This document shows, in pieces, positions 1-64,000 of a stretch of DNA of 64,000 bases. The stretch is taken from NCBI GenBank assembly GCA_025558095.1, contig JAIVFI010000013.1, positions 248,001 to 312,000 on the forward strand. Direction: 5' to 3'. Made by a program: the position numbers and the translations under genes. The notes beneath the pieces were generated by a model that saw nothing but the letters and a program-made list of their open reading frames with translations, was not told where the DNA came from and did not search any database. Origin of the DNA: Hyaloraphidium curvatum. Its lineage: Eukaryota; Monoblepharomycota; Hyaloraphidiomycetes; Hyaloraphidiales; Hyaloraphidiaceae. Every line of letters begins with the position of its first letter. Position 1 is the first letter of the stretch.

Positions 1-3000
1 GATGATGGGCGTGCTGATGGCCTTGGACGCGTTGATGATCTCCTTGATGCGGGGCACGCCGAGCGTGATGTTCATGCTGGCCACGCCGGCAAAGTGGAAG
101 GTCTTGAGGGTCATCTGCGTGCCGGGCTCGCCGATCGATTGCGCGCCGACGGCGCCCACGGCCGTGCCGGGCTCGATCCGGGCCTTCATGTACTTGCGCC
201 AGCAGGTGTCGAGGAACATCTCCAGCTGCTGCTTGGTGACGCGGAAGGTGTTGTCGGCCTGGATCTGGCCCAGCGACCTGCGCCGGCCCAAACGCTCGGC
301 AGCGGTGCCCGCATTTTCTTCGCCCTCCAGGCACTTGGCGAGTCCAAACACGCCGCGGACGCGGCCCAGCTTCTGAACGATGTGCTTCTCGACGAATTGA
401 GTAACCTGCTCGACAAAGGCTCTGGAACACTTGGAGAAAGTAGGCTCGAGAATGCCTTCGGCGACGAGCTCGCGGATCTCGAAAGGCAGCAAGCCGGGCT
501 CGCCAAAGCAAGGCAGCACATTCTGGCAATGCGCAAGCAGCCGAGGGAAGTGCACCGGCTGCTTGTCGCCTTCCATGAAGCTGGGGTCCAGGCCGTCGTC
601 GCCGTACGTGAGCTGAACCACGCCGCTCGTCGAGTTGCGGACTGACGAATCGTAGGCCGTGGTCAGGTCCTCGAGCGCCTTCATGAGACGCCGCTGCATG
701 TAACCGGTCTCTGCAGTTTTGACGGCGGTGTCGACCAGTCCTTCGCGACCCGAGACGGCGTGGAACAGGAACTCAGACGGAGTGAGACCGCTGTAGAAGC
801 TGTTGCGCACGAAGCCCTTGGCGGCGGGGATTTTGGAGTGCTTGCCAAAATGCGGCAGGGAACGGTCCGGGAAACCGTTCGGGATGCGCTGGCCCGAGAT
901 GATCTGCTGGCCGACGCAGGCAACCATCTGCGACACGTTGATCTTGGAGCCTTTCGATCCGCAAAGCGACATGATGAGCGGCGCGTTGTACTTGTTGAGC
1001 TCCTGGAGACAGATCTGACCGACGTCGTCGCGGATCTTGGAGAGGATCCCAGAAATCTTGGCCTCGAGCGTCTGCTCGGCGTCGCACCCTGGTTGGTTCT
1101 CCAGCTGCCCCTTGCGGCTCTTTTCGATCACGTCGTCGCAGTCCGTGTAGCCCTTCTCCACGACCTGGTCCTTCTTGACCGAAAGGACCGCTCCCGGCTG
1201 CACATCCTCGATGCCGATGGAGAAGCCACGGTTGGCCAACCAGCGCGCGCACGTCTTTGCCAAGCGGTTCATGGCGCCTGCCGCATCCTCCGGGCTGTAG
1301 TCCCGCAGGATGGTGTAGAAGACGCTGTTCTTGCTCTCGGCACCGATGAGCGACTTGTCGATGGTGCCACAAAGCAGCTGCGAGTTCTGGATGATGACCC
1401 AGCCGTCCGCTTCATCGAACTCGGCCATCCCGTGGCCCTTTTCGAAGGTCCGATTGCGAGTGCTGAGGTTGACGTTCACGTTGCTCTTGCGGTTCGGCTT
1501 CAGGACCAGGGAGAACAGCTGCTTGCCCGTCCAGAGCCGCTGCGGCTTGAGGATCGCCGGCGGCGGGAGATCAATGTGCGTGACGGCGTCGCCCATGTAC
1601 GTGCAGTACTCGGCGATCTGCGCACGGTTGAAAAACACGTCGCGGCGCGTCATGAGGTACGACGCCGTGATGAAGTCCTGAATCGCCGCGATGAGCGGTT
1701 CGCCGTTGCGGGGGGTCACGAGGTTCTGCTTGACCCCCATGAGCTCCCGGGCTTCTGCACGGGCCTCCTCCGTCTGCGGCACGTGCAAGTTCATTTCGTC
1801 TCCGTCGAAGTCCGCGTTGTAGGGAGTGCAGGCACACTCGTTGAGCCGGAAGGTCCTCCACGGCCGCACCTTGACAAAGTGCGACATGATGGACAGTTTG
1901 TGCAAGCTGGGCTGCCGGTTGAAGAGCACAATGTCCCCGTCGATGAGGTGGCGCTCTACGAGGTCGCCCGGCTTGAGGTTGGCCGCGGTGGCCTTCCTGT
2001 CCCCGAACTTGAGGTACATGTTGCTGAACTTTCCGCCGTCGGCCTTCTTGACGTAGTTCGCGCCCGGGTGCACGTCTATCCCGTTGCGCACCGCCGCCCG
2101 CAAGCGCTCGATGTTGTGCACCGTCACCTGCTCCGGATAGGTGAGGGTCTTGGCCACGTGGACGGGAACCGCGACCTCGTCGATGCGGAGGTTCGGATCC
2201 GGACTGATGACCGTGCGGCCCGAAAAGTCGACGCGCTTCCCGGAAAGGTTGCCGCGGAAGCGGCCCTGCTTTCCCTTCAGCCTCTGGCAGAACCCTCTCT
2301 TGATCCTGTTCAACATCTGGCAACCAGGGTTTTAGGCCGTGCGTTGCTCAATCCGGGAACCAAGCTCACCGTCGGCGTGTTGGCAACGCCGGGAAGGTCC
2401 GCGTTCACGAACATGGCGCACTGCAGCTGCAGAAAGTCCCAGTGTTCCATGAGGAGCTTCATGTCCCCGCCGTCCTTCAAGGAGTTGCGTATCCGCGCGT
2501 TCACGGTGACAATGTCCGAGAGGAGCACCGTGATGTCATCCTCGTTGCTCGCGCCGTCCTGCCCCACCGACGGTCGGATGCACACCGGCGGAACCGGGAG
2601 CGAGGTCCAGATGAACTCCTCGGGTCGGCCGTGGGACGGGTCCAGGCCCAGCAGCTCGCAGTCCTCGTCCGAGATCTGCTGGAACAGCGTGAGGACCCGG
2701 ACCGGGTCCAGGTCGTCCTGCGCCTTGGAGATGTGGTACTTCATGTCCGGCTGCATCTCCACGGCCGCGTCGAAGGTGGCGCGGAAGGCCTTTATGTCGT
2801 CCTCCTGCGCTTTCCGCGTCGCCTTGTACCGTTCGTGGACGAGGCGCATCGGGGAAACCTTCTTCACCATGCCGTTGAACTCGTCGCAGTGGGGGCACTT
2901 GGTGACCTTCTTGCAGAGGGCGTTCAAGGATTTGAGGATGGCGCCCCGCTGGACGCCGTCGATGTTGGGCTGCCGCAGGCGGCGCAGGTACGTCCGGCGG

Positions 3001-3477
3001 TCGCGCTCCTCCACCAAGATCCGGGCACACGACTTGCACACATTCTGGAGGATCTGGATCACGAGGCGGAAGTAGCCGATGTGGAACACGGGGAGCGCGA
3101 GGCGGAGTTGTCCAAAGTGCCCGACGCAGTCCTTGAGCTGCAGCTTGCAGGTCTCGCAGTTGCCCGCCTTGGACGAGATCCCCTGGAGGTACATGCCGGT
3201 CAGGGGCCGCGATGCACAGGGAAAACATCATTTGGAACCCACGAGGCGCTTGTCCAGGGCCCCATAGGCGAGCGGAGGCCGTCCGGCCTGCGAAATGTCA
3301 AAGAGGTCCCTCTGGGTGATGCTCACGACCGAGAGCTGCGAAAGTTCGGCCGCGCTGAGCGCCCCAAACTCGATCTGCTCGCTGGAGTCGACGGGACGTC
3401 ATCCTGGGCCATTCCACGGGAGCAGGCGTGCTGGCCCACATTCGCTTCGGGGTGGAGTCGACCACCGGCTGCTTCAT
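1..3477 (-). CDS. RPC1: RNA polymerase III largest subunit RPC1 (C-terminus off window)
   Basis: Catalytic subunit of RNA polymerase III, which makes tRNA, 5S and other small RNAs in the nucleus. Exons (minus): 3477-3440, 3381-3243, 3182-2370, 2316-1; introns of 58, 60 and 53 bp. The first 1102 residues are present and the frame is still open at the window edge. Visible: N-terminal VVDSTPKR and FGALSAAEL, the clamp zinc site (CETC ... CVGHFG), [18 protein letters not shown], the Mg-binding [10 protein letters not shown] at 1818-1789, and the bridge/trigger-loop stretch [20 protein letters not shown] near the edge. These follow Pol III rather than Pol I or II paralogues. The start at 3477 gives a TPKR-type N-terminus only after splicing out 3382-3439. 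Head-to-head with the orphan gene at 3640. Confidence 0.95.
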
Positions 3478-3639
3478 ATTGGCTATACCCTCGGCGGCCC
3501 CCCCGCCGGAAACACGTGCGGCCGCACTGTGTGATCTCCTGCTCCCTTCAGCAGTCGTAGAGGAACGAGAACTACAAGGCCGGGAAGCGCGTCTGTCAAC
3601 AGACAAGGGCATTTCTGCAGATCTGCACTGCAGGCATAT

Positions 3640-4369
3640 ATGGCGAGGGCTCCGTCGCCCGGGGGAGCGTCCGTCGTGACGCTTGTCGCCGACGCGGGCG
3701 TCGGGACCGCCGGCACGAAGCGCAAGTTCGAGGACGACGGGCTCGCGCAGGTGCATTCCCGCGTCCCCCACGCGCACTGCCCCGGCCACTCACGCCCGCC
3801 AATCGCAGTCGCAGCCGCCGCGACCGCCGCCATGGGCCGCGCAGGCGTGCTCTCGCAAGCGGCCTCGGGATTGGGACGACGACGGCGGGGACGTTGTTGA
3901 CGAGCCTCCTCCGTACGCGGACTTCGGGGCCTCGCACAGGCAGGGCTGGGGCGCGCCGCCGGACTACAAGGACTGCCAGCCCCCCACGAAGCGGGCCAGG
4001 CACGCACACGCGGCGGAGGACTGGAAGGCTTCCGTCATGGACTCGCTGGGGCGCCCGGTTCCCAAAGCGGCGCCGCCGTCGACGAGCTTCTACGTGTACA
4101 ACGCGGCAGCCTTCGAGAAACCGCTCGCGGCTGTGCCGCCGGAGCTCGCGCCACCGGAGCCCCCGTTGGAATCTCATGGGCCGCACGCGGGACTGGGATC
4201 CTCTACGATCCACCAGAAACTTCAAGCGCTTGTGGACAGCGCCGGGACTTGGATTCAGCATCTTCGCGACGATCCGGGCGGCCGTGCACGCCGCACAGAT
4301 CATCCTCGGCAGCCCGGGACGAAGTGGACGTCGCGGGTTGCCAGTTTCCTGAGAAAGGGCAAGGGCTGA
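3640..4369 (+). CDS. orphan basic/nuclear-type protein, unrecognised
   Basis: Two exons, 3640-3750 and 3809-4369, with a 58-bp GT-AG intron, give 223 aa. I do not recognise the family. The sequence is low-complexity and rich in P, A, R and D. It has several short basic stretches that could be nuclear localisation signals (GTKRKF, SRKRPRDWDDD, PTKRARH). The C-terminal third contains a more ordered helix-like part (IHQKLQALVDSAGTWIQ). Splicing joins ...LAQ to SQPPR..., which keeps KRPRDWDDDGGD in frame; without it the first frame stops at 3900. It starts 163 bp from the RPC1 start on the opposite strand. Codon use is GC-rich like its neighbours. The coding call rests on the intron and on NLS-like motifs, so it is moderate. 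Confidence 0.5.
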
Positions 4370-4685
4370 ACATGGCGCGCAGGCCGTGCGAGAATCAGCA
4401 AAAGGCACAGAGCCTGGGGATCTGAACGATTTGCTTCCTCGTGGGTCCGGATCGGTCGTGTTTCGAAATGTGGAGTGCAAACGGCGGAGAGCGTGAGCGG
4501 GATGGTGTTCCTCTACTTGATATCGATGCTACTATTGCTGCTACTGGTTTTGTACCCTATTCGTGACTAAATCGTGGTCCTTTGTTGCCTTGCCTTCGGT
4601 GAAGAGGGACGCTGCGATGATTGGTTGCTTGCCGACCGACGCGGCTCAAGCCTTGCGAGTCGCGGACCGCGGTTGACGCCTTCTG
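4370..4685. other. 316-bp intergenic stretch before INTS4
   Basis: No tRNA-like fold or recognisable exon seen. The only notable content is a 22-codon ORF at 4502-4570 predicting a single hydrophobic helix (MVFLYLISMLLLLLLVLYP). It lies about 115 bp upstream of the INTS4 start and could be a tiny membrane peptide, an upstream ORF or chance. Confidence 0.5.
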
Positions 4686-7600
4686 ATGTCCAAGAAGCGC
4701 AAGTACACCAAAGACGACTATGATGAGGAGGTCGCCCGCATCGTGACGGCAATCGAGCAGGCGCGGCCGGACGATGCCAACTCGTGGAAGGTCCGCCCCG
4801 GAGCGCGAACATCCTTCACTTCCCGTCCTGACGCCGAGATCTCGGAAAGCTCCTGGACGCGCTCGGCAAGGATCCGCGAACGGTCGCGAAAGAGCCAAAG
4901 ATCCTGGGCCAATTGAACGAATGGGTCCGCGCCAACTTTGCCGCGTGCCCGGACGCGGCGCTAAAGTCGCTGTGCGTGGACGCGCTGGTCGCGGCCGCGG
5001 GCCTACTGGAGCCCGTGGATGCTCTGGAAATACTTGGAAATGTCTTTGTGCGTCGTTCCGAGGCTGCTGGGAGGGAGATCGGTCTCATGAGGGCATGCAT
5101 AGTCCAACCTGCAGGACGAGGGCGATCGAGTCTGCTTCGTCCGAGCCTCTACCGGCGCTCTGGGTGTCCTTCGGGTTCGTCGACCTTGTCTTGCACTTTT
5201 TCTGGTCCTTAACGGTGCGATTGCATTCAGGAGCTCAAAGCCGCCTCTTGGCCAGCAGAGGCTTTCGCACCTCTGTCGGCTTTAGTGGAAGAGACCCTCC
5301 TGAACCTCGGCTACGTAGACGGGATCGTCCGGGCCAGCTCCCTGGAAACCCTCGCGGAGGCACTCGGGATCGCTTCTGCACACGGCCGGGCGAGATTGGC
5401 AATGCTGTCGGAGTCCGACCTCGCCCAGCTCGCGGCCAACTTCACCGCCGATCCGGACTGGCGCGTGCGATCTGTGGGTCTCACCGGCCGTTGAGTGTGT
5501 TCAGTGACTGACGATTGGTCAAGGTCGCGGTGCAGGTTTTGGTCAAGATTGGTCCGGCTTCCTTGGCCCCCGACGCCCAGACGTACTCAAGGCTTTGCGC
5601 TCTGCTGAAGGACACGAGCGCTACTGTTCGACGGCATGCCATTGACCTCGTGTGGTGGGCGTGCTCGCACGTATTACTCCACGATCCGCTGACCGCAGCG
5701 GAAGGTCCATGGCTTCGGAACGCACCCTCGCCATCATCACGGTGGAAAACGAAGGCCAGCGCCTCCGCCTGCTTGATGATGCCTTCTCCAGGTTATGCGA
5801 TTTGGTGAATGACGGAGAGGTACCTGTACGAGTGCACGTCGCCGCGACCCTGGGGAAGTTCAGGGGTGTGGAAACGCTTCTGCTGAAACAGACCTTGAGC
5901 AAGCAAATCCTAAAGCCAAAGAAGCGGTCAGGAGGCCAAGGACCAAAGCGGAAGAAGGTTTGCTGGGCGCTTCTGGGGTTCGTTGATCGCAGTAGCTGAT
6001 GATTTATCCAGCGCAAAACGGTCGATACTTCATTCTCTATTGGTGATGTTGATGCCGAGGAGGGCGAAGTTGCCTTGATGGAGGCGAGTTCTTGCGGAGC
6101 CTTCATCCATGCACTCGAAGACGAGTTTGAGGAGGTCCGGAACACCGCGATCGGTGAGCAGCGAGTTGTGTCTGGGAAAGGGGTTCGATCGCTGATGGGT
6201 CGACCAGATTCGCTTCGCGATCTCTGTGTCTCCAACCTTGAATTCGCTCGCTATGCTATCGATTTCCTGCTAGGTTCGCGCCTTGCTGCGTCCGTCTACT
6301 GCGCAAGCTCACTGCTGGTTATCGCCAGACATGCTGAACGACGAAATGGATCACGTCAGGCTCAACGCAGTCGACACGCTTTGCGTCGTTGCCAATGCCC
6401 ACTCGGCAATGGCCCTCGATGAGGAGCAGCTCAAGACAGTTATGACGTTGACATTGGACCACGATGTGCTGTGCCGGCGGTCGGCATACCGGTTCTTGGA
6501 GTGGGTTTATTCGCGCGGCTGTGTATGGTGGCTGACGTTTCCTTCGTGAAGGTCCATAAGGATAGCCGGGCCGGCCAGCATGCTGCACTTCGTCGATATT
6601 CTGTACGTCACCCTCCGCCGGTACCCGGGGGACACAGAGCCCGTCTACAAATGCATGTCGCTGGTGGGCAAACACCACCCCGACATTGTCCGTAAGTGTC
6701 GTTTGGAACTGTGGTCCGAAACCCTTGTCATGCGGCTACCGGGTAGGCGAGGTGATGTCGAAGCTGTTCCGGATCGATAGCCGCTTTCTGGCCCAAGAGA
6801 TTGCGCTACAAGATGTCCAGCGTAAGTTGATGGTGAGCGTTGTAGTTGATTAGCTGACTCGGTGGCGTCAGACGTCGGCAATGTCTTTCTTCTCTTCGGA
6901 GCTTGCTCTGCACAGCCCCGGATGCTCGAAACAGTTCCGGCCTACCTAAGGCAACATTATGGCTTCATTTCACTTCGCTACCCGGCTCTAGCACCGCGCC
7001 TCGAGCGTGAGGCTAAAGGTCTTGCGCCCATGGAAGACTTGGAGTCCACTCCGGATGAGCTCGAACGGGACTTTGGCGAAATAGTGGACGTACTGCTTTC
7101 CAAGCTCTCGGCCGTGGAAAAGCTGTCGCCGGCGACACCTTTGCGCGTCGTGGACAATGCTTTGCGATCCATTTCTGCCGATTTGGATGCTCTGCACGGC
7201 GGTGATCGAGGCCGCAATACCAAGTGTGAATTGATCGCTTCTCATCTCTTGCTGTGTCGAACACTACTGAAGGTCAAGGATGCAACCAACGATCTGTCTT
7301 TTCCTGGCGCTCTGGAGCACCTGTCGTGCTGGCTGCTGTCCGAAAGCTACAGGATCGAGCAAACGTTCCGTTTGCTTCCCCAAGAGTACCTCCTTCATCT
7401 GCGTGCGGTGCGCGCTGTTGCCCACGCTACCTGGCTCCTGTCTGCAATTCGTCTGCGGTATGGCTGTTCTACAGGACGTAGTAAGCCCTCGACTCACAGC
7501 CCTTCCAGTCATCCACCACAAGAGAAGGTGACTAAGCTCTTGCGCCGTTTCTCCCATCGACTAGTGCGACTGCGGAGACTTTGTGGATCACAAAGCATCC

Positions 7601-8263
7601 CTTTCTTCGATGCCCTGGCAACCGCGCTCTCAAGCGGTGTCGACAACCTGGAGCAGTTCCTCAGCAGGCTACAGGAATCCCTGCCTCGGATCTGGCTGCC
7701 AAGGCTGCATGGCATCCCGGCGGATCTTGTAAGGCCTTCAGTGGAGCTCTCAGTCCCGGGAGGAAACGGGTCAGAGGAAGCGTTAGAGGTGGTTGGTGGA
7801 ATGCCGTCCACCATTGAGCTCGTCGCCCGGACGCATTTCGTCGAGGTAGGATCGCGACCCCGGCATTGACAATGCTCTTGACCGACGCATACGGCAGAAC
7901 GTCGGGGATCTCTTCGTGCAAACTACCCTGCCGACCGGAGAGTTGCAGCTGTTTCACCCGCCGAGCTCCCGCTATTCCCGCTGCGGAAGCGCCGCGACTC
8001 TGCATACCCACATACCCCTGAGGCTAGATCCCTGGACGGGCACGACGCCGATCACTTTTCACATGGTTCAAGAGTTCGAACCGGACCAGGTTTCGCCGGA
8101 TGTGCTCATGTTCCGTCGGGCGACGGGCGATCGCTCGATCGATGCAGCGAGATTCTGTTACCTTGCGCTGGCGGGAGAAGGACGGGAGCAAATGGAAAGG
8201 AGGGAGCTAGCTAGCCCATCGTTAGCAACTGCCCGCCGCTTTGCGCGCGTGCTTTGGGAGTAG
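4686..8263 (+). CDS. INTS4: Integrator complex subunit 4 (HEAT-repeat scaffold)
   Basis: Component of the Integrator cleavage module, the nuclear RNA endonuclease complex with INTS9/INTS11. Thirteen exons: 4686-4790, 4850-5047, 5115-5174, 5231-5473, 5524-5654, 5699-5957, 6012-6153, 6208-6273, 6329-6500, 6552-6691, 6747-6821, 6872-7845, 7898-8263; 976 aa, close to the usual ~960. HEAT-like helices run through the N-terminal two thirds. Diagnostic matches are RLLDDAFSRLCDLVNDG followed by a VRVHVAATLGKF repeat, and the segment SSCGAFIHALEDEFEEVR followed by FLLDMLNDEMDHVRLNAVDTL. The C-terminal domain ends in a beta-rich part (ELQLFHPPSSRY). The first intron has a weak GTCCGC donor. A further 45-bp in-frame intron near 7481-7525 is possible and was left in. 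Confidence 0.9.
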
Positions 8264-8343
8264 AGTGATGACCAGGACCCGGCCCGCCGCCACCGCCTCG
8301 TCCTGCGCTAACCGACGCGCCTGTCCTGTCCACGGGCGGCGAC

Positions 8344-10878
8344 ATGTCAGCCAAACCTTTGATTGCAGGATGGCTCCGACTAATCATTCTGGTCGGTGTC
8401 TCGCGCTGACGGCCCTGTTGGAAGAGGCAGACGCGTTGACGCGTCCGACCCTCAGGTGCTCATTGCATTCGTGGGATTCTCGTCGAGATTGTTCTCCGGT
8501 ACGCAGACTGCTCTGCTACGATGCCACTGGATCCGCTCACTCATGTTTTGTGCCCCCAGTGATCCGTTTCGAGTCCATTATCCACGAGTTTGACCCATGG
8601 TGCCACGACCCCCACGCGTCGACCACGCGCTGCCGAAGCTTATCTAGCGCGTTTTCCACCTCTTTCTCAGGTTCAATTACCGTGCAACTCAGAAACTGGT
8701 GGAGAGTGGGCCCTACGAGTTCTGGAACTGGTTCGATGACTTCAGCTGGTAAGGAAGCTCTCGTTCCACGGGGCATCCACAATGGTGGCTCACATTCCGC
8801 TCAGGTATCCTCTCGGACGTGTCGTCGGAGGGACGGTCTACCCCGGGATCATGCTGACATCGGGCCTGATCCACTACGTGCTCAACTTCCTCAACTTCCC
8901 CATCCACATCCGCGAAGTCTGCGTGTTCTTGGCCCCCGTGTTCTCGGGCCTGACCGCGTTCGCGGCATACCTCCTCACGTCGGAGATCAAGAACCAGTCG
9001 GCTGGGCTGCTGGCGGCCGCCTTTGTCGGGATCGTACCGGGTTACATCTCCCGCTCGGTGGCCGGAAGCTATGACAACGAGGCCATCGCCATCTTCATCC
9101 TCATGATGACCTTTTACCTCTGGGTCAAGGCTCTCAAGCTGGGATCCGCCTACTGGGCGGGACTCGCTGCCCTGTTCTACTTCTACATGGTCGCCTCGTG
9201 GGGCGGGTACGCCTTCATCACCAATCTGATCCCTCTGCACGTGTTCGTGCTGCTGCTCATGGGTCGCTACTCGACGCGGATGTACGTCGCCTACACAACG
9301 TGGTACGCCATCGGTGTTATCTCGGCGATGCAGATCCCGTTCGTTGGTTTCCAGCCGGTGTCGACGAGCGAGCACATGGCAGCTCTCGGTGGGCTGCACC
9401 GCGCGACTCGCTCGTGATCGTCGTGCTGACTATGCCGACCGATTGCAGGCATCTTTGGGCTTCTTCAGATCGTTGCCTTTGTCAACTACGTGCGCTCGTT
9501 CGTCTCCGAGAAGCAGTTCCAGGTTCTGTTCCAGGGCTTCATCGTCGTCGCTGCGATCGTCATGTTTGCGGCGCTGGTGTTTGCAACCATGACCGGCGTC
9601 GTTGCTCCCTGGACCGGACGTTTCTACTCGCTGTGGGACACTGGCTACGCCAAGAAGTACATCCCGATCATCGCCTCGGTGTCGGAGCACCAACCGACGG
9701 CTTGGCCGAGCTTCATCTTCGACCTACACTTCCTCATCGCGGTCTTCCCCGCGGGTGTCTACTTTTGCTTCCGCGAGCTCAAGGACGAGCACGTGTTTGT
9801 CATTGTCTACGCCGTGACCGCCAGCTACTTTTCCGGCGTCATGGTGCGGCTGATGCTCACGCTCACGCCAATCGTCTGCGTGGCGAGCGCCATCGCGGTT
9901 TCCGAGGTTCTGGAGACGTATCTCAAGCCCGCCGCCGCCGCCGAGAAGACGGCCCAGCCGGAGGCGACACCGACACCCGCCGCCACGGCCTCAAAGACCA
10001 AGCCGCAGGACAAGCCGAAGCCCAAGGAGCCCACCAAGGAGGAATCCGGGGACGGTCCGCTCCTCCCGAACCCGTCCTATGCCGTCGTCTTTGCCGCCAT
10101 GGTCATCTTCCTCCAGTTTGTCTGGCACTGCACCTGGGTGACCTCCAACGCGTACTCGTCGCCCTCGGTCGTGCTCGCTTCCCGCGCCCACGACGGCTCG
10201 CAGATGATCATCGACGACTTCCGCGAGGCCTATTACTGGCTCATGCAGAACACGCCGCAGGACGCGAGGGTCATGAGCTGGTGGGACTATGGGTACCAGA
10301 TCGCGGGCATGGCGAACCGCACGACGTTGGTGGACAACAACACGTGGAACAACACGCACATCGCCACGGTGGGCAAGGCCATGTCGAGCCCCGAGGAGGT
10401 CTCGTACGAGATCATGCGGAAGCACGACGTGGACTACGTCCTCATCATCTTTGGCGGCGCGATCGGATACTCGGGCGACGACATCAACAAGTACCTGTGG
10501 ATGATCCGGATCGCCGAGGGCATATGGCCGGACGAGGTCAGCGAGCGCTCGTTCTTCACCGAGTCGGGCGAGTACCGCGTGGACGACGCGGCAACCCCCA
10601 CTATGAAGAATTCGCTCATGTACAAGATGAGCTACTACCGGTTCGGCGATTTGTTCCCGCAGGGACAGGGCTACGACCGGGTGCGGGGATCTGCCATCCC
10701 CAAGAGGCCGATAAAGCTGTCGGTGATCGAGGAGGCGTTCTCGAGCGAGAACCTCATTGTGCGGATCTACCGTGTCAAGGAGCCGGATCTGCTCGGCAGG
10801 ACTTTCGATGCGGCGCAGCAGTTTGAAGGGGGCGCGAAGAGGCGGAGAAAGGTGGCCCGGAAAGCCACTCGTGTATGA
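8344..10878 (+). CDS. STT3: oligosaccharyltransferase catalytic subunit STT3
   Basis: Transfers the lipid-linked oligosaccharide to Asn in N-x-S/T sequons in the ER membrane. Exons 8344-8391, 8456-8498, 8560-8599, 8671-8748, 8805-9388, 9449-10878; 740 aa. The first exon gives [16 protein letters not shown], the first membrane helix. Visible: the DxD-like [15 protein letters not shown], the second acidic motif [18 protein letters not shown], the catalytic WWDYGYQ at 10279-10299, and the glycosylated loop [10 protein letters not shown]. Multiple hydrophobic helices lie between 8805 and 9930. A K/P/A/T-rich linker (about 9925-10060) interrupts the region before the lumenal C-terminal domain and is longer than I expect. 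Intron phases all restore the conserved reading. Confidence 0.96.
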
Positions 10879-10921
10879 GTGCATCCCAAAACAGGTCAGA
10901 ACTGCATCATCAGTCACTTCA

Positions 10922-11715
10922 TCACTTCATTTTGTCTGCAGCGTCCTTGACCTTTTGCTGCACGCTCGTCGATCCATCGCCGGGACCCATGGTCGCGACG
11001 TGAACTAGTACGCCCAATGCAACCCCGACGGATGATGTGTTCCATATGCGGGTGAGGCCGGCCCCGGGCACAAGGACCCCGACAGCACCCGCGACGGCAC
11101 CCCCGATCGCGCCGTAGGTGGCGAAACGGTCGGTCCTCTGTTGGCCCTCGTTGTGCATGATGCGATACGCCCGATCGTCCACGCCCGGACCGTCCATCGA
11201 GTACGATTTGCCCGCGACCATGAAGAGGCCGAGTGGGATTCCAATCAAGGTTCCACGCCCGGGGTAGCGGAAGGCGTTCCGGAGCAGGCTCTTGTTCTTG
11301 TCCTTTGAGAAGAAGTACCCGATTGGAGACGTCGCCAATCCCACTATCGCACCGGCCTGTGGCGAGACAATCAGAATCACCACTCTCCCCAACCGAGGTA
11401 TCGTCCAAGCTTTCGTAAAGCAATCACACGCCAAGATACTCGGCGCTTCACGCGAAAGCTCCCTAGGCCTATCTCGGAAGGACGTTGCCGATATCGATCC
11501 TCACCTCCACAGTCTTGAGAACGACGTGACCCGTCAGGAGCATGCCAGTATTGGCGGGCATTCCAGATCCTGGGTACTCCTTTTCGGGATCGATCGTTCT
11601 CAGGAGTACCGACGGCCCTTCCCTGCGGAACAGGGTGAGACGGCGTGATTGTCATTCGGGAGGCAATCTATTCGCACCCCGAACTCGGATCCTTGGATCG
11701 TGGCGGGGGGCTCAT
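10922..11715 (-). CDS. small predicted membrane protein, glycine-rich helices
   Basis: Exons (minus) 11715-11678, 11622-11505, 11356-10922; 196 aa. The second intron is 148 bp, long for this genome. The protein starts MSPPPRSKDPSSG, then EYPGSGMPANTGMLL. It has three or four glycine/alanine-rich hydrophobic segments with GxxxG-like spacing (AGAIVGLATSPIGYFF, GTLIGIPLGLFMVAG, GAIGGAVAGAVGVLVPGAG) around a charged block DDRAYRIMHNEGQQRTDR. The pattern resembles small mitochondrial inner-membrane proteins of the Tim17-like or DUF1757 type, but I cannot assign it. It is divergent from NOP53 (210 bp) and its stop is 44 bp from the STT3 stop. Confidence 0.6.
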
Positions 11716-11925
11716 CGCGTGTGATCCGCTTCCTTTAAGTAGTGAAGAAGGTGCAGAAAGGGTTCCTCGGTCTCCCTGCTACGTCGCGACTCGTTTGCGG
11801 CCGCGGTGCTCGGCGCCCCCTCATCAGCCATCCCTCGCACCGGGGCGCGGACGCGCCATCACCCTCCACAAACAACCAAAGGGACGAGGAAGGAGCCCTC
11901 GCGGCAAAGCAGAGGCCAGTCAAAA

Positions 11926-13324
11926 ATGACCATCAACGTGCCGGTGCAGGGGCGACCTGCGCTGCACAAAGCTCGCGTCACGCAGCCGTCTCGGAAGGGC
12001 AAGAAGGCGTGGAGGAAGAACATCGACATCACGGAGCATGATGCTGCCCTGGAGGACCGGAGCAACGAGAAGCGCTTGGGCGGCAAGCGCCTGCACGAAA
12101 TCGCAAACGACAGTCTGTTCGTCATCGATGCTCAGGGAGACGACAAGGGTGGGCAGCGACCAGCTTTTCTTTCCCCCGCAGCTCACCTCGGAGCGTTCCT
12201 AGAGCGCCATAAGCTGCGCCATTTCCGCCTCCGTATCGATGAGATACTCAAGCCGGACAGCAAGCTGGCGCCCTTGAGGCCTCAGGAGCCTAAAGCTGGG
12301 GCCGGAACGAAGCGGAAGCTGTCGAAAGCGGAACTGCAGAAGGTCGAGAAGACAAAGGCAAAGCTGGCTCGCACCGTCGACGCAAAAGCCAAGCCCAGCG
12401 AACCATCCTCGGTCGCTGACCCTTGGGCCCCGTCTGGTGCGTCCGCCGGCTTGACATTCCAATGACCTGCTGACGCATCTCGAAGCCGAAGAGGCCGACC
12501 CCGTGGCGGTGAACGATTACCTTGCCCCGGTGCGCACCGTCCCCGTGAAACGACCAAGGACTTTCGACAGGAGAGCGCCATCGTCCTTGGCGCCGTCTGT
12601 CACACCCTCGGACCCGGGAACGTCGTACAATCCGACGTTCGAGGACCACCAACGCCTACTGCAGCAGGCCGTGGACGTGGAAGTGGCCAAGGAAAAGCAG
12701 CGCGAGCAGGTCCAGCAGAAGCTGGCGTACCCTCCCGAATTGGACCTGCTTCCTGAAGACGCCGAGATTGCTTCCCTCGGAGGGGAAGAGTCTGTGGACG
12801 ACGCTGGAGGCCTTGAGGACGAAGCTGTGGGATCCCAAAGCGCGCAAAAGCGGCTGACGAAATCGGAGAAGAACAAGCGGAAGCGCAAGCTGGAAGCGGC
12901 TGCCGAGGAAGAGAGTGCGCGTCTGCGCAAGAAGCAGGCTCGGGAGATCGCGGTCCTGCCGAGCCTGCTGAAGGAAATCAAGAAGAAGGAGAAGGCGAAC
13001 GCGCGAAAGCAGGCGGTCCCGAGAAAGGACGAGAGCGATCCGAAGCGGTTGGGGCCTTACAAGCTCAAGGAGCCGTCGTTGGACCTGCATCTGACGGAAG
13101 AGCTGAGCGAGTCTCTGCGGGCATTGAAGGTTCGGTGGAATCCAGCCGTTGTCCGATCATCCAGTAACGTAACCTTTCGTCGGCAGCCGGAAGGCAACCT
13201 GCTGAAGGATCGCTTCTCGGGGCTCCAGAAGCGGAAGCTGATTGAGCCGCGGGTCCGGGTTGTCCGTTCGCGGAAGTACAAGCTGCGGACGTACGAGAAG
13301 CCGGCGTACAGGTTCTTGAGTTGA
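11926..13324 (+). CDS. NOP53: ribosome biogenesis protein NOP53 (GLTSCR2)
   Basis: Nucleolar 60S assembly factor that recruits the exosome helicase Mtr4 to pre-60S particles. Exons 11926-12148, 12194-12436, 12486-13324; 434 aa. N-terminus: RKGKKAWRKNIDITEHDAAL and SLFVIDAQGDDK, as in the family. The C-terminus has the signature EGNLLKDRFSGLQKRKLIEP followed by RKYKLRTYEK. The middle is lysine/glutamate-rich coiled coil. The 45-bp first intron keeps frame either way; I splice it because it has a GTGGGC donor and removes a non-family insertion. It is divergent with the small membrane protein gene. Confidence 0.92.
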
Positions 13325-13491
13325 TACCCCCCACTGCGCGTTGTATTTCGACCCAGGTTCTAAGTCTCCTACATTGATGTTGCGCTGCTTGCTGCCAGAG
13401 CCAAGCATGCTGCCCACACGGTGGCACGTCCAGGTTCATCCACCGGTCCCACCCGACAGATACAGGTGCGGACAGGGCGCCAATCCTCCAC

Positions 13492-15302
13492 CTAATTACT
13501 TTGGAAGAGGAAAAGGTTGTTCGTGGCGGCAAGGGCCACAGTGTTCTCTCGCGGATGCCAGCTCGCGTGCAGGATCTTTTTCGTGAAGTCCAGCGACTCC
13601 AGATTGTTCTGGAAATCCTCCTTCTTCGTCGGCTTCTTGCCGACGGCGACGGGCGGCTTGTTCTTTGTCGACCCGATCCGTTTGGCTTTGAAGGCGGACT
13701 TGTCCGCCTGCAGCACGATGTCGTTCCGCCCGTTCCGGTCATAGATGTGGAAGTAGTTGCTGTACGACCCGGTCAAGACGTGGCTGCGCAAAGGAGAACG
13801 AGTGAGGACCGAAATCAGCTGCGCCGGCAACCCGAACCCACGAGCCGTCCCCGCTGACGGTGCACTCGAACTTGTCGAAGATGCAGTCGTTCTCGTACAG
13901 ATCGCACAGCTTGCTCCGCAGGTCGTGGATGAGGATAGTCTGGACCGGTTTCGACTCCATGTTGATGTCCCAGACCTTCAGCGTGAGGTAGTCCCGCGAG
14001 ATGATATACCGGCCCTCGCGCGAGAACTTGATGTCCGAGATGGACGAAATGATCTCGGAGAAGAAGGACTTGTTCTGCGGATCCTCTTCTTCCTCAAAGA
14101 CTTGTAACGGATGTCAGGGGCATCACGTCTCGAAGCAGCGAGCCACGAACCCTTGGCCGGTGAATCGCAGAGCGCGGACATCCGCATGTCCGCAACCTTG
14201 ATCGTCCCCTTGCTGCTGCTGTACATGAACAGATTGCAGTCGATGGGGTGGAACTCTGCCGCGGTGATGACCTCGGTGAGCTCCTCCATGTTGACGGGCT
14301 TGATGTCGACAATGTCTGGCGTGGTGACGCCTTAGCATGACGAGGGACCGCGTCTCCAAGGCACCCACTGAAACTCTGATCCGCGATGTTGAGGTTCCAA
14401 AGGTTTATTCGGAGGTCGTCTGCGCTGAGGAAGGTCTCTCCGTCGGAGTTCACGGAGATGGAATTGATGTGGTAGGCGTGCGCGTTGGCGTAGATCTTGC
14501 GGGGGATGGCCGCAATCATGGTATCGTGGTGGATGAGTTTGGGGAGTTTCAGCGACTGCTGGGTGAAGTTTTGCTGCGTGTCCATCCCGTCGGAAGTGTT
14601 GTTCTCGGAGACAACCTTGATGGACTTCTCGAAGATCTTCCACAGCTTGATGGTTTTGTCTGGATGTTGCGGCAAGGGATGGCAGATGAGCCCACGCAGC
14701 TCCCGTGGATGCTCGTCGGGGACCGACCGTTGGTAGAGAGGAGGAAGTGCGCCGCATTCTGCCGCTTGCACCAGCGAATCTTGTTGATCTTCTCCTCGAT
14801 CTCCAGACTCTTCAGGTAGTCAAACTCCGGCTCGTGCGACTGGAACTCGGTGTAAAACTTGTACTCGCATCCTTTTTTCTGCGCGATGGAGCCGCAAAGC
14901 TCAGAGAGAACCGGCCGAGTCGCCGGGAGGCACGCTCACGCCCTCGTTCCGCTCAAAGAGCACGACGCGTCCACCCTTGTCGCCCGTTGCGAGATAGTCT
15001 CCGGTCTCGTCGAACTCGACGGCCGAGATGATGTCCGCTGAGGAACGCGAGCGGCACCACGCGGCGGCGGACAAGCAGGCAGCAAAGATGGCGTCAAGAC
15101 TCCGAAGCTCCACGAACGCGCGAGGAGCAAGAACGCGCACCATCTGTGACCTCCTCGACCTCGCCTTTGTCGCCGAAACACCTTTTGCCGGAGTGAGCGC
15201 GTCACGACCCCGCGTCTGGCAGCGACGCGGCGGGCACACGCACTGTGCGAAGCGCCACGACCCCTCCTCCTCGCTCGGCGACACCTGCGGCGGGGACGCC
15301 AT
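13492..15302 (-). CDS. PPP2R2: PP2A regulatory B subunit, B55/PR55 family
   Basis: WD40 substrate-recruiting subunit of protein phosphatase 2A. Eight exons (minus): 15302-15244, 15181-15141, 15037-14940, 14878-14728, 14659-14369, 14315-14151, 14100-13842, 13783-13492; total 451 aa, the normal length. Clear family matches: [82 protein letters not shown], and [20 protein letters not shown] joined by splicing to HVLTGSY. The C-terminus KILHASWHP ... NNLFLFQ is conserved. The second exon carries a short acidic linker ([11 protein letters not shown]) rather than the longer animal form. Confidence 0.97.
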
Positions 15303-15423
15303 GGCTGTGCGAGCGTCGGAAAGTCCCTCCTAGGTCCAAGCCTATGGTTGGCGGCGCATTGTCACCCTGTTGAGGGTACCGCGTCGACGGGCGTTGGATA
15401 CGATCACACCCCCGCGGTGCGTT

Positions 15424-16284
15424 TTATTCGGGCACAAACAGGTTGAAGTCGCGTATCGCGAAGGTCCGAAGCATAGAGCGAAAGTTTTCCGCTAACGCAT
15501 CGGGCGCCATTGGTTGCGCTTCGGTGGTTTCCGGCCGATTCAGCGCGACCAGCACGTCCGTCGAGTAAGGCGCCCGAAGCCGGATGACGCCCAACAGGAT
15601 GGCCACCCTGTGAGCCTCCGACCCGTGGGACCGATATTTTGAGATCATTTGCTCTCCAATGAGCATGGATGCCGATTCGGCCTGCCTGTTGGTGCGCGAT
15701 CGGCGGCGTGGGACGGAGCAAGACCGATCGCGGCCAGCACCAGCACTCACTCGAGAGGAACCTCGAAGAAAGTCAACGGATCGAGCACCTCGATCCTGTT
15801 TATGGTGTTCGTTGTGGATTCGTTCTCCTCCGCCAGGTTGTTGAAGTGGAAAGTCGCCGCTACGAAACAACGTTGGAGCAGCTGCGCCTGTGACGTGCAT
15901 TGCCGGTACCTTCCGATGCGTCGATGTCCTTCACGGATTCCAGCAACTCGACGATGAGGCTGTCGTCGGAGTTCATGTCCACGAAGACCTCCTAGGGCAG
16001 GCCAGGTCCCGATGAGGACCACTCCCCGGAACCAGGCAAAACGCGTTCCACCTGGTTATCAGGCACCTCTCGTATTTGGCTGCCGAGAGCGGTCCGATGA
16101 GTCGCTAGCCGAACCTCCACACGCGTCCGCTCGCACCTCGCATCCAGGTAGGAGTGCGGGGTGACTGCGGTCGCGGGCGGTTCTCTAGTTCCGATGCGCC
16201 CGAGCCAGGCACGGAGCGCCGTCTACCGATGGTGATGGCTCCTCCAAAGATGGATTTGGTCTCTCCGGGCACGCCGACTGTCAT
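15424..16284 (-). CDS. MOG1: Ran guanine-nucleotide release factor MOG1
   Basis: Small protein that binds Ran and stimulates GTP release, supporting nuclear import. Exons (minus): 16284-16227, 16164-16137, 16079-16052, 15991-15935, 15887-15751, 15685-15424; 189 aa, the family length. Two consecutive exons are only 28 nt each, so the gene is easily missed. Joined sequence gives [20 protein letters not shown], then [20 protein letters not shown], then ELLES. The C-terminus, [13 protein letters not shown] ... [10 protein letters not shown], matches the last strands and helix of MOG1. It sits between ARP2 and B55, all on the minus strand, with gaps of about 90-120 bp. Confidence 0.92.
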
Positions 16285-16376
16285 TTTCGAATGGTGTTCG
16301 GGAAGGGAAGATTGGCGCCCTCGTCCGATTCTCCGCGCCTGCCCTGCCGGAAGCAGAAGGATGCGAATTGTAATAA

Positions 16377-17908
16377 TCATTTCGTGCCTAGCTTCTGCTC
16401 GACGATCTTCGGACCCTGTTCTTCCCACTCCTGCTTCGAGATCCAGAACGAGTCCTTGTCCTTCATGATATCGGCGAGGACGGCGCCGCCCAGGAACACC
16501 ATGTGCTTTCTCCGGGGCGGATCCTCGACCTTCAGTTGGAATTTCTGTGGCAACATCCAATGAGAGGCCGCGATTGCCCTTACACACCACGCAACCCACC
16601 GAGAGCCGCGAAGTGTCTCCCTTGAGAACGTTCGCAAGGTAGAGTTGCTTGATCTCCTTCTCTAACCGGCTGGGGAGACCCGGGTACATCGTCGAGCCCC
16701 CGGAAAGCACGATGTGCTTGTAGAGCTCCTGCCGGAGGTCGATGTCCGCGGACTGCACCGCGTTGAAGAGTTGCTCTGCGGGCATCGGACGATCAATCCA
16801 CGTGATATCGTCGCGAAGGAGGAAACCTGCCTGCCATCCCGGCGGCCTCGACGTCGACAAGATGCGGCTGGAACAGCGCCTCTGGTGCCTCGAACCGCTC
16901 CGATCCCAGTTTGATGACGCGCCCGTCCGGCAGCTGAGAAGCGGTTAGCGGCGACTTCAGGCGACCGCAAGAGGACCATACGGTATAGCTCTCCATCAGC
17001 ACCGTCGTCTCCTCCGCGAGTTTTCGCTCCAAGTCCAGATCGTACCTGACGCAGCGACGGCATATCAACACAGGGCTGCAGTGGGGGAAAGTGTCCCACC
17101 CACCCGACGTAGCACAGCTTCTCCTTCACCATCCGCACAGTCTCGAAATCTGCCGTCCGGTTGAAGGCGTACCCGCGCAGCAGGAGCAACTTGATGAGGT
17201 AGCGCGTGATGTCGCGCCCTGCCACATCGAGCCGCCTCGTGTTCTGAGGCAACGCGAACCCGTCGTACACCGGCACAATGTGGGTCACGCCGTCTCCAGA
17301 GTCAATCACCACACCGGTCAAGAGGCCTGATTCGGAGGGTCAGACGGCATCCGGCACGGGATCGCGAAATCGGAGGTCCACCTTGCGCGTACAGGGTGAG
17401 GACCGCCTGGATGGCCACGTTCACGCCCTGGAACCCGTACTTCTCGAACATGACCTCGCACATTTTCACCCGGTTCTGTTTCGGGTTCTGCACGGGCTCG
17501 GTCAGGAGCACCTTGCACTCCTTCGGGTCGATCTTGAGCTTCTCGTAGAACGTGTAGTCCCAGAGATACCCCTGGTCCTCCCAGTTGCGGACGATGCCGT
17601 TCTCCATCGGATAGGAGATCTGGAGCAGCGACCTCACGGCGGAGGCCTCGTCTCCGACCATGATGTCCTTGATCTCCACGTCCCCGACCTTCTCCTCCGC
17701 CCGGAGAATGGGCCGCCCGACCATCGAGGGGAAGATGGCCGTCGGGAAGTTGCTCCCCGCAAAGCCGCACTTGACGAACTGCGGAGATGACGCGTCCGCC
17801 GGGACATGAGCGCGTTCGGGCCACGGCAACGGGTCAGCGCAGGACACGCGTTTCGGGGGGTCCGGCACGCACCCCCGTTCCATTGTCGCACACGACGACT
17901 TTCGACAT
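16377..17908 (-). CDS. ARP2: actin-related protein 2 (Arp2/3 complex)
   Basis: ATP-binding subunit of the Arp2/3 actin nucleator. Exons (minus): 17908-17873, 17778-17382, 17326-17104, 17045-16982, 16933-16831, 16775-16600, 16544-16377; 388 aa. The first exon encodes only [12 protein letters not shown], the nucleotide-binding loop. Other matches are [91 protein letters not shown] and [15 protein letters not shown]. Arp2-specific insertions distinguish it from actin. The intron at 16830-16776 has a GC donor; no GT site nearby restores the frame. It is head-to-head with CWC15. Confidence 0.97.
16776..16830 (-). other. GC-AG intron in ARP2
   Basis: 55-bp intron with donor GCAGGT and acceptor CGCAG. 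Splicing here joins GMA to [11 protein letters not shown], as in ARP2 elsewhere, and gives correct phases for the rest of the gene. Confidence 0.8.
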
Positions 17909-18026
17909 CGTGGCGGAGGATAGAGGAGAGCCAGGAACGGGTCGCTCCGAGCGTCTGGACGACTTTCGCCAAGGGATCGACTTTCCAACAGTACTAAATA
18001 ACTGCAGTCGCGACGCTGTCGGCAGG

Positions 18027-18852
18027 ATGACCTCCGCAGCTCGGTGAGCGCCCCGCGGACGGCGAGGCGAGCGCCGCTAATGCTTGCTGCAGACCCACGT
18101 GGAACCCCGCCGTCGGCGGTAACACTCTGCGTGACCGCGGCGGGGTTACGAAGATCGTCTCGTCCAAGGACCTCGCCTCGCAGACCAAGCTCAAGTTCAG
18201 GCAACCGGGTCAGAATGCGCCCGAGGACCTTGCGGGGAAGGACCTGAGGGAGGAGCTGGCGAGGAAGGAGGAGGAGCACGTCAACAAGGGGAAGCGGAAG
18301 ACCGAAACGGACCTCCTCGACGACGACCAGCCGCGGAAGAGGGTACTGCCTCCGGTCAACATCGATGCGGACGACGAGAGCGACGAGGACGATAGCGACG
18401 GGGACGAGGACGGCGCTCCCCGGGCGGCGAAGTCCGCGGACGACTCCTCTTCCGAGTCCGACTCGGACGACGAGGACGACACGGCGGAGCTGATGCGGGA
18501 GCTGGAGAAGATCAAGAGGGAGCGCGCGGAGGAGAAGGAGCGGCAGGAGCGCGAAGCGATGGAGAAGGCGCAGGCCGAGCACGAGGAGGAGGTCCTCCGG
18601 GGGAACCCACTTCTGGACATGGGGAGCAAGGGGGTGGACTTTAGCGTCAAGCGGCGCTGGGACGACGACGTGGTGGGTCTCGGTGGCCCTTGGCGACTCG
18701 ACGCGCAGTGAGTCCCGTTCTGACGCCGTTCTTCTCCTCAGATCTTCAAGAACCAAGCACGAGGCGTGGAAGAAATGCCGAAGAAGCGCTTCATCAATGA
18801 CCTGCTACGGAGCGACTTCCACCGCAAGTTCATGTCCAAATACATCAAATGA
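18027..18852 (+). CDS. CWC15: pre-mRNA splicing factor CWC15
   Basis: Prp19-associated (NTC-related) spliceosome component retained in the activated complex. Exons 18027-18043 (17 nt, MTSAAR), 18093-18672, 18742-18852; 235 aa. After splicing the N-terminus reads [15 protein letters not shown], the family start. It continues with [20 protein letters not shown], an acidic/serine middle, a charged coiled coil [18 protein letters not shown], then [17 protein letters not shown] and the conserved tail [20 protein letters not shown]. The tiny first exon is supported by the PTW junction. Divergent from ARP2 with 118 bp between starts. Confidence 0.95.
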
Positions 18853-18959
18853 TCGTCTCTAGTCAACTGTTTGTGCAGCCGGGACTCGATTGTGTCATTC
18901 AATTCAGTTTGGACAAAGAGGAGGGTATCTGAATACAATCATTCTGCCGACCTGTCCCC

Positions 18960-19833
18960 CTAGCCCTTGAGGGCATTCAGCCGCCGCTCCAGGTGCTCCT
19001 CGGCCTTCTCCTCGGTCTCTTCCTCCGCCGGTTCTTCCAACGCAGGGCCAACTTTGTTGGCCTGTCCCAGCACCCCGTCCGTGAGCTCCCAGAGTACCTT
19101 CTCGACCTCTTCGTCGGCCTCCTCCTCGATGTCCTCCTCGTTCTGACCGACCATGACATCCTCCATCATCTCCTCGATGATGCCCGACTGCCAGAAGGCT
19201 CCGTCAATGCTCTCCCACGGACAAGGTCGACTCCTCGCCCACCCGCATCATCTCCTGGGACATTTCCTGCATCACCTTGGCAATGGCCGGAAGCTTGACG
19301 AGCTGGTTCATGCTATGCATGATTTCCGTGCTCCTCTTCAGCGTGCCCGCGATTTTGACCTGGGCTGTTGCCAGATGCTCGTGAACAGGTGGTCCACAGC
19401 ACCTTCGGCGCCCACGCACCGGCCTGGTGCTGCAGCTGAAGCAGCACCGAATTGAGCTGCGCCTTTGACGTGTGTAACCGCGTCTTTGCTTTCCGGGAGC
19501 GCGCCACCTCGCGCGCCAGAGTTCTGCACGACGCGACGTCCCCCCGCTTGGCCGCCTGCTTCATCGTCCGCTTAATCTTCTCCTCCTCCGCCGCGATACC
19601 GCGGAGCTGCCGATCCAGCTCCCTGTCCTGGGCCCGGATATTGGACCGCCATTTCCGAACCTGCCGGAAGTGTTGAAGTCGGTTCCTGACCGAGCAGAAG
19701 GTTGCCTCACCAGCTCGTCCGGGGTTGGTTGCTTGCCTGGGACAGAGAGGAGGAGTCACTAGGCTGGAATTAGCAGATTCACACGTTCCAAGGTACCCAG
19801 TAACCGTTGAAACAGCGACGGTCCGTCCGACAT
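18960..19833 (-). CDS. VPS24: ESCRT-III subunit CHMP3/VPS24
   Basis: Polymerising ESCRT-III subunit acting on endosomal membranes. Exons (minus): 19833-19797, 19736-19711, 19660-19420, 19364-19243, 19187-18960; 217 aa, the normal size. The first two exons give MSDGPSLFQRLLGKQPTPDE. Then come VRKWRSNIRAQDRELDRQLR and basic helices 1-2, KLPAIAKVMQEMSQEMMRSG, and acidic helices IIEEMMEDVM ... EEADEEVEKVLWELTDGVLG. The C-terminal MIM-like helix is EEHLERRLNALK. It lies 111 bp downstream of the SNX8 stop on the same strand; both are endosomal trafficking genes. Confidence 0.94.
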
Positions 19834-19944
19834 GGTGGAGTCGCGATCGTTCGCAGACGAGCGCGATCGGACGACCCTTGCGGAGGAGACAGTCAGGGTA
19901 TACAGTAGGGCCCATGCAAAAGCAATACATCGACGACGAGCCTG

Positions 19945-21652
19945 CTAATAGAGGGGCAATGCCGCTACTATCGGCGCCAGCGCAGACCACTCCTCCTCGC
20001 GACTCGCCGCGTATCGCGCTTGCTCGTTCACCAAGTTCGAGTAAATGGCGACGACGTCCTTCTTGTGGAAATGCAGGAAGTTGAGCTCCTGCCAAACCGC
20101 GAACCTGCTGAATGCCAGCCGCCGTTGCTGGCTTTCGAGCTCGCGAGAGTCCTGGAAGACCGTCAGCCTCGAACGGGAAGAATCCGAGATCCGGCCCCAC
20201 CGCATCGATGGAGTTTGCGAGCTTGTCCATCTCCTTCTGTACACCTCCCTTGGACGTCAGCTCCTCCAGCTTGGCCTTGTTGCCCTGTATGCGCTTCTGC
20301 AGTGTGTCGATCGTCATCGCGATAACCATTCGTTCCCGTCTGATCAACATGTCCTGCGGCGCGCAATCAGGGCCCCAACCGCCGTCTGTGCATGTCATTA
20401 GCCCTACCCGAGCGGCTTCCAGAAGCTCCAGATAAGCCCGCAGCCGCTCCACTGCCTCCCCCAAGGAAATCTCCGCATCGTCGCGGACCACCTTCGAAAC
20501 ACGGGCGATGCCGTTGCCGATCTTCGAGTACGTGTTCGAGATTGTCGGACAGCTTGCGCATTCCGGCACCGTGCAGTCAGAGACGGTCGCGAGCATGCCG
20601 AGCATCAAGTTGTAGCGGTTGAGGTCATCGGCATTTGCTGCAATGGGTCCTCGTGAGATTGCAGTGCTGCGAAGACGGAGGTTCCGAACCTTGGGTTCGG
20701 CTGTAAATGTTGTCCATGACGTCGGCCATCGAGGTGTACTGCTCAATGAGCAGCGGAAGCACGTCCTGCAGCTTTTCCATCCGAGACTCGGCATTAAGGG
20801 GAACCGAACTCCGTTCGGCCTCGGAAAGAACGCCGTGGATGTCCGCCTCGTCGGCGTTGGAGATTGTTGCCTGCTTCTTGTACGCGGTGATGTCCGTCTG
20901 CTCGCGGAGAAAGGCGACGAGCTCTTTGTCGTCCCGGAACGACGGGTGATTGGCGACAAAGTTGATGAAGCGGGACAGGCCGCGCCGCCGCTTCTCCAGA
21001 AACACCTGATCAGCTAGATTGAATCGCACTAGAAATGAGCCTCCACATTCAGCAATGCCGAAGCACCGCACGCCGGGAACCTACGAACCTGAGATCTTCT
21101 TTGGGGGCAGGTTGGGCACTGGACCAAAGGTCAGCACCGCTTGTGGGTGCCCTGCAGCAGCCACTCACGCAAGCGCAGAGGATAGCGAGAGGACAAGACC
21201 TCGTGCAGCCACACAAAGTCGCTGTAACGACGCAAAACGGAGGACTTGCGATACTGGAGGGGCGGCCCGTTGGCGAGGGTCTCCTCGAGCAAACGCGAGC
21301 AGTCCCACCGAGCTCTGCACTATGTAGTTGACGTGCTTGAGAATAAAACCCGCCTTCTCGGGCGCGATGGAGATTCTGACGCGGTCTTCCGGGAGGTTCA
21401 GACGGGCCGCGTCCGCGGCCAAGAACGTGTTCTCCGAAACCCCGTTGGAGGATTGCAGGGAGGGTATGATGGGCGCGGGCGGAGGCGCTGCATTCGGCCC
21501 GGGCAGAGTCACGCTAGCTGTTGCGGCCGTTCCGGGCAGCGGCGCGTCGGAACTCCGTTGAGCCCTCGCGTCGCTCGGACGCACGGGTGGACCGCACCGA
21601 ACGTGCCATCTCCTTCGTCTCCCCAGACAGAATGCGTCAAATCCTCGCTCAT
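19945..21652 (-). CDS. MVP1: sorting nexin SNX8/MVP1 (PX-BAR)
   Basis: Phosphoinositide-binding membrane-remodelling protein of endosome-to-Golgi transport. Exons (minus): 21652-21598, 21517-21309, 21253-21169, 21118-21089, 21028-20690, 20637-20408, 20353-20201, 20151-19945; 435 aa. PX domain: RISIAPEKAGFILKHVNYIV, SSVLRRYSDFVWLHEVL, NLPPKK, LEKRRRGLSRFINFVANHP. The BAR-like half includes RERMVIAMTIDTLQKRI and a C-terminal WQELNFLHFHKKD helix matching the SNX8 end. One exon is 30 nt. The N-terminus (MSEDLTHSVWGDEGDG) is acidic with a P/A linker. Divergent from FBXO9, 125 bp apart. Confidence 0.9.
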
Positions 21653-21777
21653 GGGTGCCTCTGGTCCTAAAGTAGCACGCCGGGCGCGATTGCGGGGGGC
21701 CGGCACCTGTCGAGGATCTCGACGCGGTGATGCCGTGGGGCGGCGCGCGGGGCGGGCAGCCGTACGCACTGACAACG

Positions 21778-23345
21778 ATGTCGTCGCGGGACCTCTTGCG
21801 CGATTTGGACAACCTTTCTCTCGTGGAGGATTCGGAGCTTCAGGAGTTTCGACGCCGATGGCGGGAGGAGGTTGAGAGCCGGGCAAGATCGGCCAAGAGC
21901 GGTGCCGATGCAGTGTCGGCATCTTCGACGGATGAAGCGGGCAAGGCCGCTGGCAAGGACGTGGGAAACCGCGTCGGACGGGATCCGAAAGCAATCTCGC
22001 TGGACATCCGAAAGGCCGGCTCCGCTTCTGGGACGGCGCTGGTCTCGGCTCGGCTCGCCGCGGGAACCGCCCAGCCGCAGCGGGAGGCAAGCGATGGGGC
22101 TGCTACGGCGGTGGACGTGTACGACACTGCCGTGCGCTTTGAGCGCGAGGGCAACCTTTCGAAGGCCTTAGAGTTTTATCAGAAGGCGTTTCGGATGGAC
22201 GATCAGTGCGATTCCAAGTGGAGGAAGCTCTGGGCTCGCGGAGAACTGTCGGACGCGGCTCCGTCCACGGACGACGGCGAGAAGGACCGGCCCGATTTCA
22301 CTTACGAATGGTTTGAGCGGGAGAATGGGCCATATGGTTTCGAATCCTCCACGACGGTGGCAACGGAACTGTCAAACATTCCACTGAGGTGGGCTCCTTG
22401 CCGCTCGCGTGATCGACCGCTGATTGGAGCGTTTCCACAGCTTCGTTCCCAAGAAGAAGAACAAGACGGTTCCGCTCGCGAAAGTCCCCGACGAACTCAT
22501 CCTCGTGGTACTGAAGCGCATCGCTTGGATGGACCCTTATGCTTTGGTCAGCATCGGTCTCGTGAACAAGAAGCTCTACATGCTCGCGCGAGAGCAGGTT
22601 GTGTGGCGCGATCTCTGCGAACGGACCTACCGGACCTTTGTGCCCAACGTCTTGGCCCTGGAGGCGGAGCTGCCCACGTACAGCAACGATTGGAAGGTCA
22701 TGTTTTTGAAGCGACCACGTGTGCGCCACGACGGACTCTACATTTCTCGCTGGTTCGTCGTACTGGTGCGTACCCGCGAAACCATGCTGAACCATCGCTC
22801 GGCAGTCACTACTGGAGACCAGGGCAGACAGACTTCGGGCTCACGTCCCCGTACCTTTTGGTGACCTACTTCCGATACCTTAGGGTAAGTCCATCACCGG
22901 GCGCCCTCAACCGTCCTCTGACTCGCCGCGGGCAGTTCTATCGGGACGGCACGGCCATCTCACTGTGCACCACCACGGAGCCAATCGATGCGGTCAAGCT
23001 CTTCCGGAAGCTGCCGAAGAACGTCAAGTCCCTGATGACGGGCCACTGGACCCTGACGGGCAATAGGGTGGAAGTGGTCCTGACCGATCGCGACCGGCCG
23101 AACACCGTTTTCACCATGAGGCTGTGAGGCGGTTGTCAGCGTTCTGGGCTCTTCATTCTGACCTGCGTCCGCTTAGCGCCATCCGCAGCACCGGCCACAG
23201 CTGCATGAATGTCGCAAAATGGGAGCGCTACTCCAGCGTGCAGGGCGATTTTGACGAAGTCGAGTATCCTCTGAAGACCCTGAAGAGTTTCTCGTTCTCT
23301 AGGGTTCGATCGTATGTGTCCTTTCCCTCTCCCCACTGCCCTTAA
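21778..23345 (+). CDS. FBXO9: F-box only protein 9 homologue
   Basis: SCF substrate receptor with a TPR-like N-terminus. Exons 21778-22388, 22441-22752, 22806-22884, 22936-23123, 23177-23345; 452 aa. Visible: ELQEFRRRWREEVESRA, TPR-like VDVYDTAVRFEREGNLSKAL, F-box KVPDELILVVLKRIAWMDPY with VVWRDLCERTYR, then RPRVRHDGLYISR and YFRYLRFYRDGTAISLC. The conserved last strand is FSFSRVRSYV; after it, ten extra codons to the TAA are not family-like. The end of this exon (23304-23319) matches 16 bp found again at 33359-33374, beyond the giant gene. It may have been altered by insertion there. Confidence 0.93.
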
Positions 23346-23442
23346 TGTTTCGGATCCCGGACCTTTGCTGCTTTTGTCAGAGGATGTGTGGTCGGCCCGG
23401 ATGCTCGTCGCGATGCACAGGACGACGCTCCTAGGGAGAACA

Positions 23443-23539
23443 CACAGTCGTTGATGAAGCGGACTAGGACATTGCAGTTTTGTAGTCGAACGCACAGTCG
23501 TTGATGAAGCGGACTAGGACATTGCAGTTTTGTAGTCGA
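23443..23539. repeat. 47-bp tandem duplication, 50-bp period
   Basis: Copies at 23443-23489 and 23493-23539 are identical over 47 bp, separated by 3 bp. Each begins CACAGTCGTTGATG and ends TTTTGTAGTCGA. No function seen. Confidence 0.95.
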
Positions 23540-23624
23540 GATGCAGGCCGGCGATGCAAGGGTGGATGGGTGCGTCCTAATTGGAACCGGCGAACTGGCT
23601 GGATGACGGCGCCGCAATCCAGCC

Positions 23625-23662
23625 AATCAGCAGACGCTGCGATGAGAATCAGCGGACGCTGC
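23625..23662. repeat. two 16-bp near-identical direct repeats
   Basis: AATCAGCAGACGCTGC at 23625-23640 and AATCAGCGGACGCTGC at 23647-23662 differ at one base, period 22 bp. Spacing of about two helical turns would suit a DNA-binding protein, but this is inference. Confidence 0.7.
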
Positions 23663-24218
23663 TATGGAGTCAGGAATGGTTCCACCATCTGTAGACTAGA
23701 TTTGAGACTATCAGCTCATTTTTCTCCAGTCATAGCTGCCGGCGACTTCGGATCAGCCGTCTCGTCTCGCTCGGTAAAGGACTTACTACTCTAGGCCTGA
23801 GGTGCCAAGCGCGGCGGTTCGGACACACGGGAGCTGTCTCTGCGTTATTCAGACGTGCGTATCGACTGCCGGTGTGTTTTCCACGGTTGCGCCGGGGCGT
23901 TGGCTTCGGCGCCGAGCCGGGGTCGCGGGGTTGCCGGGTCCGCTTTCCGGCCCCGTCGACACCCCGGCGGCACACCAACGGCGCCTGGGGAGCTCTCCTC
24001 CGTTGGTGGTCCGCGGTCTTTGTGCTTGGTGGACGCGTGATGGCCGGTAGTTGCGTCCGGCGCGGCGTCGCCGGCGGTGCTCCGGCCCCGGCCCGAGCTC
24101 CGGCGTTTAGATCGGCTTCGAGCGCGCTCACACGCTCCGCCCCCCGCAGGTTCTCTCGCGAGCGGCAGCAGCTTTCTTGTCAAGTACTCGTACCGCCCCC
24201 CTCGAGCTCGCCGGCAAG

Positions 24219-27200
24219 ATGCCGTCGATGCGCCGCGGGGGGCCGGGCCACGGCGCGCGCCGGCAGTACGACCCGGACGGGCGAGGGACGAAGAGCGGCA
24301 AGAGATATCTCGGCGACAAGATCAAAGAGCACTGGCAACATGCCCAACAGGGCCTCTCGATGTTCAACGCCATTCGGACCTTTTCGGAGGGGCGACTATT
24401 GGTGCTCGACTCCGGCGTGCTCATTGTCGACTTTTCGTGGATAGTGCATCGGGTGGCGCCCATGTTCGCTTGGGAGCTGGTTCAATTGGCTTTCGGCGAC
24501 GAGAACCTGGATCCTCTGAGCGCTGCGCAGGCCGAGGAAGTCTTCACCAAGTTGGCCACGGGGCTGATGCGCGAGATCTGGAAGGCCCTGGCGCCCACGA
24601 ACAGGCCGCTGCCGGAGGGCTACCGAGTTGTCATCATCCACGAACTGACGGCGGAATCGGCCGAGGAACTGCTGCGCAAGGAGGGTCCGGGGGTGTCGTT
24701 GCCCGAGACAACGGCCGAGCTGGACGAGTTGCTCCGCCGCCACGGAGACTCGTGCCCGCTCCGTCCTCTTCCCTTGCTGGTTCCTGGCTACCAAGGAGGC
24801 GCGGCGGCTGCGGCGCTTGGTCCCGCCGTGCCGACGAACGGGGATGCTGCACCAGCGGAAGCCGCGAACTTCAACTTTCTGAGGAAGACCGACGTCGAAC
24901 GGGAAAGCCGGACTCGGTCTTCGGCGTCCGCGGCGTCCAAGGGCATCAAGCGCGTGCTGGTGGTTCACGGTGATGGGTTCAAGCGCACCAACAAAGTCGT
25001 CGATCCGCGGAGTACGTGCGTCGACACGCATCCCTACACTGCCGCTGACGGGCATTGCGACAGAGCTTCCCGGTGCGCCGCAGGCCGCGACAAACGTCCT
25101 TCTGTCGGACCCCACGTTCAAACTTTGCCTGTTCAGGGCGACCCAGAAGGTATTGGAGACTCCCGATATGAAGGACAAGCTGCCCGCCGTCGTCTCGCAC
25201 ATTGTCGTGGGCGAGTTCGACCCGGCGGCCTTTGCCTACGGTGGGTTTCACGCCGCGACGTCGCCTGCGGTGGCGCCTTGTTCTGATGACTCCCGAAACA
25301 GCGCGAAATGTCAAGGCGGAACGGGCTCCCAACGCCCGACCAACATTTGTCGGTGTCCTGACCGTCGACACCGACTTCTCCGCTTTCAACGTCGGCAGGT
25401 ACATGGACGCCATGCTCGACGGCATCGGCAAGCAGAAGCGGCTCCTGCCGCTCGACAGGGTCAACCAGCTCTTTGGCGGCGGCTGCTCGCCGCTGGTCAT
25501 CGCGTTCGCGGTGGCCGTCGGCGGCACCGACAACACTCTGCGTTACGGAATGGTGGGTGATGGTTTTGATGGCTTGCCGCCAAGACTGCGCTGACTTGCA
25601 GATCCAGGGTCCGAAGGCCGTGATCGACCTGCTAGACCAGCTCGGCCTTTCCAAGAACTACACGGAACGGGTGCCGGGCCAAGGCCCGCAAGAACTGCTC
25701 GATGCCCTGCTGAACGCGGGCCGCAGGTACCTGAAGAAGCATGTCGTCAAGTTTCTCGAGAAGGATGGGCAGGACATCGTCAAGGCCGTCAACGCGTTCC
25801 GGAACCTGTCAGCAAGGGGCCATTGGCACCTGCCGACGCTCGAGATCGCCGTCGACCAGCTCAAGCAGGATCCCTTTGCGGTCTTTGTCGGCAAAGGAAC
25901 GCTTGTGGAGGCTCATTTGGCAGCGCGGGACGAGAAGCGTGGGAGGCTTCGGAGGCCGAAGCTTCAGCTCCGGTTCAAGGAGGTTGGCATCTTCCCCAGC
26001 CATGATGCGACTTCTCGGCTGATTTCTCTTCTCGCTCGTGCAGATGAAGGACAATCGAGGGAAGTTCCAGCGGGGTGAGCTGCCCCCCAAGGTCGAGCCC
26101 GACCGGGGAAACTACACGGTCCGATGGTTGAGGGAGGTCAAGTTCAAGTTCGAGCGGCGGGAGCGCAGCGAGAAGTCAAAGGTGGCCAAGTACTCGAGGC
26201 TCTTCGGCGAGGACAAGAAGTCCAAGGGCAAGAAGGGCGAGAACGTCGAAGCCGCGAACGTCGGGGCTGAGCTGAGCAACGCCGAAAAGGTCGAGGGCGA
26301 GACCGGCGAGGGCAAGACCGGCGTCGAGAAGGCCGGGAACGGCAAGGAGGGTGGCGGCAGTGCAGGCCGGACGCGGGGCGACGGCGTCGCGCAGAACCCC
26401 GACACCGGACTCTTTGAGCAGCTTTGGTTTGCAGCTTTTGTCGACCCTCATTTGCACCCCGCGCAGCCGGCGGAGAAGCTCGACGGCGACGAGGACGACG
26501 ACCGCTACGGCGACGACGTCAGTGTCACCGAAGGCGGCTCGCCTACTTTGCCTGCAGCACCTCCTCCTCCCGTGCCTGGGCTGGCAGCAGCAGCACCTCC
26601 TTCGGGCTCTTCTCGCCCGGCACCCTCTGCCCTCCTATCCCTCGTGGCACCCTCGCCCGCCGCAGCCGCTCCTTCTCTCTCCTCAGGCGCCGCTCCGGCC
26701 GGCGCGGCACCGGAACCCTCGAACTCCGTTCTGCCGCCATCAACCCCTCCTCCGTGGCCGCCTCCCCCCCCCGCTCCTCGCGGGCCTCCTCGCCGGCTTC
26801 GTCGCAGCCGCCTCGCTCGTCCTCTTTGGCGTCTTCGTCTTCCTCCTCGCATGCCGAGCCCCGGTTCGTGCCGAATCCGGGCGGCGTTGTACCCCGCACC
26901 AGTTTGCCGCTGCCTCAGATCCCGGAGGAGCAGGGCATGGAGCCGCCCCGCGTGCTGACGGCGTCCCCCGAGCCGATGGAGGGCGTCGAAGAGTCCGACC
27001 TCGCGTCGTCGGCGGCGGGTTTTGGTGCCGGGGAGAGCGAGGTGCGCTCGCCCGCTAAGCGCCCCAGCTCTGCCGGTTCTGATCTTGCTGGCGACGAGGG
27101 AGGCGGCGACGAGCACTCCGAGGGACCCGCGCCCAAGATCCGTACTCGAGGCGGCAAAGTTCCTAGCAACGAGCGCTCGGCGTCTGTGGGCTCGGACAGA

Positions 27201-30200
27201 GGTTCCGGGGGGTCGAGATCCGGCAGGGACGGCTCGGACTCCGGCTCGGGTCGGGCGTCGCCGAGTTCGTCGCGGGGCAGGTCACCGGCGCCCTCCCGCA
27301 AGGGTGGTCGTGGTCGCGGTCGCGGTCGCGGTCGGGGTGCAAAGGCAGCGACTGCGGCAGGGGCTGGCTCGTCACCTGCAGCCGGCAAACACAAGGAGCC
27401 TCCTGCCGACCCGGGTGCCGAGCGCGCGCGGGATCTGGGCCTGGATCTGCTGAAGGCCGTCAGTGGGATCAAGGCTCCGTACGTTTGTCGCTGCGCTTGT
27501 GAGCCATCACGGTGCTCACCGACATTGCAATTGCAGAGGCGGACACCGAAACCGCAGCACAGGGCCGCTTCAAGTCCAAGGCTTCGCCACTATCAAGGCT
27601 GAGCTGAAAGAGCTCAAGTACAGCAGCTTCCACAAGGTGGCCGAGGACATGGCCCGGGCGATCAAGGCCGGGCCGCGGGAGCGGGTTTCGCACTTGGATC
27701 AGCTGGTCGCAGCAGGGGAGGGGTCCGAGGCTGATATGAATGCCTGGAAGAACGAGAAGAAGAACATCGAGGCGGAGCAGAAGGCCATGATGGTGAGCCT
27801 GTCGAGGCTCGCGCTTGCGGACAGCACTGACACTTGTTCTCGTAAAGAACACCCTGCACCGATCGTACAACGATCTTGTCGAGCGACGTCGGCAGGCCGA
27901 GATCGAGCGTCAGGCGCCGGGCTCCAGCAGCTCGAGGAAGCCCAAGAAGAAGGGCATGGAGCGCTCTGAGAACACCCTGAACAAGTTCTTCTACTCCGCC
28001 ATGAACGCAACGAAGAGCCACCGCGGCCCGACGCTCGAAAACGCCATGAACCAGTACCGCATGACCTTCAACCGGGCGGCGAATCAAGTACTTGAAGCGC
28101 AAGAAGGTCTCTTTTACCCGGAGCTCCAGGTCGAGGCGATCTTCAACGAGGTCTTTGAGCTCATCGGGGACCAAGTGGTCGGACCAGCCGAGCCCCGCCC
28201 GGCTCGCGACACGCCGGAGTGGAATGGTCGTCTCGAGAAGTTCCGCGCCGCGCTCGATGGAAGCCACACGTTCGCCGTATCAGGTGCTTCGTTCATTGCC
28301 GAAGCGATCAAGACGATCGCTGGGCTGAACATGCTCAGTCGCGCTGCCGGCCACGCGGCATTGCAGGCTGCCGCTGTAGAGGGCTCACCGGCGCTGAACC
28401 AGTTCACGGACTCCCGCTTCGGCGTGCCTGCACCCTCTTCGCGCCCTGTGCGCGCTCGTCCCTCGAGTGGGAGTTCCGCAGACATGCCGGCTGGCGCTGG
28501 CCCGACCAAAGTCTCTGCCGATGAGCTTTTGGCCAAGGATGACGGCGCTTTGGCTCTGTACGCGCAAGCCCGCCAGGCCGTCGTCACCGAGGCACGAGTG
28601 ACGGTCGAGCCGGATGATCGGAAAGCCGTACAGTACAAGGCCGTGCTTGACCTGTTGAGGAATGGACAACTTGCGGAGCAAACCAGCTTCCGCCCCCGTA
28701 CCACAGAAGCCTTGAAGTTTTTGACGGTCTGCAGGTTCTCCCCTTTGGATCCCCCGTTCAAGCGGGAGGCCTTCCTGGCCTTGGAGCCTCCGATCGAGGC
28801 GGCCGCGGCTGGACAAGAAGCGAACGCCGAGACGGTGGCTGAACAGCCGGATGAGGCGGTTCAGGCAGCCGAGCCTGCGGACGTGCCAATGGAGCCGGCG
28901 GACCCGGCCGCTCCGTTGCCCGCGGGGCAGCCGTTCCACGCCATCACGGCGGCGCAGTTCGAGGAGCAGACCGTGGTGGTTCAGCCGGGCTGGAGGAACG
29001 CGCTGGTAACGGCGCTAGAGGCCACGCTCGCAGCGGTTGTGCAGGACAAGGAAGGCGGGCCCGCGGCCTACGCTCGAGGCGTGGAGTCTCGTGCAGAGGC
29101 GATTCGGACGCAGACGGCATCGGGCTTTGGGAGCCCATTCGGCCGCCCTGGCGAACGTGGGATTTCAATGGGCACGGACTACATGATCCCGCGCGCGGAC
29201 CACGAGGTGCTGCAGGAGCCGGGACTGGCCGCGCAACCGCCTGCCGACGAGGACGGCGTCCTTCTCCTCATGCTGAATTGCCCGAAACTCGCAGCCCTGA
29301 TCGGGGACGCCGCGTCGATTTTGGAGAACAAGACGGCACAATACGTTCATGTGGTGATTTGCATCGTGGTGTCGCTCCTCACCGAGGAGACCTTGGGACG
29401 AGCGGTGAGCTGGATCATCCCACCTTGGTCCGCACGTTGACCCGATGCTGACCGTGTGGCTCCTCAGGGACCAGTCGACGCGGAACGCGAGACATTGCGC
29501 CGGCCCATCATGGAGGGCGGCGTCGCCAACGACGGGCTTCTGAAGGAGCAGATGTCGATCATCCGCCGTTACCTCAAAATCGCCTGCATCGACGCCAACC
29601 CCATCTGCTTGGGCGTGTTTCTCCCGGCCAAGGACGAGGAGCAGTTCCGGAAGCGCGTCGAGACGGACGGCATCGCGCGCGCGGTGCAGGGTTTGCAGCG
29701 GTACATCCCCATCTGCGTCCTGTGTCCGCTACTCGTGGACCCCTGCTGCTTCGACTCAGGGGTCAGGGACACCGCGACCGAGGAGCAGAAGGAAGCCGCA
29801 CGGAATGCCCATCGCTCGCTTATGGAGACGGTGTTCTACCACCACCTGGTCGGCCTCGGCTCCTTTGCCTTCCTGGGCGCCGGCCGCTTCGCTGCCCGGA
29901 CGGCCCAGTCTGTGGCTCCAATGCCTGCAGCGACTTTGCCCTCGACCTCTGCGACCGCCGACGACCTCGACGGACCTCACCTCCACGGGAACGCGGCCAT
30001 CGAGCTCACGCAGTGGTCGTCCGTGGCTCTGGTTCCTCACCCTGACGGTAGCGGCCGCCACCTCCTGGCCATGAAGTCGCCGCACCCCATCTTCGCCGTC
30101 TCGTCGACCGGCGTCGCCGTGGACAGCCCACTCGTCTTTGCCGCGCAGCTCCTTTTGCCCCTGCTACTGCGCCGCATGACCAAGCTGCGCGCTGGCGACG

Positions 30201-33200
30201 AGCTCTTCGACCAGCACTCGGACTGGACCGGGGGAGTCCCGCCACTGCTCGCTGGCTACGCCCGCGCGGCCCTCCAGCCCGCGATCAGGCGGGCGATGGA
30301 GCTCCTCGCCGAAGGCGGCTTCGACGTCATGCTCCGCGGACGGCCTCAAGGCGATGGCCTCAACAGCGCGGCTGCGTTCGAGAAGGAGGAGGACGAGCTG
30401 TCGGCCCCACGGGTGCGCAGCTCCGTGCCGTCGTCCATGATCGCGCCCGAAGCCAGCGTCAAGGCCATCGCGCCGGTGCTGGGGACGGCAACGCTCGCCA
30501 CCTTCCTGGACCGCGAAATGCTGCCGGTTGCCCGCTTGCTCCCGGAACGCGTGAAGGAGGCCCTGGACATCAAGGCCGACGCCGCTTTGCAAGGCCAGCT
30601 CGTTCGGATCGCGACGGAAGGCAACGACGCCAACGCCATTCCCGACAAGCTGCGCAAGAGCGCGCGTGGCTTGTTGGCGCGGACGGCGCGTGGCAAGTCG
30701 GGCAAGGCACAGGTGCTGAAGGCCGCGCGCGGGGACGGTGAAGAGGACGAGGACGGTGACCTGGACGATTCAGGGGACGAAGAAGACGACGGCGAGGAAC
30801 CTGGCGAGGAGCCGGCTGCAGGAAGCGCGCTGGAGAGAGTTCGCACGTGGTCTACACGGTGGCGAGATACCATCGCCAAGCGGCAGTGGTCGGCAGCTCG
30901 CAAGGCCGCCTCGGAAGCTCTCCTCTCGGCCATGGACACCTTGTTTGCCAACTGCACCGAGGAGGCTGATGTTCAGCTCGCTGTTTTGGACCTCTTGAAC
31001 CTGGGCGACGACGTGCGAAGGCTCTTTCTATCGGGCAACTGGACGCAGGCCGCTCTCAACTCGGCCGCAATCGCAGCACGATTCGCCATGGAAACTCTAC
31101 CCGAGTTTCGTGCTCTCGTTCCTGTTCCCTTGGCACGGGCAATCTCAATCCCCGTCGACGGGACCCTTGCGGCGCGCCTCTTGCTGTCCTGGATCAGGGC
31201 CTGCACCTCGGAGATCAGGATGACGGTGGCAAACAGCCTATCCGCAACCCTGTCCGGGATGGAGCAGCGGGGCACAGTTGGGCCGCAGGACGCGGCCGAC
31301 ATCAGCGCGATCATCGAGAAGATAAAGCTCGGGTCGGACATCGCCGCCACATCCTTTTTCCCTCACCTCCTGTTTGCATTCGAGGCTCTCTTTGTCGGAC
31401 TTCCTCCTCTCGATCCGCGACCACGCGTTGTTCAATACGGCAATCGAACGCTCCAGCTCCCTCCACAATGGATCCCCAGGCCGTTCCTCCAGACCAACGG
31501 CTACTCAACCGTTCCTCTCGGAACCGTTCCGGCTCACCACACCGCGCGCAAGACTGGCAGCGCCGCCGTCACCAAGTATGGAGCCGAGGTCCTCGGCGTC
31601 AACTCGTCCCGCGGCGAGAACATCATCATGGTGAGCCAATTGCCTGGGCCACCTGACAGCGAGCCATCTTCTGACTTGCTGGCACCTGCAGCGCTCCCGT
31701 ACGCGCCGCGATTACACTCTGCCGGAGCAACCCGCCGCCGCCGTCGACGTCGCCCCTCTCCCCGCTCAACGGGCCGGAACGGCTCAGCTGATGGACACGG
31801 AGACTACCGACGACGCCATGAACACGGACGTGGATTTGCTCGAGGCGCCGCACCAGGAATTCGGGGCCCAGTTGCGGCCCGACGTGGAGGACCTGGAAAT
31901 GTCAGAGGCACAACGGGAGGGCTCTACCTCCGAGGAACGCCCAGCCGTGGAGCCTGCCGCCGCCGTGGAGCCTGCCGCCGCCGTGGAGCCTGCCGCCGCC
32001 GCGGACCGAAGTCAGCTGCGCCCTACCTCCTCGCTGCCCTACCTGCATGCTCTGCAGCTGCACATTGGAGGGCGTCCGGATCCTCTTCATGCCGAGGGCA
32101 TCGAGCCGCTACTGCCTCGGGATGCTCCCGCTGCGGCCGCTGCTCCGCCACCGGGATCGTCGTCGGACTCTTCCCCCACGGCTCCGCCGGCCCCGATCGA
32201 CGAGGACCTGATCTTCGGCCCGGACATGTGCGACACCAGCATCGACATGCTGAAGCATCTGCTTGGCAAGTGCTCGTTCGGAGCCGGTGCCTCCCGCACC
32301 GACGGCGCCTTCCGCGGCTGCATCCCGGAGGCCGCCTTCACCGTCCACCCTGCCAACCCGGCCTTCTCGACGCAATCGTTTGTGATGAAGCAGGGCGGAC
32401 CCCGCTGCTTCGTCCCGCTCATGTTCCGGACCTGGAGCAAGTTCGAGTTCGACGCGTACACCCAGAACCTCCTCGACACAGCCGGCCCGATCTTCGACCA
32501 GTCGTACAGCAGAGGAGCCACGGCAAGACGGGGAGCCGCAGCACTCGCCTGCCGAGGCCGAACACGCGCAGGCGGCTACGATCGCGGAGGAGCTGATGGA
32601 GGCGATGGCGCCGGAGATGGAGCGGGTGCTCGACGAGGCTGATCGCGCAGCAGGGGCAGAACAGGCGGCCGCAGAGGAGCAGGCACAGCAAGGCGGACCA
32701 GCAGCTGACGGGCAGCACGAGGAGGACAAGGAGCGCGCGCGGCGCGAGCAGCGCAACGCCTTCATCGCCGGCAAGGTCAAGGAGGCGGTCGAGAGCCTCA
32801 GGGCTGAGCTTGCCGACGGCCGCAAGGAGCACTACAACCCGATCGTGATCATCGGCGACGGCGGCCATGGCGGGCGAACCCCGGATCCTGACTCCCTCGC
32901 CGGGTTCCTGATACGGCTGTTCCTCGTGATCTTGCTCATTGAGTGGGGCACTTCTCAGGTAGGCTGGACCGTTCTGCACCTGCGTGACTTTGGCTGACGC
33001 ATCTCCCAGCGCTGCCCTTCGTGCTATTCGAAGCTGCTCCCTACGAAGGACCTCCACATCAAGGACTGTCCCTCGTGCCCCGGACACGACGGCACCGGCA
33101 TGCTTCGGGTGGAGAAGAACGTTTCCGCGACTCTCTGCTTTTATCGAATCTTTCTACACATCCTGGCAACGGGCACGCGGCCTCCGGCCTTCCGTGACCC

Positions 33201-33222
33201 GACTGCCAAACTCATTACCTGA
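24219..33222 (+). CDS. giant FEN/XPG-like protein with TnpB/Fanzor-like C-terminus
   Basis: Twelve exons: 24219-25011, 25064-25240, 25302-25552, 25602-25982, 26044-26727, 26808-27478, 27537-27792, 27848-29404, 29468-31630, 31692-32455, 32502-32958, 33010-33222. They sum to 2789 codons. Residues ~30-530 resemble a divergent flap endonuclease: RLLVLDSGVLIVDFSWIVHR, LVVHGDGFKRTNK, VGVLTVDTDFSAF, GGTDNT (where FEN has GSDY), then a helix-hairpin-like IQGPKAVIDLLDQLG. Next come K/E-rich, P/A/S-rich and RGRGRG disordered parts (to ~990), then long helical regions without known family. The C-terminal ~110 residues show IIGDGGHGG, EWGTSQRCPSC, KDCPSC and RIFLHILATGTRPPAF, the order seen at TnpB/Fanzor C-termini. 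The 26728-26807 and 32456-32501 introns are the least certain. It could be two or more genes, but every junction keeps frame. Confidence 0.6.
31944..31997 (+). repeat. three exact 18-bp repeats inside the giant gene
   Basis: Three tandem copies of an 18-bp unit encode (A)VEPAA repeats. In-frame coding minisatellite in a disordered region. Confidence 0.9.
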
Positions 33223-33470
33223 CAAACGAACCAGGTACTTTAGCTGAATGCGTGAGTGCACTGTGGTCGTGCATCGTGGATAGTTTACTCATGCGATAAG
33301 CTGTTTCGTGGAATTGGTATCCTCCTTTGCGTTTTGGTGGCGGTTCCCGGATTCCGTAGTTCGATCGTATGTGTGAAAAGGGAGATCGTCCTAGAAGAGA
33401 GACGGGGAGCCAGCCTTCTGCTGACCCCAGAGCTAACCGGGACGCGTAGCTCCGTGCGTCGCGTTCAGCG

Positions 33471-35880
33471 ATGGCGAGTGAGGAACGAGACAGGCTTCTG
33501 GGGAGGCCCGTTGTGCCACCAGGGCCTTCGGGGCCTCTGGAGGGACAGCGTTGGTTCGACCGTCGCGGGGCACGCGACAAGGAGCCTTGACCGGACCCTT
33601 CCCGTGTCTAGTGGATTTGTGGGAGGCAGCGAAGGCAGGGGATCTGTCTCGCGTAGAGGAGCTCCTATCGAGCGGCCAATGCAAGGCTACCGACCGAGAT
33701 TCCCAGGTTCGCCGCCCACTCGTGTCCCAACGCGCTCCTGCTCTAACTTGGACGCTGCACGCGCAACCGACTGCAGGGCATCACTGCGTTGCACTGGTAA
33801 GCATTGCCTGATTTAATGCGCGGCGGAGAGTCACACCTCGACCGCCTTCCAGGGCCGCCATTCACCGACACTTAAATGTTGTAACTCTACTCCTCGGTGG
33901 GTCTTCATGCGGCGACCCCTTTCGTCTCACTCAACAGCTGGCGCAGATCGCGGTGCCGATCCGAATGCAAAGGGGGGAGACTTGATGGCAGTAGGTGGCC
34001 CGATACTCACTTCACCCGGTAGCTAACGACTTTAGCAGACTCCTGTGATGTGGGCTGCTCGTTCGGGAATCGTGGAGGTCGTGGCACTGCTGTGCCAGCG
34101 CGGCGGTGACCCGAAACTGGTCGACAGTCAAGGCTACAACGCGCTTCACTTGGCAGCCCACGGCGCCCACTACTTTGTGATCCTCTACCTCGTCATGTGC
34201 GGGGGTATGGACCTGGATTCGTTGGACCAAATGGGCCGGACAGCGTTGATGGTGCGTTTATGTCTGGGGAGCCGGGAGCTGGTGCTGACGCCCCGGCAGT
34301 GGATCGCGTACATGGGGATCTCGCAAGAATGCCTCGATCTGGTGCTGAAACTGAACCCGGACGTGAATCGGCAAGACAGCACCGGCCTTAGCGCCCTGCA
34401 TTGGGCTGTTTGCGTACGAATCGCTCCCATTTTCATTTTGCAACTTATTGACGATCGTCGGTGTTCACAGACTAGTCACTTTAGCATGGCTCAGAGCCTT
34501 CTGAAAGCCGGTGCGGACGTGCGCTTGAGAGATCAGGCGGGAAAGACCCCGGAGCAATGGGCCAAAGAGATCAACAAGGAGGAAGCTTGGCGGGACGTTG
34601 TCGCAAAGGCGACCGAGAAGCAGATAAAAGGGACCTTGACTCCGGTAAGTAGCAGCGGCAACTGTCGAACCTTCGGCTGATGAGAACCTCGCTAGAACGC
34701 TGTTCGGCTCGTCCTCTTCGTTCTTCCGTTCGCCGTTCTGCCGCTTGGCATCTTCGCCTTCGCAGTGCTACCCTGGTACTTTGGGATCCTTGGCACGGCT
34801 GGGCTAATGTGGGGGACTATGACCCTGGTGACGAGCTTGCTGGGCAGAAACGCTCACAAGGTACGTGCCAATCCGAAGGATGATGGTTCTTTTACAATGC
34901 TCTTGCCAGGACATCATCAAAACCCCTTTTCCGACTGCCATCTTCCAGGCCAGCGGCTACTACGTAGTCTTCACCTGGCTCTTTCGTCTCCTCCCAAGTT
35001 AGTAGCATGCGATCAGGAAAGCGTCACACGCTCACACATGCCCCAGACACCTCCCTCCTCCTCAGCATGGCGTTCATTTCTCTGTGGAGCACAGCGATGT
35101 ACCAGCTGTACCGCTGCATCCTTGGCGATCCGGGCTACGTGCCGCTGTGCCCAACCGCAAACGAGAGGAAGCGCGTGATTGGAGCCTTGGCGGTCGAGGG
35201 CAGGCTGAACGAGGGTTCCTTTTGCGCCACGTGCGATATCCGGCGCCCGTTACGGTCAAAGCACTGCAAGATTTGCAATCGCTGCGTCGCGCGCTTCGAC
35301 CATCACTGGTAGGCTGCTGACGCTGCAGCGGCTCAAGCACTCTCGCTGATGTACCTTTGCAGCCCCTGGACGTATTGCTGTGTCGGAACCTTGAACCATC
35401 TTCGCTTCGTGATTTTCTTGATTTGCTTTGTCAGCTGTGTCATTCTCTTCGATATCCTGACCATTGAATGTAAGCGAGCTTTGCCGGCGGTGTAAGGCGG
35501 GCCTTGTGACAGTCTTCGCGCCAGATTATTCGAGTCTGCAATACCCCATCAACCATCCCATTCCCACTTACTTCTCGTGCAGCTTCCCCACGGCGTTTTG
35601 CAACATGCTGGCGACGGACTCGTGGACGTTCCTCATCGCCACCTGGGCCGGGCTCCAAACTCTTTGGTGCGGGCCACTGTGCCTCTACCAAATCTACTAC
35701 GCCGTGGCAAACACCACGACGTATGAGTCCATTAAGGCTCCGTCGCGGTATCCGCATGATCGGGGCTTCGTACAGAACGTCGTGGAATTCCTCTCCGAAA
35801 CGCAGGGACCGAAGTGGTTCACGACTTTTGCCTCCGGAGGGTGGGATGCCCCGCGCGACAGATCTATCGACCTGGTGTGA
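33471..35880 (+). CDS. ankyrin-repeat DHHC palmitoyltransferase (AKR1/HIP14 type)
   Basis: S-acyltransferase of Golgi/endosomal membranes. Thirteen exons: 33471-33549, 33612-33706, 33777-33796 (20 nt), 33853-33896, 33938-33990, 34039-34251, 34300-34407, 34471-34644, 34696-34860, 34910-34997, 35047-35308, 35363-35469, 35525-35880; 587 aa. N-terminal ankyrin repeats run from [17 protein letters not shown] through [33 protein letters not shown] and [13 protein letters not shown]. Two membrane helices follow, then the cysteine-rich domain [16 protein letters not shown] and DHHCPW, whose catalytic Cys is assembled across the 35309-35362 intron. Two more helices and a TTxE motif (NTTTYE) follow. 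The catalytic core appears intact. Confidence 0.95.
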
Positions 35881-36005
35881 AGATGCGACATCACGATAAT
35901 CTGAAAACGAGCGCGGTCCCGTCGTCCGATCCGGAGACGGCGGTTCTCCCATCCCTGGGGGGCAAGCAAGTGAGCCAAAACGAGCCACCCCGTCAACACG
36001 GAACC

Positions 36006-37345
36006 TTACTTAGATAGGACAAGGTCCAGAATCGTATCGGAATGGCCCTGCATGGTGGACTCGCATTGACCCGTCCGAGAATCCCAGGTTCGGATTGTTC
36101 GATCTGCGGATGCCGTCGTGACGAGTGGTGTTGCAGGGTGGAAACGGAGCCGTGTTATTGCGTCCTGCGACAGGAAACGAATGAGGCACTCTTCGGAGCA
36201 ATGCGCTTTCACAAACACCTCGTGCTGGCACGTTTTCCGGAGTCGGAACGTTGCCAAATCCCAGAGCATCAGCTTCCCGTCCGTCCCCGCCGTTGCAGCC
36301 AGTCCCATGACGGGGGAGAAGCCGACGGCCTCGACAGACTCTGTGTGCCCTTCGAACGATGCTAACAGCCTTCCCGTGCCGAGGTGCGTCAAGATTGCGC
36401 GCCCGTCGGAGCTGCCGGTCAGCAGGAGCGTGTTGTCCGAGTTCACAGCCATGCAGGTCACGCCCTCCTGGTGCCACCGCTGGTCTTGTGCCGTGAGCTT
36501 TCGGACCGGTTGAGCAGTTTTGGGGTCCCATACGATGCACTCTCCGTCCTCCGATCCAGACACAACGGTCTTGCCGTCGGGCGTGAACTGTCCGCACGTC
36601 ACCGGGGCCGCGTGGCCAGAGAAAACGTTCATCACCGTCCCGGAAGGGATCGCCCACATCCAGATGGTAAAGTCACTCGTGCCAGCAAGCAGCACGTTTC
36701 CTCGCGGATGCCAGTTGATCCACTGTCAAGGGGTAAGGCGATATACACTGAGGCAGACCGGCCGGCGTACCGTGATCTCAGTTCCCGCCTGCAGCGCCGT
36801 CACCTGCTTGCCGTCGCTCGTGGACCACACGAGCACCTTCCCGTCCATCCCGGCAGTTGCCACAAACTTGCCGTCGCAGTTGAACGCGACGTCAATCACC
36901 GAGTCCGAATGGCCTTCCAGCTGGAACAGGTCCTCCCCCGAATCGACCTTCCAGAGCCACGCCACGTCGTCCTCTCCGCCAGAACATGCCAGGTTCTCAT
37001 TTGTCGGGGAAAGGGCGACGGAAAACACCGAGCCCTTATGCCGGAAGAAGCCGCTACACGAGTCGTCCTGAGTCGGTTCAGCAGGTCCAGTCTCCTCCAT
37101 GCCGTCCGGGTCCTGCTCCTCAGCGTCGTCTACGACAGGAAAATGACCAGCCTCAGCACACCAGTCGCGAAGCAAACAGCAGGCAGCGCACCTTGCCCCT
37201 CGAGATCGCCCTCGTCTTCCACGTCGCCTCCGTCCATGTCCAAATCGTCCAAAGGTTCCTCGGCACCATCCTCTGCCGGTGCAATCACTTCAATAACGTC
37301 ATCCTCGCTCAGGTAGCCCTCTAGATCGCCGTCTTCGGCTGCCAT
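36006..37345 (-). CDS. AAMP: AAMP/Sqt1 WD40 protein
   Basis: WD40 protein of the AAMP/Sqt1 family; the yeast member is the dedicated chaperone of ribosomal protein uL16. Exons (minus): 37345-37192, 37129-36771, 36722-36219, 36164-36006; 391 aa. An acidic N-terminus (EDGDLEGYLSEDDVIEV) precedes about seven WD repeats: GGEDDVAWLWKV, GMDGKVLVWS, WINWHPRGNVLLAGTSD, GSEDGECIVWDP, GSSDGRAILTHLGTG, TDGKLMLWDL, ADRTIRTWDS. The 54-bp third intron is in frame and could be read through; splicing gives CQHE-DAITRLRF, closer to the family. It is divergent from ALG14 (66 bp between starts) and its stop is 125 bp from that of the DHHC gene. Confidence 0.9.
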
Positions 37346-37411
37346 GAGCGACGATTTATCTTGTTTATTGTTGTCTCAGCAGCCGCTCCAACTACCGCGC
37401 ATTCGGCCCCG

Positions 37412-38178
37412 ATGAGCTTTCAGGTCATCGGAGCAGCATGCATCGTCATCCTCCTCGTTATCGTCGCTCGGACTGCTTACGTGATCTACGATGTGAACCT
37501 TGTGGCCCGCCGGAAGAAGGCGCGGCCGCGATTGCCGCACGGGACGGGGGTCGCCACACTGGTCGTGCTCGGTTCCGGAGGACACACCACGGAGATCCTT
37601 CACCTGCTTGAAAAAGTGCCCGTCGATACCTATCGACCTAGGCACTATGTCGTTGCGTCGACGGACTCCATCAGCGCCACGAAGGCGGCTGGCTTCGAGG
37701 CGAGCCGGAACCCTGATGGACTCGACTTCGTCGTGCACCGTATCCCAAGGAGCAGAGAAGTCCGGCAGTCGTTTGTAACGTCGGTGTTCTCGACACTATG
37801 GGCAACGGTACATGCCGTTGGACTGGTGTGGCGGATCTTTCCGGACCTCGTGGGTCTCGCGAGGACGATCCCACCAATTGCTCCAGCTCCTATTTGCCAG
37901 ATTGTTTGCAACGGCCCGGGAACATGTGTTCCAATTGTAGCATCGGCGCTCTTGCTCAAGGCAAGTCAGTGCCTTCGTTCCACGGGGCCCTTGTTGACCA
38001 TACGCAGATCATTGGGATAAAGGACCCAGCAGTTGTCTACGTCGAATCGTTTGCCCGCGTTCGTTCGCTGTCGCTGACAGGCAAGATCCTATACCCGCTA
38101 GTCGATCGCTTCGTGGTTCTTTGGCCGGAACTTGCAGCGAGATACCCGAAGGCGAGCTACGTCGGCCGACTAGTGTGA
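37412..38178 (+). CDS. ALG14: UDP-GlcNAc transferase subunit ALG14
   Basis: ER membrane anchor that recruits the ALG13 catalytic partner for the second GlcNAc of the dolichol-linked oligosaccharide. Exons 37412-37960 and 38008-38178; 239 aa. N-terminal membrane helix VIGAACIVILLVIVARTAYV, then the glycosyltransferase-B donor-fold start VVLGSGGHTTEILHLL, CNGPGTCVPI, and the conserved YVESFARVRSLSLTGKILY, FVVLWPEL, YVGRLV at the C-terminus. The single intron uses a GC donor (GCAAGT). It belongs to the same N-glycosylation pathway as STT3. Confidence 0.94.
37961..38007 (+). other. GC-AG intron in ALG14
   Basis: 47-bp intron, donor GCAAGT (the best-known GC donor context), branch-like TTGAC, acceptor CGCAG. 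Needed to join ALLLK to IIGIKDPAVVYVES. Confidence 0.85.
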
Positions 38179-38210
38179 TCAGGGTATCATGGAATCGTAA
38201 TCCACATCGA

Positions 38211-38952
38211 CTAAAACGCCCGCGATTCGCCCCCCTTCCGGGACATCCTATACAGCTCGTTCATCAACGCAGTAGGGAACGGGGCCTCTGCCCTGTCCGG
38301 CGTAATGTACGTCACCTCTTTGACCAGGGACTCGGGCGTGTCCCGCTCGCCCTCTGAAAGCAAACGATGAACGCGTGACCTTTCCAGTCGAGCGACGGCA
38401 CGCACCAGGTTGATCCTTTAAGGGATTCATCCTCTCGGGGATCGGTATTTGCAGGCCCGAGAGGTGGCTTATCCGCATCCGCTCCTTCTGGCCCTTGGCA
38501 GCGTTGTAGCTCGTCTGAAAGAAGACGTGCGTCGGTTTGCTTCGCGAAAGATCGTCAATACCTTGCGACAAACCGGTTCGAGACGCGAAGGCTCACTTGA
38601 ACCTGGGATCAACAAGGAGGACTTCCTCGCATCGCAAGGGCCTCTCCTCCGTGACCACCCCTCCGGTCTTGCCGTCCTTGTACCCCGGTCTCGGTCCGAC
38701 TGATCGCGTCTGCGTCCGAATGCCCTCCACCACCAGCAGATTGCGATCCTTGATGACGTCCTTCACGACCCCTTGCTTCCCTCTGTCCACGCCAATGATG
38801 ACCTCGACCTAGTGACCGTGAGACTCCGCCGCCTTCAATGATGGAGCAAACATTCAAACCTTGTCTCCAACGAAAACTTTCCACTCCTTTATGAGCCGAT
38901 CCGGGTGTAGAGGTCGGCGCGTGCGAAACCTGGCGCCGATTCCGTTCAGCAT
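38211..38952 (-). CDS. MRPL24: mitochondrial large-subunit ribosomal protein uL24m
   Basis: KOW-domain protein of the mitoribosome large subunit. Exons (minus): 38952-38860, 38808-38597, 38539-38406, 38353-38211; 193 aa. The KOW motif is VEVIIGVDRGKQGVVKDVIK, followed by RNLLVVEGIRTQTRSVG, EERPLRCEEVLLVDP and, after an intron, NKPTHVFFQ ... GLQIPIPE, a match to the mitochondrial rather than bacterial form. The C-terminal extension ERDTPESLVKEVTYI is typical of mitochondrial members. The first exon is basic (GARFRTRRPLHP), suitable for import. It is divergent with mL54. Confidence 0.9.
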
Positions 38953-39205
38953 CGCGGCCACGAAGAGGATGCGAGAGACACCAACGCCCTCTCCACTTTG
39001 TCCCTGAAAGCGTACATCTTGGAACTCTGTCCCATCGCGAAAATGGCTTCCACACGCCAGCAAGTATGTCAGATAGCGCCGGAGCTTTTGAGCTGGTGGG
39101 GAACGTCTCTTTGGCCCGCGGCTTGGCGCACACGCGGAGTGGTTGACAGTTGTTGACGCGGTCACGGCGTCGCAATAACAACACGTCTCCGACGGCCCGC
39201 AAACC
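38953..39205. promoter_or_regulatory. shared promoter region of uL24m and mL54
   Basis: 253 bp between two head-to-head start codons, both for mitoribosomal large-subunit proteins. No specific binding site identified. Confidence 0.55.
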
Positions 39206-39734
39206 ATGCTCCTGCGAATAGGCCAGCTTTCACGTGCACATCGATGTGTTGAACAGCTCTCCCGACGAATCGGGTCCACGCCTAGTGCGATTGGGGGATG
39301 CTCCCTTCTGCAGGCGCGTTTCGCATCGGGGAAGGCGGCTGCGAAAGCAGAGGCTTCGAAGAAGCTCGAGACCGCCCCCGAGCCCTCCAGAACATATTCT
39401 GCCGACGCTCTAGCAGGGGGAGCCAATGGTAGATGGGCGATGCTGGCGAATGGGTCAATTGTCTTGACATCCTTCCCGCACAGTGTCCTCGGAACCACGG
39501 GAACCGATTCCCCAATCTAGCGTCCCGAAAGGGAAGGTTCTTTCTGGGTTGAACATTTTGGCCAACGGCCAGGATCCTGTGGCCATGGCAGATGAGGACT
39601 ATCCGCCTTGGGTCTGGAAGTTGACGGAACCGAAGCAGCGGACGTTCAAACCGGAGGACCGCTTCTCGAAAGTTTACTTCAAGGTGGAGAGGAAGAAACG
39701 GCAGCTCGCATGGAACAGCGCGAAGGCGAAGTGA
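39206..39734 (+). CDS. MRPL54: mitochondrial ribosomal protein mL54 (yeast MRPL37)
   Basis: Small mitochondrion-specific large-subunit protein. Exons 39206-39428 and 39484-39734; 157 aa. N-terminal presequence MLLRIGQLSRAHRC ... LLQARFASG has the arginine/serine composition and RFAS-type cleavage context of an import signal. The mature part has GKVLSGLNILANGQDPVAM, DEDYPPWVWKLTEPK and a basic C-terminus RKKRQLAWNSAKAK, as in the family. The second half is preceded by a 55-bp intron with a TCTTGAC branch site. The stop is 88 bp from the convergent LIM-RhoGAP stop. Confidence 0.9.
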
Positions 39735-39822
39735 GGTCGGTTGGGGGGCTGGCGCCAATACATCGACCACGTGCTCTTCTTCGGCGTCGGAGGCCGATTC
39801 CTGTACGATGGCCAAATACAAC

Positions 39823-42800
39823 TCATCCAGCGGCGCGCTCAACATTCAACGCCATCCTCTGCCATACGTCGCTGTTCCCCATGACAGCATCTCCGCCAGC
39901 ATCACCGCCTATGACCTCTGTCGAGTTGGAATCGAGCTTCTTCTCGAACTCGCGCGGCACCTGTGGCGATTAATGCGTGAGCGCTGTTTATGCGAATGGA
40001 AGGCATAACCTACCAGGACAAACTCGTCCAAATGGTCCATGAGCGTCCTCACGACGGAGATGGCCATGAACGTGTCCTCCGCCACGGAAGCAGCATCCTT
40101 GCCCTTGCCAGCCTCCTTGGGCCGCGCATACAGGATGCAGGGAGCAACCACCGTTGCGAGGTTATCAATGTCCATCTTGTTGCCGGTGCCTCCGCCTCCG
40201 TCAGCATGCTCGGCAACAAAGCGCAGAAAGAGAAGTACAACTTCCAAGACTTCCCTATTCCCCTTCGGCAAAAGGCAAAATGCGTAATGAAGGGCCTTTT
40301 TTCTCGAGGGTTCGTCGGGCAGCTCTGCGGGCGGAACGGATCAGTCGTCCTTCTCTGCCATCGCACACCGAACCACAAACTTTGGGTGCTGACGAAGACC
40401 TTGAAAAGGTCGAAAGTCAACAGGGGATCAGGCATGTCGCGCAGGAAACGCCGCAGCAATGCGGAAAGCTGGATGACGTTCTCGCGCAGCAAAGGACCCA
40501 TGTTGTCCCCGTCCTTGTCCAAGTCATCGGCGACCGCCTTCAGCCGCTTTATGTTGCCATTCTTCCTAAAGATGCCCTCGACGCGAAGATCTGACGTGGG
40601 AGCGGATGATCAAGGCGTGCGACGATGGACGATAGTTCGTGAGAACCACCTTGCGTGCGCATCACGCGGAGACACGTATCGAGGAAGAGCGGAATGTGCA
40701 CCGATCCGGGCCCCGGATTGAGGTCCGACTGAACGCCATGCGCGTTGATGAGTTCCTGGAGCGGGACACCAAAGGTGCCCTTAGACTTTCCCTTCCGATC
40801 GGCAGCTTTGAACGAGCTGACGATCTTGTCCCATATGGTGTTCCGTTTGGACTCCACAATGTCCAGCAGTTGTTCCAAGGAAATGAAGCTCTCCAAATAG
40901 CGGTGGAGGGCAGGAACGATGGCGCTTTTTAGGGAAACAACGTCCAGCGGAGACAGCTCCGAGAGAAAGCGCTGCCCGCCCAAAACCTGAATCATCGGCT
41001 TTGAATACGGGGGGGGCACGACCGCCGGCGAAGGGAAGGAGTCCGAAGACGCGAGGCCGGCGCGGTTGGCGTCGGCCGCCGGGCCTTCGTCGTCCGAAAG
41101 TTCCTGGTCCCCGGGATCGGCGCCTTCCACTGTAAGGGTCATGGAATCGAACTGCGCGACCAATGCAGTCGAGCTCGCCCGGCCCCGTTCGACGTCAAGG
41201 CCCGGCGAACGTGTCCGAGACCCAGGCGCGGCTAGCGAGGTGCTTCCGGTGGGCCGATGCGATCGAGCGAGGGGCTCGGGCTCGACCTCCGACATTGTGT
41301 CGACGCCCGAGACCGATCTGCTTCTCCGCGAGCCTTTGGCGACCGCCGCGTCCGCCGGGCTCAAGCTTGTGGGAGTTAACCTTCCCCCAGATTCAGAAGC
41401 GGCTGTGGCTGGGCTTGAGCTTTGCGAGCGCGGCAAGCACGGCAGCAACGAACCTCGCTCGTTCAGCATGCTGCAGAGCCTCGTCAGCCCCAAGCGAAGC
41501 AAGAAAACGTACTGATTCAACTGCGAGACAGCTGGAGGGCGTAACGGCATCATCAGCTTCCATCGAGCATGCAATGCTACGTAGTCAGGCCAACCTTCGA
41601 AACCGAGTGTCACACCAACCCTGCCCCGCGAACAGTTCTCGCAATACACCCGGCGCGTCGACGATTCAAGGTACGCTGTCCGATACGTTGACGTCTGGCT
41701 GTCACCGCAGGATGCGCAAGAGAAGCAACGTCCATGCCACCTAAGCGGCCCCAGCTTTATACAATCCTCTTCCACCGGCAGTTGGCAAACGGCACAAGAC
41801 TCCGTTTTCAAGTCCGAGACGGGGAAACTTGCCGGCAACCGAACCCTTGAAGGATCCGACGGCGAAGACGGGCGCGAAGGAAGAGAGGGAGCAGTTGCCG
41901 TCTCGAGGACATCCAAGAAATGGTCAAGACCCGTGCTTGTGCTAGCCAGTCGATCCTAGTGCGAGCAGGTGAGACGAGCAGCGCAAACACTTCGTCCTAC
42001 TCACGAGCTTGATTGCTCCACGCAGCCCTGCCGTGATAATGTACTTCAGTAGCCGCGCGAGCTCTGTGACGACGGCCCTGGACGCCTGCGAGGTCTCCGC
42101 AGCGGGAGAGGATAGGTGTGTGAATAGGGCGACGACCTGCTTCGCAAGATCCTTCGGCTCCTTGTTCGTCTGCAGGACTTTCCGATCCCCAAACGCGGCC
42201 AGCTTGGCGTCGATCGCATCAATCCCGCTGAAGAGCGCGTCGACGTGGTTCAAGAAACGCGCCGCCTGGCTGAGGCATTCGTTTGGGTTGTTGTTGGCAG
42301 CCAGCTGCAGCGTCTGAGAAATGCAATCGGCCGCGCTCTCCTCGAACGAAGCAAGAACCGAGATGATGCGGCTTGTGCGGTGCTCCATAGCCTTTTGCTG
42401 CTCTGCAAGTAGATCTGGAGGCACAGGTGTCACTTAGCGAGCCACGGACCCAAAACTTCCGAAGGAACATACCCTCAGAGGCCGGTTGCTCCGACTCGGA
42501 GATGGGGATCCCTTTGGGAACAAGGCGTGCGCTCCACGACTGTTTCGAAACGGGCTGTCAGGACGTCTCCGACGCGAGATGACAAAGCCACTCGCCTGGT
42601 ATATCGTGTAGCAGTTCAAGTGCCAGTGCTCCACAGCGCCTTCGTTCCGGTTGACCTCGATGAACCGCCGGAGAACCGCCGTGTGGCAGCTGCCGCACTT
42701 GGCAGCAAACAGGAGGCTGTAATGAAACTGGCAGTAAATGTTGCCGTTCCGCTCGTAGATGGCGTCATCCTTGCTGAAGACCTTGGGACACAGAGAGCAC

Positions 42801-43196
42801 TGGAAGTGCGACTCGTGCCATTTGCGCCCGAACGCGCTTATGAACGGGCCACGGAGCGCCTGTCCGCACTTGGCGCAAAGCAAATCCAATCTCCGAAAGT
42901 AGTCCGTCTCGCAAAGAGGCCTCGGCGTGCCGTCGGGTCCTTTGGACGGGAAGAACTTGTGGGCAACCTCGACGTTGCAGTCCTGCAGCGTGCCGCTAAG
43001 CCAAGAACGACGAGCCACACGGGGGCGGACGAACCAAGCACCGAAAGCAGTTGACGTGGTGGTGCCCGTCCAGAGCCCGCACGACCTGGCCGCGCAACGG
43101 AGCACCGCAGGTGCTGCACAGGCGGACCTCCTTCGACGTAACCGTCGCGGGAGGGCCCGCCGCGCTTCGCGGCTCTGGGCTCGGGGTTGTAGCCAT
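39823..43196 (-). CDS. three-LIM RhoGAP (fungal LRG1/Rga type)
   Basis: GTPase-activating protein for Rho/Cdc42. Exons (minus): 43196-43035, 42982-42596, 42539-42473, 42414-42005, 41955-40650, 40590-40381, 40324-40014, 39960-39823; 996 aa. LIM1 begins CSTCGAPLRGQVVRALDG, LIM2 CAKCGQALRGPFISAF ... CSLCPKVF, then CGSCHTAVLRRF ... HLNCYTIYQSWS. A helical block (LLAEQQKAMEHR ...) is followed by LIM3 (CAVCQLPVEEDCIKLGPLRW) and a serine-rich linker. The C-terminal RhoGAP domain has the arginine finger in VEGIFRKNGNIKRL and LLRRFLRDMPDPLL. LIM-LIM-LIM-RhoGAP order is typical of fungi. One intron (42540-42595) uses GC. An in-frame intron after LIM3 (~41640-41550) is possible. Confidence 0.9.
42540..42595 (-). 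other. GC-AG intron in LIM-RhoGAP
   Basis: 56-bp intron, donor GCGAGT, branch-like CCTGAC, acceptor AACAG. Removes a basic non-LIM insertion and joins CYTIYQ to SWSARLVP in frame. Confidence 0.75.
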
Positions 43197-43285
43197 TGGC
43201 CCAGACCAAGCAGGCTCGGACTATCGCATTGGCCTTCGCGTGAAAGCGGTGGGGGGACAGTGTTGCACGCGTACACAGCGACCGA

Positions 43286-45149
43286 TCATGTGCGATCGAG
43301 ACCAAGTTTCCGGCGCCTCCGCAACGCTGCCTTGTGGCGCTTCTTGTAGTCCAGTGTGAGCTCATGACGCGTCTCTTCCCACTTGCGGACGATTTCCTCC
43401 CTGGATACGTCGATCACTCGCTGCTCGCTTCGCAGAAGCCAAACATACTCACATGGACTCCTGGCGGCGGAAGAGGGGCGCGTCTGGCGGGAGCTCCGGG
43501 AGGAAGCGCCGGAAGTCCAGCTCCGGGTTGCCGACGTGAAGGAAGAACATGCGTTGGGGCCGAGTTCCGAACCCCGCGGCCACGGCCTCGTTCTCCTCCT
43601 CGATCGCGCTGATCGACGGTTTCGGGGGCTGAACAGCGGCTTCGGCGGGTGCTTCGGTCACGTCCACTGCTGCATCCCGACCTTCCGTTCTTTCCTCCTC
43701 GAGTCCGAGGGCTCTTGTCAGGCTGAACTTTGTCCTCGCTTGCGCAGGACCTCCAAAGAGCGATGAAACGGGGCCAGGTTCCCGGGACGGATTGGAGGCA
43801 GTTGGCGCGTTGAAGATGAGAGCGCGCAAATCCGTGTTGACTTTGTAGTCGACTTGGTCATCCAACGGCGGCGGCGAGGAACGTCCGGGGTTGGAAGAAT
43901 GCGAGTGCGATGAATCAGAGTCCGAATCCATGTTCGCGACAGCAGTGGCATCCGCGTTGCTCTCCCCTGCTGCAAAACCCTGCGATGCTGTGCCTTCGCT
44001 TTGGTCTGCACCATCGCTCTCGGCAGGCTCGCCCTCTGAGTCCCGAGCATCGCCCTGGTTCGTTCCTCGGGCAGAACTCCCCTCAAAGTCGCCGCGATTG
44101 CCGAGATCCAAGTCCTCGATACTGCCTGTGTCCGTTTCTTCTTCTCGAAATGGCGATCCCGGTATTGTAACGGAGCCAGAATGCTCCCCCTCGTCGTCGA
44201 GGAAGCTGACAACACCAGCAGTACTTTCGACTGCAGAATCGTTCACCTCCTCGAGTAAGTTGGAAAGCAACGCGAGTGATTTCCGCTTCTCCTCCGCCAA
44301 TTGCTTCGAAATGGAATCCAAAGTGATCTGCTTTGCGGCCCTTGCCGCCTCCACGTCGTGGGGCGACTCTGGCGTTCGTTTCCGTTTCCGAATGCCAGCG
44401 TCGCCAGCCGTGAGCTCCATTGGAGAGTCCTTCGTTTCGTGTTCGGGCAGCTCAAAATGCTTCGTTTTCAGCAGCTGTGCAGGTCGGCCTTGCTCCGTCG
44501 TCCGGCCTCCATCTGCGTCGCCTCCGCCACGTCCCTCAAGCGCACCGCCCGACGGCCACGTCAGATCCCGCACCGACTTGCCAGCCACATCAATGCGGGA
44601 GCTGAATTTGGTCAAGCTGCTCTTGAACCGCGACGTGTCCACCTCGTAAACCTTGCGTGTGACGGGATCGCGCAGCTTGACGGTGGCGAGGATCGCCCGA
44701 TCGTATCTGGTTCTTGACCAACCGGGCCGCATGGCAGCTTCCGAATCGGCGACGAGCCGCATGTCCTCGGCCAGGGCCACGAGTTGCTTCTTTCTTCGCC
44801 GCCGAACACGCTTTGGTACGCTCGGCTGGGTTGCGGCAGCGGCCGGTTTCCGCGCCGCCTCCCGCTCCTTCTCCAATCTGTCCAGCCGTGACGGTTTCGC
44901 CTCCTCGATCTTTAGCTGCATGCCCGCCCATTTCGTTCCGTTGTAGACGCTGACGCATCTTCGGAAGCTCGAGTCCGTCCCGGTCAGGGTCAGATGGGCG
45001 AACCCCCTGGCCCGCCCCATCCCGTCCACCGCCGCAGGAATCTCGACATCGGAAACGGTCCCAAAGGCTTGGAAGCGCTGCTTAAGCTGAGCCTCCGTCA
45101 CCGGAGAAGTCAGCCCGCCGATGTAGAGCCGGCGGGTCGTCTCGGCCAT
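43286..45149 (-). CDS. NOL8: nucleolar RRM protein NOL8
   Basis: Nucleolar RNA-binding protein of 60S biogenesis. Exons (minus) 45149-43453 and 43400-43286; 603 aa. One N-terminal RRM: RLYIGGL (RNP2), FQAFGTVSDVEIP, RGFAHLTL (RNP1), then YNGTKWAGMQLKIEEAKPS and LDRLEKEREAARK, a sequence order specific to NOL8. The middle is acidic/serine-rich and low complexity. The C-terminus contains FFLHVGNPELDFRRFLPELP and, after a 52-bp intron, MEEIVRKWEETRHELTLDYK and KKRHKAALRRRRK. Without the intron the frame stops at 43449. Its stop lies 89 bp upstream of the LIM-RhoGAP start on the same strand. Confidence 0.85.
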
Positions 45150-45214
45150 GTTTGTTTTGACAGGTGATCGACGCCGCCGGCGGTGGTCGAGGGAGCTGGA
45201 ACGCGTGTTCGCGT

Positions 45215-46798
45215 ATGGCCGTGGTTTTCGCCGGAGACCCACTCGACGAGTACCTGACGGCTGCAAATGGTGACGATGGGCCCCCGGACGCGATCGAGGA
45301 GTCTTTCGTCGGATCCGGAGGACGAAGTGCGGGCTTCGCACCGGGCAGCGAAACCGCGATCCCGACCCGTGAGAAGCTCCCTCTGGAGATCATGGCGGTC
45401 ATCGAGGAGCATCTCGAGAAGCTAATGAGCACGAGACTTGCTGTCGATGGACCTGTCGGCCGATCGTATCCGAAGAATCGCGGGGTGCGCGGGCTCCTGG
45501 CTTCACGCTCGAATCTTTCCTATGCTCCCGCGCTTCTCGGCGCGGCCGGTGCCGCTTCTGTCGCTCTGGCTATGTTTGCACGAAGAATTTCCGTTCTGGG
45601 CCTGGTTTCGAGGGCCGCGCTTGGGGCAGTGGCCTCTGCGGGCGTGTTCTGGTACCGAAGTTACGGCGATCGCGGGATGCGAGCGAGGAGCAGCATTGGA
45701 AGCTACCTCCGCGCTGTCGAGTACTTTGACTCTGCCATATCCGGAGGCGTTGCTCGTTTGAGGAGGCTCGAGCGCATGCTCGCTACCCTCGCGCAAACAG
45801 GGCCCGCGGACGACGCAGCGCCATTTTTCCTTGACGCCCCGACGAAGTGGCTGGTCGGTAACATGCCCGCAGCGGCGGAAACTCTCGGCAAGTTGCTGCT
45901 GCGGACTTCGATGTCAGCTACCGATGCCTCGGACGGTGCGTCCCCGCTCCATCCACGGAGGGGTGCGACAGACCTCGAAATCGCGGACGATCATGCGGTT
46001 CTGTGCAGGCAGCTGCACCTCACCGTGCTCCGGGACCTGGCCACGGCGTTGGAGCGTGCTTCGCCCGGGACGGCCGATAGTCTGGTTTCCGACGTTGCCC
46101 CGGCGTTCGAGGCCGCGGGGACGAAGCTTCGGTATATGGCCGACGAATTTTCTCGGACGTTGGACGCAGCGTGCTCCATCGATGTGGGTTCTCCGCCGGC
46201 CACGGATGGGCAGGAATCCGACGACGATCCGGGGATCGGCAGGAACGCCTCCCCGCAGTTCGCATCACCATCCCGGCACCGCCTGCACGGCGCCATCGCC
46301 GGTGCCGACCGCGCCCTCTCCTCCCTCCGCGACGGCCTCCTCGCCGTCTCGCACGCCGTCCCCGGCGGCCCGTCCGCGGATCCGGCGCCGCTGGCGGACA
46401 AGCTGGCCGCCGACGCAGCGGTGTTGCGCGACTGCGTGGGTTCGGTGGTGCGGCTCCTCTCGCCTGCCGGACAGCCGGATGCGGATGCACGCGGTCAGCG
46501 GACGGCGGCTTCGGAGGATGTCGCCGACGCCGGGCAGGCCGAGCCGATCGCGCCCATGAGGCTCGATTTCCGCGACGAGCTCTCGGCCGCCGGCGCGGTC
46601 TTCGAGGACTCGCCATCCGCGGGCTCCGCCGATTCGGCACCGGACCGCCCCCGCCTGACCCGCGCGGAGCGGATCGTGCAGCAGCGGCTGCAGCGCGAGG
46701 AGGAAGCCCGCAGGCGGGAGGCGCGCGAGCAGGCGGACCAGCTCCTGCGGGAGCTCAAGGGGGTGCTGGCGCTCCAGGGCGAAAGGGTGCCGCAGTAG
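45215..46798 (+). CDS. vezatin-like membrane protein
   Basis: Single-exon gene, 527 aa from ATG 45215. N-terminal FAGDPLDEYL resembles the start of vezatin; two hydrophobic stretches around residues 110-150 (YAPALLGAAGAASVALAM, LGLVSRAALGAVASAGVFWY) could form a membrane hairpin. A long helical region follows with LRAVEYFDSAISGGVARL. The C-terminal QREEEARRREAREQADQLLR then ELKGVLAL closely resembles the vezatin helix ending in LQELKSVLG. Vezatins link adhesion or peroxisome membranes to myosin; the fungal relative class includes Inp2. The assignment rests on end motifs and layout only. It is head-to-head with NOL8, 65 bp between starts. Confidence 0.6.
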   Translation: MAVVFAGDPLDEYLTAANGDDGPPDAIEESFVGSGGRSAGFAPGSETAIPTREKLPLEIMAVIEEHLEKLMSTRLAVDGPVGRSYPKNRGVRGLLASRSNLSYAPALLGAAGAASVALAMFARRISVLGLVSRAALGAVASAGVFWYRSYGDRGMRARSSIGSYLRAVEYFDSAISGGVARLRRLERMLATLAQTGPADDAAPFFLDAPTKWLVGNMPAAAETLGKLLLRTSMSATDASDGASPLHPRRGATDLEIADDHAVLCRQLHLTVLRDLATALERASPGTADSLVSDVAPAFEAAGTKLRYMADEFSRTLDAACSIDVGSPPATDGQESDDDPGIGRNASPQFASPSRHRLHGAIAGADRALSSLRDGLLAVSHAVPGGPSADPAPLADKLAADAAVLRDCVGSVVRLLSPAGQPDADARGQRTAASEDVADAGQAEPIAPMRLDFRDELSAAGAVFEDSPSAGSADSAPDRPRLTRAERIVQQRLQREEEARRREAREQADQLLRELKGVLALQGERVPQ

Positions 46799-46880
46799 CA
46801 TTCCTCCGCTGTACATCGTTCCTCCGGGTATCCAAGGGGAAAGGGAATAATCAACGTCCGCAATCGCGCCCCAACCCAAG

Positions 46881-48993
46881 CTATGCGACCACGTGGTCCG
46901 GCGCACGCGCCTCCCCGAACGCGTTGCCCTCGTGTTCCGGCGCAGATGGCGCCGGCTCCGCGTCGGAGACCGCGGAGGGCGCTGGCTTGGGGTCGTCCAC
47001 GAGCATGGGCTCGGGCTCCTGGGGTTCCGGCGCGGGCTCGGCCGAGCCCGCGCGGTCGCCGTTGGTGCTCGGCGGGGCCGGGGGTTGCTCCGTTGGCGGG
47101 GCCGGCGATTCCGGCCCCGCGGCGGCGGGGGCGTCGGGGACGATGGGTTCCGCCTCCGACTTAACAGGTACGTCCGCGGGGGCGGCCCGGGACGCAGAGC
47201 CCTCGGGTTCCGCGTCCGCCGCCTCCACCGTTATGGAGGGGAGTGCCTTTGCGGGTGGCGGTTCGGGTGGCGCGATAGCGGCGTTGAGCGCCTGGAGCTG
47301 CAAATGCCCGCGTTAGCCGGATCCGGATCCATTTGGGCGCCATTCCGGTCGCGACCAACCTCCTTGCCGATCAGATCCAGGTCGTCCGTCACCTCGTTCT
47401 TGGAGGCGCCAAACACGATCGCGGCCGGGAACGCGTACTCGCTCGCCTGGATCCTCCCAAGCTCGTGCGACTCGGTCTTGAGGGCCTTGCGCCGCTTCTG
47501 CAGCGCCGCCTTGGACGGCGGGTCCGAAGGCGGCGCGCCGACCTCGTCGGCCTGGCGCTTGTTGGCGTAAAGCTTCCACTTCTTGGACTCCTTCTGCGCC
47601 GTCAGGTCCGACTTGAACTCGGCCAGCTTTACCTGAGGGGCGGCCGGATCAGCGATCTGAAGGCACATTCGGCGCGCAGAGCACCCACCCGCTGGTCCAT
47701 GTCCGCGCGCAGGAGCGCGTCCTGGTACATGCGCTCGATGTAGACCTTCCTGTGCACGATCCACTGGTCCAGGTTGGTCAGCTGCTCCGTCAGGGTCTCT
47801 TCCAGTTCCTTGTAGCGCTGCTTGATGGTGGGGTGGGTTTCCGAGGTGATGAGGGCGTACTCTTCGTCGAGCACGGAGGATTTCTCCAGGAAGATTCTGC
47901 GACGGGGGCGGTTACTATGGGTCACGCAAACGGCGAACTGCCGCCCACTTTTCACGGAGCTTTGCGAGCAGGATTTCGATCTCGGTCAGGTCGCGGTGCG
48001 CGGCTTTCCGCGTCTCCTCGAGCCCGTCGTCGACCACTGGGACGCGGGGTGCAATGTGAGAAGGAGGTACGTGGGACGAAGAGAAATGCCGGATGGCAAC
48101 GTACCCGCAACCTCGTGGGCGGCCTCGATGGGCTCGTGGTCCTCCGGGATGCTGGCGGCATCCGACGCGTCGACGAGGCTCTTTGTCTCTGCGGCCTCTG
48201 CCTCTGCCTCGCTCTTGTCGCCCTCCTCCTCGTCCCTGTCCCTGCCGTCGCGGCTCCCGCGCAGCTCAGCCGAGTCCTCCTCCTCGTCCTCGCCGCCCTC
48301 GTCCTCCTCGTCCGTCTGCGGGGCCGAGCCGCCAAAGCCGGAGAGCAGACCGGTGCGCCGCCTGTGCTCCTCCTTGACCTGCTGCATCTGCAGGTCGCGG
48401 TCGGGCACGTCGGACAGGGAGTCGTCGACGCCCATTTCCGCGTCGTGGTCCAGGCGCTCGAGCACGAGCGCGGGCTCGTCGTCCTCGGGCTCGCTGCCCG
48501 ACACGGAGGCCTGGCGGCGCGGCGGCCTGCCGCCCCTGCCCCTCCCGCGGCCCCTGCCGCGCCCTCTTGCGCGACCGCCGCGTGCAAATCGCTGTGGCGG
48601 CCTGCGGGCTGTCGAGTCCGTCTCGCTCTCCTCGTCGCCCTGCGCGGGGCTCGCGCCGTCGATCTCCTGCTCCCCATCCGAGTCGGGCAGGGGCCGCGGG
48701 GCGTCGTCCTCCGATTCCGAGTGCGGATCGGCTGACGGCACGCCCGGCCCGTCGAGGGAGGACAGCGATTCGGAGTCCGAGTCGGACTCTGCGCCGGCGG
48801 CGGCGACAGCGAGCAGGTCGGCGGCGGCCAAGTCGTCCGCCGCCGCGAAGCCGCCCTGCGCCGCGTCGCCGCCCATGCCGGCGAGGATGTGCAGCGCCTC
48901 GAGCCCCGCGTCGGCGTCCGCGGCGTCGGGCGTCGGGGCGCGCGCGGCACGCGACCCGCCCGAGGCGGAGGAGGGCGCGCGGCGAGGCCCCAT
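46881..48993 (-). CDS. Sds3-like coiled-coil protein, possible Sin3-HDAC subunit
   Basis: Exons (minus): 48993-48105, 48036-47949, 47896-47689, 47632-47360, 47297-46881; 624 aa. An in-frame ATG at 49053 would add 20 residues. The N-terminal half is acidic, serine-rich and holds an RG-rich tract (GGRARGRGRGRG). The ordered core is a coiled coil: DLTEIEILLAKLREKIFLEK, VLDEEYALITSETHPTIKQR, YKELEETLTEQLTNLDQWIV, YIERMYQDALLRADMDQ, then VKLAEFKSDLTAQKESKKWK. This helix series with a trailing Y..A.FPA..V segment resembles Sds3/BRMS1 proteins of Sin3 histone-deacetylase complexes. The tail is P/A/E-rich. The family assignment is tentative; the gene itself is well supported by five in-phase exons. 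Confidence 0.55.
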
Positions 48994-49179
48994 ACCGCCC
49001 CGCCCCGCCGCCCGCGGAAAACACGTGCGAGTCGCGCGCTGCTGCTCGCGCACCCGCGCCCGGCTGCCGAATGGGCCGGGCCGTCCGCGGGAAACGAGAG
49101 ATGGGTTGAACCGGGGCTGGTGTCGCTAGCGAGCCGCGGTGATTGGAAATTCGGGAGACAACAACGCAACAACGTCGAG

Positions 49180-50706
49180 ATGCCCCGCGAAAAGGCCGCC
49201 AAGGACGCCGGCGCGAAGCCAAAAAAGCGCAAGGCCGCATCAGCGCCCGCCAAAGTCCCCGATGCCCCGGCGGGCGTCCCCGCAAAGCCCTCCGGGGGCG
49301 CCCCCCCTCCCCGCACCTCCATCCTCGGATCCGTGGCCGTGGACCCCAAGCTGGACGCCCTGTTCGCCAACGCGGTGCCTTCGATCCTGCCCAAACCGGT
49401 CGTGAAGCTTAAGGCGGCGCCGACGGAGCCTTCCCCCCGGGATCCGGGTGCCGGTCCCGCGGAGAGGAAGAGGAAGCGCGATCGGGAGGAGGCGCCCGCG
49501 AAGGAGGGGAAGCGCGGCAAGGGTGCCGACGGTGCGGCCAAGGAGGCTCCGGCATCGTCCGTGGAAGAGCCTGGACCGAAGCCCAAGAAGATAAAGGACA
49601 AGCACCGCGAGAAGCTGGAGACGGCGGCGTCCCGCACCCCCTCTTCCCCGGAGCGCGAGCAGCCTCCGCCGCGGAAGAAAAAGGAAAAGAAGAAACGGAA
49701 ACCGGACGACGAGACTGCAGAGCGTCTTTCTGAGCCGCGGAAGGACTCGGACGGCTGGGTTTCGGAGGACGGCGCGGGAGGCGACGAATCCCCCGAACGG
49801 AAGAAAAAGGAGCGCAAGTCCGCCAAGGACGACCCCAAGAATTCGCGGACCGTCTTTGTCGGCAATCTGACCACCAAGGTGCTGGAAAAGCCGGTGCTCA
49901 AGACCTTCAAAAAGCGGATGTCCGAGTTTGGCACGGTCGAGAGCATCCGCTTCCGCTCAGTGGTGGGTCCTCCTCCCGCGCCCGCGCACCCGCATCCGCC
50001 AACGCTTTCCCCGTAGGCGTTTGCCAAGATGCTCCCCAAGAAGGTCGCCTTCCTCTCCAAGGCGCTGCACCCGGACCGCGACACCCTCAACGCCTACGTG
50101 GTCTATGCCGACGAGTCCGGCGCCCGTGCCGCCGCGGCGGGGCTCAACGGCACCGTGTTCGAGGACAAGCACCTGCGCGCCGACATGGCCGGCAACACGG
50201 GCAAGCAGAGCAACTCGCGGACCGTGTTCGTGGGCAACCTGCCCTTTGGGATCGGCGACGAGGACCTGTGGGCGCACTTTGCCGACGCGGGGGAGATCGA
50301 GGGCGTGCGCGTGGTGCGCGACGGCGCGACGCAGGTGGGAAAGGGGTTCGCGTACGTCACCTTCAAGGAGAGGTTGGCCATGGAGCTCGCGCTGGACCTG
50401 GACGGGTCCGAGCTGGCAAAGAGGAAGATCAGGGTCACAAGGAGCGTGAAGAAGAAGAAGACGGCGCCGACAAGGGCCAAGGAGAGGGCGGAGGGGTTGA
50501 CGGGGGCGCAGAGGAGGCTGGCGCTGGCGGGGAAGCCGTTCGAGGGGCAGCACGCGGCCAAGGGGTCGGGCCCGAAACCGAGGGGGGGATCCAAGGGGAA
50601 GGGCGGCAAGGGCAAGGGGCCGAAATTCGGCAAGCGCAAGCCGGGGCAAGGGGCGCGCAAGGGGAAGAAGCCCGGGGACAAGTCGGGGAAGAAGCCTCGG
50701 AAATGA
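49180..50706 (+). CDS. NOP12: RBM34/Nop12 nucleolar RNA-binding protein
   Basis: Two-RRM nucleolar protein required for pre-25S rRNA processing in yeast. Exons 49180-49962 and 50017-50706; 490 aa. A lysine-rich N-terminal half precedes RRM1, SRTVFVGNLTTKVLEKPVLK ... ESIRFRSVAFAKMLPKKVA, with the split helix typical of Nop12/RBM34. RRM2 has SRTVFVGNLPFGIGDEDLW and GKGFAYVTFK. The C-terminus is a K/G-rich tail with GLTGAQRRLALAGKPFEG. The 54-bp intron falls inside RRM1. Its stop is only 27 bp from the convergent U2AF2 stop. Confidence 0.92.
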
Positions 50707-50733
50707 TGTATCGGTGCGCCGTTCTACTACATT

Positions 50734-52752
50734 TCAAAACTCGCCAGCGGCGAATCGATCCTCGGGGTAGAAGCCGGCGACGATTGTCCGATCGGCGAAC
50801 TTCCTGCCGGCGAGCTTCTTGATCGCCTCCTCGGCTTCCTCCGCATGCGAGTACTGGATAAAGACCTGCGTGTGGGGAGGGACCTCTGTCACTCGACCGC
50901 TTCAAATAGATCGAAAGCGCCGTCGACGAACCTTTCCAACCCCGGGCACGTCGGCGCCAGGCCTGGGCCTGGGGATGTGCACCTCCTTCACCGTGCCAAA
51001 CTTGGCCACCTCCTCCGACACGTCTTCCAGGATCTCCTGGTACTCCTGCTCGTCCATGAGCTCCTCCGGCGTCACCATGTTGAGCAGGAAGACGACCGTG
51101 GTCGGGTCGCCGAGGCCGCCGCGGAGCGCTTCCTGCGGGATGATGGACGGCAGCACGCCGCCCAATGGGGCGCTGTTGGCACCCGTGCCGACGAGCCGCG
51201 CGTCCGCAGCCTGCGACGCGCGCTGCACGACGAGCTTTTTGTCGCCCATCTCGAGGCCGTTGAGGCCCTCGCAGACCATGTCCGTCAGTTCGGGGTCCAT
51301 GAACTCGCAGAACGCGTAGCCCTTGAAGTGAAGGCGTCAGTGTCTCTTCTTCCCATAATCATCTACGACGCTAACCTTGGAGGCTCCGCTGAGCTCCTTG
51401 ACCAAGCTGAAGTGCCGCAGCTCGCCGAAAGACGTCAGAAGCTCCTTTACCTGGTCGTCCGTGAGGTAGGTTGGAAGGTTGCCCACGTAGATCCGGTGGG
51501 GCGACTCCGCGGTGCCGGGAACGCCGCCTCCGGCAGTGATGGGCGGCACATCCACGCCCCCGGGGGGCACGTAGTCCTTGGGACGGCGGACCTTGAGCGA
51601 CTGTCCCTGGAACATGACGCCGTCAAAGGTGACGGCAGCACTGGCTTCCTCGGGGGAGCGGAACTGCGAGACAAATGAGCCGGGCTGTTCTCGGCGGCAG
51701 CAACGAAGAGGAACGCACGCACCTCGGCAAAGGCGTAGTTCTTGTCCTGGTTGATCTGCGCAGCGATGCAGGGCACCCCCGGACCGCCGATGGACATTCC
51801 CATCTGCGTGATCATGTTGTTGAAGAAGCCGGTTAGCGTTTCCTAGAGAGCAGGAAAAGAGTCAGCAATAGGCCGGCGAAGGAACCGCTTCCACGAATCA
51901 CCTCGCTGCAACCGTACGGGATGTTGCCGATGTAGAGACGGCGGGCCTGACGCGTCAAGCTGGCGTTAAGGAGCATCGGGGCAGACAAACCGCCGCCCGC
52001 GGGGATCATAACAGGGGTAGAAGCAGTCGGGCGCGACGCTCCTCCAGGGAGCGGGAAAATACCTGCAACGAGAGTGAGCTGCCGGCCGAAAACAGCGCGA
52101 CACGCCACCAACCCATGTTCTTGACCTGCTCCGCGTTGTAGTTCTCCAAACCCTTGGGCGCCACGTCCCAGTTGCTCAGCTTTGACTTCTTCAGGTGGAT
52201 AGGCGTGACAGACCGGCGACTCTTCCCGTCCGAAGGACTCTCGCGGCGGCTCGATTCCCGACCGCGGTCCCGGCCCGGGGAACGTTCGCGCTCCTTATCC
52301 CTCGAGCGATCACGCCTCTCCCTCCGCCGATCGTCCGTTTCGCCGCGGCGGTCGCGCGACCTCTCGCGGGGTCGATGGCGGTCCCGGTCGTCGCGCGGCG
52401 ACCGTTCCCGGCGGCGCTCGCGATCGCCGCCGCGGTCCCTCTCGCGCCTCTCGTCGTCCCTCCTGCGGTCATCGTCGCGCCTCCGTCCGTCATCGTCCCG
52501 CCTGCGGCCTTCGTCGTCGCGACGACGCCCGTCGTCCTCGCGCCTCCTCCCGTCGTCGTCACGCCGCGAAGACCGATGCTCCCGCCGCCTGTCATCATCC
52601 CTGCGGTCATCGTCCCTGCGATCTCCGTCCCTACGGTCCCGGCGCCTGTCTGTTGCAGCGAAACCAAGTCAGCTCCGCGGCTCGAAGAGCTTCAAGGCCA
52701 ACCGACCTCTGTCCCTATCATCGCGGCCATCGACACCGTTGCCGTAAGGCAT
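50734..52752 (-). CDS. U2AF2: U2AF large subunit (U2AF65/Mud2-like, U2AF2)
   Basis: Recognises the polypyrimidine tract at 3' splice sites. Exons (minus): 52752-52707, 52649-52113, 52062-51902, 51842-51723, 51663-51376, 51321-50932, 50865-50734; 557 aa. The N-terminus is an RD/RE-rich rather than true RS tract, then WDVAPKGLENYNAEQVKNMG. RRM1: TRQARRLYIGNIPYGCSE, INQDKNYAFAEFRSPEEA. RRM2: SPHRIYVGNLPTYLTDDQVK, SKGYAFCEF. The UHM has EELMDEQEYQEILEDVSEEV, IPRPRPGADVPGVGKV and RKFADRTIVAGFY. The same frame is open upstream to an ATG at 52920, so the start could be there. Confidence 0.95.
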
Positions 52753-53066
52753 GCCGCCTCCTTCCACGCCTGTACATTTTCGCAAGCGTCGACGCAGCAA
52801 GAAGAGTGGTGAGGGAGAGTGGGGAAACGCGAAACGAAGAAAATGAGCGTTTCCCGCAGCGGAGACAGAAATGGCGGCACCCGGCCGGGACGGCTGACCT
52901 TCCATCGGGTATCCGTCCATTTAACGGCGTTCCCCGTAGTTCTGGGACTCCCCCGTGCGAAGAAGTGGGGGTCGACGCAACGAGTGATTTTGCTGGTAGG
53001 TGAAAGGTCTAGGCCAGTCTAGGCGCGAACCGCGCAACCGGGAGCGGGCAGCCACATTCTGCGGCC
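52753..53066. other. 314-bp divergent spacer between U2AF2 and MUS81
   Basis: No separate gene seen. On the minus strand it is open in the U2AF2 frame as far as an ATG at 52920, so it may include U2AF2 N-terminal coding sequence or 5' UTR; the rest should be shared promoter. Confidence 0.4.
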
Positions 53067-56000
53067 ATGGCGGGGCGCAAGAGGCCCGCGGCCGAGTCAA
53101 AGAACCCGCTCTTTGTGCAATGGCTCGGGGAATGGCTCGACAAGGTGGGTTACGGCGCCTCCCACGCGTGGACGAGAGCCGACGACCCCCGGCCGTACAG
53201 GAGCGCGAGAAGGACACCAACTTCAAGTTCGTGCTGCAAAAGGTTCTTTGCTGTTGCCAGACGCTGCTCTGGAGTCTTGCCCTGACCGGTTCTTCTCCTC
53301 TGCACGTTCCGACCGCGTCGGGTGCTCCCGTCCCCCTGTTCTTGGCAGGCCTACACAAACATGCAGGAGTTCCCGGAGGTGCTCGCCTCTGGCAAGGATG
53401 CGATGCGTGTCAGAGGCATCGGTGCGAAGCTCGCGGACATGCTGGATAGGAAGATGAAGCAGGTCGGCGCGTCGTCCGGTGCCGGCCCGGTGACAGGCCA
53501 GACGCTCGGATCGAGCCAGGGCCCGCCGCCCTCGCAAGCGAGCTACGGACCTGGGCCTGCGTCTTCGCAGTCCTTCGGCAGTGCGCCTGCGCCGAAGCCC
53601 GCGCCGAAGAAACGCAAACAGGCACCGGCTGGCGGCGGCGCCGAAGGGGCGGAACCCGGGCAGCAGCCGCCAAAGAAGAAGCGGCAGCCGAAACCATACG
53701 TGCCCGAGTATCGATCTGGCGCATATGCGCTCCTGGTCACCCTGTATCTGGAGAAGTACGGCCCCTCGAAGGAGGACTGTATGCTGAAGGCGGACCTGAT
53801 GCGCAAGGCCGAGGCGCATTGCAACTCCAGCTTCACCGAGGCTTCGGACAAGAACGGATACTACACCGCGTGGAGCGCAATGACCATGCTCCGTGACAAA
53901 GGGCTGGTCTGCAAAACCGGCAATCCGGCGGCGTACGCTCTCACGGAACCGGACGGCGAGAGCCTGGCCCGTGCGTGCGTCGAACTCGGACGCCGGCAGC
54001 AAGAGCGAGATGACGGACCCGGTTCTAGCCAGAGGGCGCCTGGCCCGGGCTCAGATTACGTACCACACGCCGCGCCCGCACCCGCGCGACCCGGACCTGT
54101 TCTTGGCGACCGCTTCATTCGGACCGAGGATCTTGGTTCGTATTTGGCTTCCCAGAGGACAAACGGAGCTCCGTCACAGAATTTTGGACAATCAGATTAC
54201 GGGTCTGGCCGCTCCACGGCGCCGAATGCGCCGTCGGCGGCTTCCAAGTCTCCGCTCGCTTCTCGCAAGGCGCCTCCTTCTGACGGTCCCATCTGCCTCG
54301 ACTCGGACAGCGACGATGGAAACACCGTTATGGGCCGCGGCACTTTCGGTCAGGCCGGGGGCTCGCTGCGTGAAGCTGCTTCAGCGCAAGGCCTGCCTTC
54401 ATCACAGCCCCATCACCAGCAACCGCCGGGGAAGCGGTTCCAATTTGACTACATGGACGAGGACCGGCCAACGCTCTCAAAGGAGCAGGCGGCTGTGAAG
54501 ATTGGCGGAGGTGCCGATCCGTCGCTTTCGTCGGTGGATATCTCACTCTGGCTGTCCTTTTGCAGGTGGTGCATTGTTGCTTCGCATCCGCTTCCACATC
54601 AAGCAGAGCGGTCACCCGTTCATCATGAGCAATGTTTTGGAGCGTTCTATGGTGCCTGTTGAGAGCTTTCTCTTCGGCTGGTTGCGGGACGAGAATGCAC
54701 CGCCGCAGGCCCCAGGGATCGATCTTGAGGAGCTACTGACGCCTCAAGCTGCGCCGACGGCCGCGCCAGCCAAGGCTCCCCGAGCGCGGGAACCGCCTCG
54801 CGAACGGGGACCCGCGCCGCCTCCGGACTATGGCGTGCGCACGGTGCATGGGCAAGCGACCAACCCCGAGCCCGTGTTCGCGAGAACCAACAGCGGGTCT
54901 GTGGCTCCGTCTGCCTCTGGCGCTGCTTCGGCGTCGTCGGCCGCCACGCTCGGCCGTTCTTCGGCTCCTGTTGGCCAGAGCAGCTTCCAAGAGTTCACTG
55001 GTTCCCCCATTCGTCTCGCGCGCGGGACCTACGACATAGTGCTCGTTCTCGACTGCAGGGAAAGCAAAACCAAAACCTATGCCGCCGTGCAGGAGCGGGA
55101 TTGGATGCTGGAGCGGTTGTATTCCCGGGGCATCAAGACCGAGAAGCGCGTGCTGGAGCTCGGGGACATGTGCTGGATCGCGAGGCCACGTGGTTCGCAA
55201 GGCACGGGGGACGAGATCGCGCTGGACTACGTGATCGAACGCAAGGCCCTGGATGACCTGAAAATCTCCATTCACGAAGGACGCTTTGAGGAGCAGAAGG
55301 TGGGAAGTGCATGCGCACCGCACGGCATGCGCGCTGAGCTTTTGATTCAGTTCCGGCTTGCGAACTGCGGGGTGCAAAACGTGGTCTACGTGATCGAAGG
55401 ACTAATGCCGCGCAGTGACCCTGCTTGGGCCGAGCATCTCAAGAAGATGTACTCGGCCATGTCGTTGCTGCAGGTCGGCCACGGCTTTTTCGTCAAGCAG
55501 ACCCTGAACAAAGAGGACACGCTCAACTTCCTCGCCAACATGACGCTATGGATTCAGCAGGTGTACATGGTGCGCAACTCGCTCGTTCCTCGGCGGGATC
55601 GATCCTGATCTGTTGCCAGACCGAGGACATCCACGCCATCCCCGCCGACTCCCTCCAGAAAGCCACGTGGCGCGACGTCAGGTTGCAGGCGCAAGAACGG
55701 GACGGTCGTCGCTACCACCTCACGTTCGCTTCGTTCAACGAGCTGAACGCCAAGACCCGCAACCACGTACTACGGGACGCCTTTGTCAAGCAGCTGCTGT
55801 GTATTCGAGGCATCTCTGTTGAGAAAGCGGTTGCGATCGCGGCGAAGTACCCCACCATGCGGAGGTGAGAAGAGCGGATGGGTTGCTCTAGCCTCGGGGC
55901 TGATAGTTCGTATTGCAGCCTGTTGGATTCCCTGAGCCGAGAATCCGGCGACGATGCCAGGGTCAAGATGCTGATGGCGGTGTCGGACGCCTCTGCGCCA

Positions 56001-56105
56001 ACGCGGCGGAAGATCGGCAAGGCCGTGGCGGTTCGCATGGTGGAAGTGCTCTGCGTGCAGCAGCCCCGGCCGAGGCCTCCGCCGGCGGACGATGAAGATC
56101 TCTAG
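53067..56105 (+). CDS. MUS81: crossover junction endonuclease MUS81
   Basis: XPF-family structure-specific nuclease acting with EME1 on stalled forks and recombination intermediates. Exons 53067-53144, 53201-53242, 53349-54510, 54566-55299, 55351-55569, 55620-55864, 55919-56105; 888 aa, longer than the usual 550-650 because of a disordered serine/proline-rich centre. N-terminal helical domain with NPLFVQWLGEWLDK and VRGIGAKLADML; winged helix YRSGAYALLVTLYLEKYGPS. The nuclease domain has VLVLDCRE, DYVIERKALDDLKISIHEGR (intact ERKxxDD) and NVVYVIEG. The C-terminal HhH part is LLCIRGISVEKAVAIAAKYP. The intron at 54511-54565 is needed to reach GGALLLRIRFHIKQ in frame. Confidence 0.94.
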
Positions 56106-56294
56106 TTGATAAGTAGTCCTCTTTGTCTTTTCATTGATGATGTGAATGCTTTGACGTCGATTGATTAAATTGATCGGAGCGCGAAGGTCGTCGAAAGTGG
56201 GAGATTCGCCCGGTCAACGTGGCGGCGACGACTGCACCGCCACGTTGCAACACTCCGTCCTCAACATTTCGCGCAACCGACGAGCCGCGTCGCC

Positions 56295-57377
56295 ATGAGG
56301 ACCGGCGCCAATCTTCGCTTTATGCTTGCGCTGACTTTGCTCGTCGTGGCTGCTGGATTCGTGGCTGCAAATGGCGTCGAGGAGCCATCGCCCGACCGCC
56401 CCGACCTCGTGTGCTCCGACGGAGCCTCGGCCATTTGCTACGAACGAATGGTCAAGCCCAACACGCACGACTTTGTGCCCGTTCTCCCGGGCCAGATTGT
56501 GGACTCGAGTGCGCCGGTGCACGTCAGGATGAATATGGAGACTGGAATCAAGGAGGTGAAGCAGTTGGGAGACCCCGAGGACAGCTCAACGCGGGGGGCA
56601 GCACCCGGGGAGGTCGTGGTTTCTCCGCCGCAGGAAGTGCTGCCATTCGGAGCAGCTGACACGGAAGGCAGCGGCGCGCCGCCACCGTCGGTGAGCTTCC
56701 ACGCCAACGACACCGCGGCCGGCCAGTCCCGGCCCAAGCTGTCGGTCGAGGAGCGGCTCGCCTTCGAGGGCTTCTACGAGTCGGTTCTAAACTGGAAGAG
56801 CGAGGAGTTGCTGTCTCTTCTGGAGGATCTCGAGGACACGGTACATCACGTCGACTACGGACACCAGTTTGCGAGTTCCAGTGGGGGCCTGGAAAAGTTG
56901 TTGCAGCTGCTCGACACCCACAACGATTCGACAGTACGGGGCCAGGCGGCCATCGTACTGGGCAGTTGCTTCTCAAACAACCCTGCTGCCCAAGTGTCGG
57001 CAACCGACTCGCCCGTCGGCGTTGTACGCTCCATTGTCGCAACGATTCTCAAGGAGAAGGACGAGCAGGTGCTGAAGCGGGTTCTCTACGCCGTGGGCGT
57101 CCTCCTGCGCGGAAATCCGCGGGGCATCGAGCAGTTCCTGGAGCATGGTGGACTGAAGGCGCTTGCGGGAGCCGTAGACCTGGACGGGAACATGGGGCCG
57201 GTGGGACAGAGGGCGTTCGCCCTGCTTGCCGACCTCGCGGAGGCAGCGGTGATCGACAGAGCCGAGACCGCCCAGCTGTGTGAGAAGTTGCGTCTCTTGC
57301 CGGCGGCCAAGAAGGTTCCTGAACTCGAACAGCGGTTGGCAAGGGTGTGCAACGAGTCATCCGAGGCTGGCCTCTGA
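56295..57377 (+). CDS. SIL1: ER nucleotide exchange factor SIL1
   Basis: Armadillo-type exchange factor for the ER Hsp70 BiP. Single exon, 360 aa. A signal peptide is visible (FMLALTLLVVAAGFVA then ANG). The luminal N-terminal region has VLPGQIV and HVRMNMETGIKEVKQLGD, the SIL1 hallmark. The rest is helical armadillo repeat: YESVLNWKSEELLSLLEDLE, LEKLLQLLDTHNDSTVRGQA, ILKEKDEQVLKRVLYAVGVL, FLEHGGLKALAGAV. Intronless, unusual here. An N-glycosylation sequon (HNDST) agrees with an ER location. No clear KDEL-type retention signal at the C-terminus (SSEAGL). Confidence 0.9.
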   Translation: MRTGANLRFMLALTLLVVAAGFVAANGVEEPSPDRPDLVCSDGASAICYERMVKPNTHDFVPVLPGQIVDSSAPVHVRMNMETGIKEVKQLGDPEDSSTRGAAPGEVVVSPPQEVLPFGAADTEGSGAPPPSVSFHANDTAAGQSRPKLSVEERLAFEGFYESVLNWKSEELLSLLEDLEDTVHHVDYGHQFASSSGGLEKLLQLLDTHNDSTVRGQAAIVLGSCFSNNPAAQVSATDSPVGVVRSIVATILKEKDEQVLKRVLYAVGVLLRGNPRGIEQFLEHGGLKALAGAVDLDGNMGPVGQRAFALLADLAEAAVIDRAETAQLCEKLRLLPAAKKVPELEQRLARVCNESSEAGL

Positions 57378-57528
57378 AGGAATGTAGCTCTTCGTCCTCT
57401 TCCTGGAAATGACACAGTCTGATCATTCATCTTTGGGTATTGAAGCCTCCTCCCATGTGTCCAGTCATTCCGTTCCGCAAACCGCCGCTTCTCACTGCTC
57501 CACAGTGTGCCGTGTCTCTCAAGGTCGG

Positions 57529-57868
57529 TCAGCTTTTCGCCGGCGGAGACTCGATAAGAGTCTGCTCCTTCAGGAGTTCGTCCCGTCGCCTTTCCATCTC
57601 CTCCAGCTCCATGACGTTCATCATCTTCTGCCTCTCGCGCTCGGCATCGAACTTCTTAACACCGCGTCTCATGTACTTTGGGAACCACGTAGAGACACGG
57701 GCGATTGCGAGGCGCAATCCGAGACAAGATGGGGTGAGAGACGCACTGCGGACCTGCGATCGGCCCTCGCACCTCCTTCTCGGCGATCTTCATGTAATGT
57801 ACTCCGACCACGCATGACACGGCCCAGATGAGGGATGCGCTGAGCGTGAGCTTCGCTGCTGTTGACAT
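57529..57868 (-). CDS. PET117: cytochrome c oxidase assembly factor PET117
   Basis: Tiny mitochondrial inner-membrane protein of complex IV assembly. Exons (minus) 57868-57773 and 57675-57529; 80 aa. It starts MSTAAKLTLSASLIWAVSCV then VGVHYMKIAEKE, the conserved N-terminal helix. After a 97-bp intron it continues YMRRGVKKFDAERERQKMM and a charged C-terminal coiled coil. Length and organisation match the family. Head-to-head with ATP4, 106 bp apart. Confidence 0.92.
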
Positions 57869-57974
57869 CGCGGAGCAGCGACTTGGGTGTGAAAAATCCG
57901 CTAACCGTAACCGACCGGTCCGGAACTAAAAAAAGCTTACGCCGCACGCCGGGGAACAACTTCTGCTCGGCGAC
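57869..57974. promoter_or_regulatory. shared promoter region of PET117 and ATP4
   Basis: 106 bp separate the divergent starts of two mitochondrial inner-membrane genes (complex IV assembly and complex V). It must carry both 5' UTRs, so at most one compact shared promoter fits. Confidence 0.55.
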
Positions 57975-59112
57975 ATGGCGATGCGCCAAGCTTTCGGTCG
58001 GGCTGCGGGTGAGCGCCGTGCAAATGCCTGCCACTGACTGCCTCGCTGACCGGCGCCCGCATCCCGCGGGGAATCCAGTCCACGCCCGCGTGGCGCCCGC
58101 CGCGCCGGCGGCCCGGATGGCTCTGCCGAGGTGATTGTCGGACGGCGCACGGACGGCACGCAGCGGGATGTCTGGCGGACGGAGATGGCGGGGAGGTGGC
58201 GCGGGGGGCGGGATGCGCGGATGCGGACGGGGACGCGGCGGGCCACCGGTCTTTCCTTGGACGAGGCGCTCACGGATGCCATCGCGGCCCCGCCCTCCGC
58301 AGCTCGTTCGTGGCGACCCGGCACCAGTCGACGGCGCGGCCGCACCCGAGGGATCGCGCGCTGAACCTCATCAACATGGCCCCGGGAGAGAACCTCCTTC
58401 AGAAGACGAGCTTCGTCACGGCGTTCGCCGGCCTCGCGGCGTATGCCATCTCGAAGGAGATCTATATCATCGAGGCTGAGACCCTCGAGGGCCTTTGCAT
58501 GATCGGTGCCTTTACGGTGTGGTACTCGGCCGTCAAGGACACGGCCCGCGACTTCTTCAACGACCAGAAGGAGGTGCGCGGCGGGCCCACGATGTGCATC
58601 CCGGCAGGCACTGAAGTTCCACCGTTGAACCGCAGCGCATCCGCACCATCCTGACCCAGGCCAGGGCCGACCACAAGGCCGTGGTCCAGGAGCGCATCGA
58701 CCACGTCAACCAGCTCGGCGACGTCGTCGAGACGACCAAGAGCCTTTACGAGATGTCGAGGGTGGGTTTGTCAATCGCGGCTCTGGCCTTCGATCGTGCT
58801 GACTTTGGCTGCCCAGGAAATCGCCAAGATGGAGGCGGAGGCGTACCAGCTGAAGCAGACCGTGGCCATCACCAACGAGGCTCGCAATCTCCTGGACGGA
58901 TGGGTCCGCTACGAGGCCAGCGTTCGCGAGAAGCAGCAGAAGAACGCCGTGCAGGCCGTCATCGACAAGGTGCTGGCGCAGATCGAGGACGAGGAGGTGC
59001 AGCGCCAGATTATGGCCCAGGCTCTGCGCGATATCGAGAGTAAGTGCCCACAGCGGCCAATTTTCGTGCGGTTCTAACGCCGTAGGGAATGGCAGAGGCC
59101 TCCAAGGCGTGA
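57975..59112 (+). CDS. ATP4: mitochondrial ATP synthase F0 subunit b (ATP4)
   Basis: Peripheral-stalk subunit of the mitochondrial F1F0 ATP synthase. Exons 57975-58008, 58079-58130, 58303-58573, 58636-58761, 58817-59039, 59096-59112; 240 aa. The first two exons and the start of the third build the presequence (MAMRQAFGRAAVHARVAPAA ... SSFVATRHQS). A membrane segment FAGLAAYAISKEIYIIEAE follows, then the long stator helix with MSREIAKMEAEAYQLKQTVA and LLDGWVRYEASVREKQQK, very close to fungal ATP4. The last exon holds only five codons plus stop (the intron splits a K codon). The 172-bp third intron is the longest of its gene. Confidence 0.9.
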
Positions 59113-59150
59113 GGCAGATCTGTATCTCGCAATAGAAAACAACGATTACA

Positions 59151-60575
59151 TCATCGCGATGCTGCGGAGCGTTTCAAGTCCCATAACTGAAAGTCCAGGA
59201 TTGGGCGCTTCCAATGTTGCTCCAGCCTCGCGTTGAGGGTGTTCAGGCCGTCGCTCCAGGACGTCTTGAGGAGCTCCAGCACCCTGTCCTTCTCCACGTA
59301 TCTCTCCCGGATCCACGTCTCCAGCCCTTCATCCGTGGTCGGCAAATCCTCCAGCAAGAAGCGCCGCACATGCACGTGTGCGCGGTATTCGGATGCGAGG
59401 TCGTGTGTATGCACCCGCACCAGGGACGGACGCACCCCGAAACCTTTCCGCTTGCTGTAGTATGCCTGGCATCGCACGATTAGAAGACCAGTGAGCGGAT
59501 GCAACAAGCGGTACCTACCAGCGTAAAGTCGTAGACCGCCTTGACGTGCGACCCACGCATGGCCTGGACGGTAGCGATGAATCCGCGAGTCCGCGGGAGC
59601 AGAACGTTGTTGAGGATCGGCAAATCCTTCTTCTTGGCAAAGTTTTGGCTCTGAAGAATGGGACACGTCGATGGGTGGTCCAGGACTCTGGGAATTCACG
59701 AACCTCGACGAGCTTGTGGGGCCGTATCCGCGTCCCCTCAAGGAAACTGACGAGCCATACCGGGATCTCCATTTCCTTGATGCGGGAGAAGGTGCGCTCC
59801 ACCTTTTCCTTGTCTTCCGTCCAGTTCCTCTTCATGAAGATGAAGCCTGCGGGATCGGGACCGCAGTTCAGCCCGCACTCTCCACCGAAGCCCGTGGCAC
59901 CGCAGTACTCGCCCATCATCCACATCCCCCAGCCAAACGCCGGGATCCACTTCAAACTGTCCTTAGCGAAGTACTTGCAGTTGGGGAGCATGCCCCGACG
60001 AATGGCGACAGAGTGGATCAACACTGCATCAGGGGGGCAGGTGCTGTGAGAATCGAAACCGAGAAAACCTTCCGCGACTACGAACGGAAGTCGGAGAACG
60101 AGACGTGATTCGAAAAGACGATGGCCGATTCGGCATCCGGAATCACGTCGCCGCTGAACGTGAGCGGCAGGTGGTGGATCCCTTCTGCGGTGTACTGGAG
60201 CATGGTCCACACGATGCCGGCACCCATGGAAGACATCTCCATGTTCCATCTGGGTTGGAGACGTTCCGGGCGTTCAGGGATCAAGTGACAGGCGCGCGTC
60301 AACGCGGATACCGACCGCCGCGTGAATGGCAGTATCGGCAACGTCACGATCTGCGAGTTGCGCGTCAGTCGATGGCTACGCGGGCGTCGCGCGGACGCGA
60401 TGAGTCCGGTGCTCACCTGGAGGACGTTGCAGAACAGTGCAAAGCTGCGGGCGACATTGTCCCGATTCAGAGACCGCAGGGCCCCGGTCGCGCCGATCGC
60501 TCACATCGTCACCGCAGAACCCAGGACAGCCGCCCGCGCCACGTAGGAGGCCGTGTTCACGACGGCGGTGGCCAT
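59151..60575 (-). CDS. lysophospholipid acyltransferase (PlsC/LPAAT family)
   Basis: Membrane acyltransferase making phosphatidic acid or remodelling phospholipids, AGPAT3/4/5-LCLAT1 type. Exons (minus): 60575-60505, 60444-60417, 60350-60316, 60249-60086, 60023-59913, 59846-59704, 59650-59519, 59465-59151; 332 aa. N-terminal helix TASYVARAAVLGSAVTIFAL. Catalytic NHVSFSDF (HX4D), RRGMLPNCKYFAKDSLKWIP, FMKRNWTEDKEKV, the substrate motif FLEGTR and FAKKKDLPILNNVLLPRTRG. The intron 59847-59912 is GC-AG and is needed to join WMM to GFIFMKRNW. Its stop is 38 bp from the convergent ATP4 stop. Confidence 0.92.
59847..59912 (-). other. GC-AG intron in the acyltransferase gene
   Basis: 66-bp intron, donor GCGAGT, branch-like GCTGAAC, acceptor CGCAG. 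Retaining it would insert a Cys/Gly-rich stretch between two contiguous conserved motifs. Confidence 0.85.
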
Positions 60576-61108
60576 TTTGGCGTGTGACAGTGATGTTCGC
60601 GCGCGAGTTGGGCGCGGGCGACGCGACCGCCCGGACGCGACGACAAACAGCTCCCCGCAAACAAAGAGGCGGTCACCATCAGCGGTCGCCATCAGCCCCG
60701 TTGCTGGCCCTCGGCGGGTACAGATTGCGGCACCGGAGAGTCAAAGGGTGAGAATTGATGGATTCGGAACACTTTCAAGAATGCGAGGAGCACAAGATGA
60801 ACTTCAGTTCAATCCATTCTCTGATTTGCCGAGCTCCGCACCGCCTTGTGGAAGCGCGCGAGAAGTCTCTCGCCCGGATGCCTGCATCGTGGTGCGGACA
60901 GGCCGGGCCGGCACGTCTGATGGGGACCGAAGCTGTGGCGACGTGTCTTCCGGCAAGACTTGGCCCGGCCTCTGAGGTGGCGGACCGACAACGACTACTC
61001 TGAGCTCCAGAGCAATTGCTTTGCTCTGACTAAAGTCGTTCTTGACCATTAAGTCTAATCATCGCTCCCATTCGCAGGGCGGGTTGCAGCCCCTCGTGGA
61101 CGGGCCCC
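60576..61108. other. 533-bp spacer between acyltransferase and TMEM164 genes
   Basis: No confident gene. An open frame from about 60755 (MDSEHFQECEEHK) and an acceptor-like site before 61080 leave room for a 5' non-coding or coding exon of TMEM164. A perfect 8-bp hairpin (CAGAGCAA/TTGCTCTG, 5-nt loop) lies at 61008-61028. Otherwise nothing recognised. Confidence 0.4.
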
Positions 61109-62000
61109 ATGGTGGTGGACACCCTTGCTTCGCTTTTGCGGAAGCGGCATCCGACTTGGGAGCATGTCGACGATCTACGGACAATGAAGAGCTCGCTTGG
61201 GGGCTCCTGGTACCTATCGCCACGGAGGCACGTCGTCGAGCTCATCGGCTTCAGCGTCCTTTTCACGACGACGTTTCTGTGGACCTACGGGCTCGCGCTG
61301 CAGCCCGGGGGACGCATCGATGCCGCTTTGCAAGAGGGCCTTCTGTCGGCACGGCATCACTCGACGGACAAGCTGTGGGCGGGTCTGCTTGCAGGGTCCT
61401 TGTGCGTCGTCTCGATCCACAAGTACCTCCGCGGAGGTGGTCTCTTTCTCCTGCAACCGTGCCACGTGTCTGCAACCGCCCTAATTTGGGTTCTGCTCGC
61501 TGATCCGAAAGCTGCGCTGCCTCACGTTGCTTTCAACATCCTGATTTCGGCACAGTGGGGCGGGTGGATGGCTGTGCTTTTCCCGGACCTCCGCGACTAC
61601 AAACTGCCCTGCGAGATCGAAAACTTCTGGCTCGAGCACGGCCTCGTCTGTGGCCTGCCGTTGCTTCTGATCGCGACCGGCCGCTTCATCGTATTCCCAT
61701 TGGACGTGATGTTCACCACGGCCGCCTTCCTCTTCAACGGGGCCTTCCACTCAGTGGTTCTGCATGCTGTCGCCCTTCTTTCTGGGTTTAACATCAACTA
61801 CCAAATAAATCCGCCGCCAGTGCGGGTTGTTGAACGACTCGGCAAGAACTACAAGGTGGGGGTGGTGGCGGGGGTGACCCCTGGCAAAGCCCTGATCCCT
61901 CCTTCAGGCAATCATGTACCTCTTCACTTGGCTTGTGACCCTTGCCACGCGCTACATCGCGGTCGAAGCGCTTCTGCAGCTGACAAAGGGGCTGCGATAG
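61109..62000 (+). CDS. TMEM164: TMEM164-family membrane protein
   Basis: Exons 61109-61855 and 61908-62000; 279 aa. Multi-pass protein with helices at VVELIGFSVLFTTTFLWTYG, LWAGLLAGSLCVVSIHKYL, the signature FLLQPCHVSATALIWVLLA, NILISAQWGGWMAVLFPDL, a charged EIENFWLEHGLVCGLPLLLI and a final IMYLFTWLVTLATRYIAVE. The order (NPCH/QPCH motif, ALFPD-like, E-E-x-W-x-x-H) matches TMEM164; the animal member has been linked to acyltransfer on ether lipids, and the invariant Cys and His are present. Splicing at 61856 supplies the last helix instead of a basic tail. Lies beside an acyltransferase gene, possibly coincidental. Confidence 0.8.
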
Positions 62001-62088
62001 GTTCTCCATGTGGGACACCTCTTTGCTACCCAGTAATCGCGGACATATTCGTGCGCGCAAAGTGCTCGACCACCAAGGATTGAATTTT

Positions 62089-63209
62089 CTACACGGATCG
62101 TATCCGATCTGCTATCTCGGCCCACTTCCGCTCGGCGGTTTCAAACCACTGCAGGTGGGCGTCACCGAACTGCTTGCCAAGCTCCATGAGCCTAAGGTTT
62201 TGTTCCGAGAACCCATCCAGGGCACTCCTCATCTGCCCTTTCGTCGGTTTCTCGCCGATGATCGCCGCGAACTCGTCGATCCCCTCGGAAAGCGCGCGGC
62301 AACAGTCTGCCACCTCATCGACAAGCGCGATCTCGGCCTCGGATTCCTCGTCACTCTCGACCAGGCAGCGCTTCTTTAGTTTCTGAAACACCATCCTAAT
62401 CAGCTTCAAGAGATTGGTCCCTTGCTGGGCGACCTGGCTGCGCTCTTCCGGCCCGTACGGTTCATCCTCCAATCCCAGGTCGGCAACAGCGTCGGCGACG
62501 GAGTCCGTCGAAGAAGGACCTTCATGGTCGTCTTCGTCGCTGTCCGAATCGTCCTCCCCATCTCCTTCGACGTCGTTCGATTCGACCTCGGCGATCGCAT
62601 CGTCCAAAAGTTCCAGCAAATCCGAAAGCTCCTTCGCGGCCAGGGCCTTGCCAGAGAGCGGCGTCGACTTCAGCTTCGCCGCAAGGTCCCACACCTGACC
62701 CGTGGTAGCAAAGGAAGGCTTCCGGTGGCCCGCCTTGATCTGCTCGATGTGGCCGTGGACCAGCGCAGCCAGCGCGGCGAGCAGGTCAAAGGTGATTTCC
62801 TTTAGCGTCCTCGAGAGCTGGCGCCCCCGGGAAGCTGGAATGGCATCAACGATGCAAAAGGTCCGTTCAACGATGCCGTAGAGATCGTTGCAGAGCACGG
62901 CCGCCGACCTCCGGTCGTAAGGCGGTTCGTTCAAGAAGATGCCTAGTTTCGTTGTGTTGTGGGCGAGCAGGGAAGCCTCGCGATCTGAAATCAGCCGTCA
63001 GAATGCCAGAGCCTAGTGAAGGAAGAGCTCGGGAACACACCGAGCTGCCTTCGCACGTCCGTGGGGTCGAAGCTGTCGAACGCCGTGGAGGGCTGTGGGG
63101 CGTCGGACTTCATGGCCAAAGCCACGGCTGCCAGCTTGTCGAGCAAATCCTGCAGCTCGTCTACGATCTCGCTCGGCGGCGAAGACGCCGCTGGTTTCCG
63201 AGGCGGCAT
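62089..63209 (-). CDS. CCNDBP1: cyclin-D1-binding protein 1/GCIP homologue
   Basis: All-helical protein related to CCNDBP1 (GCIP), a regulator proposed to act on cyclin/bHLH proteins. Exons (minus) 63209-63041 and 62984-62089; 354 aa. Features: LQDLLDKLAAVALAMKSD, REASLLAHNTTKLGIF, GQVWDLAAKLKSTPLSGKAL then AAKELSDLLELLDDAIAEVE, followed by an acidic linker (DGEDDSDSDEDD) at the site of the human acidic linker, then LLKLIRMVFQKLKKRC and DEVADCCRALSEGIDEFAAI. Length equals the human protein. Divergent from RPF2 with 92 bp between starts. Confidence 0.75.
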
Positions 63210-63301
63210 CGTTTGCGTTGTTTGCCTTTGTTTACGGCTTACGAACATCTCTCCCCAAAACCTTTCACGTCGTCCCCGTTTGCAGGCGCCTGATCGGCTC
63301 G

Positions 63302-64000
63302 ATGATCCGGGTCGCGAAGCCCAAGAATGCGCGCTCGAAGCGGGCGCTGGAAAAGAGGGAGCCCAAGCTAGTGGAAAATGCCAAGAACGCACTGTTCGTA
63401 CGAGGAACGACAACCAACGGCGTGGTGAACGAGGCTCTCCGGGACCTGGTGGGACTCGCGGCCTTGCTTCTCTGCCTCGGAGCCTCCGTCCTTACCCTTC
63501 GCCCGGCCAGTGCTCGCTCAAGAAACCGCACGGCTTGCTCTTCTCGAAGCGGAACGACGTGCACCCCTTCGACGACGTCACACCCCTCCATTTCCTGTCT
63601 GAAAAGAACGATGCCTCCCTTGTGGTCGTCGGGACACACTCGAAGAAACGGCCATCGAACCTCGTCTTTGCCCGCATGTTCAACCACGAGGTTTTGGACT
63701 TGATCGAGCTCGGCGTCCTGAACTGGAAGCCCATGAGCGCCTTTGCCGCCGTCAAGGCCGCGGTCGGTCTGAAGCCGCTGATGGTGTTCAGCGGGGACAT
63801 TTTCGACCAGCGCGAGGACTACGCGAAGCTAAAGAACATGCTTCTGGACTTTTTCCGCGGCGAGGAGGTGGACAAAATCAGCCTCAGCGGGCTGGAGTAC
63901 GTCATCTCCATCACGGCCGAAGCGCACGAGCCGCCGCGGCTGCTCGGGAGGGTGTTTTTCCGCGTGTACACGGTGACGCTAAAGAAGTCGGGAGTACGGT
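63302..64000 (+). CDS. RPF2: ribosome biogenesis Brix protein RPF2 (3' end off window)
   Basis: Brix-domain factor that with RRS1 loads the 5S RNP onto pre-60S particles. Exons 63302-63448 and 63511 onward; 212 residues present. The N-terminus PKNARSKRALEKREPKLVEN is diagnostic, followed by NALFVRGTTTNGVVNEALRD, CSLKKPHGLLFSKRNDVHPF, SLVVVGTHSKKRPSNLVFAR, FNHEVLDLIELGVLNWKPM and FFRGEEVDKISLSGLEYVIS. The 62-bp intron is confirmed by the RDLCSLKKPH junction. The gene continues past 64000. Confidence 0.96.

Follow-up and report, generated by a model that had tools for sequence, protein, structure and literature searches.

The DNA that we analyzed, a stretch of 64,000 nucleotides referred to here as the window, corresponds to C13:248001-312000 in the 31.9-Mb, high-GC genome of Hyaloraphidium curvatum. 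It contains a mobile element of 10,039 bp (10.04 kb) on the forward strand at positions 23320 to 33358, the limits of which are set by an exact 16-bp target-site duplication, GTTCGATCGTATGTGT, found at 23304 to 23319 and again at 33359 to 33374, and by a right end, GGATTCCGTA, that is common to the copies of the element. The left repeat supplies the last codons (VRSYV) of an F-box-like gene and closes its coding frame (..KSFSFSRVRSYV), which then runs on for eight codons into the element. The right repeat again encodes VRSYV, and immediately after it stands TGA, the stop codon that the target gene originally used and that the insertion displaced. An FBO_C profile matched upstream of the element below our cut-off (E 0.006), and this match, together with the general character of such proteins, suggests that the target was an F-box-only-type gene. 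The element begins with a pyrimidine-rich junction tract of copy-specific sequence (23320 to 23347). Its 200-bp ends, compared with each other, had no terminal inverted repeats such as mark that class of DNA transposon, and no transposase or reverse transcriptase was recognized in its protein.

We then looked at the other copies. The genome holds at least 12, in four subfamilies (A to D). DNA searches placed the window copy in subfamily A, with those at C2, C11, C30, and C6; protein searches found further members at about 50% identity, namely, subfamily B (C8:332 kb, C31, C17, and C15), subfamily C (C14 and C5), and subfamily D (C8:90 kb). One copy elsewhere in the genome is 98 to 99% identical to that in the window, and the presence of the element at other loci at 91 to 99% identity means that the gene pattern described below did not arise by chance. 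An extra fragment without a 3' end was seen at C2:508 kb.

The gene lies on the forward strand of the element. On the basis of intron analysis and alignment, exon 1 (24219 to 25011) carries the LLVLDSGVLIVDF motif, with the first acidic residue of a 5'-nuclease-like domain, exon 2 (25064 to 25240) carries VVGEFDPAAFAY, with an E-x-D pair, and exon 3 (25302 to 25552) carries the D-x-D pair of VDTDFSAF together with GGTDNT. Exon 4 (25602 to 25982) encodes IQGPKAVIDLL, which resembles the hairpin of FEN nucleases, and the intron that precedes it is shared by subfamilies A and B to D at the same motif, just past GTDNT/GSHNT. Exon 5 (26044 to 27478) encodes a low-complexity linker and is missing 269 bp in the C2 copy; it is followed by exon 6 (27537 to 27792, from intron analysis) and by exons 7 (27848 to 29404) and 8 (29468 to 31630), which make up a middle region collinear with subfamily B. 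Exon 9 begins at 31692 and is open as far as a frame break at 32510; its remainder (32511 to 32958) lies in another frame and encodes IIGDGGHGG at the RuvC-II position and EWGTSQ, with the alternative catalytic Glu. The last exon (33010 to 33222) encodes a CPSC..CPSC zinc ribbon and VEKNVSAT, the third RuvC motif with Asn at the Asp position, and ends at the stop codon. A 3' untranslated region (33223 to 33358), which holds a second long stem-loop, extends to the constant right end.

An earlier note on this DNA, made from the sequence alone, had read the gene as twelve exons joined by standard introns into one open frame of 2789 codons. The motifs that it named are present, and nine introns are convincing (49 to 63 bp, GT..AG, with consistent phases). 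Two others are weak or spurious. The frame changes within a Pro-rich stretch of exon 5 (26545 to 26808), where either a weak intron (26728 to 26807) or a poly-C indel is possible, and the supposed intron at 32.5 kb is spurious, so that nine introns are supported rather than eleven. The only GT..AG bridges across this second break (32447 to 32501 and 32456 to 32501) were rejected, since their splice signals are poor and a branch point is lacking; what they span is a real 170-bp frameshifting deletion, and the single open frame fails here.

Comparison with the C2 and C30 copies located two deletions in exon 9 of the window copy. The first, with its junction at a CCGGACC repeat (32426 to 32432), removed 267 bp; it is in frame in itself, and it took away the RuvC-I segment, which reads PFVCLDVGDK in C2 and C30. 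The second, with its junction at 32509 to 32510, removed the 170 bp and is out of frame. Since both missing segments align with subfamilies B to D, they are ancestral and were lost in the window copy. With its RuvC-I deletion and frameshift, the window copy is a pseudogene. The N-terminal exons are still open, as they would be in an intact gene domesticated by the host, yet the two lesions, the recent 16-bp duplication, the 98 to 99% identical copy elsewhere, and the existence of several sister copies that are likewise decayed and flanked by target-site duplications make domestication scarcely credible. No intact copy was found among the five of subfamily A; that at C2 is put out of frame by a deletion of 949 bp, and those at C30 and C11 have large internal deletions. 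The suggestion in the earlier note of a degraded mobile-element protein was therefore right for the window copy, and its other suggestion, a new fused nuclease, probably holds at the level of the family.

Apparently intact sister copies were found in subfamily B. The best preserved, locus L054 on C8, has 2,948 stop-free spliced codons between the ends examined, and we put the size of the protein at about 2,900 residues. The C8 and C31 copies are 95.3% identical over 10.95 kb. Across 7.8 kb of coding sites they have no stops, a pS of 0.106, and a pN of 0.030, giving a dN/dS ratio of about 0.29. The lowest ratios were those of the second 5'-nuclease exon (0.13) and two RuvC exons (0.13 and 0.19), and nonsynonymous change in the RuvC exons was below that in the rest of the gene (P = 2e-5). 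Both copies look intact and under selection. The last exon also had low synonymous divergence (P = 0.0025). We considered a constraint at the RNA level and dropped it, because divergence varies along the copies and such unevenness is expected from gene conversion.

Subfamily A is collinear with the others over the length of the protein. Its N terminus matched theirs in a profile comparison (score of 43.4 over 336 columns, P = 6e-5, with a shuffle maximum of 26.1), its middle region is collinear with that of subfamily B (BLAST, E 9e-8), and its C terminus matched the other subfamilies at an E value of about 1e-22. The long low-complexity linkers could in principle mark the junction of two neighboring genes, a nuclease and a separate Fanzor, that gene modeling had joined. 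The introns are consistent in phase, however, the frame is open for 2,948 codons in C8, purifying selection extends over all exons, and the same parts follow in the same order in all four subfamilies, as the earlier note had supposed in assigning them to one gene. We regard separate genes as very improbable; the single stop-free frame, purifying selection, and collinearity together indicate that both ends belong to one protein that is selected as a whole.

The N terminus was compared with 5' nucleases. In an alignment of this region (A1), six acidic positions are invariant (D53, E141, E284/D286, and D314/D316), with the E-x-D and D-x-D pairs at FEN1 spacing; their counterparts in FEN1 are E158/E160 and D179/D181 in FEN1 numbering, and D34 is likewise matched. 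Downstream of the D-x-D pair come G(S/T)(H/D)NT and then a G(A/P)xKxVxxLL-like motif, comparable to the GxDY..GIGPKxA of FEN, so that a hairpin motif lies past the last strand as in FEN1, EXO1, and XRN2-Rat1. In contrast to that superfamily, a Glu stands in place of D86, and D233, the seventh catalytic acidic position, is Asp only in subfamily A and His in B to D. A profile comparison with 46 archaeal FENs gave a score of 30.4 (P = 0.0045; 13.4 with reversed FENs and at most 26.0 in 100 shuffles), and the alignment stays in register through the D-x-D pair, GS(D/H)N, and the hairpin motif. The FEN template query was checked and finds archaeal genes that are 80 to 89% identical.

The earlier note had described this end as FEN-like, on motif order and spacing that the profile and structural comparisons back up; the library searches and the confidence of the fold model do not. 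Pfam XPG_N and XPG_I, the profiles that it had proposed as a check, gave no match at E values of up to 5, so the similarity to XPG is at the level of profile-profile comparison and we do not file the domain in those families. An AF2 model of 407 residues of the C8:90-kb copy (22 of them intron coded) has the expected beta-alpha order at a pLDDT of 52 and a pTM of 0.58. Foldseek gave no significant match with this model. When its 999 candidates were realigned with VIA-align, ranks 1 to 15 were all Rat1, plastid exonuclease, EXO1, XRN2, or FEN1, at Z scores of 5.4 to 6.7, a range (under 8) that may reflect a common arrangement and in which, by the tool's own warning, Z alone is no proof.

An alpha/beta domain of some other kind, with acidic motifs that mimic those of FEN, would account for the silence of the family libraries, the low model confidence, the empty Foldseek result, and the His in place of the last Asp in subfamilies B to D. 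We think such mimicry unlikely, given six acidic positions in order and at the right spacing, an in-register profile alignment, and 15 straight matches to one superfamily. Motifs, profile, and structural ranking taken together, the N terminus probably has a 5'-nuclease fold.

Wider searches were also made. Searched by sequence, the PDB gave no credible relative, whether the queries were single sequences or profiles A1 and A3, and viral contigs scanned with profiles of the two termini held no relative either. When every part of the protein was run against Pfam, neither end had a significant named domain and the zinc-ribbon matches were scattered. Subfamilies B, C, and D open with a short segment, closed by GG, that is like the second half of ubiquitin (P = 0.0014 for B plus C), which we note as a lead only, and subfamily B has a weak Zn2Cys6 cluster preceding the RuvC part, below cut-off (E 0.006).

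At the C terminus, the subfamilies share the motif order (V/L/M)D(P/V)G, NPIVxxGxG, E(Y/H/W)xTSQxCPxC, CxxC, and (N/E)KN(R/V)SATLC, or VDPG, GExxTSQ-CxxC-CxxC, and NKNRSAT for the family; the Asp of VDPG, the Glu of GExxTSQ, the C4 ribbon, and the KN pair are invariant across subfamilies. The motif described for Fanzor and TnpB proteins is D-X(125-275)-[TS][TS]-XX-C4-X(5-50)-RD (Bao and Jurka, PMC3627910), and the Glu that precedes TS is the one with which Fanzor catalyzes cleavage (PMC11423790). From the RuvC-I Asp to the TS-C4 ribbon there are 216 residues in subfamily B, within the Fanzor1 range of about 125 to 275; subfamily A, with an insertion, has about 300, and in the window copy the RuvC-I Asp is deleted. 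TSQ-CPxC-...-CxxC is found in all subfamilies, the invariant Glu stands before TSQ in GE(Y/H) or IEW, and the RuvC-II position (IGDGG/CGAGQG) lacks a Glu, as in Fanzor1. The RD expected 5 to 50 residues past the ribbon is KN in every copy.

A TnpB profile comparison scored 40.7 (P = 2e-5, at most 24.4 in 100 shuffles) over 44 columns around the TS/zinc ribbon, and this match, with the motif order, upholds the TnpB/Fanzor-like C terminus reported in the earlier note. The TnpB template sequence was checked and matches 8bf8 at 9e-279. PF07282 matches were weak (E 0.008 to 0.06) but recurred in all four subfamilies, and an AF2 model of the C terminus had a pLDDT of 36, too low to show a fold. By these motifs and profiles, the C terminus appears to be Fanzor1-like, although strict membership fails on the literal RD.

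In all four subfamilies the third catalytic Asp is thus Asn, with NKN or EKN where Fanzor has RD. Bacteria have nuclease-dead TnpB repressors, and the substitution could mean, in parallel, that the RuvC domain has lost its nuclease function and that the protein is a guided DNA-binding or regulatory protein in which only the N-terminal domain cuts. We judge this rather improbable. The other two catalytic positions, the Asp of VDPG and the Glu of GEY, do not vary, and they lie in one of the most constrained regions of the gene (dN/dS of 0.13 to 0.19). Moreover, Asn is natural at this position in GtFz1, which cuts DNA, and a D606N change raises the activity of SpuFz1 (PMC11423790), so that the family lacks the literal RD motif but may not lack the chemistry.

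Compared with Fanzor1 (SpuFz1, GtFz1, and PpFz1), the family shares the RuvC-I Asp, the RuvC-II Gly, the Glu before TS, the C4 ribbon, a helical third motif, and, with GtFz1, the third-residue Asn, and like Fanzor1 it is borne on a mobile element whose right end is conserved. It differs in the change from RD to KN, in a TnpB similarity that profiles detect just around the zinc ribbon, and above all in size and composition: about 2,900 residues, with an extra 5'-nuclease-like N terminus and a long middle region, against the 400 to 700 residues quoted for Fanzors (PMC10432273).

A hairpin lies over the stop codon of the window copy (TACCTG-ACAAACGAAC-CAGGTA, forward strand, 33216 to 33237). It is present in all 12 of the copies that have a 3' end, with a 5- to 6-bp stem and a 10-nt loop, A(U/C)AAANNNAC. 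A genome-wide search with a 20-base hairpin pattern recovered exactly the 12 family 3' ends (7 + 5), and reversed control patterns recovered none. Between subfamilies A and B to D, two pairs of the stem have changed on both sides with 100% pairing retained, which no shuffle equaled, and sliding the hairpin strands against each other destroys the pairing; this covariation is a single event between two groups, so the evidence is modest. The stop codon is placed differently within the motif (UGA in A, UAA in B to D), and coding therefore does not explain the hairpin. Taken in full, the 136 nt of the 3' region show no unusual folding stability (z of -0.96), and Rfam gave no match over the 3' end. 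From its location, the hairpin is a candidate omega-RNA or 3' recognition structure.

The copies also record how the element inserts. Within subfamily A, the copies share one right end (..GGTTCCCGGATTCCGTA), and left ends vary. Target-site duplications are 16 bp in the window, 14 bp in C30 and C5, 17 bp in C6, about 10 bp in C2, and possibly 8 bp in C11. The C6 copy consists of a pyrimidine tract and the last 146 bp of the element, which begin exactly at the hairpin. Pyrimidine-rich sequence separates the duplication from the body in the window (28 nt, 82%), C30 (60 nt, 90%), and C6 (18 nt, 94%); in C5 the separating sequence is about 390 bp long and has no match. Introns are still present in copies with internal deletions or 5' truncation, which are therefore not copies of spliced mRNA; precise intron loss in a spliced retrocopy was rejected as the source of differences between copies, because the gaps lack GT..AG borders and the copies still have their introns. 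The insertion signature resembles the outcome of target-primed copying that starts at the 3' end.

LINE-type retrotransposons share the 3'-anchored, 5'-truncated copies, the variable target-site duplications, and the 3' hairpin, and differ from the family in that here no reverse transcriptase was recognized, introns are kept, and there is no poly(A) tail. Their target-primed reverse transcription, supplied in trans by the reverse transcriptases of the genome and leaving the nuclease domains as accessories, would explain the constant 3' end with truncations down to 146 bp, the duplications of 8 to 17 bp, the hairpin, and the pyrimidine-rich or foreign 5' junctions. Across the genome, at least 152 matches to reverse transcriptases were counted, yet no RVT domain matched in the N-terminal, middle, and C-terminal pieces of the element protein that were scanned. 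Against this explanation, introns persist in copies that are truncated or have internal deletions, C30 for example, so that the intermediate was not spliced mRNA, and the last 136 bp of the element, used as a query, matched only its own family and thus revealed no partner LINE sharing this 3' end. We consider LINE-type copying in trans a real possibility, though one that falls short of probable.

The nearest precedent at the level of the element is MCi-2 of Mucor circinelloides, a group of Fanzor elements with 11- to 12-bp target-site duplications and an unknown type of transposition (Bao and Jurka 2013, PMC3627910). Like the present family, with its duplications of 8 to 17 bp, MCi-2 has a constant 3' part, varying 5' parts, and no terminal inverted repeats. 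Unlike it, MCi-2 has a 6-kb shared 3' part and no described 5'-nuclease domain, part of a Crypton gene is present in some of its copies, and its duplications follow ATAATTNNNN; no shared target motif was seen in our family. The earlier note knew of no described protein carrying both nuclease types, and our literature search, which covered openly available papers and took in fungi, including Basidiomycota, likewise found no published fusion of Fanzor with a 5' nuclease.

Overall, the window holds a decayed copy of a mobile-element family whose giant protein probably joins a 5'-nuclease-like N terminus, an uncharacterized middle, and a Fanzor1-type RuvC/zinc ribbon. In the mechanism that we propose for such a protein, the hairpin and 3' untranslated region would act as an omega-RNA guiding the RuvC domain to DNA that matches the right-flank sequence, and RuvC would cut by means of a D-E-N triad, much as GtFz1 does. 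The 5'-nuclease domain might then trim or resect 5' ends or flaps at the cut, or the 5' end of the guide RNA, and this end processing may assist the element in its own copying, which would start at the 3' end. For the window copy, none of these steps is possible any longer. That guided cutting and 5'-end processing by themselves drive 3'-anchored copying into new sites, in a transposon without recognizable transposase or reverse transcriptase, is a tentative idea that we hold to be doubtful.

Described Fanzors are compact (PMC10432273), and here a Fanzor-like RuvC domain sits inside a protein of about 2,900 residues with its own 5'-nuclease-like domain. Because the C8 and C31 copies look intact, its role is directly testable. 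The insertion signature makes the family a natural system in which to ask whether RNA-guided cutting joins copying and how the cut ends are processed. If the tentative idea that guided cutting and 5'-end processing themselves drive the copying is true, a single polyprotein, uniting an RNA-guided nuclease of Fanzor type with a 5' nuclease, would give a eukaryotic element a self-guided means of insertion.

The window copy of the element was inserted into the terminal codons of an F-box-like gene, where it is flanked by the two copies of its target-site duplication (23304-23319 and 33359-33374). The native TGA stop codon of this gene now lies on the right side of the element, and the F-box-like protein, if read into the element, would gain eight residues (SFPSPHCP) before reaching an element-derived stop. 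An actin-family gene similar to ARP2 (17302-18804, reverse strand; Pfam Actin, E = 5e-36) is also a neighbor of the element.

We compared the window copy with C2, another subfamily A copy, and found that synonymous divergence differed widely among exons, from 0.016 in exon 9 to 0.46 in exon 6. This range suggests that the two are mosaic copies or have undergone gene conversion. In its 5' part, the window copy carries two tandem repeats of a 50-bp unit (23438-23537), and C2 has just one.

The N-terminal exon in loci L054, L058, and L056, representing subfamilies B, C, and D, encodes a ubiquitin-like stretch with a terminal GG, which was not seen in subfamily A. In L054, a subfamily B locus and the best-preserved sister copy, a Cys-rich, Zn2Cys6-like cluster (7609-7830) sits after the middle region and before the RuvC part.

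At the C5 locus, L057, approximately 390 bp of unmatched sequence (3946-4336) separates the target-site duplication from the 5'-truncated element body, possibly reflecting a template switch or a cotransported 5' flank.

The C6 locus, L061 (7710-7904, reverse strand), holds a 164-bp insertion bounded by a perfect 17-bp duplication; its two components are an 18-nt pyrimidine tract and the element's final 146 bp. The part mobilized here is the hairpin spanning the stop codon together with the 3' region, and nothing else.
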